Shown one piece after another: positions 1 to 47,094 of a stretch of 47,094 bases of DNA. Location of the stretch: positions 1 through 47,094 of IMG/VR virus record IMGVR_UViG_3300042894_001081; one strand, written 5' to 3'. Each line of letters opens with the position of its first letter. The first letter of the stretch is position 1. Position numbers and translations under genes: made by a program. The notes beneath the pieces were generated by a model. That model was not told where the DNA came from and did no database searches. It saw nothing but the letters and a program-made list of their open reading frames with translations. The stretch comes from a virus.

Positions 1-1072
1 ACCATGATCCAATTGGCGGGTTAGTTGATGCAGTTATATTAGTAACAAATATACCAGACCCTACTGCAAACCCGTGTGCATTTGTAGTAGTAACTGTAAT
101 AAGGCTGCCAGAATATGTAAATTCAGTATTGGCTGTGTTAACTGCCATGTACCCTGCACCAGAATAATAAGACCCAACGTACATATATGTTTTCATAGAA
201 TCAAGAATATTACCAGTAGCAACATTAGTACGTGCCCAGTATGAAAAACCAGTTACAACTGAAGTCGAAACAGTTAACACATGTGGAATAACCCAACCAT
301 TTGCTGCAGCTGCAGTAGTATCTTGTATATTAAGTGGACTTGAATATGTTACTGGATAACCAATATAAAATGTTACCGCAGAAGCAGAAGTTGCTGGCGC
401 AGACAACAAAAACGAGTTAGCAGCAGCGCCGATACCTACAACTGTAGTACCGGCTGGTATACCGTTAACAGCTGTCATTACAGTCATACCAACATATATA
501 GTTGCACCTGCAGTTACACCAGTAATTATTGACGATCCAGAAGCAGTAGTAGCAGTGCCTGCATAAAATGGCAATGTTACCGCAATTAATCTAGTACTAT
601 TTGCAACTATAGTTAATGGTACTATTGGTGTAGTATTGTCATAAAATGCCGATGGGCGATTATTCATTAATGCAAGTGATTCCCACTTAGTAGGTTGAGT
701 ACCATATTCAAAGTCAGTATCAATAAGTGATTGAGGAGTACTCATTCTAAATTTACCAACTGGATCCATTTGTGCTTCAGCTGGTTGGAATGATTCGTTT
801 GATTCTTCAACTAAAATTGATAATTTATCAGATGCTGACATTCCTGTTGTGCTTACATCTAACGTAATAGTAGTTGTTTCAACATTGTCAACAATTGTTG
901 CAGACCAATTTGCTGCTTTATAGTTAGCATCTGCAAAATTAAATAATACAGTGCTTTTAGTAACATTAGTGATTAAAATCACTTGCTCCATACGTAAGTA
1001 TTTCCCGTTTACAGTAACAACTTTTGTTGATGGATTAAACGTATAAGCTTCTAAAATAATTCTTTTTGCCAT
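1..1072 (-). CDS. Virion structural protein (tail/fibre type), 3' end outside window
   Basis: The minus-strand frame is open from an ATG at 1072 to the left edge of the window, so only the N-terminal ~357 residues are visible. The start begins MAKRIILEAYTF and has the Shine-Dalgarno GGAG about 8 nt upstream. Around residue 120 is the segment DFEYGTQPTKWE followed by a few residues and NNRPS. I know this signature from large virion structural proteins of marine T4-like phages. The rest is Thr/Ser/Ala/Gly/Val-rich, beta-strand-like sequence typical of tail fibres and baseplate-associated proteins. It lies just downstream of the small gene at 1085-1330 and is probably co-transcribed with it. The structural call is strong; the exact part of the particle is not determined. 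Confidence 0.75.
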   Translation of the reverse strand, partial: MAKRIILEAYTFNPSTKVVTVNGKYLRMEQVILITNVTKSTVLFNFADANYKAANWSATIVDNVETTTITLDVSTTGMSASDKLSILVEESNESFQPAEAQMDPVGKFRMSTPQSLIDTDFEYGTQPTKWESLALMNNRPSAFYDNTTPIVPLTIVANSTRLIAVTLPFYAGTATTASGSSIITGVTAGATIYVGMTVMTAVNGIPAGTTVVGIGAAANSFLLSAPATSASAVTFYIGYPVTYSSPLNIQDTTAAAANGWVIPHVLTVSTSVVTGFSYWARTNVATGNILDSMKTYMYVGSYYSGAGYMAVNTANTEFTYSGSLITVTTTNAHGFAVGSGIFVTNITASTNPPIGSW

Positions 1073-1084
1073 GTAATTCTCCGA

Positions 1085-1330
1085 TTATTCGACAGGTTCA
1101 GAAGGCAATACAGGAGCTTCTGGTTCTTTATATACATCAAGTAACCAATTAATGTCGGTGGTGTTAATAGATTGTTGTGATGCAAATATAATTTTTCCGT
1201 TATAATTAATAACGTGCGGATCACCTGCAGTTAGTCTTGCGCAGCTCATCATCGCGTCAGTTAACGTGAGACCTACTACTTCATAAAAGTAGTTGTGATC
1301 AGGAAATGCTGCATTTAATTCGTTAAACAT
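1085..1330 (-). CDS. Hypothetical small phage protein (81 aa)
   Basis: I do not recognise a family. The frame extends upstream to a TTG at 1378, but the ATG at 1330 is the better start: GAGG lies 9 nt before it and a late-promoter-like CTAAATA sits at 1362-1368, inside the longer reading. The product has a conserved-looking middle (VVGLTLTDAMMSCARLTAG) and ends in a Pro/Glu-rich tail. The phrase TTDINWLLDVY resembles ADIDWLLSVT in the 136-aa protein at 11142-11552, so the two may be distant relatives. It sits between two large structural genes. Confidence 0.6.
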   Translation of the reverse strand: MFNELNAAFPDHNYFYEVVGLTLTDAMMSCARLTAGDPHVINYNGKIIFASQQSINTTDINWLLDVYKEPEAPVLPSEPVE

Positions 1331-1361
1331 AAATCTTTTCCTCAATATTTGTTTTGTACTG

Positions 1362-1368
1362 TATTTAG
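1362..1368 (-). promoter_or_regulatory. Candidate T4-type late promoter (CTAAATA)
   Basis: Minus-strand CTAAATAC lies 31 nt upstream of the ATG at 1330. It is a weaker match than TATAAATA. It helps decide the start of that gene because it falls inside the TTG-extended frame. Confidence 0.4.
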
Positions 1369-4300
1369 TTAATTCCAAAATTGAATAGGTGAAATTTTAG
1401 TACTAGTTACTGTTAACACTGTTTCTCTTCCAATTTCAGAAATACGATTTACTAAGAATTTATCTACTATACCGTTTCTTTGGACATTCTTTTCTCCAAC
1501 TACTGTAGGTAGATACTTTAATGATAACATTGATAAATTCACGGTAACTGGTTTTAATACAGTTACATTAGATAACGCACTAGCAGAGTTTTTATCTGTA
1601 ACTACATTTATATTTTTAACCTGTAACTTGTTTACAGTACCTTGCTGATTGTTTAGTCTAGAATCGCCTTTGAGTGAGGTGATCTGTTTATCTAGTAACG
1701 ACACTGTAGTAACTGCACTAGGCTGTTGGAAATATGCATTTAACGAAGTTGATGACCGTAATCTCATGTAATACAAGTTTTCTCTTGGCAATACTGGTGC
1801 AACTGTAGTTGATACAAAATCTTGAGGATATACCGATGACACTATTCGTTGAATTCGTGTATTCTCAAGTATTATATTTCCATAATGCTCAATTACTATG
1901 TATGACGATGTTCCGTCTATTACCGTTGTAAAGAAAGTTTGATTATTCGAAATAATTTTAACTGTGGTGTTAGTTGGAAATGGCACAAATGATAAATCGT
2001 TAAATCTTAAAGTTATATAATCTGTAGTTATAGTATCGTACGATAATATTAGCTCATCAAAATTATACCAATCGCTAGTCTGAGTGTTAGTAGTATACGA
2101 AGTTAACGTCGACGATGTAATTGCAAGATCGAAATCACCTGGTATTTTTGTATCATTAAATAATTCTAATTTTCCACTAATATCGTTATCGATTGCAAAA
2201 TTGCTAAAGCGTTCTATACCACCGAATATAATTTGAGAACCACGGAAATTAGGTTTAAGTAAACTTGCTGCTAAATTTTGTTGAGCAGTAGTTAAATCAG
2301 TCGGCCTTATTAAATTTGCATATTGGGCATTAACAACAGATTGTTCTGAAATAGGTGAGTATAATCTACTAATAGTCATACCAGTATAATTAGTTGGGAA
2401 TCCTACAATTGAATCAAACGTAATACTGTACATATTAGCAGATGTAACAAGCACATCTTGGACAAAGTTTACATCTCCTTGTTTAATTCTTACATTATAT
2501 CCGGCAGTAAATAATGGTATCGGAGTAGTGTTACTGAATGTTAACGTGATTGTGCTATTTGTTACAGGCGATGCTATTAATCTATTATCGACGTCTTTAA
2601 GATACCATTCAACAACATTATAGATTAATGGCTGTCCGATTACGTATACAGTTACTCCGTCTGGGGAAGTATCGTACGGAATTAACGAATACGGAACTGC
2701 AACTGAACTTGATGACACAGTTGGCACAACTGGACTAATTGCATAAGTTCCTCTATTATTATAAATTAATTTACTAATTGGGAATAACGATATAAATCCA
2801 GTATTTTTCGAAGCAGCTAAATTTTCTCTAGGTAATGCTAAATTAGTTGGATTTATTAATGGCGTAATTTCATTATCTACTAGAGCTTGATGATATACTG
2901 AAGAATATAACTGGTTAATAGTCATTCCTGTATAATTAGTTGGAAATCCTAGTACACTGTTAAACGTAATGCTTGATTGAGTATTTGATACTACTAATAT
3001 ATCTTGTGTAAACCCTACAGAGGGTTGAGTAATTCTTACATATTGATTTTCTAAGAATGGGCACAACACATCTGCATTTGTAAACATCAAAGTAGTCGTT
3101 GGCTCGATCGGATCTGCAATACCAGTTAATCTGTTATCAAGATCATTAATATACCAATTGGGTACATTATAATTAATAGGTTGTCCTGATACGTATAGTG
3201 AAAGCCCAGATTGAACGGTATCAAATGAATTAAGTATCGATGTTGTAGTAGGTAATCCAGCTGATGTCATATCAGTAGTAATTGTAACAAAACTAGTTGT
3301 TCCTCTAGAATTATAAACTAATTTACCAATTGGGAACATTGACGTAAATGGTATATTCGATGCAGCAGCTAAGTTTTCTCTTGGTAAGAGTAGTGTTTCA
3401 GGATTAATAGGTACGTCAACTAACGACTGTGCATATATTGGCGAATATAAATGATTTATAGTCATACCAGTATAGTTAGTAGGGAACCCAACAACTGTGT
3501 CGAATGTAATACTAAAAAGTGTAGCAGAAGTAACTAATATGTCTTGACTAAAATTTGATGCAGGTTGTGTAATTCTTACATATTGATTTTCTAAGAATAA
3601 TTTCCAAATATTATCATGATAGAATATTAGAGTAGTTGTTTCGCTAGGTGTATTTAAAACCCCAACAAATCTGTTATCAAGATCGTTGATATACCAATTG
3701 GGTACATTATAATTAATAGGTTGTCCTGATACATATACAGATACTCCATCAACCAATAAATCGTAATGAGTTAATGATCGAGACTGATCAACAGACGTAT
3801 CAATTAAATCACTAATAACTTTAAATGTATCAACTATTGCAGATGATATATCAGAAGTATCAGTTGTTAAGTTAAATAGCTGTTTGCTAATATCTGCAGA
3901 TGATAAGTCTGTATTAACTGTTGACAACACTAATAGTTGTTTTGCTAAATTACCAGATTCTACTATACTATCAGATACAGACGAACTAACTGTACCAATT
4001 GGAAAATTAAACATGCTTGGCAACATTACTGAATAAAATAATTTTTTACGAGAATCGCTTGCAGTGCTAATTGTAGTATATGTATGATCTTGATTATACA
4101 CCGTTTCAACAATGTTATCAATGTATAGGTCAAACGGCATGTCTAATTTCATTAAAATTGTAATCGAATCAGTAGTACCATTTAAGACTGTAAATGTTTC
4201 TGAGAACCATCGTTTATTTGAAATGCGTACAGTACTGTTAGTTGGAAACGGAATAAACTGTTGATAATACGGTGTGCTAAAATACAGTGTAATATATGAA

Positions 4301-6462
4301 AGTTGTCTAACAGAAGTAGTAATAATATCGTTATCAAACAAATATGAATCAACAATTGACGTGTTATATGTTTCATAATCTACATTGCGAGAAATTACCG
4401 GAAAGGTATATTCTCCAGTTACTGGCGCAATGTGTTTTTCTAAATTGTCAGAAATTATAGTTGTTTTAATTTCAGCAGTAGCAAATTTTATTTTATTAAC
4501 AGGGTCGGCTTTAACAGGCGAGTAAACTTCTTTCATTACTGAAATTGGTTTTTCTAAATTATCAGATGTTAACTTACTGACAACAGTTTTAATATATTCT
4601 TTTGTTGGTATTTGGATACTTGGTGCAACTGCCGGAGCAACTATCGACGCTAACATATTTTTTCTAGAAACACTAGCACTAGGATATTCACTAACAATTC
4701 TTGATTGATAAAACACTGATTCAATAATATTATCAATTATCGCATTGTCTGAATCAAAGTCTGCATAATCAATAGTAACTGAATTACTAGTGCCATTAAT
4801 TACAGTAAATGTATTAGTAAATCCGTATACATGATTTGAAATTCGAATAGTAGTACCTGTTTTAAATGGTATAACATGATTGTAAGCTGGATTATTAAAA
4901 TACACAGTTGTTGTTAATAACATACTAGTGGTATATGATAAAATATCACTGCCGTTAATATACCAATCTACAACTGATGTATTTACAGTTACAAATTTAG
5001 GAGTTTGTGATATAATATTAAATTTAAATTCACCGTAACTACTACTTTCGTATGTTTCTAATCTAGTTGATTGTACAGTTGGCGTAACTGATCGAATATC
5101 AGTTCTTAAGTTAGTAATTTTATCAATAGTATGATTAGTAGTTACTCCTTTAAATATAGAAACTGAAGATTGCTTACCTATTACTGTTAATAATTGACTA
5201 GAGTTGTCAGCCGATGCAAATTTCTCAACAATTGGTAGTTTAATACTAGGAGAAAGCACAGGAGTTAACGAGAATACTAGATTTTTTCTTGGAGTACTAG
5301 CAGTGCTAAGTTCTGCAAGCGTTCTTGATTGATAAAATACAGTTTCGTACATATTATCAATTATTGCACCATCCGATTCAATTTCTGTGTATTCAATAGT
5401 AACATAATATCCAGCACCTTTTAATACAACAAATGTATTTGAGTATTGTGAAGATTTATTTCTTATACGAACTGTACTTCCAGTTGGAAATGGTACGAAT
5501 TGATAGTATACTGGATTGTTAAAATATAACGTTAATGTTGAGTTTAATCTAGTTGTGTATGATATTTTATCAGTATCGTATATGTACCAACTAACTGTTG
5601 ATGCATCAACAGTTACATATTGCGGAGTTTGAGAGATAACATCAAATGAATATTGTCCAGATATATCGCTAATATGAGTTGAAAGAGTAACTGGCACAGC
5701 TGGAGGAATAACTTCTCGAATGTCTGTCTTTAATTTAGTTACGCTGTTAACTGTTTGATTAGTAGTTATACCTTTATACACAGCCATAGCAGTTTGTTTA
5801 CCGACAGTTAATCGGTTTACGCTATCAGCTGATTTAATATTTTCACTAAAAGGTATCTGAATACTTGGAAATTGTGAAGGAGCCATAACTGATCGATTTA
5901 AATTTTCTCGATGAATGCTTCCTAAATTTGATTCAATTGCAAATCTATTTTGATAATACACTGTTTCAAAAATATTATCAATTATTAATCTATGTGGCGG
6001 AATAACATCGAAGTTAATAGTAATTGAATAAGAGTTACTAGATAATACTGTGAAAATCTTTGTATATCCAGACTGTGGACTAGAAACTCGAACATTGCTA
6101 CCTGCCTTAAATAAAATAACATGTTGCAATTGATTAACAAAGTATAATGTAATAGTAGTTGCTTGATTAGTAGTGTAAGTTACTACGTTTTTTTCAAACG
6201 CATACCATTCGGCAATATTTGTGTTTACTGTAGAATATTGTTGAGTTTGATTAACAACTGTAGTTGTAATACTGCCGTAAATATTACTTTGATATAATTC
6301 TAAGTTGTTTATATCAGTGTTATCAGTAACTTCTGCAAATAAATCAGTTCGTTGTTTAACTAATGATGGATGTTGCAGTGCTTGTTTATCGTAGGTGTAC
6401 CAATTAACGATATATGAATTATTTGAAGTAATTGTTCCTGGAGCTGGAAATATAGTAGTCAT
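1369..6462 (-). CDS. Giant modular virion/tail-fibre protein (~1,697 aa)
   Basis: This long Ser/Thr/Val/Ile/Asn-rich protein is built from about eight repeats of ~130-160 residues. Type A modules carry a W-Y strand, TLYF, PF.TG..VRI, a TF.VL or VTI strand, IIDN..ETV..Q and a closing RKNL or RENL. They fill the N-terminal half and recur once near the C terminus. Three type B modules in the middle share YVSGQPINYNVPNWYINDLD, VRI.QP, DILV, FPTNYTGMTI and LPRENLAA. Linkers between A modules carry SADN..QLLTV-like segments. Repetitive beta modules of this kind are expected in long tail fibres or particle appendages. A TTG at 6477 would extend the frame, but the ATG at 6462 is exactly 5 nt after a late-promoter octamer, so I start there. 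It follows a terminator and ends overlapping the longer reading of the next gene. The receptor-binding role is inference. Confidence 0.8.
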   Translation of the reverse strand: MTTIFPAPGTITSNNSYIVNWYTYDKQALQHPSLVKQRTDLFAEVTDNTDINNLELYQSNIYGSITTTVVNQTQQYSTVNTNIAEWYAFEKNVVTYTTNQATTITLYFVNQLQHVILFKAGSNVRVSSPQSGYTKIFTVLSSNSYSITINFDVIPPHRLIIDNIFETVYYQNRFAIESNLGSIHRENLNRSVMAPSQFPSIQIPFSENIKSADSVNRLTVGKQTAMAVYKGITTNQTVNSVTKLKTDIREVIPPAVPVTLSTHISDISGQYSFDVISQTPQYVTVDASTVSWYIYDTDKISYTTRLNSTLTLYFNNPVYYQFVPFPTGSTVRIRNKSSQYSNTFVVLKGAGYYVTIEYTEIESDGAIIDNMYETVFYQSRTLAELSTASTPRKNLVFSLTPVLSPSIKLPIVEKFASADNSSQLLTVIGKQSSVSIFKGVTTNHTIDKITNLRTDIRSVTPTVQSTRLETYESSSYGEFKFNIISQTPKFVTVNTSVVDWYINGSDILSYTTSMLLTTTVYFNNPAYNHVIPFKTGTTIRISNHVYGFTNTFTVINGTSNSVTIDYADFDSDNAIIDNIIESVFYQSRIVSEYPSASVSRKNMLASIVAPAVAPSIQIPTKEYIKTVVSKLTSDNLEKPISVMKEVYSPVKADPVNKIKFATAEIKTTIISDNLEKHIAPVTGEYTFPVISRNVDYETYNTSIVDSYLFDNDIITTSVRQLSYITLYFSTPYYQQFIPFPTNSTVRISNKRWFSETFTVLNGTTDSITILMKLDMPFDLYIDNIVETVYNQDHTYTTISTASDSRKKLFYSVMLPSMFNFPIGTVSSSVSDSIVESGNLAKQLLVLSTVNTDLSSADISKQLFNLTTDTSDISSAIVDTFKVISDLIDTSVDQSRSLTHYDLLVDGVSVYVSGQPINYNVPNWYINDLDNRFVGVLNTPSETTTLIFYHDNIWKLFLENQYVRITQPASNFSQDILVTSATLFSITFDTVVGFPTNYTGMTINHLYSPIYAQSLVDVPINPETLLLPRENLAAASNIPFTSMFPIGKLVYNSRGTTSFVTITTDMTSAGLPTTTSILNSFDTVQSGLSLYVSGQPINYNVPNWYINDLDNRLTGIADPIEPTTTLMFTNADVLCPFLENQYVRITQPSVGFTQDILVVSNTQSSITFNSVLGFPTNYTGMTINQLYSSVYHQALVDNEITPLINPTNLALPRENLAASKNTGFISLFPISKLIYNNRGTYAISPVVPTVSSSSVAVPYSLIPYDTSPDGVTVYVIGQPLIYNVVEWYLKDVDNRLIASPVTNSTITLTFSNTTPIPLFTAGYNVRIKQGDVNFVQDVLVTSANMYSITFDSIVGFPTNYTGMTISRLYSPISEQSVVNAQYANLIRPTDLTTAQQNLAASLLKPNFRGSQIIFGGIERFSNFAIDNDISGKLELFNDTKIPGDFDLAITSSTLTSYTTNTQTSDWYNFDELILSYDTITTDYITLRFNDLSFVPFPTNTTVKIISNNQTFFTTVIDGTSSYIVIEHYGNIILENTRIQRIVSSVYPQDFVSTTVAPVLPRENLYYMRLRSSTSLNAYFQQPSAVTTVSLLDKQITSLKGDSRLNNQQGTVNKLQVKNINVVTDKNSASALSNVTVLKPVTVNLSMLSLKYLPTVVGEKNVQRNGIVDKFLVNRISEIGRETVLTVTSTKISPIQFWN

Positions 6463-6467
6463 AAAAA

Positions 6468-6475
6468 TATTTATC
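6468..6475 (-). promoter_or_regulatory. T4-type late promoter (GATAAATA), leaderless geometry
   Basis: Minus-strand GATAAATA is followed by TTTTT and then the ATG at 6462. In T4 late promoters the octamer occupies about -13 to -6, so transcription would start at the A of the ATG. It abuts the terminator of the preceding gene. Confidence 0.6.
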
Positions 6476-6480
6476 AAAAA

Positions 6481-6506
6481 AAAAGCTACGTGAAAACGTA
6501 GCTTTT
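6481..6506. terminator. Bidirectional intrinsic terminator
   Basis: A perfect inverted repeat (AAAAGCTACGT, loop GAAA, ACGTAGCTTTT) is flanked by A and T runs. On the minus strand it ends in nine or so U residues and terminates the gene that stops at 6524. Confidence 0.85.
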
Positions 6507-6523
6507 TAATGAGTTACAATAGT

Positions 6524-9511
6524 TTATGCTGGAATAGCAAATCTAAAGTTATTTGGGAATGTAGTATTATTCCACGATGATGGAGTTGTAGTTCCTGTAT
6601 TATCTTCTAAACTTCTATAACCGCTTGTTGCGTTAGTAGTCGTAGTAAATACACTCCAGTGATATGTAGTAACACCTGGAGATGTAATTACCCAGTGATC
6701 AGTAGCAGTACCTGATGCGCTATAAAAATCATCAGCTGCTTCAATAGTAACACTAACTGTATCCATTAATGTACCTAAACCACTTGGAATAACTTTTAAT
6801 CCGTAAATTCTACCACGGATATCAGGATCCCATGCAGTACCTAACACTACTACAGGACTAAACATAAATCTTTTACTATTATAAATGTTAGTGTTAACTG
6901 GTACTAAATTACCTAAGTGTGGTTGAGGAATAGTATTTATTGTTGTAGTAAGTACATTACTGGCTATTGTTCCAGGACTGTTATACGCACCACTTGCACC
7001 CATTTCAAATAAATGCCCCCAACGACCAGTTGTGATTGTAGCAGCACTGTATACGTGAGCATTTAGCCCAACTAAGTCAGCAACACTTGATCTAATTCTT
7101 GGAACAGCAAATACACAACCATGTACACCATTACTATTTGGAATAGGTAGTGTTGGAGCTTGTGTAGCACCTACTGGGAATCTGTTAGAATTAAAATACG
7201 CAAAGCAAGGCCATGGACTAACTTGAGGAGTAATTGTATATCCGTCAGCTGTCATTGCACCGTAATATGTGTATCCTGCTCCTACTGCACCACCTGTTGG
7301 TGTAGCTGTACCTGCTCCTGCTCCTGTATCTTCAGGTTGAACACGTTCAAATTCAACACATCCTAACCATTGAGTTTGTGCATTTGAGAATGATTTACCT
7401 TGGATTAAGAAATAGCGTGATTTAGCAAACAAGTATAAGAACCCACCGGTTTGTTGTGTCATTACAGTTTGATCTGTAACACCGTTTAATGCAGTTACTC
7501 GATCGCTGCAATCAGCTTTGTTTAAACCAACACCACCGCTTTGTGCCCAACTAGCTGCCCATCTTTCATACACTACTAAGTTGTAAGCAGCATTTGAACC
7601 TGAAACTGTTACAGTAGTACCTGCAATCGGGTAATATCTAAATCCGAAATATTTACGATCTAAACTTGTGTTAACTAATGCAAGTGTTGTTTCTGCGGTT
7701 TTATTTAAACTTGAATAAACAAACTCAATGTAATCACCGGCAATGTAAGCAGGAGACATAATACCAGGGCCAAACGTACTGTTTGCATATATTGTATTTT
7801 CTAATGGGTGATACAATGTGATTGTAGTACTTACTACTGAAGTAATATATGTGTACAATGGCGTTGTTCTATAAATTGATGCTGCAGTTGCATTAGTAAT
7901 AGTGCCAGACCATGGCGTAACAGTCATTGATGTATCACTTGAAATAGTCGCTACATAACAATAAACACCGCCAAAGTAAATCTCAGCACCTACATGCAAT
8001 TGTGTAGTAAATGCAGTACCGGTTCCTGTAATTGTATTTGCCGAAGCTGTAACCGTACCTGATAATAAGATCGGAGAGCCACCGCCGTTTTGTATTTTTA
8101 TAAAGTTTCCAGCAACATGACTTACACCTGCTGCGTTAATTGTAATTGTGTTTGAACCGGCTACACTAGTTGCATTAACATAGCCAAGCCCTGCTGCAGA
8201 ATATTTAGATTGAGTTGCAGTTCCTGAAGTCCCTTCTCTAGTTCCTTCTAATACATAACCGTGCATTTTTTTCTTTTTATAAACTGTTGCAGCTGATGCT
8301 AACGGTAAATCGTGATTAACTTTAAACGTTGTTTCGTTAATGATCCGAGTAACAGTCGTTTCAAGTCCATTAATGATAAGGTCGTCACCGACTCGTAATT
8401 CGTTTGATAAAATAGATGCACCAGGAGTATATGTTAAGATTGCATCTTCAACTTTAAATTTTAAACCGGTTAGTGTTACCGGATATTTTCCTTGTGTACT
8501 AGTTCCAGTAAAACCTGTTGGATCTGCTAAAGTACCTGCAATTGGTGTAGTAAACGAAAACGAACGTAATTCATCGCCAACCCAAACTTGACTTGTGCCA
8601 CTTGGTAAGTCCCAATAAAAGTTTGTATTAACACCTGTAATTGCAGAAAGATTGCTAGTTGTACTAATAGTACCACGAGGTGTCATTTTGTACTGTAAAT
8701 TACTATCTGTAAAATCAAATGGTGTAGTAGCAGTTACAGTTAATTCGGTATTACTTATAATTGCAGAAATAACTCTTAACCGTCCGTTAATTGCGATAGA
8801 TCTACCTGCAACGCCGTTAGTTGCTTTTTTAATTGTAGCACCTGCAGAAATTGCAGATCCCGGAGCAACTCTTACAGTTGCAGTAAGATCGTCACTAACT
8901 GTTGCTACTGTAAAATATGCAGTATCGTTAATTGTTAAGCTATCACCAGGTTGCAACGTAGTTAAGAATGAAGTTCCAGTTCCTGTAATTGTGCCGTTAG
9001 TACCAATTGCAACAGTACCGGTTATAGAAACTGCATCAACTGCATTTGTACATTCGCTTAAGAAATAAGTTCCAACTCCTGTTACTGTAGCCGAACCTGT
9101 AACTACTGAAACTTTACCAGTAGTAATATTAGGATATCCTGCGATTGTGTTGCTAACCGTTCCAAGTAGTTGTGTTCCTAAATTACTTGGATTTAAAATT
9201 TTAATAGACGATGCTAGTGTAATTGATGGACTAAAAGCAACTGTTACTGTAAAACTTGAATCTGAAATAATTGATGCTACTGTGCGTTTTTGGCCTGCAA
9301 GCATGATAATATCGTTTACACGAAGTTGTGTAATAAACAATGATCCTACGCCTGTTACAGTTACATCTGATGCAGTTGCGGTTCCTTGTAGTGTGTCGTT
9401 ACGTAACCATTTATCAACTGTTGCAAAGGTAGGCCATAAATCCGCACCGGTTGTTACCGCTCCGTATGTAATTGCGGCACTGTTTCTACCGAGTTCGTTA
9501 AGTACTGCCAT
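6524..9511 (-). CDS. Virion structural protein with repeated beta modules (995 aa)
   Basis: The ATG at 9511 has AGGAG about 7 nt upstream. The N-terminal half holds repeated ~60-75-residue beta modules with the pattern TGTGTSFxTxLxxGDxIxINxxxxxVxxIxSDxSxTVT. They are visible near residues 50-100, 160-210, 360-400 and 490-545. I know this module from structural proteins of marine T4-like phages. The C-terminal half is non-repetitive, with Trp and Tyr clusters (YYPIAGTTVTV; FLYLFAKSRYFLIQ) that look like a particle or receptor-facing domain. It lies between the collagen-like fibre gene and the giant modular protein and ends in a strong terminator. The location in the virion is inferred from context. 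Confidence 0.75.
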   Translation of the reverse strand: MAVLNELGRNSAAITYGAVTTGADLWPTFATVDKWLRNDTLQGTATASDVTVTGVGSLFITQLRVNDIIMLAGQKRTVASIISDSSFTVTVAFSPSITLASSIKILNPSNLGTQLLGTVSNTIAGYPNITTGKVSVVTGSATVTGVGTYFLSECTNAVDAVSITGTVAIGTNGTITGTGTSFLTTLQPGDSLTINDTAYFTVATVSDDLTATVRVAPGSAISAGATIKKATNGVAGRSIAINGRLRVISAIISNTELTVTATTPFDFTDSNLQYKMTPRGTISTTSNLSAITGVNTNFYWDLPSGTSQVWVGDELRSFSFTTPIAGTLADPTGFTGTSTQGKYPVTLTGLKFKVEDAILTYTPGASILSNELRVGDDLIINGLETTVTRIINETTFKVNHDLPLASAATVYKKKKMHGYVLEGTREGTSGTATQSKYSAAGLGYVNATSVAGSNTITINAAGVSHVAGNFIKIQNGGGSPILLSGTVTASANTITGTGTAFTTQLHVGAEIYFGGVYCYVATISSDTSMTVTPWSGTITNATAASIYRTTPLYTYITSVVSTTITLYHPLENTIYANSTFGPGIMSPAYIAGDYIEFVYSSLNKTAETTLALVNTSLDRKYFGFRYYPIAGTTVTVSGSNAAYNLVVYERWAASWAQSGGVGLNKADCSDRVTALNGVTDQTVMTQQTGGFLYLFAKSRYFLIQGKSFSNAQTQWLGCVEFERVQPEDTGAGAGTATPTGGAVGAGYTYYGAMTADGYTITPQVSPWPCFAYFNSNRFPVGATQAPTLPIPNSNGVHGCVFAVPRIRSSVADLVGLNAHVYSAATITTGRWGHLFEMGASGAYNSPGTIASNVLTTTINTIPQPHLGNLVPVNTNIYNSKRFMFSPVVVLGTAWDPDIRGRIYGLKVIPSGLGTLMDTVSVTIEAADDFYSASGTATDHWVITSPGVTTYHWSVFTTTTNATSGYRSLEDNTGTTTPSSWNNTTFPNNFRFAIPA

Positions 9512-9556
9512 TTGTTATTCTCCTAAATAATAGAATGATATGTCATTCCGATATGT

Positions 9557-9564
9557 GTATTTAG
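9557..9564 (-). promoter_or_regulatory. Candidate late promoter (CTAAATAC)
   Basis: Minus-strand CTAAATAC lies 45 nt upstream of the ATG at 9511 and overlaps the stop region of the fibre gene. A short stem (GAATGA-CATA-TCATTC) lies between it and the ribosome site. Confidence 0.4.
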
Positions 9565-9567
9565 TTG

Positions 9568-10866
<1,299 letters not shown>

Positions 10867-10870
10867 ACTG

Positions 10871-10878
10871 TATTTATT
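10871..10878 (-). promoter_or_regulatory. Late promoter (AATAAATA), near-leaderless
   Basis: Minus-strand AATAAATA is followed by CAGT and the ATG at 10866, which puts the expected start site within one nucleotide of the initiation codon. Confidence 0.55.
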
Positions 10879-10915
10879 GTATGCTAAACAAAAGATTAAT
10901 CAGAAGTTTGTTTGA

Positions 10916-11152
10916 TTAGTACATGCGTTTGCGATTTACAGATACTGGGTTTGCTTCTTTTTGCAGTTTTTTACGATACCGTGCTTTTGCTGCACCTGCT
11001 TCTCGTTTACGTTTCGTAGTTGGTTTTTCGTAAAACTCTTTTTTACGTAACGTTTCTAATTTTCCAGAGTCTTCAACTTTGCGCTTAAATCGTCTTAACG
11101 ATTGTGTAATGTTTTCATTTTCGCGCATTGTTACTTTAACTCTATTCTGCAT
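10916..11152 (-). CDS. rpsU: Ribosomal protein bS21 (78 aa)
   Basis: The product matches bS21: a VRENE-like start (TMRENENITQSLRRFKRK), then a basic helix with EFYEKPT and KRKR, and a basic C terminus. bS21 binds the 30S platform near the anti-Shine-Dalgarno region and affects initiation. Phage copies are known, including in pelagimyophages. The frame is open upstream, but the ATG at 11152, which overlaps the end of the 136-aa gene, gives the family's normal length and has GAGG 14 nt before it. A phage bS21 could replace the host subunit and bias initiation toward phage messages. That functional step is inference. Confidence 0.9.
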   Translation of the reverse strand: MQNRVKVTMRENENITQSLRRFKRKVEDSGKLETLRKKEFYEKPTTKRKREAGAAKARYRKKLQKEANPVSVNRKRMY

Positions 11153-11552
11153 TGTTATCATCATCTTCCTCATTGTTAATTTGTTCTACAATCCAATCTA
11201 AATCATATATTCTATTTTTAGAGATTAGATGGTAAGGTGTTAGTTCGTCGTTAGTTATATAGTATGCATTAGGATGGGTAAGCATAAATGTGACAAAAGA
11301 TTTAGTAATCGGATCACAATTATCAACATCAATAATTACTACTGCTACTTGGTGTGTAACACTTAGTAACCAATCAATGTCTGCTTCATCGGTATCATAT
11401 ATGAAAATATTAATATCTTCATCACTTTCACCAATAATTGCATGAAATTGTTCTAATACATGCGTTGATGGTTTTACTAACAAATAACCAACATCTAAAT
11501 TAAAAAACTTATCCGGAGGTGTAATAACCGTAATTTTTCCTAATGGATTCAT
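11142..11552 (-). CDS. Hypothetical protein (136 aa)
   Basis: The ATG at 11552 is preceded by GAAGGT. The product alternates short hydrophobic strands and helices (KITVITP, NIFIYDTD, VAVVIIDVD, AYYITND), which suggests a small alpha/beta fold, and ends in an acidic tail. I recognise no catalytic motif. It is coupled by an 11-nt overlap to the bS21 gene downstream. The segment ADIDWLLSV recalls the 81-aa protein at 1085-1330. Confidence 0.6.
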   Translation of the reverse strand: MNPLGKITVITPPDKFFNLDVGYLLVKPSTHVLEQFHAIIGESDEDINIFIYDTDEADIDWLLSVTHQVAVVIIDVDNCDPITKSFVTFMLTHPNAYYITNDELTPYHLISKNRIYDLDWIVEQINNEEDDDNNAE

Positions 11553-11560
11553 GTGACCTT

Positions 11561-12067
11561 CTATGTGGTAATTAGTTTTGCCTTATATTTATCAGAGAAG
11601 GACTTGATAGCTAAAGATACTTTTTGAATACCTTTTATGCCAATTGCATTAGCTGCTGCTTTTGATAAGTCGATAACTCTACCTTTAACAAACGGCCCTC
11701 TGTCAGTAATCTTAACTAACACAGTTTGATTATTAGCTAAATTAGTTACTTCAACTATAGTTCCAAATGGCAATGTTTTATGTGCTGCCGTTAGTTCTTT
11801 AGGACTAAAATATTCGCCACTTGCAGTTTTAGGTCTGCGTCGATATCTAGGTCCAGATTCGTAACCATACCAACTAGCTATACCTTGCATTTCGTTAGAT
11901 GTATGTGCTGATCTAAGTCTATGCTTATAATGCAGGTGTTTAGTTTTTTTATGTACACTGTGTTGTATTGAATGATTGTCAGTTGAATGTTTAGTAGCTG
12001 CATTTACTGGAGCTACGGTGGTAATTATTGAAAGGGCAAGAAGCCCTGTTATTAGTGAATTTTTCAT
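11561..12067 (-). CDS. rlpA: RlpA-like secreted double-psi beta-barrel protein (168 aa)
   Basis: The product has a signal peptide (MKNSLITGLLALSIITTVAPVNAA), a basic His/Lys-rich linker, and an RlpA-type double-psi beta-barrel. The barrel carries the family motifs GIASWYG, TASGE, TAAHKTLPFGT, V.V.N and ITDRGPF..GRVIDLS. RlpA family members act on or bind peptidoglycan in the periplasm, some as lytic transglycosylases. The Asp of TDRGPF is conserved. There is no SPOR domain, so it is a short form. I chose the ATG at 12067 (AAAGGAG upstream) over a longer frame because it begins the signal peptide. A ~310-nt leader with a consensus sigma70 promoter precedes it. Likely role: early remodelling of the host wall or lysis support. 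Confidence 0.85.
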   Translation of the reverse strand: MKNSLITGLLALSIITTVAPVNAATKHSTDNHSIQHSVHKKTKHLHYKHRLRSAHTSNEMQGIASWYGYESGPRYRRRPKTASGEYFSPKELTAAHKTLPFGTIVEVTNLANNQTVLVKITDRGPFVKGRVIDLSKAAANAIGIKGIQKVSLAIKSFSDKYKAKLITT

Positions 12068-12376
12068 TTTTTCTCCTTTCACTTGGTGTGCATTAAAATA
12101 ACTGCACATTACATTAAGGGAGTAAACTGCACGAGGTTCTTTGAACCCATTTTGTTCGTGACGTCTTCTCCATCAGCCACAACATAAACTGCATGTTGCA
12201 CCTTTGGCAAGCCTGGCTTCCCGAATTTCGCGGGTTTCTAATTTGGCCAAGACTCGCAGGATTGATTACATCTCTCAATCCAACTATCTCAGTTTCTCTC
12301 GAAACATATAATATATAGCATTGAACTTTAAAATTCTGTTAAAAAAGTGACTTTTTAACGAATTAAAGTATACTAT
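12068..12376 (-). ncRNA. Long structured 5' leader of rlpA, candidate riboswitch or small RNA
   Basis: Transcription from the sigma70 promoter at 12383-12411 would produce about 310 nt before the rlpA ATG. It holds a hairpin GTTTC-GAGA-GAAAC (12292-12305) and a GGATTG/CAATCC hairpin (12259-12281). A closed multibranch domain follows, whose ends pair (12253-12259 with 12127-12135). Inside it are a long arm (12204-12250, with a CCCG/CGGG tip at 12220-12234 and AAGCC/GGCTT at 12209-12219), CAACAT/ATGTTG (12180-12198) and GGTTC/GAACC (12135-12147). TGCAGTT occurs three times. Scattered resemblances to the ydaO (c-di-AMP) riboswitch (GGGAAGCC, AAGGTGCAAC, AACCTCGT near the closing stem) and its usual link to wall hydrolases are suggestive only. 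I cannot assign a class. Confidence 0.5.
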
Positions 12377-12382
12377 TTGTAT

Positions 12383-12411
12383 ATTATACGCTTGTTATTA
12401 TATTTTGTCAA
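12383..12411 (-). promoter_or_regulatory. Consensus sigma70 promoter for the rlpA leader
   Basis: Minus strand: TTGACA (12411-12406), a 17-bp spacer and TATAAT (12388-12383), a full consensus match. The start site is near 12376. It implies early transcription by unmodified host RNA polymerase. Confidence 0.85.
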
Positions 12412-12420
12412 GTAAAAACT

Positions 12421-12428
12421 AATAAATA
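12421..12428 (+). promoter_or_regulatory. Late promoter (AATAAATA)
   Basis: Plus-strand TAATAAATACACTA lies 29 nt upstream of the ATG at 12457. An AAAGGA ribosome site lies between them. It is divergent from the rlpA promoter. Confidence 0.55.
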
Positions 12429-12456
12429 CACTATATTATTACAAAAAGGATTACAT

Positions 12457-13440
12457 ATGAAAATACAAGATTTAATGGAAGGCTATATTGCAGATGCACT
12501 TCCGGATCTAATTAGTCACGCAAAATCATTAATAACAATGTATTCGGTAGAGCTACCTGCAATAGTAAAAGGACTTGATGCAACCGTTACTGATCCATAC
12601 AATCCAGCTGAAATTGGAGTTGTTAACAGAAACATTAACGCATGTAGACTACGAGTCGGTAGTATACGGTCAGTTTGGTTTACTAACAATTACTTAACAG
12701 TTAACAAAAACAGAGCAAATACAGGAATGGGTGGTGGAAAAACTGCACGTGGTTTAAAGAATGCATTAGTTACATTGTCTGAAATTCCCCACTTACGTAA
12801 AGTTGATGGTTTAAAACAGTTAGCACATCTAAGTGTAAATATTAATCCAAATCATCAAGTTCAAGCAACAATGGCTCAACGTAAGTCAGGAACAGCTCCA
12901 CCAGAAGCAGACATTAAAACGTATAGTCAATTAATGAGTAAAATTGAAGATTATCTTCCAGAGATTATACAAGACATTGCTAAAATTGCTAAACCAGAAG
13001 AAGTAGAAACTAGTTTTTTAGATAAAGAAGAAATATACAGATTAGGTGAAAGATTACGGCATGTGATTGATAATTGGGATAATTTAAAAGGCACCATTCC
13101 TAAACCATATGAAGGCGGAACTAAGTTTAAAAAACAAGGTGATGCATTAGTATCTGTAAACAAACCAAAAGGTGCAGATTTAGGTAAAAGCGATATAGTT
13201 AGTGCTCCTAAAAAACCAGTAAAACATGATACACATTCTCAAAATATAAATGCGGCTCAACAAGCAATTAATCAAGGTTTTGATTTACTTAAAAAGAATG
13301 GTATTAGAGATCATGAACTACATGCAATTAGACAAAAAGTTCAAAAAAGTGATAATCAACTAATGACCTTAATGCAAGTATTCCAAGAATTTGGAATTAG
13401 TCCAAATGCGTTAAAGGAAGCTTGGTTAAGAACATATTAA
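12457..13440 (+). CDS. Hypothetical protein with capsid-targeting-like N terminus (327 aa)
   Basis: I recognise no enzymatic family. The N terminus MKIQDLMEG belongs to the recurring short peptide shared by many genes here and could be cleaved after LME. The body is helical and basic. Residues ~60-110 include RLRVGSIRSVWFTNN and a Gly-rich TGMGGGKTARG. A Lys/Pro-rich linker lies near 210-250 and a helical C-terminal segment near 265-327. The N-terminal helical region followed by a charged linker would suit an internal head protein. It is the only plus-strand gene for 20 kb, has a late promoter, and ends in a bidirectional terminator. Confidence 0.65.
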   Translation: MKIQDLMEGYIADALPDLISHAKSLITMYSVELPAIVKGLDATVTDPYNPAEIGVVNRNINACRLRVGSIRSVWFTNNYLTVNKNRANTGMGGGKTARGLKNALVTLSEIPHLRKVDGLKQLAHLSVNINPNHQVQATMAQRKSGTAPPEADIKTYSQLMSKIEDYLPEIIQDIAKIAKPEEVETSFLDKEEIYRLGERLRHVIDNWDNLKGTIPKPYEGGTKFKKQGDALVSVNKPKGADLGKSDIVSAPKKPVKHDTHSQNINAAQQAINQGFDLLKKNGIRDHELHAIRQKVQKSDNQLMTLMQVFQEFGISPNALKEAWLRTY

Positions 13441-13441
13441 G

Positions 13442-13466
13442 AAAAAAGGGCTAATAGCCCTTTTTT
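13442..13466. terminator. Bidirectional intrinsic terminator
   Basis: AAAAAA, the stem GGGCT-AAT-AGCCC (13448-13460), then TTTTTT. It serves the plus-strand gene ending at 13440 and the minus-strand PAAR gene ending at 13465. Confidence 0.85.
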
Positions 13467-14211
13467 ATTTTGGAGTTACTGTAATTATTATTGCACCTTC
13501 GACACTAGTATTTTTACCACCATTTGCAGTTCCGCCGTCGTCTTTTGCTTTAAATTTAAAAAACGTAGGATATTCTCCGGATTTCTTTGTATTTGGGTGA
13601 TACGTTAATGTAGGTATCAACTTTGCAGGAATACTTTGATTTGCCTTAACTCTTGCTTTACCTAATGTTAAAAACCCTTCTTTTGGTATTGCAGTAATAA
13701 TTATTGCACTTAGGTTATTTTGATCAATGTCTACAAAATTAAAATCGGACTGTGCAAACGTTTTAGTACGTTTCTTTGTAACGCTAACGTCTACTCCGGT
13801 AACACCCGGAGCTTGATTAGGCGGTTTAACAGGTGTAGTAGTTTTATCAGGTGTAGTAGCAGTACTACTAGTAGTAGCAGTTGCAATAACAGGTCCTGCC
13901 ATGCTAGCATCACCAGCAAATACATTTCCACTACCGGACGACACAATTCCGGCATCTGCAGAATCACCTTTTCTTGAAATTGGAATCCCATTAACAAATA
14001 CAGATGCAGATCCAGCTTTAATTTTTTCTGTGTGATTTACACAATGTTTTCCTACTTTATGGGTGTGTACTTTAATAGCATCACCTTTTCTACAAGCACC
14101 TTTACTATTAATAAACACATTAGTTGAGCATTTATCGGTTTTAGTAGTTACTGTACATGTATGACCGGTGAGTACTGAATCAGTTTCTGATCCCCTTGCA
14201 ACTGCTGGCAT
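13465..14211 (-). CDS. PAAR-domain spike-tip protein with C-terminal Ig/cadherin-like domain (248 aa)
   Basis: Residues ~1-100 form a PAAR-like repeat domain (ARGSETDSVLTGH, a Cys/His-rich middle, VFVNGIPISRKGD, SGSGNVFAG). This is the cone that caps the gp5-type cell-puncturing spike, with Cys and His residues suited to metal binding. A Thr/Pro/Ala linker at ~105-135 leads to a C-terminal domain: DFNFVDID, IIITAIPKEGFLTLG, and a YPTFFKFKAKDDGG strand. That pattern belongs to Ig or cadherin-like domains of surface proteins. T4 gp5.4 is a bare PAAR protein, so the added domain would sit at the very tip and meet the host surface first. It overlaps the upstream tail gene as TAATG. Confidence 0.8.
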   Translation of the reverse strand: MPAVARGSETDSVLTGHTCTVTTKTDKCSTNVFINSKGACRKGDAIKVHTHKVGKHCVNHTEKIKAGSASVFVNGIPISRKGDSADAGIVSSGSGNVFAGDASMAGPVIATATTSSTATTPDKTTTPVKPPNQAPGVTGVDVSVTKKRTKTFAQSDFNFVDIDQNNLSAIIITAIPKEGFLTLGKARVKANQSIPAKLIPTLTYHPNTKKSGEYPTFFKFKAKDDGGTANGGKNTSVEGAIIITVTPK

Positions 14212-15701
14212 TATTTAAAGTACCTTGGAACTTTTTTAGACAATGTTTCTAATCGACCTATTAAATCAGCATCAGAACTATTGTTAAGACTAGAATTAAG
14301 GTATATTGCAATGTCTGTCCAATCAAACGCTCCTACTGTTTTTAACCCGTCTTCGGTCGCTAATGTTTTTAATGCAGTTAAATTGTCCGCAATAGTCTTT
14401 AACAGATTTATAATAGGCGTTGACGATACTGCAGTACCGACGGTTAATGTTAAATTATTAGCAGGAGTAGATCCGCCTAACAATGCACCCGGAAGTGTAA
14501 TAGTATTTCCGATCTCATAATTACGACCTGCAGAGGTTATAGTAATTTTAATTCCGGTATATGATGTTCCACTACCTGTTTTTTCTATTGTAAAAACTGC
14601 TCCAGTACCTGCTCCATTAGATGCAGATTGTATAACATTAGTGTAAGTAGCTGCCGATGCAATACTAGTTCCTGCTGTTGTAAATGTAGTAATTCCTTGA
14701 ATTAATGCACCTACTGTAGTAATTGCAGTATCTATTGATTTTTGGTTGCTAGAAATAGTTTCTTGACTAGTTGCAATAGTTTCTTGACTAGTTGCAATAG
14801 TTTCTTGACTAGTTGCAATAGTTTTTAATAAAGTTATGATAGGGGTAGCCGATACTGCAGTATCGATTGTTAATGTCAAGTCGTTAGTAGGAGTCAACCC
14901 ACCTAAATTTGTGCCTAAGATTGTAATTGTGTCACCGATCTCATAATTACGACCTGCAGAGGTTATAGTAATGTTAATTCCGGTATATGATGTTCCACTA
15001 CCTGTTTTTTCTATTGTAAAAACTGCACCAGTACCGGTTCCGCTTGACGCCGACTGAATAACGTTAGTGTAAGTAGCTGCCGATGCAATACTAGTTCCTG
15101 CTGTTGTAAATGTAGTAATTCCTTGAATTAATGCACCTAATGTAGTAATTGCAGTACCTATTGATTTTTGATTGCTAGAAATAGTTTCTTGACTAGTTGC
15201 AATAGTTTCTTGACTAGTTGAAATTTCCGATAATATGTTTAATACAGATGTAGTTGAAACCAAACTACCAACCGTTAATGTTAAGTTGTTAGTAGGAGTC
15301 AACCCACCTAAACTTGTGCCTAAGATTGTAATTGTGTCACCGACTGCGTATCGATTTCCGGGTGATGTTATAGTAATAGTAGTACTTGCGTAAGATGTTC
15401 CATTATCTGTTTTTTCTATTGTAAAAACTGCACCAGTACCGGTTCCGCTTGACGCCGACTGAATAACGTTAGTATAAGTTGCAGTAGCAGTAACACTAGT
15501 TCCTGCTACTGTAAATGATGTTATGCCTTGTAGTAATAAACCAGTAGTAGCAGAATTAACCGTTAACGATTGTGCAATAGTTTCTAATGCAGTTGCAATT
15601 CTGCCATATAACGGAGTGTAGTCAATTGTTGCAATACTACCTGTAGAGTCAGTAATAACTGACTGGCCCGGTATTACTGTAGTGTTTAATGTTAACGCCA
15701 T
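14211..15701 (-). CDS. Tail/baseplate structural protein with beta modules and heptad repeats (496 aa)
   Basis: Three ~85-residue modules (TFTTAGTSIASAATYTNVIQ, GTGAVFTIEKTG.GTSYTG, GDTITILGT.LGG.TP.NDLTLT) alternate with short helical linkers. The linkers consist of 7-residue repeats, ATSQETI, in two to three copies followed by SSNQKSI. The heptad period suggests trimeric coiled coils between beta domains. The same beta module is common in marine phage tail proteins. At DNA level the last two modules are near-identical direct repeats offset by 426 bp. The ATG at 15701 has AAGGA upstream. It is followed directly by the PAAR gene, so a baseplate or spike-adjacent role is likely. Confidence 0.7.
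   Translation of the reverse strand: MALTLNTTVIPGQSVITDSTGSIATIDYTPLYGRIATALETIAQSLTVNSATTGLLLQGITSFTVAGTSVTATATYTNVIQSASSGTGTGAVFTIEKTDNGTSYASTTITITSPGNRYAVGDTITILGTSLGGLTPTNNLTLTVGSLVSTTSVLNILSEISTSQETIATSQETISSNQKSIGTAITTLGALIQGITTFTTAGTSIASAATYTNVIQSASSGTGTGAVFTIEKTGSGTSYTGINITITSAGRNYEIGDTITILGTNLGGLTPTNDLTLTIDTAVSATPIITLLKTIATSQETIATSQETIATSQETISSNQKSIDTAITTVGALIQGITTFTTAGTSIASAATYTNVIQSASNGAGTGAVFTIEKTGSGTSYTGIKITITSAGRNYEIGNTITLPGALLGGSTPANNLTLTVGTAVSSTPIINLLKTIADNLTALKTLATEDGLKTVGAFDWTDIAIYLNSSLNNSSDADLIGRLETLSKKVPRYFK
14755..14817. repeat. Three tandem 21-bp repeats inside the tail gene
   Basis: Three identical units of ATAGTTTCTTGACTAGTTGCA (21 bp) encode the ATSQETI heptads. Two further copies occur at about 15179-15220. 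Copy number could change by slippage. Confidence 0.9.
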
Positions 15702-15708
15702 ATTAAAT

Positions 15709-15735
15709 CCTTATTGCAATATTTATGCAATAAGG
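15709..15735. repeat. 10-bp inverted repeat enclosing a late promoter
   Basis: CCTTATTGCA (15709-15718) and TGCAATAAGG (15726-15735) are perfect arms with a 7-nt spacer. The late-promoter octamer CATAAATA (minus, 15727-15720) lies across the spacer. It could be a protein site or a folded element that controls the promoter. Confidence 0.7.
15720..15727 (-). promoter_or_regulatory. Late promoter (CATAAATA) for the 496-aa tail gene
   Basis: The minus-strand octamer lies 18 nt upstream of the ATG at 15701, with AAGGA between, inside the inverted repeat at 15709-15735. Confidence 0.55.
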
Positions 15736-15745
15736 AATACAACAT

Positions 15746-16033
15746 TTATATAATAATACTAGTTGTTGCTTCTGTATATGATTTAGCTGATTCTCGTTCG
15801 GTCGGTTCTAATACTACTACGGTAGCAGCAGCAATTTTAATTGTTTTATCTGGGTCAACTGTAAACAAGTAAGGAGCCATTCCAATACCGCCTTGTGCTG
15901 CTGTTAATACACGTGGTTTTGAAACTTTAATGTATTTTTCTGTTTCTTCAACTAGCGATGCAATAAGTTCTTCACCTGAAGTTAATTTAAGAGTTACTAC
16001 TTCGCCTGGTGTTACGCCTTTATCTATAATCAT
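15746..16033 (-). CDS. Small beta-barrel protein, Sm-like fold candidate (95 aa)
   Basis: The first ~75 residues read like an Sm or SH3-type small barrel: PGEVVTLKLTSGEELIASLVEE (strand, SGEE turn, strand), then EKYIKVSKPRVL and a late TIKIAAATVVVLEP strand. The last 15 residues are a polar tail. Such proteins are widespread in marine T4-like phages, but I do not know an assigned function. RNA binding is possible from the Sm resemblance only. It is the last gene of the RNR operon and overlaps the glutaredoxin gene by 14 nt. Confidence 0.55.
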   Translation of the reverse strand: MIIDKGVTPGEVVTLKLTSGEELIASLVEETEKYIKVSKPRVLTAAQGGIGMAPYLFTVDPDKTIKIAAATVVVLEPTERESAKSYTEATTSIII

Positions 16034-16262
16034 GATTTGCCTTTATGTATTGTTGTAATTCTGAAAATCCACCGATATAATTGCCATCAATTTTAATCTG
16101 TGGTAATGTTCTTGCTGTTGGTACTTCTTCTAATAGCTGGTCTTTAGTCCAGCCACCATTGGATATGTTTCTTTCTTCAAATCCAATGTTTTTCATTTGT
16201 AACAAGCTCTTAGCTTGCACGCAATACGGACATTGGTCCTTTGACCATATAATTGCTGTCAT
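16020..16262 (-). CDS. grx: Glutaredoxin (80 aa)
   Basis: Residues 10-14 hold the redox motif CPYC after a short first strand (AIIWSKDQCPYC). TLPQIKID with the conserved cis-Pro follows near residue 54, then GGFSELQQYI. The length is normal for a monothiol/dithiol glutaredoxin, and both active-site cysteines are present. It would reduce the C-terminal cysteines of NrdA, supplying electrons for deoxynucleotide synthesis. It lies two genes after nrdB and overlaps its upstream neighbour as ATGA, so expression is likely coupled to the reductase. Confidence 0.93.
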   Translation of the reverse strand: MTAIIWSKDQCPYCVQAKSLLQMKNIGFEERNISNGGWTKDQLLEEVPTARTLPQIKIDGNYIGGFSELQQYIKANHDYR

Positions 16263-16441
16263 TTAATAAAATCCTTGTACGGGTTTGACCAATCAATTTT
16301 TGCTATATTGGCCATTAATTTTTTTACTCTTGCTGGTGAGTTTATTGCAATTGCATGATTTTTTGCTATTGTTGAGCAGGCACTGTTGCCTTCATACATT
16401 TTAATCTTGCGAGATTTTTTTAAATATCTGTCTGCTCTCAT
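16259..16441 (-). CDS. Hypothetical small basic protein (60 aa)
   Basis: It starts with an ATG that overlaps the nrdB stop (ATGA) and ends overlapping the glutaredoxin start. The product is Lys/Arg-rich (MRADRYLKKSRKIKMYEGN) with a helical middle and a DWSNPYKDFIK end. No family is recognised. Its position between nrdB and glutaredoxin suggests a link to nucleotide metabolism, but nothing in the sequence proves it. Confidence 0.6.
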   Translation of the reverse strand: MRADRYLKKSRKIKMYEGNSACSTIAKNHAIAINSPARVKKLMANIAKIDWSNPYKDFIK

Positions 16442-17532
16442 AAGTCCGGTAATTCGTCATAATCCAATTCGTCACTCATTACACCAATCACATAATTAAC
16501 ACTTTCAGATTCTTGTAATGCAGTTTGCTTTTTACTTGGATCGGCGTGTTTGTTAAACCATGGAATAGGCGTTGATTTAGGTGCTTGTTCACGATACTTA
16601 ATACCAACTTCTTTTAAAGCGTGTACTGCAGTATAGTCAACAAATTCTTTTAAGATGTTAGCATTAAGTCCAATTACTGGACCTTTTAAAAATAAGTAAT
16701 CTGCCCATTCTTTTTCTTCGCGGATCACGTCGATATACATATTATACACTATTTCTTCACACTCTGCTTTAATTTCGGTAAAACGCGGATCATCTTTTAT
16801 TACTTGATTAATCATATAAGCAGTCCACTCTTTGTGTAATAACTCATCTTGTAATATAAGCGCAATGATGTTACCATTACCAATAAACAGCCTGTTTTCA
16901 ACCATTGCTAAACTAGTAGCAAATGATACCATAAATCGGAATGCTTCTAATGCATAACTTGCGTGTAGTGCAAGCCAAATAGCTTTAATGTGGTCTCTTT
17001 CAAGAACTTCAATACCAAGTTCTTTTTGACAGTTAAGTTTATGCAATCTATTGTAGTATTTGCCAACACTACTTGCCATGTCAACAATTTCTTTAGTATC
17101 ATGTATGGTGTTAAATATCTCTTTTGGAATATTATAGATATTACGAATAATATGGCTATAACTGCGACTATGAATATTTGACTCATAGAATCCCCAGTTA
17201 ATCATTAGTAGTTCTGCTTCGGGTACACTTACTACAGGTGTAAACACTTGTGTAGGACCACGGCCTTGCAAACTATCTAATGCAGTTTGTCTTAGTAAGT
17301 TACTAGTGAATATATGCTTAACTGCATCACTCGCATCTTTAAAATCGTTAGCATCTTTACTTAATGATATTTCTTCTGGAGTCCAAAAGAACCCTCTAGC
17401 AGTTGCTTCAAACTTTTGAATACGTGGATAGCGTACTTCTTCAAATCTTTGAATAGTAACTGTTCCGTCTAGAAACAGTTTTCTAGACAAGTAGTTAGTT
17501 TGTTCACCTAAATTATACTGTTCTTCACTCAT
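16438..17532 (-). CDS. nrdB: Ribonucleotide reductase class Ia small subunit NrdB (364 aa)
   Basis: This R2 protein houses the di-iron/tyrosyl-radical cofactor. Ligand motifs are present: D in ALDSLQGRG, E in LEAFRF, and E and H in QDELLH. The radical Tyr region reads IHSRSY. The E. coli helix E-T-I-H reads E-S-N-I-H here, so the usual ExxH spacing appears to be ExxxH. The C terminus DELDYDELPDL is an acidic tail of the type that docks on NrdA. A GTG would allow a start at 17541, but the ATG at 17532 with AGGTGA upstream is better. Transcription comes through the nrdA operon, and the gene overlaps both neighbours. Confidence 0.95.
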   Translation of the reverse strand: MSEEQYNLGEQTNYLSRKLFLDGTVTIQRFEEVRYPRIQKFEATARGFFWTPEEISLSKDANDFKDASDAVKHIFTSNLLRQTALDSLQGRGPTQVFTPVVSVPEAELLMINWGFYESNIHSRSYSHIIRNIYNIPKEIFNTIHDTKEIVDMASSVGKYYNRLHKLNCQKELGIEVLERDHIKAIWLALHASYALEAFRFMVSFATSLAMVENRLFIGNGNIIALILQDELLHKEWTAYMINQVIKDDPRFTEIKAECEEIVYNMYIDVIREEKEWADYLFLKGPVIGLNANILKEFVDYTAVHALKEVGIKYREQAPKSTPIPWFNKHADPSKKQTALQESESVNYVIGVMSDELDYDELPDL

Positions 17533-17746
17533 AGCCGTCACCTGAATAGTTTATACATAATCCATTTTCTTTATCAATGTAAACACTTAATACATCATCC
17601 TCAGATAACGCAGCAAGTATAGGACCTTTAGCTTCGTCTTCAATTATAAAATTGTCAGGTACACCCCAAAATTTTAATTTTTCATTAAGTTGTTCATCTA
17701 ACAATTCGTCGTTTGTTAGTTCTCTTGTTACAAGTTCATTACTCAT
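17525..17746 (-). CDS. Hypothetical protein (73 aa)
   Basis: This is an acidic protein, MSNELVTRELTNDELL onward, with a helical N-terminal half and a short beta C terminus (DVLSVYIDKENGLCINYSG). No family is recognised. It overlaps the upstream gene by 8 nt and nrdB by 8 nt, so it is translated as part of the RNR operon. Confidence 0.6.
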   Translation of the reverse strand: MSNELVTRELTNDELLDEQLNEKLKFWGVPDNFIIEDEAKGPILAALSEDDVLSVYIDKENGLCINYSGDGYE

Positions 17747-17930
17747 TTACAATCCTTATTGTGCTTTTTTCATCTAATGCATACCACGCACTTTCAAGAT
17801 ATTTTGTTATGTCGGATAATGTTTCTTCTGGAAGACGCATTACCCATTCGTTAGTGTTAACATCGTGTTTAAGTGGTAATTCAACTTTTAAATTATGTCT
17901 CATTGATATTACTAATTTTTTATCTTTCAT
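17739..17930 (-). CDS. Hypothetical protein (63 aa)
   Basis: The product reads as strands LVISMRHNLKVELPL followed by an amphipathic helix LSDITKYLESAWYAL and a final strand STIRIV. No family is recognised. The ATG overlaps the stop of the upstream membrane protein gene (ATGA). Confidence 0.55.
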   Translation of the reverse strand: MKDKKLVISMRHNLKVELPLKHDVNTNEWVMRLPEETLSDITKYLESAWYALDEKSTIRIVNE

Positions 17931-18100
17931 TTTTTAATTATACCTAAATATGCTAAAAACACTAAACAATATATTGTTATCGATAGTTTGATTTCTCTTA
18001 CTTTGTTTAATATAGAATTAGTTAAAGAAGTTGCCTTCCACTTATAATATAGAAGGCCTCTGTTTTCTATTGTATGTAACTGTTCTAGTACTTGCTTCAT
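17927..18100 (-). CDS. Small membrane protein (57 aa)
   Basis: The ATG at 18100 overlaps the HNH gene stop as ATGA, the same coupling used elsewhere in this operon. I prefer it to a GTG at 18133. A helical, basic N terminus is followed by one membrane segment, LSITIYCLVFLAYLGII, with a KK tail. No family is recognised. Confidence 0.55.
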   Translation of the reverse strand: MKQVLEQLHTIENRGLLYYKWKATSLTNSILNKVREIKLSITIYCLVFLAYLGIIKK

Positions 18101-18576
18101 AACGTTTTGTTTACCTGTTCCTTTCTTGGCCACGCACTTGCCTTGCCGTTTTTAATTAATTTTGATATTACGCTATTCAGATGTCTTTGTTTATTCTGTT
18201 CAGGAGTTAGCGCAAATATGCCTGTTTTGTTTTCCTTAGCAGATTGTCCACCTTTTTTACCGCCAATACTTCCAGCGATAGAAGCGTGTCCTAGACCAAA
18301 CCCGCATTTGCCGTCCTTGTTTGCCTTAATAGCAGCAAGAGAACACAATTTACTTCTTTCTTCTTTTGTTAATCCAAGGCGTTGTGCTATCCTATTTGCA
18401 GCGGCAAAATCCCCTTGTGAATAGTGTATATCAAAGTGCTCTTGTAATGATACTGCTTTTAAGTTTGTAGGAGTGTTGTTGCTATGATTACCATCAATAT
18501 GATGGATATCGTATCCTTCCGGAATAGGTCCGTAATTCTTAATAAAAATTTTTCTATGTATTTTAGTTTCAGCCAT
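18097..18576 (-). CDS. HNH homing endonuclease (159 aa)
   Basis: The HNH core is at residues ~15-55: GPIPEGYDIHHIDGNHSNN, then TNLKAVSLQEHFDIH. The first His pair, the Asn and the last His match the metal-binding HNH motif. The C-terminal part has GLGHASIAGSIGGKKGGQSA and TGIFALTPEQ, resembling the DNA-binding modules attached to phage HNH enzymes. Free-standing HNH enzymes between nrd genes are typical of T4-like phages and spread by cutting genomes that lack them. It lies 12 nt downstream of the superoxide dismutase gene. Confidence 0.85.
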   Translation of the reverse strand: MAETKIHRKIFIKNYGPIPEGYDIHHIDGNHSNNTPTNLKAVSLQEHFDIHYSQGDFAAANRIAQRLGLTKEERSKLCSLAAIKANKDGKCGFGLGHASIAGSIGGKKGGQSAKENKTGIFALTPEQNKQRHLNSVISKLIKNGKASAWPRKEQVNKTL

Positions 18577-18588
18577 ACGTGTGCTCCT

Positions 18589-19140
18589 TTACATCATAGA
18601 TTCATTGATATGTTTCCAATTTATAATCTTCCACTGGTTTTCAAGATAACGTTTTTTATCCCATTGATAATCGAGAGAGTAAGAATGTTCCCACCAGTCA
18701 ACTAACAATACAATGTCTTTTTTAATAGCATGATTAGTTATTGTTTTGATCTTGCCATTTTTAGCAAGATAGACCCAACCACTGCCTTGTATGCCCATTG
18801 CTACTTTTAAAAACTCTTCTTTAAATTTATCAAAAGTTTTATAATGGGTTTCAATTAACTCTAGCACTTTGCCAACTGGTTTGTTTAGGTTGCCAGTTGA
18901 CTCTTGATACTGTTGAAACAATATGTTGTGTAAAAATACACCTGCTTCGTTAAACACCGGATCGCCTTCACCTGCATTATAACGTTTTGCGTATGTTTTA
19001 GCAAGATGTTCGTAATGATATTCTAATGTTGCTTTTGAGATAGCAGGACTTAATTCATCCATACTGTACGGTAGCGCATCTATTTTTAAAGATGCCGGTT
19101 TACCTTCAGTAATAAATTGTTTAATAAAACTATAGCTCAT
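18589..19140 (-). CDS. sod: Fe/Mn superoxide dismutase with N-terminal extension (183 aa)
   Basis: The SOD fold begins near residue 22 (IDALPYSMDELSPAIS). The four metal ligands are present: His in EYHYEH, His in FLHNILF, and Asp and His in LVDWWEHSY. The conserved GSGWVYL and a C-terminal NW are also there. It converts superoxide to peroxide and oxygen. Ahead of the usual start is a ~20-residue extension, MSYSFIKQFITEGKP, which is unusual for the family. It resembles the T4 capsid-targeting peptide, with a possible cleavage after ITE. The gene overlaps the upstream HNH gene as ATGA and is flanked by a second HNH gene. It may protect the radical-based reductase or phage DNA during infection; that is inference. 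Confidence 0.92.
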   Translation of the reverse strand: MSYSFIKQFITEGKPASLKIDALPYSMDELSPAISKATLEYHYEHLAKTYAKRYNAGEGDPVFNEAGVFLHNILFQQYQESTGNLNKPVGKVLELIETHYKTFDKFKEEFLKVAMGIQGSGWVYLAKNGKIKTITNHAIKKDIVLLVDWWEHSYSLDYQWDKKRYLENQWKIINWKHINESMM

Positions 19141-19835
19141 AACTTATTCCATTCTATATCTTGAGTAGGAACCCAGCCATTCCTAAAATATTTTACCATA
19201 TTCATAAATGGACCTATTTCCTTACCGTGATTCTTATTTTGCCAATCATACTTCTTGTTCATAACTAATCCAAATAGTTTACAGTAAGATGGCATATCAT
19301 ATGCTACCCATGTATCATAAATTGCATCAGCTCTTTTCCATAGTGCTAGTGTAACATCAGTTGTTCTTGGATGTTTCCACGGTTTAATTCCTGAAATAGG
19401 GTTTTTATCTCCTTTCATTTTATCTGATAACACTTTTTTACCTTCTTTTGTAAAATGGTTAGGAGAAAGAGGTTTTCCAAATGCATAATGCTGTTCTCCT
19501 TTAATAGGGTTTAGTTTTTGTGGATTGTTAGGGCCACGCATATAGTCGGAATATTGTCGTTTTAACCACCCGTATGCTTTATTATTTCGTTGCTGATTGC
19601 TGTTTGACGATACCATAAACATAGCAGCCTTAACTAACCTAATATTATTAGGATATATTTTAACTAACAACAGATGGCACAAATAATGTTCTTCTGGAGT
19701 TAAGGATACTAAGTTATTTGTATCATCAGACCCTCCCATACACCTTGGAATAATATGATGTTTTTCTTTGTATCCCTCTAACATTCTAGATTGTCCCCTA
19801 ATTATTATATCATTGTATATTTTTTGATAATTCAT
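19137..19835 (-). CDS. HNH homing endonuclease (232 aa)
   Basis: The HNH core at residues ~20-58 reads EKHHIIPRCMGGSDDTNNL followed by SLTPEEHYLCHLLL. The His pair, Asn and distal His are in place. The remaining ~150 residues are basic and aromatic (KAYGWLKRQYSDYMRG, PWKHPRTTDVTLALWKRAD) and likely bind DNA. It follows nrdA after a 55-nt gap with its own late promoter and AGGAGC ribosome site. It is translationally coupled to the SOD gene, so the two may have moved together. Confidence 0.85.
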   Translation of the reverse strand: MNYQKIYNDIIIRGQSRMLEGYKEKHHIIPRCMGGSDDTNNLVSLTPEEHYLCHLLLVKIYPNNIRLVKAAMFMVSSNSNQQRNNKAYGWLKRQYSDYMRGPNNPQKLNPIKGEQHYAFGKPLSPNHFTKEGKKVLSDKMKGDKNPISGIKPWKHPRTTDVTLALWKRADAIYDTWVAYDMPSYCKLFGLVMNKKYDWQNKNHGKEIGPFMNMVKYFRNGWVPTQDIEWNKL

Positions 19836-19852
19836 ATAAGCTCCTGTACACT

Positions 19853-19860
19853 TATTTATT
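19853..19860 (-). promoter_or_regulatory. Late promoter (AATAAATA) for the HNH/SOD segment
   Basis: Minus-strand AATAAATAAG lies 17 nt upstream of the ATG at 19835, in the short gap after nrdA. A late promoter on a homing endonuclease gene is usual in T4-like phages. Confidence 0.5.
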
Positions 19861-19890
19861 ATAGTTTACAGAAAACTTATAATTTACAGG

Positions 19891-22206
19891 CTACAACTTA
19901 CAAGATTCACAACCCTCATCATCGTCCTCAATAATTGCACTAGGTAAATCAACTTCAGCTTCTTCTTTACTACCTTGTTTATTCACTAGGCTGTAATAAA
20001 AGGTTTTGATCCCCCATTTAAGTCCTAACATTAAGTTCTTAGCAATTAGTGTAGTTGGTACTTTTCTACCTTCAAAGTGTGCAGGGTTGTAAAAAGTATC
20101 AGTACTAATAGATTGATCAATGTATGCAGCTAATACCGCAGCAGTTTTCAAATACCCTACACAATCAGTTTGATCCCACATAAGCTGATATTTGTTTTTC
20201 AACTTATGATATTCCGGAACTACTTGTGTAAGTGAACCTGATTTTGATTCTTTAGTTTGTATTAAATGCATTGGCATTGCAATGCCGTTAGTTGAGTTAA
20301 TCACTACACTAGAACTTTCAACTGGAGCAATAGCACCTACTGTAGCATTACGTACACCGTACTCTTTCATATCAGCACGCAATGGTTCCCAATCAAGTTC
20401 TGGAGTAAAGTCAGTTAATTCATTAACTCCGTCTGCACGTAATTCCCACGGAAAAATACCCTGTCCGTACCGTGTTTTAGCACTGTCTCTACATGCACCA
20501 CGTTCTTTAGCTAATTCAACTGACATTTCTGTTAGGAAGAATGTTTGATGTTCTATCCAACTTTTAACTTCAGTTAATGCATCTGCATCGCCGTATTTAA
20601 AGTTGCGTTTTGCATGCCAGTATGCTAAGTTAGTAACACCGATACCTAATGGACGTATTTCTTGATTACTTTCACTACTGTGTACAGATAAGAAATCTTG
20701 GTAGTCTAGTATGTTGTTTAAACTACGATGTAAGATACGGCAAGCTCTACGCATATCTTCTGGGTTACGGAAAGCTCCCCAATTAATAGACCCCAACGTG
20801 CATAACGCTATGCGTCCGGTTGGATCATCTAGTCGTTTAAATGAAACTGTGGGGAGCAAAATTTCTTGACATAAATTACTTTGGTAAATTGTATGATGTT
20901 TTGGATCAAACGGACCTTGCTTAATTACGTTATCTATAAAGACGAGGTAGATACGCCCTGTATCAGTTCGTTCTTTTAAGAGTCCTCCTTTAAATACTTC
21001 TTCCGCAGACATGGTCTTCTTCCGAACTCCTTCAGTTTTTTCATACTGTAGGTACAGTTTTTCGAAGAGAACTGTATCAGTGTAAAACGCTTCATATAAG
21101 TCTGGAACTTCATTAGGATCAAAAAATGTTATGTTTTCTTTGTTTTTAAATCTACGCCAAAAGAATGCACTTAATACTACACTGTAGTCTAAATGGCGTA
21201 CCCGTGTTTCGTCTGTGCCTTGATTGTTCTTAAGTACAATTAAGTCATCAAACTGATAATGCCAAATTGGATATGTTACTGTAGCACTAGCATTTCTAAT
21301 ACCACCTTGTGAGCAGCAACGTAAGTCACCAAACCATTTCTTTAAAAATGGTATCATACCTGTGTGCATAATTTCACCACCGCGTATAGGACTTCCTAAT
21401 GCGCGTACACGTCCAATTTCTAAACCTATGCCAGCACGTTTGCTAGCATATTTTGCCATCATCTCGCCACTAGCAAATATAGAATCCAAATCGTCATCAC
21501 TGCGTATGAGAACGCAGCTGCTGAATTGTTTAGTTGGAGTTCCGAGCCCAGCAAGCACAGGAGTAGCAAGAGTAAATAAGCCATCAGATGCCGCATTGTA
21601 ATATTCCTTTATAAACTTCATTCTAGCTGCATTTGGTTCTTCTCTATGGAACACAGTTGCAGCCGCAATCATATATCTAATTTGTGGGGTTTCGTAAATG
21701 TCTTTAGTAGATCGATTACGTACTAAGTATTTTTCAATTAGCTGCTCAATAGCAGCAAATGAATAAGTTTCGTCTTTTGAATGATCGAGCATGTCATTCA
21801 TTTTAGTCCATTCATCTACAGTATACCATTCTAGTAATTCTGGAGTGTATAGACCAACTTCAATGTTCTTTTGAACTATTGTATACAGATGCGGCGGCTC
21901 GTATTGGCCATATACATCTTTACGAAGCATAGATAAACGTTGTTTACCTGCAACGTATTGGTAATTAGTGTGACCTACATCTGGATTAGCATCAACGTCA
22001 ATTAGGTTAACGATTGCCCGTAATGTAATTTCGTCAATTTCAGATGTAGTAATATTATCGTAAAATTGTGGTTGGCTTTTAATTTCAATCATAGATTGAC
22101 TTACATCGGCAATACCACTGCAAATCTTTGCAATTTGTGCTTGCCATTTGTCAATCGTTAGATCTACTTTAGTGCCATTTCGTTTTGTTACTGTTATTTT
22201 ATTCAT
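19891..22206 (-). CDS. nrdA: Ribonucleotide reductase class Ia large subunit NrdA (771 aa)
   Basis: The order is an ATP-cone domain (residues ~3-95, KRNGTKVDLTIDKW) and then the ten-stranded barrel. Catalytic parts are present: Cys in QFSSCVLI, NLCQE (finger-loop Cys and Glu), the second redox Cys in IALCTLGSINW, the radical-transfer Tyr pair in KTFYYSL, and the swinging-arm pair CESC at the extreme C terminus. It reduces ribonucleoside diphosphates with NrdB and is recharged by the glutaredoxin of the same operon. The length is normal for the class. Upstream lie a sigma70-like promoter inside a 17-bp inverted repeat and a late promoter. The intact ATP cone suggests dATP feedback control. Confidence 0.97.
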   Translation of the reverse strand: MNKITVTKRNGTKVDLTIDKWQAQIAKICSGIADVSQSMIEIKSQPQFYDNITTSEIDEITLRAIVNLIDVDANPDVGHTNYQYVAGKQRLSMLRKDVYGQYEPPHLYTIVQKNIEVGLYTPELLEWYTVDEWTKMNDMLDHSKDETYSFAAIEQLIEKYLVRNRSTKDIYETPQIRYMIAAATVFHREEPNAARMKFIKEYYNAASDGLFTLATPVLAGLGTPTKQFSSCVLIRSDDDLDSIFASGEMMAKYASKRAGIGLEIGRVRALGSPIRGGEIMHTGMIPFLKKWFGDLRCCSQGGIRNASATVTYPIWHYQFDDLIVLKNNQGTDETRVRHLDYSVVLSAFFWRRFKNKENITFFDPNEVPDLYEAFYTDTVLFEKLYLQYEKTEGVRKKTMSAEEVFKGGLLKERTDTGRIYLVFIDNVIKQGPFDPKHHTIYQSNLCQEILLPTVSFKRLDDPTGRIALCTLGSINWGAFRNPEDMRRACRILHRSLNNILDYQDFLSVHSSESNQEIRPLGIGVTNLAYWHAKRNFKYGDADALTEVKSWIEHQTFFLTEMSVELAKERGACRDSAKTRYGQGIFPWELRADGVNELTDFTPELDWEPLRADMKEYGVRNATVGAIAPVESSSVVINSTNGIAMPMHLIQTKESKSGSLTQVVPEYHKLKNKYQLMWDQTDCVGYLKTAAVLAAYIDQSISTDTFYNPAHFEGRKVPTTLIAKNLMLGLKWGIKTFYYSLVNKQGSKEEAEVDLPSAIIEDDDEGCESCKL

Positions 22207-22231
22207 ATAATTTCACTTCTGGTTAGGATAG

Positions 22232-22239
22232 TATTTATT
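22232..22239 (-). promoter_or_regulatory. Late promoter (AATAAATA) upstream of nrdA
   Basis: Minus-strand AATAAATAC lies 25 nt upstream of the nrdA ATG. It would keep nrdA active late, in addition to the early promoter further upstream. Confidence 0.5.
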
Positions 22240-22309
22240 TGGCAGACATCTCTCTAAAATAGATTTAGATTGTAAAAAAATACTAATTAAAACAATAAGA
22301 TGCGTTGAT

Positions 22310-22379
22310 ATACTGGTAGACTTATCTCTTATCATTTAACGTAATTATACGCTCTTTTATCTGATAAGTCTACCAGTAT
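22310..22379. repeat. 17-bp perfect inverted repeat around the nrdA early promoter
   Basis: Arms ATACTGGTAGACTTATC (22310-22326) and its complement (22363-22379) are separated by 36 nt. The right arm contains the -35 element of the candidate nrdA promoter and the left arm lies just after the start site. There is no U-tract, so it does not look like an intrinsic terminator. It could be an operator pair or an RNA processing hairpin in read-through transcripts. Confidence 0.85.
22344..22372 (-). promoter_or_regulatory. Sigma70-like promoter for nrdA
   Basis: Minus strand: TAGACT (22372-22367), 17-bp spacer, TATAAT (22349-22344). The start site near 22337 gives a ~130-nt leader. The -35 lies inside the inverted repeat. 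Confidence 0.6.
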
Positions 22380-22384
22380 GGTAA

Positions 22385-23962
22385 TTATGATATAGCTGTA
22401 TATGAGTAAGTTAACGTTCCTTCGTTGCTTGTAAGATCGTTAGTATATGAAATAACTATTGAATTGTTGTCAATTGCTACTGTAAAATCTAATTTTATTC
22501 CATTGGCACTTGTAGCGTTGCATGTGAATTCTTCAGAAGAAGTAATACTAGGTGAATTTACATTTATTGAAATTTGTCCTTGTCTAGTGTATGCACCATT
22601 AAATGTATAATTAACTACATATGATGTTGATCTACTAACTGCTCCTGTATTGTCTCTGCTTAGAGGAAGTTTAATCAAATCTACACTGCCTGAAGATACT
22701 ACTATATCTACTACTTTTGTTGCACTAGTAAATACCGACGATCCCGAAACTTCTGGCATGTACGTTGTTGTTAAACTAGGATCAGCTAATACAACTGATC
22801 TATCAGATCGTATATCTGAGTTGTAGTTCCCAGGTTGATCAAAATAAATTTGTGGTACAATAGGAAGGGTATTAATACCGCCCACGTTAACTAAATTACA
22901 GTGTGTGATAGAGTTATTAGTTCCAACAATGCTAACAAATGCTTGTTTGGTAATTTGGTTAAATTTGTAGTTAGTTACATGATAGTTAGATGGGCCTTCA
23001 TCAGTACTAGTTAAATCTACACCTAATGCAAATCCTATAAATGCGGTTGAAATAACACCGTTGTTAAATGTAATATGTGTAGATGCGTTGCCGGCGTATA
23101 CACCGTAGTAATAGTTATTAATTATAATATTGTTAAACACAACATATTCTGCAGTAGTAGTAGATAGACTATCGATGTTAATTGCTCTATTGTCAAGTGC
23201 TTCTCCTAATGACCAATTACCAAGAATTTTAATATTTTGAAATACACTATTAGTACAGTTTGCAATATCTAATCCAATAGTTGCAACTTCAGTTGATTGT
23301 ATTGTTAGTCCTTCTACATGAATGTAACGAGGGTTAATTACTGGATATGGAGAATCGCTGTCCGTTGTACACCGAGCTGCAGTACCTAAACCAGTATATT
23401 GAATAATTGTTTTATCAACACCGGCGCCAATGATTGTTGTATAACTTGGAATAGAAAGTGTACCGTTTATTAAAAAAATGCCAGCTGGCATTTTTAACAC
23501 TACTCGTCTTTTAACACTCTCTTGTGTATTAAGAAATGATTTAATATTAAAGTTTGCAAATAGTTGAGCAATTGCACGGTTAATTGCAGCTGTATCATTT
23601 GTAGTTCCGTCTCCTTTTGCTCCAAAAGCGTATACATTTACTGTATCATCTAATATAGTTTGCAATGATCGAATAATCGGAAAGCTGCTACTTGTTCCGG
23701 TGGTTATTGTTGCATCTGTTGATTTATAAGTATGTTCTAATGATGAAATTAAGCCAGCTGATCCAGATAAAATGTCTTTAGCTGTTAATATCTTAGTGTT
23801 ACCTACAGTAGGTGCACCTTCTGATATCGAGCCGTTACCGATATACAGTTCCTGAGAATCAACTGCCCATCCTAACTCACCTGATGCTAATTGTGGGAAT
23901 CCAGGGCCGGATCTAGCCTTTCCTCTACGTATTTGAATTTTTGAAATTTGGTAAACTGCCAT
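22385..23962 (-). CDS. Beta-helix tailspike (pectate-lyase-like), 525 aa
   Basis: Residues 1-65 are a particle-attachment region (QISKIQIRRGKA, PQLASGELGWAVDSQELYIGNGS) found in marine phage tail proteins. Residues ~108-135 carry the entry motif of Pectate_lyase_3 proteins (VNVYAFGAKGDGTTNDTAAI). A right-handed beta-helix follows, with repeated short strands and Asn ladders (VFQNIKILGN, VFNNIIINNYYYG, ITFNNGVIS). The C-terminal ~120 residues are a beta-sandwich-like tip. Such spikes bind or cut surface polysaccharide. I cannot identify catalytic acids, so enzymatic activity is open. It has a late promoter and AGAGGA ribosome site. Confidence 0.85.
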   Translation of the reverse strand: MAVYQISKIQIRRGKARSGPGFPQLASGELGWAVDSQELYIGNGSISEGAPTVGNTKILTAKDILSGSAGLISSLEHTYKSTDATITTGTSSSFPIIRSLQTILDDTVNVYAFGAKGDGTTNDTAAINRAIAQLFANFNIKSFLNTQESVKRRVVLKMPAGIFLINGTLSIPSYTTIIGAGVDKTIIQYTGLGTAARCTTDSDSPYPVINPRYIHVEGLTIQSTEVATIGLDIANCTNSVFQNIKILGNWSLGEALDNRAINIDSLSTTTAEYVVFNNIIINNYYYGVYAGNASTHITFNNGVISTAFIGFALGVDLTSTDEGPSNYHVTNYKFNQITKQAFVSIVGTNNSITHCNLVNVGGINTLPIVPQIYFDQPGNYNSDIRSDRSVVLADPSLTTTYMPEVSGSSVFTSATKVVDIVVSSGSVDLIKLPLSRDNTGAVSRSTSYVVNYTFNGAYTRQGQISINVNSPSITSSEEFTCNATSANGIKLDFTVAIDNNSIVISYTNDLTSNEGTLTYSYTAIS

Positions 23963-23982
23963 GAAATATATCCTCTTTGCTA

Positions 23983-23990
23983 TATTTATG
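23983..23990 (-). promoter_or_regulatory. Late promoter (CATAAATA) for the tailspike
   Basis: Minus-strand CATAAATATA lies 20 nt upstream of the ATG at 23962, with AGAGGA between. It follows the terminator at 24004-24030. Confidence 0.55.
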
Positions 23991-24003
23991 ATAATTTGGC
24001 CAT

Positions 24004-24030
24004 AAAAAAGCCCTAATAAAAACTAGGGCT
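24004..24030 (-). terminator. Intrinsic terminator
   Basis: Minus strand: AGCCCTA, 8-nt loop, TAGGGCT, then TTTTTT. It ends transcription of the small structural gene that stops at 24037. Confidence 0.8.
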
Positions 24031-24036
24031 ACTTAA

Positions 24037-24402
24037 TTAAACTGCTGTTAATTCTAATGTAGTTGCAGCAGCAACTGTAGTACCAGTAATGTCAACTGAT
24101 GAACCAATTCTACGAATACGTAGTTGTAATTCAGCTGCATCGTTTATTGCTTTGTCCATTACTACATATATAAACCCAGTAGCTAAATTAGGTGTGAACC
24201 ATGCTAAAGGACTAATTTCTTTAACAATAATTTCAACTACACCGTTAATTTTTGCATCGCCGCCTGCGCTGTCTTCTGCTCTTAAGTCAACGTTAGTTGC
24301 ACCGCCAGCTGGTTTAACTTGAATAATGTATAAATTTGCATTTTGATTGTATAAGGTTCCGACTGTAGTTGAAGAACCATTTACTCTTGTAACTGTTGCC
24401 AT
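24037..24402 (-). CDS. Small virion structural protein (121 aa)
   Basis: The sequence (TRVNGSSTTVGTLYNQNANL, NVDLRAED, VEIIVKEISPLAWFT, DITGTTVAAATTLELT) matches the pattern of a small abundant virion protein known from marine T4-like phages. The product is an all-beta single domain without Cys. It has its own late promoter, GGAG ribosome site and terminator, as expected for a high-copy structural protein. The exact site on the particle is not known to me. Confidence 0.75.
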   Translation of the reverse strand: MATVTRVNGSSTTVGTLYNQNANLYIIQVKPAGGATNVDLRAEDSAGGDAKINGVVEIIVKEISPLAWFTPNLATGFIYVVMDKAINDAAELQLRIRRIGSSVDITGTTVAAATTLELTAV

Positions 24403-24420
24403 AATAATCTCCGTTTGTTG

Positions 24421-24428
24421 TATTTATC
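24421..24428 (-). promoter_or_regulatory. Late promoter (GATAAATA)
   Basis: Minus-strand GATAAATAC lies 18 nt upstream of the ATG at 24402 and overlaps the end of the exonuclease gene. Confidence 0.6.
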
Positions 24429-25143
24429 AGTTCATACTGTAATACATGTCAACTCGATCCCACCATTTATCAACGTACTTGTTAAATTCAGTACCTTCTA
24501 ATATAAATTCTTGATATTGTGGTTCTCCCCATACCCACGGAGAAAGTTCGGGTGGTTTAACACACATTAGAACTACACCTTTTTGTATATTAGTTTCGTG
24601 TATCTTATTATGTGCAATAGAATATGCAGCTAGTTGAAGATAGTAATCTTCAATGTACTCACGTTTTTTAGGTTTATTAGATTGTTTATAATCAAGGATA
24701 GCAGGTTCACCTTTATGTAATCCTACAGCATCTGTAGTACCTGCATACAGTTCTGGATAGTAAAGTGCAACTTCATTACCCCAAACTTCGTTGACGTTTT
24801 TCAATCCGTGATCTATAATGTGTTGAGCCATTTTATGACTTTGCTGACTATATGGATTAGAGCCAGATTCATTTAGAAATCCTTGTGCGACAAAATCTTC
24901 CAAAAATTTATGCATACGAGTTCCGCGACTAGCAGCTTCAGTTGTAATCTGTTGTGCTTTGTCATAGCCAACAGCTTTACGCCATGCTTGTAGTGCAGCT
25001 TTATCTTCTTCTGGTTTTGTTGCTGATAGTATTGTAGTTACGGAAGGAACTTTAGATCCATCAGGGCAAGAATATAAACGCTTGCCCTTAACGGATTGTC
25101 TGTTTATTGGTGTGTATTGATATTTTTCAGTTAGTAGTTTCAT
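24427..25143 (-). CDS. PD-(D/E)XK exonuclease, RecB/MGME1-like (238 aa)
   Basis: N-terminal VPSVTTILSATKP is followed by a helical region with ASRGTRMHKFLED, the conserved upstream element of this nuclease group. Then come the catalytic strands: TTDAVG (Asp), AILDYKQSNKPKK (the D-Y-K core) and a following Tyr-Gln helix YYLQLAAYSIAHN. The order and spacing fit Cas4/RecB-type and MGME1-like single-strand DNA exonucleases. It probably works in replication or recombination in the infected cell. A frame extension to 25161 exists, but the ATG at 25143 lies exactly at the expected start of the sigma70 promoter transcript, making the mRNA leaderless. Confidence 0.85.
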   Translation of the reverse strand: MKLLTEKYQYTPINRQSVKGKRLYSCPDGSKVPSVTTILSATKPEEDKAALQAWRKAVGYDKAQQITTEAASRGTRMHKFLEDFVAQGFLNESGSNPYSQQSHKMAQHIIDHGLKNVNEVWGNEVALYYPELYAGTTDAVGLHKGEPAILDYKQSNKPKKREYIEDYYLQLAAYSIAHNKIHETNIQKGVVLMCVKPPELSPWVWGEPQYQEFILEGTEFNKYVDKWWDRVDMYYSMN

Positions 25144-25149
25144 GACATA

Positions 25150-25178
25150 ATTATAATACATTTAACTGTCAATGTCAA
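25150..25178 (-). promoter_or_regulatory. Consensus sigma70 promoter, leaderless exonuclease mRNA
   Basis: Minus strand: TTGACA (25178-25173), 17-bp spacer, TATAAT (25155-25150), then TATGTC and the ATG at 25143. Start-site rules place +1 at the A of the ATG. The -35 overlaps the stop of the frameshift extension at 25175. Confidence 0.8.
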
Positions 25179-25504
25179 TCTTTATTTTTTCTTCTGTTAA
25201 ATGCTTCTCTAGATCTTTTAGAAAAGTCACTTTCGACTTCTTTATGTTGAGTTAATGGATCCGGCATAGCTTGATTTGTTTTAATTACTAACCCTGATTC
25301 GTCATATCGATCAACAAATTGTTGTACTAATGGATCTGATTCGTATCGTTGAGTAAAACTTTCAAAGTCAATAAACGGTGCACCACCTGTTCTATCTACT
25401 CTGTTAAGAGCGTCCCAGGTAAGTGATGCACTAGTTTTATTATTGTTTGCTGCAGCTTGAATGGTCCGTAATACATTAATTAACGGATCAATCGATTCAT
25501 TTAC
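25175..25504 (-). CDS. C-terminal extension reached by probable -1 frameshift (109 codons)
   Basis: Starting at GTA AAT GAA directly after the slippery A AAA AAG, a frame stays open for 109 codons to a TGA at 25175. It reads VNESIDPLINVLRTIQ at the start and SKRSREAFNRRKNKD at the end, with strong protein-like composition (LTWDALNRVDRTGGAPFIDF). It has no usable start codon before a Met about 80 residues in, and no ribosome site. It is the -1 frame relative to the 326-aa gene, so a slip gives a ~435-aa fusion. An unreported base in the nine-A run would have the same effect and must be excluded. Confidence 0.7.
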   Translation of the reverse strand, partial: VNESIDPLINVLRTIQAAANNNKTSASLTWDALNRVDRTGGAPFIDFESFTQRYESDPLVQQFVDRYDESGLVIKTNQAMPDPLTQHKEVESDFSKRSREAFNRRKNKD

Positions 25505-26481
25505 TTTTTTTTTGAGCTTAACATCATACCTAATTTACGGCTGTATTCAACACTTTCACGTTTCATACGACCTGCATCGGGAGCTGCACCTGCTAATTCT
25601 TCAGGTGAACCAATTTGTTCTTCTCCTGGAGCTGCTCCGCCAAATTCAGGAGCAGGAGCTGCAGGAGCGCCGCCGACTACACCAATAGGAGCAGTTTCGC
25701 CAGGTACTGCTGCACCTAACATTTCGGGTTCATCACCGGTTACAACTGCTAAACCTTGGCTTAGTCCTTGACGTGAAGTTTCTAATGCTGTATAGATATT
25801 ATCCATTGCAGGTCTAACAACACTGTCGTATTTTTGAGCAGTATCACTACCGGCTACACGTTTAATGTTGTCTAACAATTCTAAAAATTGCTCAGAACGC
25901 ATTGCAGCCATATCTTCTAACCAACCTGTGATACGTTGTACAATGTCACGTGTTTGAATAATTACATCAGCTTTTGTTTCTTCGTCTTCTAACAAAATCC
26001 AGCTTGCTTGTGATTCATTTAAATCATAACGCAATTTTAATTCTGCAGACAATTCACGACGATCTGATTCACCTAATGAAATTCTGCGTATTGCACTATT
26101 AATCCATGTGTCTGGAACTGACAGTTTTTCAGCACGTTGACGTAATCTGTTTTGTGCATAGCCTTCGTCTGTTTTTTGTTTTTTCTTTTTAGGTTTGTCT
26201 TCAGATTCTACATCAACTTCATCACAGTTTTCACGTTCAAAAATTTCTTGATTTAATACATCAAGAAACATCCGTGTTTTTTGATATGTAGCATTTTCGA
26301 CAACTGAGTTATAGCTTTCATTCATTTCAAATTGGCTAATTTTAGTACGTAATTTATTACGCGCATCTTCAAGTTGTGCATCTGTAAAATTTTCTAATTT
26401 TAACGTATAACCAAAGTTTTTAGCTAAACTTTCGTTTAGTTTTGAACTGGTTAACGGTTGATTTAAATCATTAATTTGCAT
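25501..26481 (-). CDS. Conserved marine-phage protein, likely virion or head-associated (326 aa)
   Basis: N-terminal MQINDLNQPLTSSKLNES belongs to the recurring N-terminal peptide group. Residues 20-80 are helical (LEDARNKLRTKISQFEMN, YQKTRMFLDVLNQEIFERE), followed by a Lys-rich stretch (EDKPKKKKQK). A middle helical domain comes next, then a Gly/Ala/Pro-rich linker (residues ~245-310) with GAAPGEE-like repeats. The frame ends SSKKK-stop right at a slippery site. A late promoter precedes it. The domain pattern (helical N-terminal, charged linker, low-complexity C-terminal) would suit a scaffold or internal protein, but I have no direct assignment. Confidence 0.7.
   Translation of the reverse strand: MQINDLNQPLTSSKLNESLAKNFGYTLKLENFTDAQLEDARNKLRTKISQFEMNESYNSVVENATYQKTRMFLDVLNQEIFERENCDEVDVESEDKPKKKKQKTDEGYAQNRLRQRAEKLSVPDTWINSAIRRISLGESDRRELSAELKLRYDLNESQASWILLEDEETKADVIIQTRDIVQRITGWLEDMAAMRSEQFLELLDNIKRVAGSDTAQKYDSVVRPAMDNIYTALETSRQGLSQGLAVVTGDEPEMLGAAVPGETAPIGVVGGAPAAPAPEFGGAAPGEEQIGSPEELAGAAPDAGRMKRESVEYSRKLGMMLSSKKK
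25504..25512 (-). promoter_or_regulatory. Probable -1 ribosomal frameshift site (A AAA AAG)
   Basis: In the zero frame the codons read TCA AAA AAA AAG TAA, which contains the A AAA AAG heptamer of the dnaX type placed directly before the stop. The -1 frame continues for 109 codons. A weak hairpin (CCGTTAAT / ATTACGG) begins about 17 nt downstream. A sequencing error in the A-run is the alternative. Confidence 0.65.
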
Positions 26482-26510
26482 AATTGGTTCCTAGGTTATT
26501 TCTTATTACG

Positions 26511-26518
26511 TATTTATA
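26511..26518 (-). promoter_or_regulatory. Consensus late promoter (TATAAATA)
   Basis: An exact TATAAATAC on the minus strand lies 29 nt upstream of the ATG at 26481 and overlaps the stop of the 147-aa gene. Confidence 0.7.
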
Positions 26519-26957
26519 TAAAAGACTGGCGAAACAATCTCAAAATTAAGTGTTGATAATGTTGTAATAATACATTGCTTTCTTCTAAACGTGTTAACAT
26601 TATTTGATATTTGTCATTATCAGTTACTAATGAAATGTTATTTTTAAACACGCTAGCGTCGGTAGAAACCGATGCATATTTACTATCTAACATTTTAACA
26701 TTATGGTACTTTTCATATTGTCTATGAAAATATTCTTTTGCAGCCATCAATGCGCAACTTTTAAGATAGTACTCGTTTATTAAATCTCTCGATGTTATAT
26801 TATACACACCCCAGTACTTATTGTCAAGTTGTTTAACTAAAAAGTCTTTATATACTAAAGATCCGTCAGGTAATACAGAAATAGGTAATGTTGTTTGCAG
26901 CTCTTGATCAAAATAGCCAGCAAACTCTGTAATTATTTTAGTGTTGTGCTTTTTCAT
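26514..26957 (-). CDS. Hypothetical protein (147 aa)
   Basis: No family is recognised. The first half is beta-rich (LPISVLPDGSLVYKDFLVKQLDNKYWGVYNI), followed by helices (LKSCALMAAKEYFHRQYEKYH) and an aromatic, helical C terminus. The start overlaps the 69-aa gene by 20 nt, so translation is coupled. It belongs to the cluster of conserved late genes at 25.5-28.7 kb. Confidence 0.6.
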   Translation of the reverse strand: MKKHNTKIITEFAGYFDQELQTTLPISVLPDGSLVYKDFLVKQLDNKYWGVYNITSRDLINEYYLKSCALMAAKEYFHRQYEKYHNVKMLDSKYASVSTDASVFKNNISLVTDNDKYQIMLTRLEESNVLLQHYQHLILRLFRQSFI

Positions 26958-27147
26958 TTACTACAACTGTGGGATTATTAAATCCAATTTTTTTCAATAG
27001 ACTCTTACGGATCATTGTCTCTGCTATGCATTGTTCGCGATCGGTAAGGTTTGCTAATTTAATTGGATTTTTTAATCTTTCTAATAACTTTTTTTCTTCG
27101 TTAGTAGTATAAATTTCAAAATCTGAAATAAGATCTGTTATCTTCAT
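26938..27147 (-). CDS. Conserved short marine-phage protein (69 aa)
   Basis: It begins MKITDLISDF, another member of the recurring N-terminal peptide group. The body is one helical domain: NEEKKLLERLKNP, LTDREQCIAETMIRKSLLKKIG. I recall similar short proteins with the DREQ..AE..IRKSLL pattern in marine T4-like phages, without known function. The ATG overlaps the upstream stop as ATGA. Confidence 0.65.
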   Translation of the reverse strand: MKITDLISDFEIYTTNEEKKLLERLKNPIKLANLTDREQCIAETMIRKSLLKKIGFNNPTVVVNEKAQH

Positions 27148-27785
27148 CTTAACCCTGCAATAGTTAACATTGCTATTAATTCTTCTGATTCTCTTATAGG
27201 ATTAGGTTGAACAACATTACGTTGGCTTTTACCGGCATGTTTTTCAAACTCTTTATCAACTACATCATTAATAAACTTATCAGTCGGATCACCACTTATG
27301 TCTTTATTATGACCTGATGCCATTAAATCTTCATCATCGACATCGTCAACGGTTTCGGATTGCATAGTTGAACCAATATCATCAGGTAGTTCTATTTCGG
27401 ATCCAACTTTAGGTAGTTGCATTTGTTGTTGCGGAGCAGGTTGTCCAGGTTGCGGAGCTTGTCCGTTTGCAGGTTGTTGACCATTTACAACAGGAATCGG
27501 TCCTTGTTGAGGTTGCCCGTTAGTAGGTTGTCCTTCTGGCGGAACCTGTGGTTGCTGTCCATTAGCAACAGGTTGCCCCATTGTGGTGTTACCTTGCTGT
27601 TGGCCTTGTGGTTGATTAGCAGGGTTAAGATTTAACGTTGAGATATTCGGTGTATTTGGATTTGACTGAATAGCAGCAGGGGTTGTGGTAATCTTAGTAG
27701 CACCATCGGCTGATGATATTTCAACTTTTTCTGGATCGCTTTGTGTTACTTTATAATTACTTTCTGTAATTTCTTTAATCTTCAT
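27144..27785 (-). CDS. Pro/Gln/Gly-rich low-complexity protein (213 aa)
   Basis: The ATG at 27785 with GGAG upstream gives MKIKEITESN, a good match to the capsid-targeting-like peptide with cleavage possible after ITE. A longer TTG start is less likely. Residues ~60-135 are a Pro/Gln/Gly/Asn low-complexity stretch (GQQPQVPPEGQPTNGQPQQG). An acidic segment (SETVDDVDDEDLMASGH) and a helical C terminus follow. It overlaps the nucleotidyltransferase gene by 11 nt. The disordered middle fits an internal or scaffold-like role; that is inference. Confidence 0.6.
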   Translation of the reverse strand: MKIKEITESNYKVTQSDPEKVEISSADGATKITTTPAAIQSNPNTPNISTLNLNPANQPQGQQQGNTTMGQPVANGQQPQVPPEGQPTNGQPQQGPIPVVNGQQPANGQAPQPGQPAPQQQMQLPKVGSEIELPDDIGSTMQSETVDDVDDEDLMASGHNKDISGDPTDKFINDVVDKEFEKHAGKSQRNVVQPNPIRESEELIAMLTIAGLR

Positions 27786-28476
27786 TTTGTTCTCCAAGGC
27801 TTAATTCTGCACTTTGTAATTTATCTATATGCTTACGCAAGTTATCAATTTTGCCATGAGCCCGTAGCAACTTAAATGCTAGATTCTCTACACTAAACTC
27901 GCCACCTTTTTCTAAACTAGCTTTTCTTAATCGTAAAATATCATTTAACGTATCAGTAGCTAATGCTAAATTTGATGATTTTAATGCTAGATCAATTTGA
28001 CTTTGATAAGTTTCAGCTTTGCTTTCGACTTCTTCTTCAGTTACAGATGGCGGTCTGTGTTTTGGTTCGTTAATCCATTTTTCATGTATAATACTGTATA
28101 TACCTGCTGAATGGTGTGGTTGTGTACTATCTTGTACATACACTTCTACGGAAATGTCTTTAATTGTTAAATCATAAGTAAAGTTGTATTGGTTCTTTTT
28201 AGCATTAAATAATTCTGCCATGTCTACATCATTTATATCAACTACTAAGTGTAGATCAATATCTGAAAATTCAGAGTAACCAAAACTTGCATTACTACCG
28301 CTAATAGTAATATCTTTTAAGTGTAATTTTTTAACATTTAAGAATTGTGCAAAGTGTCTAGCAATGAGTAATAATTTATAACGAACATCAGTTTTTAAAT
28401 GATTATCCGCCCATAATACTGGATTTAATGTATCATGATAAGGTACAGCTTGTTTGGATAATTCAGTGAATCTCAT
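27775..28476 (-). CDS. Nucleotidyltransferase-like protein (Pol beta superfamily, 233 aa)
   Basis: Residues ~45-70 carry the signature ITISGSNASFGYSEFSDIDLHLVVD: the GS motif followed by the D-x-D metal pair. A third acidic position is likely in ISVEVYVQD. The C-terminal half is helical with Glu/Lys-rich segments. Members transfer nucleotides to proteins, RNA or small molecules, and the substrate cannot be read from this sequence. The N terminus MRFTELSKQ is of the recurring CTS-like type, so it may be packaged in the head, like T4 Alt, another nucleotide-transferring enzyme. It follows the 78-aa membrane protein. Confidence 0.75.
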   Translation of the reverse strand: MRFTELSKQAVPYHDTLNPVLWADNHLKTDVRYKLLLIARHFAQFLNVKKLHLKDITISGSNASFGYSEFSDIDLHLVVDINDVDMAELFNAKKNQYNFTYDLTIKDISVEVYVQDSTQPHHSAGIYSIIHEKWINEPKHRPPSVTEEEVESKAETYQSQIDLALKSSNLALATDTLNDILRLRKASLEKGGEFSVENLAFKLLRAHGKIDNLRKHIDKLQSAELSLGEQNED

Positions 28477-28477
28477 A

Positions 28478-28714
28478 TTAAAATTTTATTAAGATTGTTA
28501 CTACAGTTGATAATAAGCCAGCTATAATTGTTGCAGTTGCGCCAATAACTACTTTGCTCATACTAGATTGGCTTTCTTGGATCTTGTCAGCAAGTGAAAC
28601 TACTTTTGATTCAATTGTTGTTAACCGTGTTTCTAAGTTTTGATAACGTAATGCGCATAATTCTACATGGCTTTCTAAGTTATTTTTTTCTATATCAGTT
28701 GGTTTTAATGACAT
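28478..28714 (-). CDS. Coiled-coil plus C-terminal membrane segment, holin-like (78 aa)
   Basis: Residues ~10-50 form a coiled coil (LESHVELCALRYQNLETRL, ESKVVSLADKIQ). One membrane segment follows (VVIGATATIIAGLLSTVVTILI) and the chain ends with a Lys-Phe. This architecture, including ELCALRYQ, recurs in marine phages and resembles XhlA or holin-accessory proteins. The lysis role is uncertain. It has its own late promoter about 50 nt upstream. Confidence 0.65.
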   Translation of the reverse strand: MSLKPTDIEKNNLESHVELCALRYQNLETRLTTIESKVVSLADKIQESQSSMSKVVIGATATIIAGLLSTVVTILIKF

Positions 28715-28761
28715 CTCATCGCTCTCTCGGTCGTTCGTTGAGTTACTACTTGTAACACTTA

Positions 28762-28769
28762 TATTTATT
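28762..28769 (-). promoter_or_regulatory. Late promoter (AATAAATA)
   Basis: Minus-strand AATAAATATAAG lies 47 nt upstream of the ATG at 28714. Confidence 0.55.
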
Positions 28770-29172
28770 GCTTTTTATGGAAAACGATATTCTTATGTTT
28801 TCCATCAGTTAAGAATACTGCATAGTTTTGATGTAACAACTCGTCTAATCCTTGTATGTATGGCACAAGTTCAAAGTCGTCTTTAAGAAATGCAATAGGA
28901 TCGCCGTTGTCTTCATAAACAAGATCTCGTTCAGTAGTAAAATCAAAACGCCACAGCCTAACAATTTCATCTGTGTCAAATCCTACTAAACTACCTCTTA
29001 CTTCTGTTGCTTGTGGACTTTGATAGTATAAAATGTTACAACGAATACCTAATGTTTGAACAACTGTATTAAAGTTTTGTTCTTTCCATCGTGCAGATTC
29101 CTTGCCAGTCTCTGCTCTGTATTGGCCAGTATGTGTTATGTCAACAAATGTATAAAGTTTATATTCTTCCAT
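28765..29172 (-). CDS. Conserved marine-phage hypothetical (135 aa)
   Basis: This is an alpha/beta protein: LYTFVDITHTGQYR at the start, a middle strand block (IRCNILYYQSPQATEVRGS), and WRFDFTTERDLVYED near the centre. I have seen this type in marine T4-like phages but know no function. No Shine-Dalgarno is visible. A TTAAATA box ends 4 nt before the ATG, so the mRNA may be nearly leaderless. Confidence 0.65.
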   Translation of the reverse strand: MEEYKLYTFVDITHTGQYRAETGKESARWKEQNFNTVVQTLGIRCNILYYQSPQATEVRGSLVGFDTDEIVRLWRFDFTTERDLVYEDNGDPIAFLKDDFELVPYIQGLDELLHQNYAVFLTDGKHKNIVFHKKQ

Positions 29173-29190
29173 ACGCTATTTAACAGTCAT

Positions 29191-29222
29191 AAAAAAAGGG
29201 TTCACAAAATGTGAACCCTTTT
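29191..29222. terminator. Bidirectional intrinsic terminator
   Basis: AAAAAAA, the stem GGGTTCACA-AAA-TGTGAACCC (29198-29218), then TTTT. On the minus strand the stem is followed by seven U residues. It ends the 147-aa structural gene transcript. Confidence 0.85.
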
Positions 29223-29245
29223 AATCCCATCCCTACGAGATTTAA

Positions 29246-29689
29246 TTAAGCTAATGCAACGCCTGTTGCGTCAACAGTTAACGAAACGATCGTAGTAGCT
29301 GCACCTGTACCAGTTGCAACTGCTGCTGTAATTGCAGCTTCTAAGTCGCCGTAACCACCTGCAACATTACTGCCTGAATCTGAGTCGTTGATTGTATCTT
29401 CTGATACTGCAACTAAGAAACCTGTTGTACCAGGAACCCAAATTTGATAAATTTCTACACCTGTTTGCAATGCACGAACTGCTAATGCAAAGTTGCTAGC
29501 AGCAGATTGATAGTTTGTTGCAAAGTTAACAGCTGAAGTAGAACCTGTAGCTCCAGTAACAGCAGTGATTTTTAATAAACGTAATTGACGTGTACCAAAG
29601 TTGCTGTAGATTTCGCCAACACCGTATTGGTGTTGCGCAGGCATTTTTAAATAGTTAGTTGTAACTGCTGTTCCGATTAATGATGGCAT
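29246..29689 (-). CDS. Small virion structural protein (147 aa)
   Basis: This Ala/Thr/Gly/Val-rich protein starts with MPSLIGTAVTTNYLKMPAQH and contains GTRQLRLLKI, YQSAASNFALAVRALQTGVEIYQI and FLVAVSEDT. The even beta and small-residue composition, with its own leader, GAGGAG ribosome site and strong terminator, points to an abundant particle protein, similar in style to the gene at 24037-24402. I recognise the type from marine phages, not the exact role. Confidence 0.7.
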   Translation of the reverse strand: MPSLIGTAVTTNYLKMPAQHQYGVGEIYSNFGTRQLRLLKITAVTGATGSTSAVNFATNYQSAASNFALAVRALQTGVEIYQIWVPGTTGFLVAVSEDTINDSDSGSNVAGGYGDLEAAITAAVATGTGAATTIVSLTVDATGVALA

Positions 29690-29768
29690 AATATTTCTCC
29701 TCTATTACCATAACTTACTACTCTGTAAGTGTTATAATTATTTAGCATCTATATTAAAAATGCTATTG

Positions 29769-30020
29769 TTATTGCTTATTTTCTTGAATACGTTTAATAC
29801 TACGTTTAAACTTGTTAGTGTCGCCTGTTTTAATACTATTAATAAACCTGCGTTCTAATTCAGCAGCAGTTTCTAGATCATAGTTTTCTCTTATTAATTC
29901 TAGTAGATTAATTGCGCTTTCTATTAGGTTTGAGCCCCGACTTTCTATCACTAAGTTAGTGTCACGGCTAAATCCAATATCGCTAAGTTCTTGTAAAATT
30001 GATCGAGTGCTTTTTCTCAT
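29769..30020 (-). CDS. Hypothetical helical protein (83 aa)
   Basis: The product is helical throughout (TRSILQELSDIGF, SAINLLELIRENYDLETAAELERRFINSI) with a basic C terminus (KFKRSIKRIQENKQ). No family is assigned. It lies 3 nt after the metallopeptidase stop and is likely coupled to it. Confidence 0.6.
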   Translation of the reverse strand: MRKSTRSILQELSDIGFSRDTNLVIESRGSNLIESAINLLELIRENYDLETAAELERRFINSIKTGDTNKFKRSIKRIQENKQ

Positions 30021-30022
30021 AG

Positions 30023-30424
30023 TTATTCCACTGCTGGCTGTTTAAACAGATTAGGATGCATCTTGCCCCACTTACGCATAATAACCGCAGCTTGCGCATT
30101 TGCTTCGTTTTCGTGAGGACTGCCATCGTTACCGCTATCTTGTGTTAATTCGTTATTCATATCTTGTCTATAATGGACTAACTCGTGAGCGATTGTCCGA
30201 CAACAATCCATAATATGTCTATTAGATAAGGTAACGGTAATATGTTTATTACCATATCCGCCAAATGATTTATGCTTTACACTAATTTCATTACCGTCTT
30301 GTAAATCAATGTCAGGCAGTTCATCTAGTTGCAGCTCGCTCGCTGCAAACTCAATAAACTTATCAATAATGCGTGTAGCCTTATTGTACTGTAAACCTTC
30401 TGTTAATATTTCTTGTACTTTCAT
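30023..30424 (-). CDS. Zinc metallopeptidase-like protein with HELVH motif (133 aa)
   Basis: Residues ~80-88 read RTIAHELVHYRQD, the HExxH zinc motif in a helix. A downstream HENEANAQAAVIMRKWG offers a glutamate third ligand, the gluzincin arrangement. The protein is short and lacks a signal peptide. The N terminus MKVQEILTEG is one of the clearest matches to the capsid-targeting-like peptide (cleavage after LTE). It could be a packaged protease acting on host proteins, or act during assembly. Both are inference. It is part of a small late operon with the genes on either side. Confidence 0.7.
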   Translation of the reverse strand: MKVQEILTEGLQYNKATRIIDKFIEFAASELQLDELPDIDLQDGNEISVKHKSFGGYGNKHITVTLSNRHIMDCCRTIAHELVHYRQDMNNELTQDSGNDGSPHENEANAQAAVIMRKWGKMHPNLFKQPAVE

Positions 30425-30432
30425 ATTAGTAC

Positions 30433-30711
30433 TTATCGTTTTAACAGTTGAAGTATACGAGAAAGATCGTCTGTTTCATCAGTATCATCTTCTGCACCAA
30501 CATCTTCAGGTTCAGTTAATTTATCAATAACTGCGCTGTCTTTGCCAGCATCAGCTTTTTTAAGTTCTAACTCTTGTTGTAACGGCGATACGAAGATTGG
30601 ATTCTCATCAGGTTCTTCTGAATCGTTGCCTGCTACGTCAATCTCGGGATCTCCGTCACCGTTTATCTTGATGTTTATTGGCACATTGATTGTAAATTCT
30701 TTTGCTCTCAT
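30433..30711 (-). CDS. Hypothetical acidic protein (92 aa)
   Basis: The ATG at 30711 has AAAGGA upstream and gives MRAKEFTINV, related to the recurring N-terminal peptide. The longer frame is rejected. A beta N terminus (INVPINIKINGDGDPEIDVAG) leads into a highly acidic C-terminal half (EDVGAEDDTDETDDLSRIL). No family is assigned. It is followed by the metallopeptidase. Confidence 0.6.
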   Translation of the reverse strand: MRAKEFTINVPINIKINGDGDPEIDVAGNDSEEPDENPIFVSPLQQELELKKADAGKDSAVIDKLTEPEDVGAEDDTDETDDLSRILQLLKR

Positions 30712-30743
30712 TATAAATCCTTTAGCTATACTATACTTATCTT

Positions 30744-32840
30744 TTATATATGCTCTTGCCAAGTAACTACGCCTACAGCATCATCGTTATTAGTAGTAGC
30801 AATAGCAGCCAAACACCATATATCTGATACTCCGGCAATAGTGCGTCCTAGTTGTTGACTAAAGTCTACGTCATTCGAAGTAATAGAGGCTGATCCTCCT
30901 TTGTTTGATCCCACAAATATTCCTTGATCAATCACAGTTCCACCTGACAATCCGGTAGCAGAAAGGTCATACTCTACTGAACTGTCTGTTCCGGCACTGG
31001 TCCAGCTAGCAGCAGTCAATGTTGGATTTATAATTATCCGATAGACAAATGCAGCCTGTTGTAGACCAAACAGATCAAACTTAACAGGGACAACAACTGA
31101 ATCAAGATTAGCTGCTTTGAGTCTGATACATACTAGAGGTCTATATACTGTGTTGCTGAGATCCTTGCCTGTTAGACTAGTTCCAATACTTCGACTAACA
31201 CTACGATTCATGTAGCCACCTTCGGATATCACAGTTGAACATATGGCTCGCATGGTGCCCGCAGCTCCGGTGCTTGTTAGTTCATATCTAACAGGTAATG
31301 AAGCAGTAGTCATGTAAACTTTGTTAAAGCTGACTTGGTTAGCGTGATGGAATGTATGACAGAGTATAAACTGCCCATCGATAACAAATCCGCAACGAAC
31401 TGATCCTACGCCCAGCCATTCAATATCACACCAAAAAATCTGTGCTCTACTTACAACTAACGTGATGCCGCTTGGCCCGGTTCCATTAAGTTTATCACCA
31501 TTCCAATTTGCTTGAGCAAACTTTTCTGTAGTATCGTCTACAGACCCTGATGTATATTTTCTAATCACAAGATTTAATGTATTACCATCTACTTCAAAGT
31601 ATACACCGTTCTGTGCTCCAAACAATCCTACCCGCTGACGCAAGCCTGCGGTAGGTGTGGTCATAACAAAAGTAGCCAACGTCAGCAAACTCTTACCAGG
31701 CTGATAAGCAAACACTGATTTGGTTTGTCTCAAACTTTCATCGCCGTTGCCTAACACCGACATTAATACTGAACTTTCATTAGGTAGAAATACACTTGTA
31801 GCCGCACCAGTATCTACTTGATTCCATTTGAATGGGTCATCTCTGTATCGTTGAGCACCATCAAACAAAGTAAACGGATTACTAACTCGTAATCTGCCAA
31901 ACGCATCTAGATTTGCTCCACCAAACGATACAACAGGTGTACCTGTAATCGTAGCATTGACATTCCCACTAATAGGAACTGGATTGCCACTGTCATTCTT
32001 AATCTCTACTTCTGGTATTGTGCCAATGTTTACGGTAGGTGTTCCGCTAATAGTAACTGTGGTATTCTCTAACGCTGATAATGTACTAGCACCTAGTTCT
32101 ACTGTGCCACTCACAGTTGCTGATACTGTACCATCTACTGTTATGCTACCGCCGCCATCTTGAACTGTAACAGTACCAGTAACACCTACATTTTCTAATG
32201 CTGTTAATGTTGTACTACCTAACTCAACTGTACCGCTTACTATGGCATTGATGTTTTCAAGTGCTGACAAACTTCCGCTGTCTAACGTAACTGTGCCACT
32301 TACTTGTTGGGTAGTTGGGAATGTTACATTAGCTGTTACAGTTCCGCTAACTGGTTGTGTAGTTTGCCAAAATGTTCCTGTAACCGGAGTAGTTGGCATG
32401 CTTGCAATAGATACTGGTTGGGTAGTTTGCCAAAATGTTCCAGTTACTGCAATTGGATTAGTATTAGAAACATTAGCATCAACATATATACGATTATTTA
32501 CAGTGTTGTCATTACTATCTTTAGATACTTTGATTAATGTTGGAAATGCTGGGAAGTTACCTACATCGATACTAGTTGGAAATGCTGGGAAGTTACCTAC
32601 ATCAATACTAGTTGGAAATGCTGGGAAGTTACCTACATCGATATCACTTGTTAAATGAACTGGAATACTTTGTAATTCGGTGTTATTAATTTTAATTTCA
32701 GATGCAATGTTAACATTTCCAGTTACTGTAATATTATCAGATCCTAACGTAACTCGAACATGCGGAAGTTCGTCAACGAGTTCCATTGCATGATGTAAAT
32801 TATTTAAATTAGGATTTTTATTGTCGTGTTCGTACGCCAT
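30744..32840 (-). CDS. Large conserved virion protein with N-terminal repeats (698 aa)
   Basis: Residues ~70-105 are three perfect SIDVGNFPAFPT-type repeats. A Thr/Val-rich repetitive stalk follows (VTGTFWQTTQPVS twice; VSGTVELGS.TL.ALEN three times). From about residue 315 comes a conserved domain: DAFGRLRVSNPFTLFDG, YQPGKSLL, GLRQRVGLFG, NWNGDKLNGTGPSG and WCDIEWLGVGSVRCGFVIDG. This domain is very widespread in marine phage virion proteins. The ATG at 32840 overlaps the upstream stop (TAATG); a TTG extension is rejected. It is likely a fibre or appendage protein with a stalk and head. Confidence 0.8.
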   Translation of the reverse strand: MAYEHDNKNPNLNNLHHAMELVDELPHVRVTLGSDNITVTGNVNIASEIKINNTELQSIPVHLTSDIDVGNFPAFPTSIDVGNFPAFPTSIDVGNFPAFPTLIKVSKDSNDNTVNNRIYVDANVSNTNPIAVTGTFWQTTQPVSIASMPTTPVTGTFWQTTQPVSGTVTANVTFPTTQQVSGTVTLDSGSLSALENINAIVSGTVELGSTTLTALENVGVTGTVTVQDGGGSITVDGTVSATVSGTVELGASTLSALENTTVTISGTPTVNIGTIPEVEIKNDSGNPVPISGNVNATITGTPVVSFGGANLDAFGRLRVSNPFTLFDGAQRYRDDPFKWNQVDTGAATSVFLPNESSVLMSVLGNGDESLRQTKSVFAYQPGKSLLTLATFVMTTPTAGLRQRVGLFGAQNGVYFEVDGNTLNLVIRKYTSGSVDDTTEKFAQANWNGDKLNGTGPSGITLVVSRAQIFWCDIEWLGVGSVRCGFVIDGQFILCHTFHHANQVSFNKVYMTTASLPVRYELTSTGAAGTMRAICSTVISEGGYMNRSVSRSIGTSLTGKDLSNTVYRPLVCIRLKAANLDSVVVPVKFDLFGLQQAAFVYRIIINPTLTAASWTSAGTDSSVEYDLSATGLSGGTVIDQGIFVGSNKGGSASITSNDVDFSQQLGRTIAGVSDIWCLAAIATTNNDDAVGVVTWQEHI
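32539..32646. repeat. Three tandem 36-bp repeats
   Basis: Three contiguous, almost identical 36-bp units encode the 12-residue SIDVGNFPAFPT repeats of the 698-aa protein. They have no spacers and are in frame, so they are not CRISPR. Copy number may vary between strains. Confidence 0.9.
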
Positions 32841-33100
32841 TATGTAATCCAAGGACGACCTAATACTAGTCCGCCTGCATTAGGATTGTCTGTAATTCCG
32901 TCACCGTTATATTTTGTTGGTAATTGCGTAATATCATAATTGTTTCTATCACGATAGTATTGTTTAGTAGGATCTACACTTCCTGTAACTGTACCATCAG
33001 CTGCTACGATTTTACCTTGACGTTTAGCTTTTGCTAACGCAAGTTTAGCTGCTTGTTTTGCTTCTTTGGTTGATAACCATGCGATTCCGTTAGCTGACAT
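32840..33100 (-). CDS. Conserved small structural-cluster protein (86 aa)
   Basis: MSANGIAWLSTKEAKQAAKL leads to a helical, Lys/Ala-rich first half. The C terminus is sharply conserved in marine T4-like phages (LPTKYNGDGI, DNPNAGGLVLGRPW). The function is unknown to me. It is coupled at both ends by TAATG-type overlaps, between the 124-aa and 698-aa genes, so it is probably a particle protein. Confidence 0.7.
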   Translation of the reverse strand: MSANGIAWLSTKEAKQAAKLALAKAKRQGKIVAADGTVTGSVDPTKQYYRDRNNYDITQLPTKYNGDGITDNPNAGGLVLGRPWIT

Positions 33101-33474
33101 TATTGCCCCCTCATTGCTTTAATCATTACAATATGTTCAGGATGATCGTCTGTTGGTTCAAATTCTGTATCAATTAAATGCGGATACGCACTTGGATCTT
33201 TAACTCTTATATCAGCAGGATGTTTTGGACCATTCATTCCGCCACCTGCATGTATTGTAACTGAATCTAAATCTGCATACGCCGGATTAGGTTCATTAAT
33301 AAATCTGTGTCTTTCTGGACTATCTGCCAAATCAACAATTTGCCTAAATCTGTTAATGTCATCACCTGCTGTTACTTTATGATCAGGTTTAAGTATAAAC
33401 TCTGGCTCAATAGGTTCCTGTTCTCCACCATCGATCAAGTTTAACATGTTTCTAATAATATCTTGAACTCTCAT
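33100..33474 (-). CDS. Conserved marine-phage protein with CTS-like start (124 aa)
   Basis: MRVQDIIRNMLNLIDGG at the start matches the recurring N-terminal peptide in part. A second half I recognise from marine phages follows: NPAYADLDSVTIHAGGGMNG, KHPADIRVKDPSAY. No function is known to me. It is the first gene of the late operon at 30.4-33.5 kb, with a late promoter and GAGGA ribosome site. Confidence 0.65.
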   Translation of the reverse strand: MRVQDIIRNMLNLIDGGEQEPIEPEFILKPDHKVTAGDDINRFRQIVDLADSPERHRFINEPNPAYADLDSVTIHAGGGMNGPKHPADIRVKDPSAYPHLIDTEFEPTDDHPEHIVMIKAMRGQ

Positions 33475-33492
33475 TTTTGTGTCCTCTTATCA

Positions 33493-33500
33493 TATTTATG
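33493..33500 (-). promoter_or_regulatory. Late promoter (CATAAATA)
   Basis: Minus-strand CATAAATATG lies 18 nt upstream of the ATG at 33474. It is divergent from the box at 33501-33508. Confidence 0.55.
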
Positions 33501-33508
33501 TTTAAATA
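33501..33508 (+). promoter_or_regulatory. Candidate late promoter (TTTAAATA) for ALA synthase
   Basis: The plus-strand TTTAAATA ends 7 nt before the ATG at 33516. No Shine-Dalgarno is present. If active, the transcript would start about 2 nt before the ATG. Confidence 0.45.
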
Positions 33509-33515
33509 GTGTACT

Positions 33516-34736
33516 ATGATAAACAATGAACCTTTCAAACAAACTATTCAAAACTTAAAAGACTCTGGTAACTACCGTGTGTTTAACGATATATTACGAG
33601 AAAACGGTAAGTTCCCAACTGCAATTTGGTACGGTCCGTATAATATTAAAAATATTATAAACTGGTGTAGTAACGATTACTTAGGAATGGGACAACACAA
33701 AGTTGTGCTTGATGCTATGCGGACTGCATTAGACATGACAGGTGCAGGAAGTGGCGGCACTAGAAACATATCCGGTACTAGTCATTACCATGTTGCATTA
33801 GAATATGAACTAGCATTATTACATAAGAAAGATAGAGCGTTGTTATTCAGCTCTGCATATGTTGCTAATGAATGGAGTTTAATTGCATTATCTAAAATTG
33901 TAAAAGACATTGAATTTATAAGCGACAGTAAAAATCACAATAGTTTAATTGTTGGCATGTCGCACAGCAGAGCGCCAAAACAGATATTTAAACATAATGA
34001 TTTAATTGATTTAGAAGAATGTTTAATTAGAGCAATAGATAATAATCACACACCGTGTATTGTTTTTGAAAGTGTATATTCTATGGATGGTGATATTAGT
34101 CTAATAGCGGATATTTGTGATTTAGCAGATAAATACCACGCTATAACCTATATAGACGAAGTACACGCCGTTGGACTTTATGGCACATGTGGAGCTGGGA
34201 AGCTAGAAGAACTACAATTACAGGGGAGAGTCGACATAGTCAACGGTACTCTTGGTAAAGCGTTTGGAGTCCAGGGCGGATATATCGCAGCAAGTTCTGA
34301 TGTAATTGATGCAATTAGATCAGTAGCAGCCGGTTTTATATTCACAACATCAATGAGTCCGGTAACATGTGCCGGAGCATTAGCAGCAGTTAAGTATCTT
34401 AAAGATCATAATGAGTTAAGATTAAAACATCAGCAACAAGCAAACAAATTAAAAGCAAGATTAATAGAAGCAGGGTTACCTGTTATGCAAAGTGACACAC
34501 ACATTGTTCCAGTTCTAGTAGGAGATGCTAGAAGATGCAAAACAATGAGTGACATGCTATTAAATGATTTTAATATCTATTCACAAGCAATAAATTCACC
34601 AACTGTCCCAGTAGGAACAGAGCGTTTGCGATTTGCACCTACTCCATTGCATACTGATGGGATGATTGACGATTTAGTTAATGCACTTGTTATCGTGTTT
34701 GATCTGTGTACTTGTCATAACACAGATTTACCATAA
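33516..34736 (+). CDS. hemA: 5-aminolevulinate synthase (406 aa)
   Basis: This PLP enzyme condenses glycine and succinyl-CoA to 5-aminolevulinate, the first step of tetrapyrrole synthesis in alphaproteobacteria and mitochondria. Motifs in order: [15 protein letters not shown] (N terminus), [67 protein letters not shown] (PLP Asp), [16 protein letters not shown] (Schiff-base Lys) and [12 protein letters not shown]. The ALAS-specific MGQH and GFIFTTS elements separate it from BioF and KBL. The length equals bacterial HemA and no catalytic residue is missing, so it looks active. It is monocistronic, on the opposite strand to its neighbours, and overlaps denV tail to tail by 22 nt. It likely boosts host heme or porphyrin supply during infection. 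Confidence 0.96.
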
Positions 34737-35134
34737 TATTTGTACCAAGATGGCTTCATAGCTATCTTTTCCTTAATACGCTGTTCTAATACAGCATCAT
34801 CTGCAGGTGTTGCAGACCAATCATTAAAAAACGTAGAAGGTATACCATTTAGATCAAGTACACGACCTTGATCTAAGTTGTATCCTCTGTTGTGTAATTC
34901 ACTAACTAACCGATCATATCTATTCCTAAGGAATGTTATCTTGTTGTAAAAGAACAACACATGACCCTTATTCAGTGTAAATTTAGGAGGAATTTTTTTA
35001 AGAACTTCTCTTTCTGATTGTGTCTTCAACGACCGACGAAGCGATGCAAGCACCATAGGTAATTCTCTGTATTCTGCCATAAGGTGTTGATCCATTAATT
35101 GTTTAGGGTCTACATTTGAATTAATTCTTGTCAT
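34715..35134 (-). CDS. denV: Pyrimidine-dimer DNA glycosylase/AP lyase, T4 endonuclease V (139 aa)
   Basis: This is clearly T4 DenV-like. It starts MTRIN (Thr2 is the Schiff-base nucleophile after Met removal), then [12 protein letters not shown] (the catalytic Arg-Glu pair), [22 protein letters not shown], and the C-terminal PSWYKYYGK motif. The length equals the T4 enzyme (138 aa). It excises UV-induced cyclobutane dimers, useful for a surface-ocean phage. It has a sigma70 promoter and AAGGAG, so it is early. Its 3' end overlaps ALA synthase. Confidence 0.95.
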
Positions 35135-35163
35135 ACATACTCCTTGCTAGTTAATATGTATAT

Positions 35164-35192
35164 ATTATACAATAAATACAATAAGATGTAAA
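35164..35192 (-). promoter_or_regulatory. Sigma70 promoter for denV
   Basis: Minus strand: TTTACA (35192-35187), 17-bp spacer, TATAAT (35169-35164). The start near 35157 gives a ~23-nt leader with AAGGAG. The same DNA holds a plus-strand late promoter. Confidence 0.75.
35171..35178 (+). promoter_or_regulatory. Late promoter (AATAAATA)
   Basis: Plus-strand AATAAATACAATAAG lies 33 nt upstream of the ATG at 35212 and inside the spacer of the opposing denV promoter, so the two may interfere. Confidence 0.55.
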
Positions 35193-35211
35193 GTAAAGTG
35201 AGAGGACAACT

Positions 35212-35355
35212 ATGGATTTAATTAGAAGTATTATTCATAATGTATTAGTGCATCCTATTCTACCATTCCTACCTCGTAGACTAGCAAGAACAATACACGA
35301 AAAGAATGCGCTGTGGGCGTACGGAAAAGAAGGTCCGTTTAACGGATTAGACTAG
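35212..35355 (+). CDS. Small conserved protein (47 aa)
   Basis: MDLIRSIIHNVLVHPILPFL is followed by PRRLARTIHEKNALWAYG. The ATG has GAGAGGA upstream. Short phage and bacterial proteins with an H-N-x-x-x-HP opening and a final W or H motif exist, but I know no function. The amphipathic hydrophobic N terminus may contact membrane. It lies 9 nt before the lipase gene and is probably co-transcribed with it. Confidence 0.6.
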   Translation: MDLIRSIIHNVLVHPILPFLPRRLARTIHEKNALWAYGKEGPFNGLD

Positions 35356-35364
35356 GAGCTTGAT

Positions 35365-36102
35365 ATGATATCAGATTTAACCTTTGAACAAAAATCATTA
35401 ACAATGGCAACATTGAGCAGTCTTGCATATAATGACGATCAAGAATTTAAAGAATTAGGATATGACAGTAAATTTATAAGCCATGGTGGGTCAGACTTGT
35501 ATGTATTATGGGACAACGATGATTTAATAGTAGTGTGCCGCGGAACACAACCAACTCACTTTAATGATGTTGCACATGACATAGAATTTGCACTAGTACC
35601 AAGTAGATCAGGATACGGGTTAGTGCATCATGGATTTAGAACAAGTGTAGATCTTATTTGGGTTGACTTATTAAAGATGTTACAAAAATACGGTGCTAAT
35701 CGTAAAGTATGGTGTACAGGTCATAGTTTAGGTGCAGCAATGGCAACCCTTATAACTGCAAGATGTGCGCGTACAGAAAAATTAACTACGCCGTTGTTAT
35801 ATACATACGGTAGTCCGCGTGTTGGTGATATGACATTTATTAAACACATGAATAGCTTAAACATTGAACATCATAGATGGGTAAACAATGCAGATGCAGT
35901 TACACGGAATCCAATATTTCCATATAAGCATCATGGTCAGCTACACTACTTTGATCATCATGGCAATGTAAGAGTTTTTACAAGATGGCAGACAATCAAA
36001 GATAGAGTAAAAGGTTTTTATATCGGACTTAAAAAAGGTAAGATTAATTTCTTTGTTAATCACGATATTGGAAATTACATTAAAAACTTAGGAAGGTTAT
36101 AA
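35365..36102 (+). CDS. Class 3 (fungal-type) lipase (245 aa)
   Basis: The alpha/beta-hydrolase nucleophile elbow is VWCTGHSLGAAMATLI (GHSLG). The oxyanion-side strand is LIVVCRGTQ, and the region following YTYGSPRVGD is typical of Lipase_3. NNADAVTRNP offers the catalytic Asp, and a His-rich stretch (HHGQLHYFDHHG) includes the catalytic His. It has no signal peptide, so it would act in the cytoplasm or after lysis. The likely substrate is acylglycerol or phospholipid. The ribosome site is AGGAG. It is co-oriented with the 47-aa gene and ends tail to tail with the nuclease gene. Confidence 0.88.
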   Translation: MISDLTFEQKSLTMATLSSLAYNDDQEFKELGYDSKFISHGGSDLYVLWDNDDLIVVCRGTQPTHFNDVAHDIEFALVPSRSGYGLVHHGFRTSVDLIWVDLLKMLQKYGANRKVWCTGHSLGAAMATLITARCARTEKLTTPLLYTYGSPRVGDMTFIKHMNSLNIEHHRWVNNADAVTRNPIFPYKHHGQLHYFDHHGNVRVFTRWQTIKDRVKGFYIGLKKGKINFFVNHDIGNYIKNLGRL

Positions 36103-36852
36103 ACCTTTCCACAAGTTACGATTAATAGTTTGTTCAATTGGACTAGTCCCAAGTGCCGGAAAGAAGTTAATGTTTACTACGTTTTGTAACTGCTCAACAG
36201 TTAAAATAAACTTAGGTAACTCTCTAGCAGAAATTCCGTCATTTGGTATTAAGAATGCAATTGTTTGATTGTTAGTTGCATCGTATATCACTTTCCATAA
36301 GTAATCAGGAATAGCTACACCTTTACCAATTGTTTTAATTTGTTTACCAGGTTGATAATAAGTTCCAGAAGTTACATAAATGTCACGCCCTTCCCCTGCC
36401 CAGTTACGAACAGTTGATTCTAACTTATTCCAAATACCTCTGTTGTTGGCAGGTACTTGTGGAACCATATTAGTAAGTGCAAAACTTTCACTCATAATTT
36501 CTTTAGTTTGAGTACTGTCGCCTGCAGGAACTAGGTGTCCTCTGTCATATGGATGACCTGCATAATCGTGTAGTGTTGCTCTAAATTGTTCTGGTACATC
36601 TAAGTCTGGACGAAAGTCGTCTTGACGATGAACTACTCCACTCATATCTTCAGGAGATACATGTTCAACTACATACTCTGCAGTTTTTGTATCGTATCGA
36701 TAATGAATAGCATAGTTTTGTTTACACAAGTATTGTGAAGCAGTAAGTTGCGACACTGGAGCACCGTGTATAGAAAACTGTGGACATTTGTCATCAATGG
36801 AGTTTGCTGCTACCGTAAAAGGTAACAGAAGTAATAATAAAAATTTCTTCAT
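36097..36852 (-). CDS. Secreted DNA/RNA non-specific endonuclease (251 aa)
   Basis: A signal peptide (MKKFLLLLLLPFTVAANS) precedes the NucA/EndA-type beta-beta-alpha metal domain: PYDRGHLVPAGD (catalytic DRGH) and NMVPQVPANNRGIWNKLE (Asn and Glu of the metal site). Export of a phage nuclease to the periplasm is notable. It could degrade incoming competitor DNA or recycle nucleotides. The ATG overlaps the DUF454 gene stop (ATGA). Confidence 0.92.
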   Translation of the reverse strand: MKKFLLLLLLPFTVAANSIDDKCPQFSIHGAPVSQLTASQYLCKQNYAIHYRYDTKTAEYVVEHVSPEDMSGVVHRQDDFRPDLDVPEQFRATLHDYAGHPYDRGHLVPAGDSTQTKEIMSESFALTNMVPQVPANNRGIWNKLESTVRNWAGEGRDIYVTSGTYYQPGKQIKTIGKGVAIPDYLWKVIYDATNNQTIAFLIPNDGISARELPKFILTVEQLQNVVNINFFPALGTSPIEQTINRNLWKGL

Positions 36853-37265
36853 TTAAGCCAGCCTATTCGTTTGTTGTTGTTAATACGATATTCATAAACT
36901 TCCACACTTCCTGGAAAGCGCCATGCCCAAATAGCAACAAGTGCCATAAAGCTGCCTGAACCAATAATAGCGTGTAAGTTATGTGTTGTGAACCATAATG
37001 CTACTAATGAACTAGTCATTACAAGCAACATCATGTATTTCATTTTAGTTGGGAAAACTTGTTTGCTTACCCAATTTGTTAAGAATGGACCAAAATACTT
37101 ATGATTATAGATCCATGCGTGCATTGTTGGGCTGCCTTTACTAAAGCTATAAGCAGCACCTACTAGGAATGGACTAAATGGCAGTCCGGGAGTAACTACA
37201 CCGATGTACGCTATTCCTAGTAATATAAAACCTAATATTTTCCAAAGACCTTGTTTTAGTTTCAT
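36849..37265 (-). CDS. DUF454/YbaN family inner-membrane protein (138 aa)
   Basis: Residues ~8-45 (ILGFILLGIAYIGVVTPGLPFSPFLVGAAYSFSKGSP) match the DUF454 signature, with the Gly-Leu-Pro turn and an S-x-P element. HAWIYNHKYFGPFLTNWV follows. Two more membrane segments lie at ~78-92 and ~97-115. The molecular function of the family is unknown. It is coupled on both sides by ATGA overlaps to the YqgE and nuclease genes. Its presence in a phage points to a role in the envelope. Confidence 0.85.
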   Translation of the reverse strand: MKLKQGLWKILGFILLGIAYIGVVTPGLPFSPFLVGAAYSFSKGSPTMHAWIYNHKYFGPFLTNWVSKQVFPTKMKYMMLLVMTSSLVALWFTTHNLHAIIGSGSFMALVAIWAWRFPGSVEVYEYRINNNKRIGWLK

Positions 37266-37813
37266 AGCATAAAGTTCTGTGCAAATTCAAGACTACATCT
37301 TTCTAACGCGATATCCCAAATATCTTCAAGGTCGGTATCAAACACTAACTCAAGATCACTAGATGATGTACACCAGTTAACATATGTAGTACCAGTGATA
37401 TCACCGGCTATTTGTTTTTCAAGTTGATCTACCTTCCACACACACATACCTAAAAACATTCTCCATTGTTCAGGTTCGTCACCTGATTGAAATCTTTTAA
37501 GTACATCGTCATTTGATGTAATAGCAAAGTCTTTTGATATTCTAAATGAGTTGTGACATTCCCATTCGGTAGAATGTAAAATTGTAAAACTTGTTTGTCT
37601 TTCAGGACCACCAATATGTAACATACCCGAAACATGATCTAAATCATAACCGAGTCTATCTCCAAATTCAGAAAGTGTCATGCGACTAACTTTGTTAATT
37701 ATTATTCCAATAGCGTTGTCTCGTTCGATATCTGTAATTAATATAGTTGAGCCGCCCCATAGATTATGTTGTACTGATGGTGGAGCTATTAATAATGTTC
37801 CTGGTTTTATCAT
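37262..37813 (-). CDS. yqgE: YqgE/AlgH family protein (183 aa)
   Basis: It matches UPF0301: PGTLLIAPPSVQHNLWGGST, then AIGIIINKVSRMTL, HIGGPERQ.SFTILHS, a TSNDDVLKRFQSGDEP segment and MCVWKVDQLEKQIAG. The length is normal. The family is widespread and of uncertain function, tied in some bacteria to alginate regulation, and homologues are annotated in some marine phages. No Shine-Dalgarno is visible. A TATAAT ends 5 nt before the ATG, so the mRNA may be leaderless. It is the first gene of the coupled yqgE-DUF454-nuclease trio. Confidence 0.88.
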   Translation of the reverse strand: MIKPGTLLIAPPSVQHNLWGGSTILITDIERDNAIGIIINKVSRMTLSEFGDRLGYDLDHVSGMLHIGGPERQTSFTILHSTEWECHNSFRISKDFAITSNDDVLKRFQSGDEPEQWRMFLGMCVWKVDQLEKQIAGDITGTTYVNWCTSSSDLELVFDTDLEDIWDIALERCSLEFAQNFML

Positions 37814-37894
37814 TGTTTATTATATGTTATAATGTTTAAAATAATTGATTACGTCACCGTTAGTGTAATAATCTTGTCCTTTGTATCGATTAAG

Positions 37895-38746
37895 TTAGAC
37901 AGTAGTTACTGTTCCAACTTTAAAACCTTCCAACTTAGCTTGTTTTTTAAGCATGTTTTTTAATTGCTCATCAGACAAATCAGATACTTTAGTATGTATT
38001 GAAGCATCAGCGGCATTGGCCATGTCAATAGTATACTGGCTAGTTCCTGTCTTTTTACCCACCCCAGTTGCCCACGTTCTACACGCTTGGTCAATAGTTA
38101 AATTGTTGTATTTAGGTCGTCTCCACTGCACCATTTGCAATTTCAATCCGTGCTCTAATGTAGGCATAATAGCAACTGGTTCACCATCAGCTGCACGAAT
38201 ATAACCTAATGCGCCATAACTTTTAGCAATACCGCTGTACGCAATATTACCTGGATTGTTTGTTCTCCAAGAGATAGATCCGCCAGTGCGTTTCTCATTG
38301 CCAATAATAACTTCCTTGCCTTTTACAGATGCTGTCGTTGGTGCAGGTCTTGCGCTTGTTGGTTCAGATTTTGCACCTACATCTGCAGACGGTGTAGCCC
38401 TTACTTCAGGTTTTGATGCAGCTGGCTCACTCTTAACTGTGCTAGATAAATTTGGTAATGCACCTCTACTCATGTAATCAGCCATTCCTGGTACTTGTTT
38501 TATTGCACCGTTAATTGCATCAATAGTTACCGCATCAGGTTTTCCTGATACTGGCAAACCCATTTCCTGTTGAGCTTTAGAAATTGCAGCAGTCGTTAGA
38601 TCGTCCATTGTACCGGTAGTGTTAACATTGTAGTTAAACGCCGATAGTGCTTTTTGTAGTTCTGCAACCTCAGAGCCGCTAGAACTAAAAGGTACTTTTA
38701 GTAAAGAGCTAGCTTCTTGTAATGTTTTAAATTCTGAAAATCTCAT
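37895..38746 (-). CDS. Peptidoglycan-binding-like protein with NNPGNI domain (283 aa)
   Basis: The N terminus MRFSEFKTLQEASSLLK is CTS-like, with cleavage possible after LQE. Residues ~20-90 are a PG_binding_1-like helical domain (SGSEVAELQKALSAFNY...). A Pro/Ser/Ala/Lys linker at ~105-150 follows. The C-terminal domain (RTNNPGNIAYSGIAKSYGALGYI, PTLEHGLKLQMVQWRRPKYNNLTI, CRTWATG) resembles a phage domain found near wall-active proteins. I cannot assign a catalytic Glu with confidence. It is likely a virion-associated wall-binding or wall-degrading protein. The ribosome site is AGGAA. Confidence 0.7.
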   Translation of the reverse strand: MRFSEFKTLQEASSLLKVPFSSSGSEVAELQKALSAFNYNVNTTGTMDDLTTAAISKAQQEMGLPVSGKPDAVTIDAINGAIKQVPGMADYMSRGALPNLSSTVKSEPAASKPEVRATPSADVGAKSEPTSARPAPTTASVKGKEVIIGNEKRTGGSISWRTNNPGNIAYSGIAKSYGALGYIRAADGEPVAIMPTLEHGLKLQMVQWRRPKYNNLTIDQACRTWATGVGKKTGTSQYTIDMANAADASIHTKVSDLSDEQLKNMLKKQAKLEGFKVGTVTTV

Positions 38747-38757
38747 GTAATTTCCTG

Positions 38758-39090
38758 TTAAGAATAATCAGGTAACGGACCGCCGTACTTAGAGCTTTTA
38801 ATTGATTTTCCGTCTAGTTTAACACGTTTTTTACCAATCTTTTGTGATTTGCCAGTTTTACGAGCCATAAAGCCCTGGGCTTTACAACTTGATTCGTCGC
38901 TTGCACCTTTTTTCTTATTACTTAAACATAATTCTTTACTAGCTTTTCCACGTTCATCTAATTGTGCGTCTGCTTTAACTTTATATCTTGATTCAGTTGC
39001 ATGACCACGAGCAGGACGATCGCTTGTACGTCCTGGACGTTTTGCACTAGTTCCAATCTTTTCTTCTTTAATAAACTCTTGAGCTCTCAT
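38758..39090 (-). CDS. Small basic CTS-bearing protein (110 aa)
   Basis: MRAQEFIKEEKIG at the start is the closest match in the window to the T4 internal-protein leader MKTYQEFIAE. The rest is strongly basic and Ser/Gly/Lys-rich (SAKRPGRTSDRPARGHATES, KKKGASDESSCKAQGF, KTGKSQKIGKKRVKLDGKS), without hydrophobic segments. This composition fits a DNA-associated internal head protein. Similar short proteins occur in marine phages. The ribosome site AGGA precedes the ATG. It is clustered with the PG-binding-like gene, which carries the same type of leader. Confidence 0.7.
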   Translation of the reverse strand: MRAQEFIKEEKIGTSAKRPGRTSDRPARGHATESRYKVKADAQLDERGKASKELCLSNKKKGASDESSCKAQGFMARKTGKSQKIGKKRVKLDGKSIKSSKYGGPLPDYS

Positions 39091-39101
39091 TGTTATTCCT
39101 A

Positions 39102-39911
39102 TTATCGATTAATGTATTCAAATACATTAAGCCATTGACGTTTGCCAATTGTAGCTTTTAACTGTGTTAAGTCAGCACACGTCTTATGTCTTATATCAAG
39201 TCCGTTTGATTCTACTACTTTTATTACTGCATTTTCTTGTTCTGCAACACCTTCTGCAATGTCTAAATAGCTGTGTGCTAATCCAGAACCTACATTCCAA
39301 ATACCTGATCCGTGTACAGTTTTAATAAAATCAATATGTAACTTACATACATCACCTACCCACACCCAATCGCGTTTAATTTGGTCAGCAGTATTCCATA
39401 CTGTAATTTGGTTTGTCTTACGTGCTTCTTCTTGCCACTTATGTATAATGTTAGCTTGATTACCTCGTAAGTGCATGTACTTGCCGTATACATTAAAGTA
39501 TCTAAACCCTTGTACAAACGACGTATGTGCAGGTTGTCTAAACGCCCACCGGTCAAATAAGTATTTGCTTAACGCATACGGTGTTAACGGTGTGCATACA
39601 GCAGTTTCGCTAAAATCTTTACCATTACCGTATACCGAGCTTGTGCTAGCATATTGTAAGTGTACTTCGTTTAGTTGGCATTCGTTAAATAACCATTGAC
39701 TAAATTCATAATTTTGAATCATAAATTTGTCAATGTTTGTTTCGGATTTATCTGTTAATGCACCTAAATGTATTACCCATTGATACTTCTTAACATCAGG
39801 TAAGTTATCTGGATCATAGTCCCATCCTTCAACATGCCATCCTTCGGCAGATAACCATTCAACCATGTTACGGCCTATAAAGCCGTTGTGGCCAATTACT
39901 AATATTTTCAT
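39102..39911 (-). CDS. NAD-dependent epimerase/dehydratase, HldD/RfaD-like (269 aa)
   Basis: This is an extended short-chain dehydrogenase. It has a Rossmann start, MKILVIGHNGFIGRNM (GxxGxxG), then VIHLGALTD, STSSVYGNG (catalytic Ser), TPYALSKYLFD (Tyr and Lys), FRYFNVYGKYMHLRGN and DWVWVGDV. The FRYFNVYG segment and overall pattern are nearest to ADP-heptose 6-epimerase, though GDP-sugar epimerases are also possible. It is ~40 residues shorter than HldD. It probably modifies LPS or capsule sugars of the host. A late-type box lies only 2 nt before the ATG and probably cannot serve this gene, so read-through from 40141 is more likely. Confidence 0.85.
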   Translation of the reverse strand: MKILVIGHNGFIGRNMVEWLSAEGWHVEGWDYDPDNLPDVKKYQWVIHLGALTDKSETNIDKFMIQNYEFSQWLFNECQLNEVHLQYASTSSVYGNGKDFSETAVCTPLTPYALSKYLFDRWAFRQPAHTSFVQGFRYFNVYGKYMHLRGNQANIIHKWQEEARKTNQITVWNTADQIKRDWVWVGDVCKLHIDFIKTVHGSGIWNVGSGLAHSYLDIAEGVAEQENAVIKVVESNGLDIRHKTCADLTQLKATIGKRQWLNVFEYINR

Positions 39912-39919
39912 TGTATTTA

Positions 39920-40120
39920 TTACTCGTCTTCGTGTATAACTAACGAATATTCAACACTTGGGAATGGATAGAGAACATACTCTTCAGCGTCTTCTCTATT
40001 CTCGAAAGTTTCCATTTCACATCGGCTGTCTGTATATTTAAAGACATGTATTAATCCATCATCATCCTGATTAACCGAAACTGCGTGTGTATTAAAAGTT
40101 ATTGTACAAATTTTAATCAT
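39920..40120 (-). CDS. Hypothetical acidic protein (66 aa)
   Basis: A single small alpha/beta unit: ICTITFNTHAVSVNQDDDG, then LIHVFKYTD, ENREDAEEYVL and an EYSLVIHEDE end. No family is recognised. It is the first gene after a late promoter and sits 8 nt before the epimerase gene. Confidence 0.55.
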   Translation of the reverse strand: MIKICTITFNTHAVSVNQDDDGLIHVFKYTDSRCEMETFENREDAEEYVLYPFPSVEYSLVIHEDE

Positions 40121-40140
40121 CGAGCACTCCCTTATTATAA

Positions 40141-40148
40141 TATTTATG
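40141..40148 (-). promoter_or_regulatory. Late promoter (CATAAATA)
   Basis: Minus-strand CATAAATATTAT lies 20 nt upstream of the ATG at 40120, with AAGGGAG between. It likely drives the 66-aa and epimerase genes. Confidence 0.55.
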
Positions 40149-40156
40149 TATTACGA

Positions 40157-40651
40157 CTAAGAGTGCGGTAAAAGAACTGCCTCAAGCCATATTTTACAAT
40201 CTTCCCAATTCTTGTATTGATAGCCAACTCCTCCGGCTTCATTCCACTCAGTAATGTTGCTTAACCGATCATCAATTAAGATATCTCCAAACTTGCAACG
40301 TTTAACTTTTTCATGACTACGCGGGCCAATAAAGACAGGTATACCTGGGAAGTACTTTTGACACCATTCAACTTTATCCATAATTGCATATGGAATATCG
40401 TTGTTTCTAGGTATAGCTGTTAGGAAAAATAAACCAACGTTATGATCATGACAGTAAACTCTCAACCAATTTATAAGTGAGTAGCCACCTTCTCTTACTT
40501 GTAGATCACGATATAATCTTTCACAACTTGCTAATCGCTCCCATTCTTCGGGTGGTAATCGTTCTCTGTTATCTAAATTTCTTTGAAAGAATTCTTCAGC
40601 AAATCCTTTAAAATCCGCTACTACTTCATCCATATCTACGTATATATTCAT
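40157..40651 (-). CDS. 5'(3')-deoxyribonucleotidase-like HAD phosphatase (164 aa)
   Basis: Motif I is YVDMDEVVADF (nucleophile Asp and general-acid Asp), motif II FLTAIP, motif III a Lys in HEKVKRCKFG, and motif IV DILIDDR. All four HAD motifs are present, and the arrangement fits the NT5C group that dephosphorylates (deoxy)nucleoside monophosphates. It could adjust dNTP pools together with the RNR. The ATG overlaps the 115-aa gene stop (ATGA). Confidence 0.85.
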   Translation of the reverse strand: MNIYVDMDEVVADFKGFAEEFFQRNLDNRERLPPEEWERLASCERLYRDLQVREGGYSLINWLRVYCHDHNVGLFFLTAIPRNNDIPYAIMDKVEWCQKYFPGIPVFIGPRSHEKVKRCKFGDILIDDRLSNITEWNEAGGVGYQYKNWEDCKIWLEAVLLPHS

Positions 40652-40995
40652 GCAGGTTCCTTAACTTGTTGTACTATTACTTCTTTATTTGGAAACCGTG
40701 CTTTAACGGATTCAATTGCGTCGTCTAAACTTGTACCTTGTCCTGCAAATAGATTAGTTGATACATCATACAAATACCAGTGAGTATTAACTTTTTCATA
40801 AGATACAATAATAGAATTAGGATCATCTATATCTTCGTCATCATCTAAGTCAGCGTGGTATGCTGCATGATATTGTCTAATTCCGTCAATTAAATCATTT
40901 GGAGAATGCTTCATTGCTTGTCTATACATGGTGATGTTTAACCATAAACCTGCTAATACGCCAGTTACAAATGTTACAACAATAATACCAATCAT
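40648..40995 (-). CDS. Membrane-anchored hypothetical protein (115 aa)
   Basis: One N-terminal membrane segment (IGIIVVTFVTGVLAGLWLNI) is followed by an acidic loop (YHADLDDDEDIDDPNS) and an alpha/beta C terminus (HWYLYDVSTNLFAGQG, DDAIESVKARFP). The ribosome site GGAG precedes the ATG. No family is assigned. Confidence 0.65.
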   Translation of the reverse strand: MIGIIVVTFVTGVLAGLWLNITMYRQAMKHSPNDLIDGIRQYHAAYHADLDDDEDIDDPNSIIVSYEKVNTHWYLYDVSTNLFAGQGTSLDDAIESVKARFPNKEVIVQQVKEPA

Positions 40996-41007
40996 ATATT
41001 TCTCCTA

Positions 41008-41349
41008 TTAAACTAAAATTGATTCATCTATGTAGATGAACATGTTTGCATACGACTTATCTTCTGCTAGCTTAACTATACAGTAGTGTCCGTCTTTGAT
41101 TAATCTTTCTTCGATAAACAACAAGGTTTCTTGAAATTCGCCTATCTTTTCATGCCCTATTAGTGCAACAGGTGCAACGTAAATTGAATCAGCTATTACT
41201 ACTCCTGTGTCTGATATTATTAAAATACAGTGTTCGTTTTGATAACGGCAACTGTCTACTGCATCTAATACCTTTTGTAATATCTGCTCTCTTGGTGATA
41301 CTACAGGTTTACGAAAAAGCTGTGTTATATGTTTTAAGAATCCAGTCAT
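41008..41349 (-). CDS. Hypothetical protein (113 aa)
   Basis: A basic N terminus (MTGFLKHITQLFRKPVVSP) leads to an alpha/beta domain with ILIISDTGVVIAD and IYVAPVALIGHEKIGEFQE. No family is recognised. The ribosome site AAAGGAG overlaps the stop of the 93-aa gene. Confidence 0.6.
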   Translation of the reverse strand: MTGFLKHITQLFRKPVVSPREQILQKVLDAVDSCRYQNEHCILIISDTGVVIADSIYVAPVALIGHEKIGEFQETLLFIEERLIKDGHYCIVKLAEDKSYANMFIYIDESILV

Positions 41350-41350
41350 G

Positions 41351-41632
41351 TTACTCCTTTAAGTTATCGAGATGTTGTATATATTTAAACGTATCGTTCT
41401 TATTTTTGTTCTGCCATAGTAATGCTTTTGGTCCACAAAAATATCGATCAAGTCTAGCTGTGCTACACGCACCAATATAACTTGGCGTGGTTTTACCTAA
41501 TACTGGATCATATACTTCTTCTATGATGTATTTTGTGCATTCGTATCCGTATTTGTTCTTAGTTAGTTTTGAAAACCAACTGGCTTTTGCATGTATACAA
41601 TCGCAGCATTTTAGTTTTGATTGTTCTATCAT
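41351..41632 (-). CDS. Cys-rich, possibly zinc-binding protein (93 aa)
   Basis: Cysteines at CCDCIHAKASW, YECTKY, GACSTAR and YFCGPK suggest a small metal-binding fold. The CGPK...LW end is typical of short phage and bacterial Cys-rich proteins of unknown role. It is first in a small minus-strand run under its own consensus sigma70 promoter, so it is an early gene. Confidence 0.65.
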   Translation of the reverse strand: MIEQSKLKCCDCIHAKASWFSKLTKNKYGYECTKYIIEEVYDPVLGKTTPSYIGACSTARLDRYFCGPKALLWQNKNKNDTFKYIQHLDNLKE

Positions 41633-41663
41633 AAGTTATCTCATTACGTTAAAGTATGTGTAT

Positions 41664-41692
41664 ATTATACATGTATTGTATTTAAATGTCAA
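41664..41692 (-). promoter_or_regulatory. Consensus sigma70 promoter
   Basis: Minus strand: TTGACA (41692-41687), 17-bp spacer, TATAAT (41669-41664). The start near 41657 gives a ~25-nt leader to the ATG at 41632. Confidence 0.85.
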
Positions 41693-41707
41693 ACTGTGTT
41701 TTATCAA

Positions 41708-41715
41708 TATAAATA
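41708..41715 (+). promoter_or_regulatory. Consensus late promoter (TATAAATA)
   Basis: An exact TATAAATATAGC on the plus strand lies 33 nt upstream of the ATG at 41749, with AAAGGA between. Confidence 0.7.
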
Positions 41716-41748
41716 TAGCATATACTCTGTAAAGAGAAAGGAACGATA

Positions 41749-43065
41749 ATGCTATTAAGAGAGTTATTTTTAATTGATGGGTACAAAGAAGCCCAATCAG
41801 AGTTTTCAAAATATGGAAATCCAGAACGTATAAAAGATATAATTAGCAAGTTTAGACAGCTTGTTGATCGCAATCAAGTACAAGGTGAACAACGTAATAT
41901 TGATGCATGGCGTAAAAAAGGCTGGTTTGAATTTCAAAGATTTGTATTTGATAAATCACAAGAACAAAGTAAAACACAGAAAAAGAAATTAGTAAAAAAA
42001 GAACAAGATTCGGTAACTGTGTATGATCATAATAACATTACTGGAGTTATGCCATTAAACAAAAATGCTAGCGTTAACATTGGTAGACATAGTGATTGGT
42101 GTACTACTAAAGCAGAACAGCAGCATTGGGAAGAATACACCGGAAAAGGTGTAGTTCTAATTTATTGTTTCCTTAATTATCAAGGCGACGGTGACGGTGA
42201 TGACATGTGGGCAATTGCATTTTACAGAAATCAACCAAATAGTTTTGAATTGTTTACTGGCGCTGATGATAAAATGTCCAACGAGCAGTTTTTAGAAGAA
42301 ACTGGAGTAGCAGCAACTGATATCATTCGTGCTGCGCTTGCTAATCCTAATATTGATAATGTTGAATCAGAACCGCCTAAAGAACAAAAACCAACAACAT
42401 ATCTCGATACAATTGCTGATATGTTGACAATTAATCAACATAACTATCGTGGTAAACGTAATCCAGAAATTGAATATGCGTTGCTTAATTTCTTTGATAG
42501 AAATCATAATGCATATTCTATGAATGATGAATATTCAGGAAGAAGTTTTAAGAGATTACTTAGAACGTATACTGCAGATATTAAACCAGCAGATATGAAA
42601 GAGATGGATATTCTATTTCAAACAGATTACTTGCAAGTGCATCCTGATTTTATAAAGCATATTAGTAATCCAACAGATCAACAGATCAAGGCTGCAGTTA
42701 GAGGTAACCCAAGACTTATTAAAAAAATACCAAATCCATCGAGAGAGCAAATTGAAATGGCAATATGGACATATCCTAAAATATTTTATGATATTAGTGA
42801 AAATCCTATTGCACAAGATGTTTATGCTGATATGGTAATATCATCAAAAAATGGAGTACAAACTTTATTTAACGCATTAAATCCCCAAACACTTGATCCG
42901 AGTGTTGAGATGAAACTTGCAAAAGCATTCCCGTATAACATGCATATGCTAGGGTACCTTAGACCAGAAACAATTGAATATATAAAAGCAACTAATCCTA
43001 GAGATTTACAATTTGTTAAAGGTCAAAACATAAATGGTGTCTTGCAACCATTTACCCAAACTTAA
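41749..43065 (+). CDS. Large hypothetical with DWCTT motif and helical repeats (438 aa)
   Basis: The N terminus MLLRELFLIDG is a looser member of the recurring leader group. A helical, Lys-rich region (~30-90) precedes a compact domain with NIGRHSDWCTTKAEQQHW and GVVLIYCFLNYQGDGDGDDMWAIAFY. I have seen a K/D-W-C-T core of this type in phage proteins of unknown function. Residues ~265-430 hold short helical repeats with phrases such as NPTDQQIKAAVRGNPRLIKK and NPSREQIEMAI, resembling DUF4116. It has a late promoter and AAAGGA. It ends tail to tail, overlapping the 74-aa gene by 14 nt. Confidence 0.65.
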   Translation: MLLRELFLIDGYKEAQSEFSKYGNPERIKDIISKFRQLVDRNQVQGEQRNIDAWRKKGWFEFQRFVFDKSQEQSKTQKKKLVKKEQDSVTVYDHNNITGVMPLNKNASVNIGRHSDWCTTKAEQQHWEEYTGKGVVLIYCFLNYQGDGDGDDMWAIAFYRNQPNSFELFTGADDKMSNEQFLEETGVAATDIIRAALANPNIDNVESEPPKEQKPTTYLDTIADMLTINQHNYRGKRNPEIEYALLNFFDRNHNAYSMNDEYSGRSFKRLLRTYTADIKPADMKEMDILFQTDYLQVHPDFIKHISNPTDQQIKAAVRGNPRLIKKIPNPSREQIEMAIWTYPKIFYDISENPIAQDVYADMVISSKNGVQTLFNALNPQTLDPSVEMKLAKAFPYNMHMLGYLRPETIEYIKATNPRDLQFVKGQNINGVLQPFTQT

Positions 43066-43276
43066 GAATTACATACGTAGTCCACTTCCCTTCTTTAAAT
43101 GAAAATCTAATATGATCATAGCGCGGAGTATTAAACTCATCATACTCCGCAACTGCTACATATTTAAAATCAAAGTCTTCCCCACTCTGTAACCCATTTG
43201 AACGTAAGTCACGTATAACTTCTAAAGTTTCAGTTAATGGAATTACTATGTTAGCAACGTGTTCAAACCGGCTCAT
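43052..43276 (-). CDS. Hypothetical protein (74 aa)
   Basis: Short alpha/beta protein: HVANIVIPLTETLEVIRDLR, then FDFKYVAVAEYDE and HIRFSFKEGKWTTYVILKFG. No family is recognised. The ATG overlaps the end of the thioesterase gene by 14 nt, so translation is coupled. Confidence 0.55.
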   Translation of the reverse strand: MSRFEHVANIVIPLTETLEVIRDLRSNGLQSGEDFDFKYVAVAEYDEFNTPRYDHIRFSFKEGKWTTYVILKFG

Positions 43277-43622
43277 TTAACTCACGTTTGTTACCATTTT
43301 TATCAATACTTACAAATGTAATATTAGTGCTAAATGCATGCTCACGTGGGTTTGATCTATCATCGCAGTATACATCAATTTTAAATGTAACCGATGATTT
43401 ACCTTTACGTGTAAGTACCGCATCAAATTCTAATATAGACCCTGCAGGTACACGCTTAGTAAATGATACGCTGTCTAACCCTCTTGTAACAAATTCGTAG
43501 CCTGGAAATTCATAGTTTGCAGATACATAGCCTACTGAGTCAATCCAATGGAGCATTTGCCCCCCGAATAAAAATCCGTAATGATTAAGATGACTGGTTA
43601 AAACTAATTTGTGGTGTTTCAT
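43263..43622 (-). CDS. Acyl-CoA thioesterase, YciA-type hotdog fold (119 aa)
   Basis: The hotdog core reads SHLNHYGFLFGGQMLHWIDSVGYVSA, with the N-x-x-G-x-x-FGG-x-x-L-x-W-x-D pattern including the catalytic Asp. It continues FVTRGLDSVSFTKRVPAGSILEF and GKSSVTFKIDVYCDD. It hydrolyses acyl-CoA to free fatty acid and CoA. It would fit with the phage lipase in lipid turnover and might also release CoA needed for succinyl-CoA, the substrate of ALA synthase. That link is speculation. The ribosome site is AGGA. Confidence 0.9.
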   Translation of the reverse strand: MKHHKLVLTSHLNHYGFLFGGQMLHWIDSVGYVSANYEFPGYEFVTRGLDSVSFTKRVPAGSILEFDAVLTRKGKSSVTFKIDVYCDDRSNPREHAFSTNITFVSIDKNGNKRELNEPV

Positions 43623-43629
43623 AAATTCC

Positions 43630-43637
43630 TATAAATA
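43630..43637 (+). promoter_or_regulatory. Consensus late promoter (TATAAATA)
   Basis: Plus-strand TATAAATATATT lies 18 nt upstream of the ATG at 43656. It is divergent from the thioesterase gene. Confidence 0.65.
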
Positions 43638-43655
43638 TATTAAATTGGGCACAAC

Positions 43656-44372
43656 ATGAAAATTAAAGAACTATTAAGTGAAATAAAATTTAAACCACGT
43701 ATATCAAATAAATCTACTAGTGGTGTAATACAGTCACCTAAGTTGCAATTTATTGCAGCTGGATGTCAAGCAATCGCATACTATCATAAAACACATCCTA
43801 ATACAGTAGTTAAAGTAGCAGCAGTATCGGGAGAGGATGATCCAATATGGCAGTTCTTACGTGTATGTATCAATCATCCTAACAACCCATATTTCCCAAA
43901 AGTATTTAATCATAAAGTGTTTAACTTAAAAAATATAACACCTGAAGAAGAAGATTATTTAGAAACACACCCTGAATTTGAATATCTTCCTATATATGAT
44001 AATAGAAAATTGCAAATCTTAATAGTAACTGAGCGACTACAAGAAACTGACGCTGATCAGTTTGAAGCAGTGTTAAAACAGCTTGGTATACTTGAGTATA
44101 TTACACGTTACCAATCAGGACTAAAACCTATCGCACAACACCCTATTACAACAGAATTTGCATGGGCTCACATGATGGATACTCCAAAGTTCCGTCGTGA
44201 TATACGAAACCTTGCTACTGATAAACATTTTAAAGATGCAATGAGATTGCTTGAACCATTGTTTGCGCATGCAGGGTTTTATGCAGATGTCCATCTTGCT
44301 AACATGATGTCACGCCCTAATGGACATCTAGTGTTTAATGATCCTTTAGCAATTGCAGTATCAGGGGACTAA
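43656..44372 (+). CDS. Protein kinase-like fold with capsid-targeting-like leader (238 aa)
   Basis: The leader MKIKELLSEIKF is one of the best CTS-like matches (cleavage after LSE). Residues ~50-75 resemble a kinase N lobe: GCQAIAYYHKTHPNTVVKVAAV, with a VVKV Lys in the ATP-lysine position. Near the C terminus ADVHLANMMSRPNGHLVFNDPLA matches a catalytic loop (D-x-H-x-x-N) and a metal-binding Asp (NDP in place of DFG), as in aminoglycoside or atypical kinases. The middle is helical. This is consistent with a kinase that may enter the cell with the DNA. It overlaps the 79-aa gene tail to tail by 12 nt. Confidence 0.65.
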   Translation: MKIKELLSEIKFKPRISNKSTSGVIQSPKLQFIAAGCQAIAYYHKTHPNTVVKVAAVSGEDDPIWQFLRVCINHPNNPYFPKVFNHKVFNLKNITPEEEDYLETHPEFEYLPIYDNRKLQILIVTERLQETDADQFEAVLKQLGILEYITRYQSGLKPIAQHPITTEFAWAHMMDTPKFRRDIRNLATDKHFKDAMRLLEPLFAHAGFYADVHLANMMSRPNGHLVFNDPLAIAVSGD

Positions 44373-44600
44373 GTAAGTTGACCCGTCTTCAGTTTGTTTT
44401 GGTAAACTATCACACCAACGTAAAATAAACCAGTTACGTTTCTTTTCGCTTTTAAAGCTCCAAAGAGTATCTGTCATCTTAGTTCCGCAATTGTTTTCTT
44501 TACACCAGTCTTCCATTTCTTTAATTAGTTCTTCACTAAGTTGTCCTCTTTCAAATGTAAGGCCAGGTAATTTGAACATTCCAACTAAACAATTTTTCAT
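44361..44600 (-). CDS. Hypothetical protein (79 aa)
   Basis: MKNCLVGMFKLPGL is followed by a helix (LSEELIKEMEDWCKENNCG) and an aromatic basic segment (LWSFKSEKKRNWFILRWCDS). No family is recognised. The ribosome site AGGAG precedes the ATG, and the gene follows the 87-aa gene by 8 nt. Confidence 0.55.
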   Translation of the reverse strand: MKNCLVGMFKLPGLTFERGQLSEELIKEMEDWCKENNCGTKMTDTLWSFKSEKKRNWFILRWCDSLPKQTEDGSTYLVP

Positions 44601-44608
44601 TATATCTC

Positions 44609-44872
44609 CTAATTTGAATTTGCCATAATATACGCAGTAACATGTGCGCCTTCTATAATAACAACATCATCTGGTGGACGTTGATATGCAGTTTGCTTAA
44701 ACCATCTGTTTGGATCATGTGCAGTAATACGATTAATCTTAACACGTCTTGGTGTTAACTTAGTTATCTTACCAACATACTGCGATCCGCTTTCTGCAAA
44801 CGCAACAATGTCACCTACTGCTATTTTTTTATTAAGTAAGTCTCTATGTTCTATTGGCTCTTTCTTACTCAT
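44609..44872 (-). CDS. Small beta-barrel (SH3/KOW-like) protein (87 aa)
   Basis: The core IAVGDIVAFAESGSQYVGKITKLTPRRVKINRI reads as a short barrel with a V-G-D-x-V turn, of the type seen in KOW and SH3-like domains. It ends with DDVVIIEGAHVTAYI. Nucleic-acid or protein binding is possible. The ATG overlaps the stop of the 96-aa gene by 8 nt. Confidence 0.6.
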   Translation of the reverse strand: MSKKEPIEHRDLLNKKIAVGDIVAFAESGSQYVGKITKLTPRRVKINRITAHDPNRWFKQTAYQRPPDDVVIIEGAHVTAYIMANSN

Positions 44873-45155
44873 AATCGTATTCAGTCCATGTGTTATTTTT
44901 GTAACTCCAATGTCTACTATCGTATATGTTTATGTTTAATTCAAAACATAATAATCCAATGCGTAAACATGGACCTGCGTGATCAGAACCCCATAAGTGT
45001 GTGCCTAGTTCAAACCCTGCTATAATATCTTTATTAAATATACCTTCTATTTCCCAGTGTTTGTGTTTAGTAAATGATCCATGCAAGTTAAACAGATCAC
45101 GAAATCCATTGTGTGTTACAAATGGATTAGTTACTCCTATACTTATTTCAAGCAT
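44865..45155 (-). CDS. Hypothetical protein (96 aa)
   Basis: The ATG at 45155 has AGGAG 6 nt upstream; a longer open frame is rejected. The product is beta-rich and aromatic: MLEISIGVTNPFVTHNGFRD, HKHWEIEGIF, GFELGTHLWGSDHAGPCLRI and LLCFELNINIYDSRHW. I recall similar short proteins in phages and bacteria, without function. It is early, from the sigma70 promoter just upstream. Confidence 0.65.
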   Translation of the reverse strand: MLEISIGVTNPFVTHNGFRDLFNLHGSFTKHKHWEIEGIFNKDIIAGFELGTHLWGSDHAGPCLRIGLLCFELNINIYDSRHWSYKNNTWTEYDYE

Positions 45156-45185
45156 TGTTGCTCCTGTAGTTAAAAATGTTTGCAT

Positions 45186-45214
45186 ATTATAAACTATTAT
45201 ATACAGTGTGTCAA
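45186..45214 (-). promoter_or_regulatory. Consensus sigma70 promoter
   Basis: Minus strand: TTGACA (45214-45209), 17-bp spacer, TATAAT (45191-45186). The start near 45179 leads to the ATG at 45155 and the three-gene run ending at 44361. Confidence 0.85.
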
Positions 45215-45217
45215 GCA

Positions 45218-45225
45218 AATAAATA
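45218..45225 (+). promoter_or_regulatory. Late promoter (AATAAATA)
   Basis: Plus-strand AATAAATACAG lies 25 nt upstream of the ATG at 45251, back to back with the sigma70 promoter of the opposite strand. Confidence 0.55.
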
Positions 45226-45250
45226 CAGTTGTACACCACTTTGAGGACAT

Positions 45251-45415
45251 ATGAAACCAAAACTCTTTAAACAAAACAACACCTGGTACTGCAAACTAGG
45301 ACAAACCCTAGGTCAAGGCCAATCACCTAAACGCGCTTACACAAACTTTTACACACTATATAATAAGTGTAAAGTTGTTATTTCAGACGACTTAATACAT
45401 TATTATAAACAATGA
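45251..45415 (+). CDS. Small basic protein (54 aa)
   Basis: MKPKLFKQNNTWYCKLGQTL is followed by GQGQSPKRAYTNFYTLYNKC and VVISDDLIHYYKQ. The ATG has GAGG 7 nt upstream and a late promoter. A W-Y-C-x-L-G opening with a KRAY segment suggests a small beta fold. No function is known. Confidence 0.6.
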   Translation: MKPKLFKQNNTWYCKLGQTLGQGQSPKRAYTNFYTLYNKCKVVISDDLIHYYKQ

Positions 45416-45545
45416 TTACGATAATGTAATAATGTTAGCTTGATTGTTTACTAAATGTAGATAGTCATTTTACTGTTTAGCTACTTGTTTTTCATGTTAA
45501 AATAGCATAAAATACTATGTAGACATTAACAAAGGAGACTACACT
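45416..45545 (+). promoter_or_regulatory. AT-rich gap with a weak promoter-like sequence
   Basis: No gene is seen here. TTGTTT, 17 bp, TAAAAT (about 45486-45514) could be a weak sigma70 promoter for the 51-aa gene. AAAGGAG precedes that gene's ATG. Confidence 0.35.
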
Positions 45546-45701
45546 ATGATTAACACTATTACAACTTACACTGCTTCACGAAGTACAAACGACATCTTAA
45601 TTGACGTATTGCATGTTGCAAGCGTAGTATGTTTTGCAACACTAGTATGGGTAATGTTCTGCGGATACATTATAACACCTCCAGTCTGGTGGCATGCGTA
45701 A
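45546..45701 (+). CDS. Small membrane protein (51 aa)
   Basis: MINTITTYTASRSTNDILID is followed by one membrane segment (VLHVASVVCFATLVWVMFCG) and a short tail TPPVWWHA. The AAAGGAG ribosome site is strong, and a GC-rich hairpin follows the stop. No family is recognised. Membrane-acting phage peptides of this size are sometimes lysis or exclusion factors; nothing specific supports that here. Confidence 0.65.
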   Translation: MINTITTYTASRSTNDILIDVLHVASVVCFATLVWVMFCGYIITPPVWWHA

Positions 45702-45713
45702 TCCAATCCAGTA

Positions 45714-45743
45714 GCCTGCGCATACTACAATACTTGCGCAGGC
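45714..45743 (+). terminator. GC-rich hairpin, probable terminator
   Basis: GCCTGCGCA, 12-nt loop, TGCGCAGGC, then ACTTCTTTC. The stem is 9 bp and strong but the U-tract is imperfect. It separates the 51-aa gene from the early promoter at 45760. Confidence 0.6.
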
Positions 45744-45759
45744 ACTTCTTTCAAGTCAG

Positions 45760-45788
45760 TTGACTTGTCCTACACAACTTGTTATACT
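45760..45788 (+). promoter_or_regulatory. Sigma70 promoter for the plus-strand pair
   Basis: TTGACT, 17-bp spacer, TATACT on the plus strand. The start near 45795 gives a ~24-nt leader to the ATG at 45819. Confidence 0.7.
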
Positions 45789-45818
45789 TTATTAAATTAA
45801 CTTTATCATAGGTATAAT

Positions 45819-46061
45819 ATGAAATTTGAAACCGCTCCAAAAGACTATCACATACGTTGTAAAACCTTTGACGAAGCTAAAATGTATGTATTATTTCTAG
45901 AAATAGAAGGCAACCGTGGATGGCGACTTCCTACCCGATTTGAACGTACTAAATATTTTAGAGTAGGTGAACACGTTAATGAAACTATATGGGATCATCT
46001 AGATGAAAACACTGTGTTAAATACTGATACACGACGATTAATACCAGTAAGAGACTTATGA
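45819..46061 (+). CDS. Hypothetical with GWRLPT motif, paralogue 1 (80 aa)
   Basis: It contains DEAKMYVLFLEIEGNRGWRLPTRFER and a TRRLIPVRDL end. The G-W-R-L-P-T-x-x-E phrase is the core of DUF1566/C-type-lectin-like folds, here in a stripped-down form. It is clearly related to the next gene (AKMY..F / AQMY..F, GWR.PT..E, final VRD). The two overlap by ATGA. The function is unknown. Confidence 0.6.
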   Translation: MKFETAPKDYHIRCKTFDEAKMYVLFLEIEGNRGWRLPTRFERTKYFRVGEHVNETIWDHLDENTVLNTDTRRLIPVRDL

Positions 46062-46312
46062 GCATTGAAATATCCCCAAGAGAAACATGGAAAAACCCAA
46101 TGCCAAAAGATCAAGCACAGATGTATTGTATGTTTTTTGACCACAATGGAAGAGGATGGAGATTTCCTACTCTAGAAGAATGTCTAACTAACATGAGTGG
46201 AATTCCAACGATTGTCGGATGGTGTTGGAACAAAGAACGCATGGAAAGTGATGATTATAATACTGCAATTTGTGACGTAATTCTAGTTCGAGATGTTACA
46301 AATGATAAATAA
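46058..46312 (+). CDS. Hypothetical with GWRFPT motif, paralogue 2 (84 aa)
   Basis: MPKDQAQMYCMFFDHNGRGWRFPTLEE is followed by GWCWNKERMES and DVILVRDV. It is a tandem duplicate of the preceding gene in divergent form, with the same central motif and the same closing VRD. The start overlaps the previous stop. The end overlaps a late-promoter-like GATAAATA for the next gene. Confidence 0.6.
   Translation: MSIEISPRETWKNPMPKDQAQMYCMFFDHNGRGWRFPTLEECLTNMSGIPTIVGWCWNKERMESDDYNTAICDVILVRDVTNDK
46304..46311 (+). promoter_or_regulatory. Late promoter (GATAAATA), near-leaderless
   Basis: Plus-strand GATAAATA ends 6 nt before the ATG at 46318 and overlaps the previous stop codon. No Shine-Dalgarno is visible for the 89-aa gene. 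Confidence 0.5.
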
Positions 46313-46317
46313 TTTAT

Positions 46318-46587
46318 ATGACAATAGACGAACTTTTAACTGAATTAACCTTTCACGGTTCACAATGTACTAAAGACTGTAGCGGACACCGCGCAGGTTG
46401 GAAATGGGGTAAGGCTCATCCAAGTGTTGCAACAACAAACAGTGCTTCTCATCCAAGTTTTAATAATGGTGTGCGCATTGCTAACGCTAACACTAAAGTA
46501 GTAATGATGCCAGGTGTACGCGGTGCAGGTGGTCGTTTTGTTAAGTTTACTCCAGAACCTAAACCATCTAAACGCAATAAACCTTAA
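46318..46587 (+). CDS. Conserved small basic protein with CTS-like leader (89 aa)
   Basis: MTIDELLTELTFHGSQCTKD begins with the recurring leader (cleavage possible after LTE). It continues CSGHRAGWKWGKAHP and a Gly/Arg-rich basic end (GVRGAGGRFVKFTPEPKP). I recall the S-x-Q-C-x-x-D-C-S-G-H-x-A-G-W phrase from marine phage proteins. It may be an internal or DNA-associated protein; the function is unknown. Confidence 0.65.
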   Translation: MTIDELLTELTFHGSQCTKDCSGHRAGWKWGKAHPSVATTNSASHPSFNNGVRIANANTKVVMMPGVRGAGGRFVKFTPEPKPSKRNKP

Positions 46588-46606
46588 TAGGCCCCGCTGT
46601 ACATAT

Positions 46607-47094
46607 ATGAGAGCATACGAATTTATATTAAAAGAGCTATTAGAACCAAAGAAACCTGGATCAGCTGTTAAAAGTTCAACTGTATCCGTGTCTGGAGCAC
46701 AAGGGAGTATTTCTAAAATCTCCCAACAAAAATTTACCACATCTAAAGGAAATGTAGTTAAGGTTTGGTTTAAGCCAATTCAAGCTGATGACGGTAATCC
46801 ATCAGTTGAAATTACGTTTTATGTTAACGACACTGTTTACGATAATTCATCAACTGAAGGTAAGGATATTGCAAACGATTTTGAAATTTTATCAGGAGTT
46901 GGATATCTAGTTAATAACATGCTTGACAGAAAGAAGCTTAATCATTGTACATTTTTAGCATACTCGAGCAACCGAGATACTCGAACTAAATTTAATATTC
47001 CACTTGAAAAATACCTAGTCAAATTAAATCACTCGTTAACAACGTTTCATGATCAAATTGCAAATTTTAATCCTACTCCTGAACAACTATCTGC
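46607..47094 (+). CDS. Hypothetical with CTS-like leader, 3' end outside window
   Basis: The ATG at 46607 opens a frame that runs to the right edge (162 codons visible). It begins MRAYEFILKELLEPKK, a close match to the recurring N-terminal peptide. The rest (SVSGAQGSISKISQQKFTT, NVVKVWFKPI, VEITFYVNDTVYD, FEILSGVGYLVNNML, FLAYSSNRDTRTKFNI) looks like a folded alpha/beta domain unknown to me. It follows the 89-aa gene, which has a similar leader, after 19 nt. Confidence 0.6.
   Translation, partial: MRAYEFILKELLEPKKPGSAVKSSTVSVSGAQGSISKISQQKFTTSKGNVVKVWFKPIQADDGNPSVEITFYVNDTVYDNSSTEGKDIANDFEILSGVGYLVNNMLDRKKLNHCTFLAYSSNRDTRTKFNIPLEKYLVKLNHSLTTFHDQIANFNPTPEQLS

Follow-up and report, generated by a model that had tools for sequence, protein, structure and literature searches.

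A virion-protein gene of an uncultivated giant phage probably ends in a programmed −1 ribosomal frameshift cassette, which would yield some 435-aa protein beside a 326-aa form; we give this reading, drawn from sequence comparison, a probability of about 0.85. Its basis is a conserved slip site, a conserved −1 coding frame, a start codon of the downstream domain's own where the site is missing, and a conserved downstream stem. From these we infer actual slippage, the ratio of long to short product and the packaging of both forms. The window, that is, the whole stretch of DNA analysed, is a 47-kb virus record (IMGVR_UViG_3300042894_001081, 47,094 nt) and probably a fragment; a close relative sits on a 372-kb contig.

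Slip site and reading frames

The junction comprises the following features, given in positions of the window:

26481..25501, minus strand: frame-0 (head) gene of 326 aa with an ATG start, ending TCA AAA AAA AAG TAA
25513..25505, minus strand: nine consecutive A residues; the next base, at 25504, is G
25510..25504, minus strand: slippery heptamer A_AAA_AAG, in frame and directly 5' of the TAA stop (25503..25501)
25504..25175, minus strand: −1 extension, 109 codons from 25504 to 25178 (GTA AAT GAA TCG ...), with TGA at 25177..25175

The heptamer fits X_XXY_YYZ in the zero frame near a zero-frame stop, as a −1 frameshift signal would. Across the extension stretch, the −1 frame contains 0 stop codons, frame 0 contains 7 and the remaining frame 19. 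The first methionine is residue 81 of the extension, and no ORF of at least 60 aa from ATG, GTG or TTG is listed in its frame, so the first half of the domain holds no start. A first-pass annotation had described the 326-aa gene with this ending and a 109-codon open −1 frame without a usable start, and had put the slipped product at ~435 aa; coordinates and reading were right, the ORF listing and stop counts bear out the open frame, and 326 + 109 gives the predicted length. Automatic annotation of these genomes can easily overlook the extension, as it has no start codon.

Throughout the window, one other canonical heptamer has at least 60 codons upstream, a stop within 20 codons and at least 30 open −1 codons. 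This is TTTTTTA at 17916 (plus strand), with a −1 frame open for 40 codons, and it looks like chance.

Conservation of the slip site and the −1 frame

We compared 130 distinct related junctions from IMG/VR, gathered mostly by similarity of the head protein and not by the slippery site. A_AAA_AA followed by G, A or C was found in the head frame, 0–3 codons from the head stop, in 121 of them (AAAAAAG 106, AAAAAAA 14, AAAAAAC 1). In 119/130 the heptamer was present and the downstream domain, the same one each time, lay in the −1 frame with no stop across the junction; most of the homologues, which the first-pass annotation had proposed to inspect, keep both the A-run and the −1 frame.

Compared with its counterpart in the nearest relative (L012), the window's extension has dN 0.020 and dS 0.295 (dN/dS about 0.07), its 22 substitutions falling 5/1/16 at codon positions 1/2/3, and dN/dS in other pairs ranges from 0.05 to 0.31. 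Judged by these substitution patterns across relatives, the open −1 frame is evolving as a protein, under purifying selection.

Downstream RNA structure

Across 84 diverse loci, the 60-nt interval of RNA beginning 5 nt after the slip (+5 to +65) folds much more stably than synonymous-codon shuffles of it (mean z −2.37), with z about 0 upstream of the slip and beyond +100 in the same test. The hairpin of the main freshwater group, GUAGACCCCUUAGU-loop-ACUAAGGGCUCUAC, lies 10–15 nt after the heptamer. It keeps 76% of pair cells, versus 28–48% in slid versions, and has 12 two-sided compensatory cells and a covariation score reached by 0/500 shuffles. RNAalifold recovered no shared structure whatever from 37 sequences covering +1 to +60, probably because the window's clade and other divergent members are without the exact stem; after this null result the named hairpin was counted across sequences instead. 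In the marine clade with A6 runs (L149–L160), a nested stem, ACUGAG...CUCAGU, is predicted immediately behind the slip; it differs from the freshwater hairpin.

Two stems are predicted in the window:

25459..25493, minus strand: predicted RNA stem-loop spanning +11 to +45 from the slip, a candidate 3' stimulator; weak here, strong in relatives
25378..25431, minus strand: a further RNA stem, predicted at +73 to +126, longer than the first and shared with the nearest relative, L012

The near stem has −9.2 kcal/mol (z −0.88), 130 nt give z −1.98, and the near relatives L014 and L028 have no excess stability downstream of the slip. With a weak near stem and a longer one at +73 to +126, the stimulator in the window genome is uncertain: downstream structure is present for the family and weak in the window alone. 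The conserved stem nonetheless adds evidence beyond the argument of the first-pass annotation. A Shine-Dalgarno stimulator upstream was considered and rejected, as none lies at dnaX spacing (about 10 nt before the site); an AGG at −18/−21 is there because of a conserved Leu-Gly codon pair.

Proposed ribosomal slippage and its alternatives

Bacterial RNA polymerase slips on runs of about nine A residues. The A-run is A9–A11 in 80 of the 84 diverse loci, beyond what a ribosomal heptamer needs, even though AAG makes up a third of lysine codons in head genes, so something favours the long run. Ribosome and polymerase slippage might each add to the product in the A9–A11 lineages, a reading that refines and overlaps the frameshift explanation; a long run kept beyond the heptamer, together with the conserved downstream stem, is consistent with it, but stronger ribosomal slipping on AAA AAA AAG would explain the long run as well, and we regard this combination as unlikely, if worth bearing in mind. 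Transcriptional slippage alone, in which polymerase would add one A in A9 or A10 so that some transcripts would carry the 435-aa protein in a plain frame, would likewise account for long runs being retained where AAG is available for lysine. It becomes improbable in view of the A6 clade (L149–L152, L155–L157, L159 and L160; for example, GGA AAA AAG TCG TAA), whose A6G runs are too short for efficient polymerase slippage and yet keep site, phase and extension. Moreover, the run always ends in a codon fitting X_XXY_YYZ in the zero frame, and polymerase needs no mRNA stem 3' of the site, yet the stem is present. The peptide expected from ribosomal and from polymerase slippage is identical. Since the minimal heptamer of the A6 clade favours the ribosome, ribosomal slippage would have the main role, and polymerase slippage on A9 may contribute.

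A different possibility is that two separate proteins are made, the downstream frame being translated alone by re-initiation after the head stop. Cultivated relatives do use an ATG of their own for this frame, and so do 9 of the 130 metagenomic junctions. These nine are the ones without the heptamer. In 9/9 the downstream domain has its own ATG, in whichever frame, at a distance of 8–15 nt counted from the first base of the head stop, and several of these starts have an AAGG-like ribosome site. Among the 119 slippery junctions, however, an ATG near the junction is rare in the −1 frame: 18 contain one between −60 and +75, and the window lacks one. For that frame no ribosome site was seen, and re-initiation would leave conservation of the heptamer without a reason. 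We therefore consider it very improbable there. The presence of the slip site pairs with the absence of a start. Relatives with their own start and no slippery site, which the first-pass annotation had named as evidence against its reading, do exist; as they are a minority and exactly those lacking the heptamer, they act as a natural control that supports a role for the heptamer. Two junctions (L165 and L174) have the heptamer in a Lys/Arg-rich head end, yet have their own ATG too. Taken together, the conserved site, the −1 coding frame and the own-start control support the earlier proposal of a probable programmed −1 frameshift.

Independent assemblies whose head proteins are 25–91% identical have runs of A9G, A10, A8G, A11 and A6G, and the phase always needs a −1 shift. 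Homopolymers are prone to errors, but a true plain 435-aa gene with ten A residues is scarcely credible when the same phase recurs in all of about 100 distinct and diverged junctions, whose runs range from A6 to A11, A6 runs are not error-prone and the stop codon is kept right after the site. The homopolymer doubt raised in the first-pass annotation was thus settled by comparing assemblies and by the purifying selection on the downstream frame; comparison with relatives rules out sequencing error as the source of the −1 phase.

Under the frameshift reading, most ribosomes would stop at TAA and release the 326-aa protein. Pausing at A_AAA_AAG would be caused by the stop codon next to it and, for most family members, also by the downstream stem-loop; on some ribosomes tRNA-Lys would re-pair one base back, and translation would continue for 109 codons to give a 435-aa product with a C-terminal winged-helix domain. 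Both forms would probably be built into the virion, in a ratio set by slip frequency, and would replace two separately translated virion proteins of cultivated relatives.

Identity of the two protein parts

The head protein is predicted to be all-alpha (mean pLDDT 82). It matches phrog_14154, the virion structural protein CBB_298/GAP32_293 (hhalign 96%, E 6e-9), and is also homologous to Atu_ph07 and Phosso proteins and to a protein of Salicola phage SCTP-2; Pfam gave no match for either the head part or the extension. In virion mass spectrometry of CBB, CBB_298 was represented by 10 unique peptides and CBB_299 by 2 (PMC5259590 Table 4). With both CBB proteins in virions, the head part and the extension are most likely virion components.

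The model of the extension has a core with pLDDT 77–89, the element order H-E-H-H-H-E-E and a disordered tail. Many of its best PDB matches are winged helices, each individually weak, and a winged-helix fold is predicted for the extension; DNA binding by it is weakly supported. Between the head and exonuclease genes of GAP32, CBB, XbC2, XaC1, RaK2, 121Q and a Vibrio phage lies a gene for 107–118 aa with its own start and no slippery A-run. The profile of this protein gives a collinear but weak match to the extension (hhalign 25%, E 8e-4), which occupies the position of CBB_299/GAP32_294. A PHROG search gave no match of the extension to phrog_15050, and the profile of the extension (tail) had no hit in the genomes of SCTP-2, GAP32 or Phosso, which keeps the link to GAP32_294 at probable: by synteny, similar predicted topology and the weak collinear profile match, the extension is probably a homologue of CBB_299/GAP32_294. 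Searching 50,697 phage records by tblastn with the extension and with an own-start tail (L168) gave no match, and thus no isolate with the frameshift form was found; no relative was found among bacterial and archaeal genome contigs.

Genome context and evolution

The gene order of the window (virion protein, RecB-like exonuclease, then large and small ribonucleotide reductase subunits with a homing endonuclease between them) agrees with that of the jumbo phages GAP32, CBB, XbC2 and XaC1. Synteny with CBB, GAP32 and RaK2 (head - tail - exonuclease) is fixed by one gene:

24427..25161, minus strand: PD-(D/E)XK exonuclease gene

A consensus-like promoter, TTGACA-N17-TATAAT (25148–25180), overlaps the −1 frame stop and precedes the exonuclease gene, and several relatives (L012, L017 and L028) have a similar TTGACA...TATAAT in the corresponding position. 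Elsewhere, the window encodes a 525-aa protein (22385–23962) that has a pectate-lyase-like domain and, just below the Pfam cut-off, matches the N-terminal domain of the major tropism determinant. It also encodes a 702-aa virion protein (30744–32852) whose C-terminal 400 aa match phrog_1645, and also cyanophage structural proteins, at ~46% identity, a link unexpected in a RaK2/CBB-like jumbo phage.

The family is a large one of uncultivated giant freshwater and marine phages, a clade related to RaK2/CBB. In the head-protein tree, the frameshift form spans the metagenomic clade and occurs throughout the window's own part of it, and own-start forms are nested elsewhere within the metagenomic clade; parsimony needs four label changes in total, including the cultivated outgroup, two of them forced by starred branches. 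At one junction (L166, 3981–4469), the −1 frame entered from A_AAA_AAG is unrelated and 163 codons long, and behind it stands the winged-helix gene, which has its own ATG. This is an apparent domain replacement at the slip site, and a different −1 domain behind it suggests that the site can be re-used. Tentatively, and at somewhat less than even odds, the slip site could both set, like a dial, the stoichiometry of a DNA-binding winged-helix virion protein and serve as a point at which C-terminal domains are swapped, with lineages alternating between fusion and two genes.

Comparison with known systems

The closest counterparts are CBB_298/CBB_299, GAP32_293/294 and RaK2 ORF135/136 (phrog_14154/phrog_15050), which have the same head - tail - RecB-like exonuclease order and a homologous head. 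Each cultivated phage that was checked gives the tail gene its own start and lacks the slippery site, whereas the window's clade joins both parts by what we read as a frameshift.

Lambda gpG/gpGT is alike in having a conserved −1 frameshift in tailed phages with two products, which here are predicted. The present gene, however, is not among tail genes before a tape measure, no sequence relation to gpG/gpGT was seen, and orthologues of the present proteins occur in mature virions, unlike assembly chaperones. A tail assembly chaperone is ruled out by the neighbouring exonuclease and ribonucleotide reductase genes and by the CBB orthologues in virions.

In T7/T3 gene 10A/10B, A2 and A118, a −1 frameshift near the 3' end of the coat gene extends some copies (PMC5009743). 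The common logic proposed here is a C-terminal domain on some copies of a virion protein, but the frame-0 protein is not the major capsid protein, and the fold predicted for the extension is a winged helix instead of an Ig-like domain. A major capsid C-terminal extension of the T7 10B type is ruled out because the orthologue is CBB_298, whereas the major head protein of CBB is CBB_257 (PMC5259590).

The slippery heptamer is that of E. coli dnaX, where A_AAA_AAG is read by tRNA-Lys and a stem-loop also lies 3' of the site (PMC5009743). There, the shift gives the shorter product; here, the longer product would come from it and the zero-frame stop follows the heptamer immediately, an arrangement suggested for a few other bacterial dnaX genes (PMC5009743). 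Because the upstream Shine-Dalgarno stimulator of E. coli dnaX has no equivalent at that distance, we call the junction dnaX-like at the heptamer and do not file it as a dnaX-type cassette.

The first-pass annotation knew of no report of frameshifting in this family; likewise, we found none in the titles and abstracts listed from the open-licence literature, and the PRFect paper does not mention jumbo phages. The dnaX heptamer, the 10B-like logic and the lack of a family report together describe a known mechanism in a new gene family, with strong conservation and predicted expression. This is apparently a large, unreported frameshift family in virion proteins, outside tail chaperones and coat proteins, the classes in which phages are known to frameshift, and the natural presence and absence of the signal within it makes the purpose of a fixed long-to-short ratio, as against two genes, open to test.
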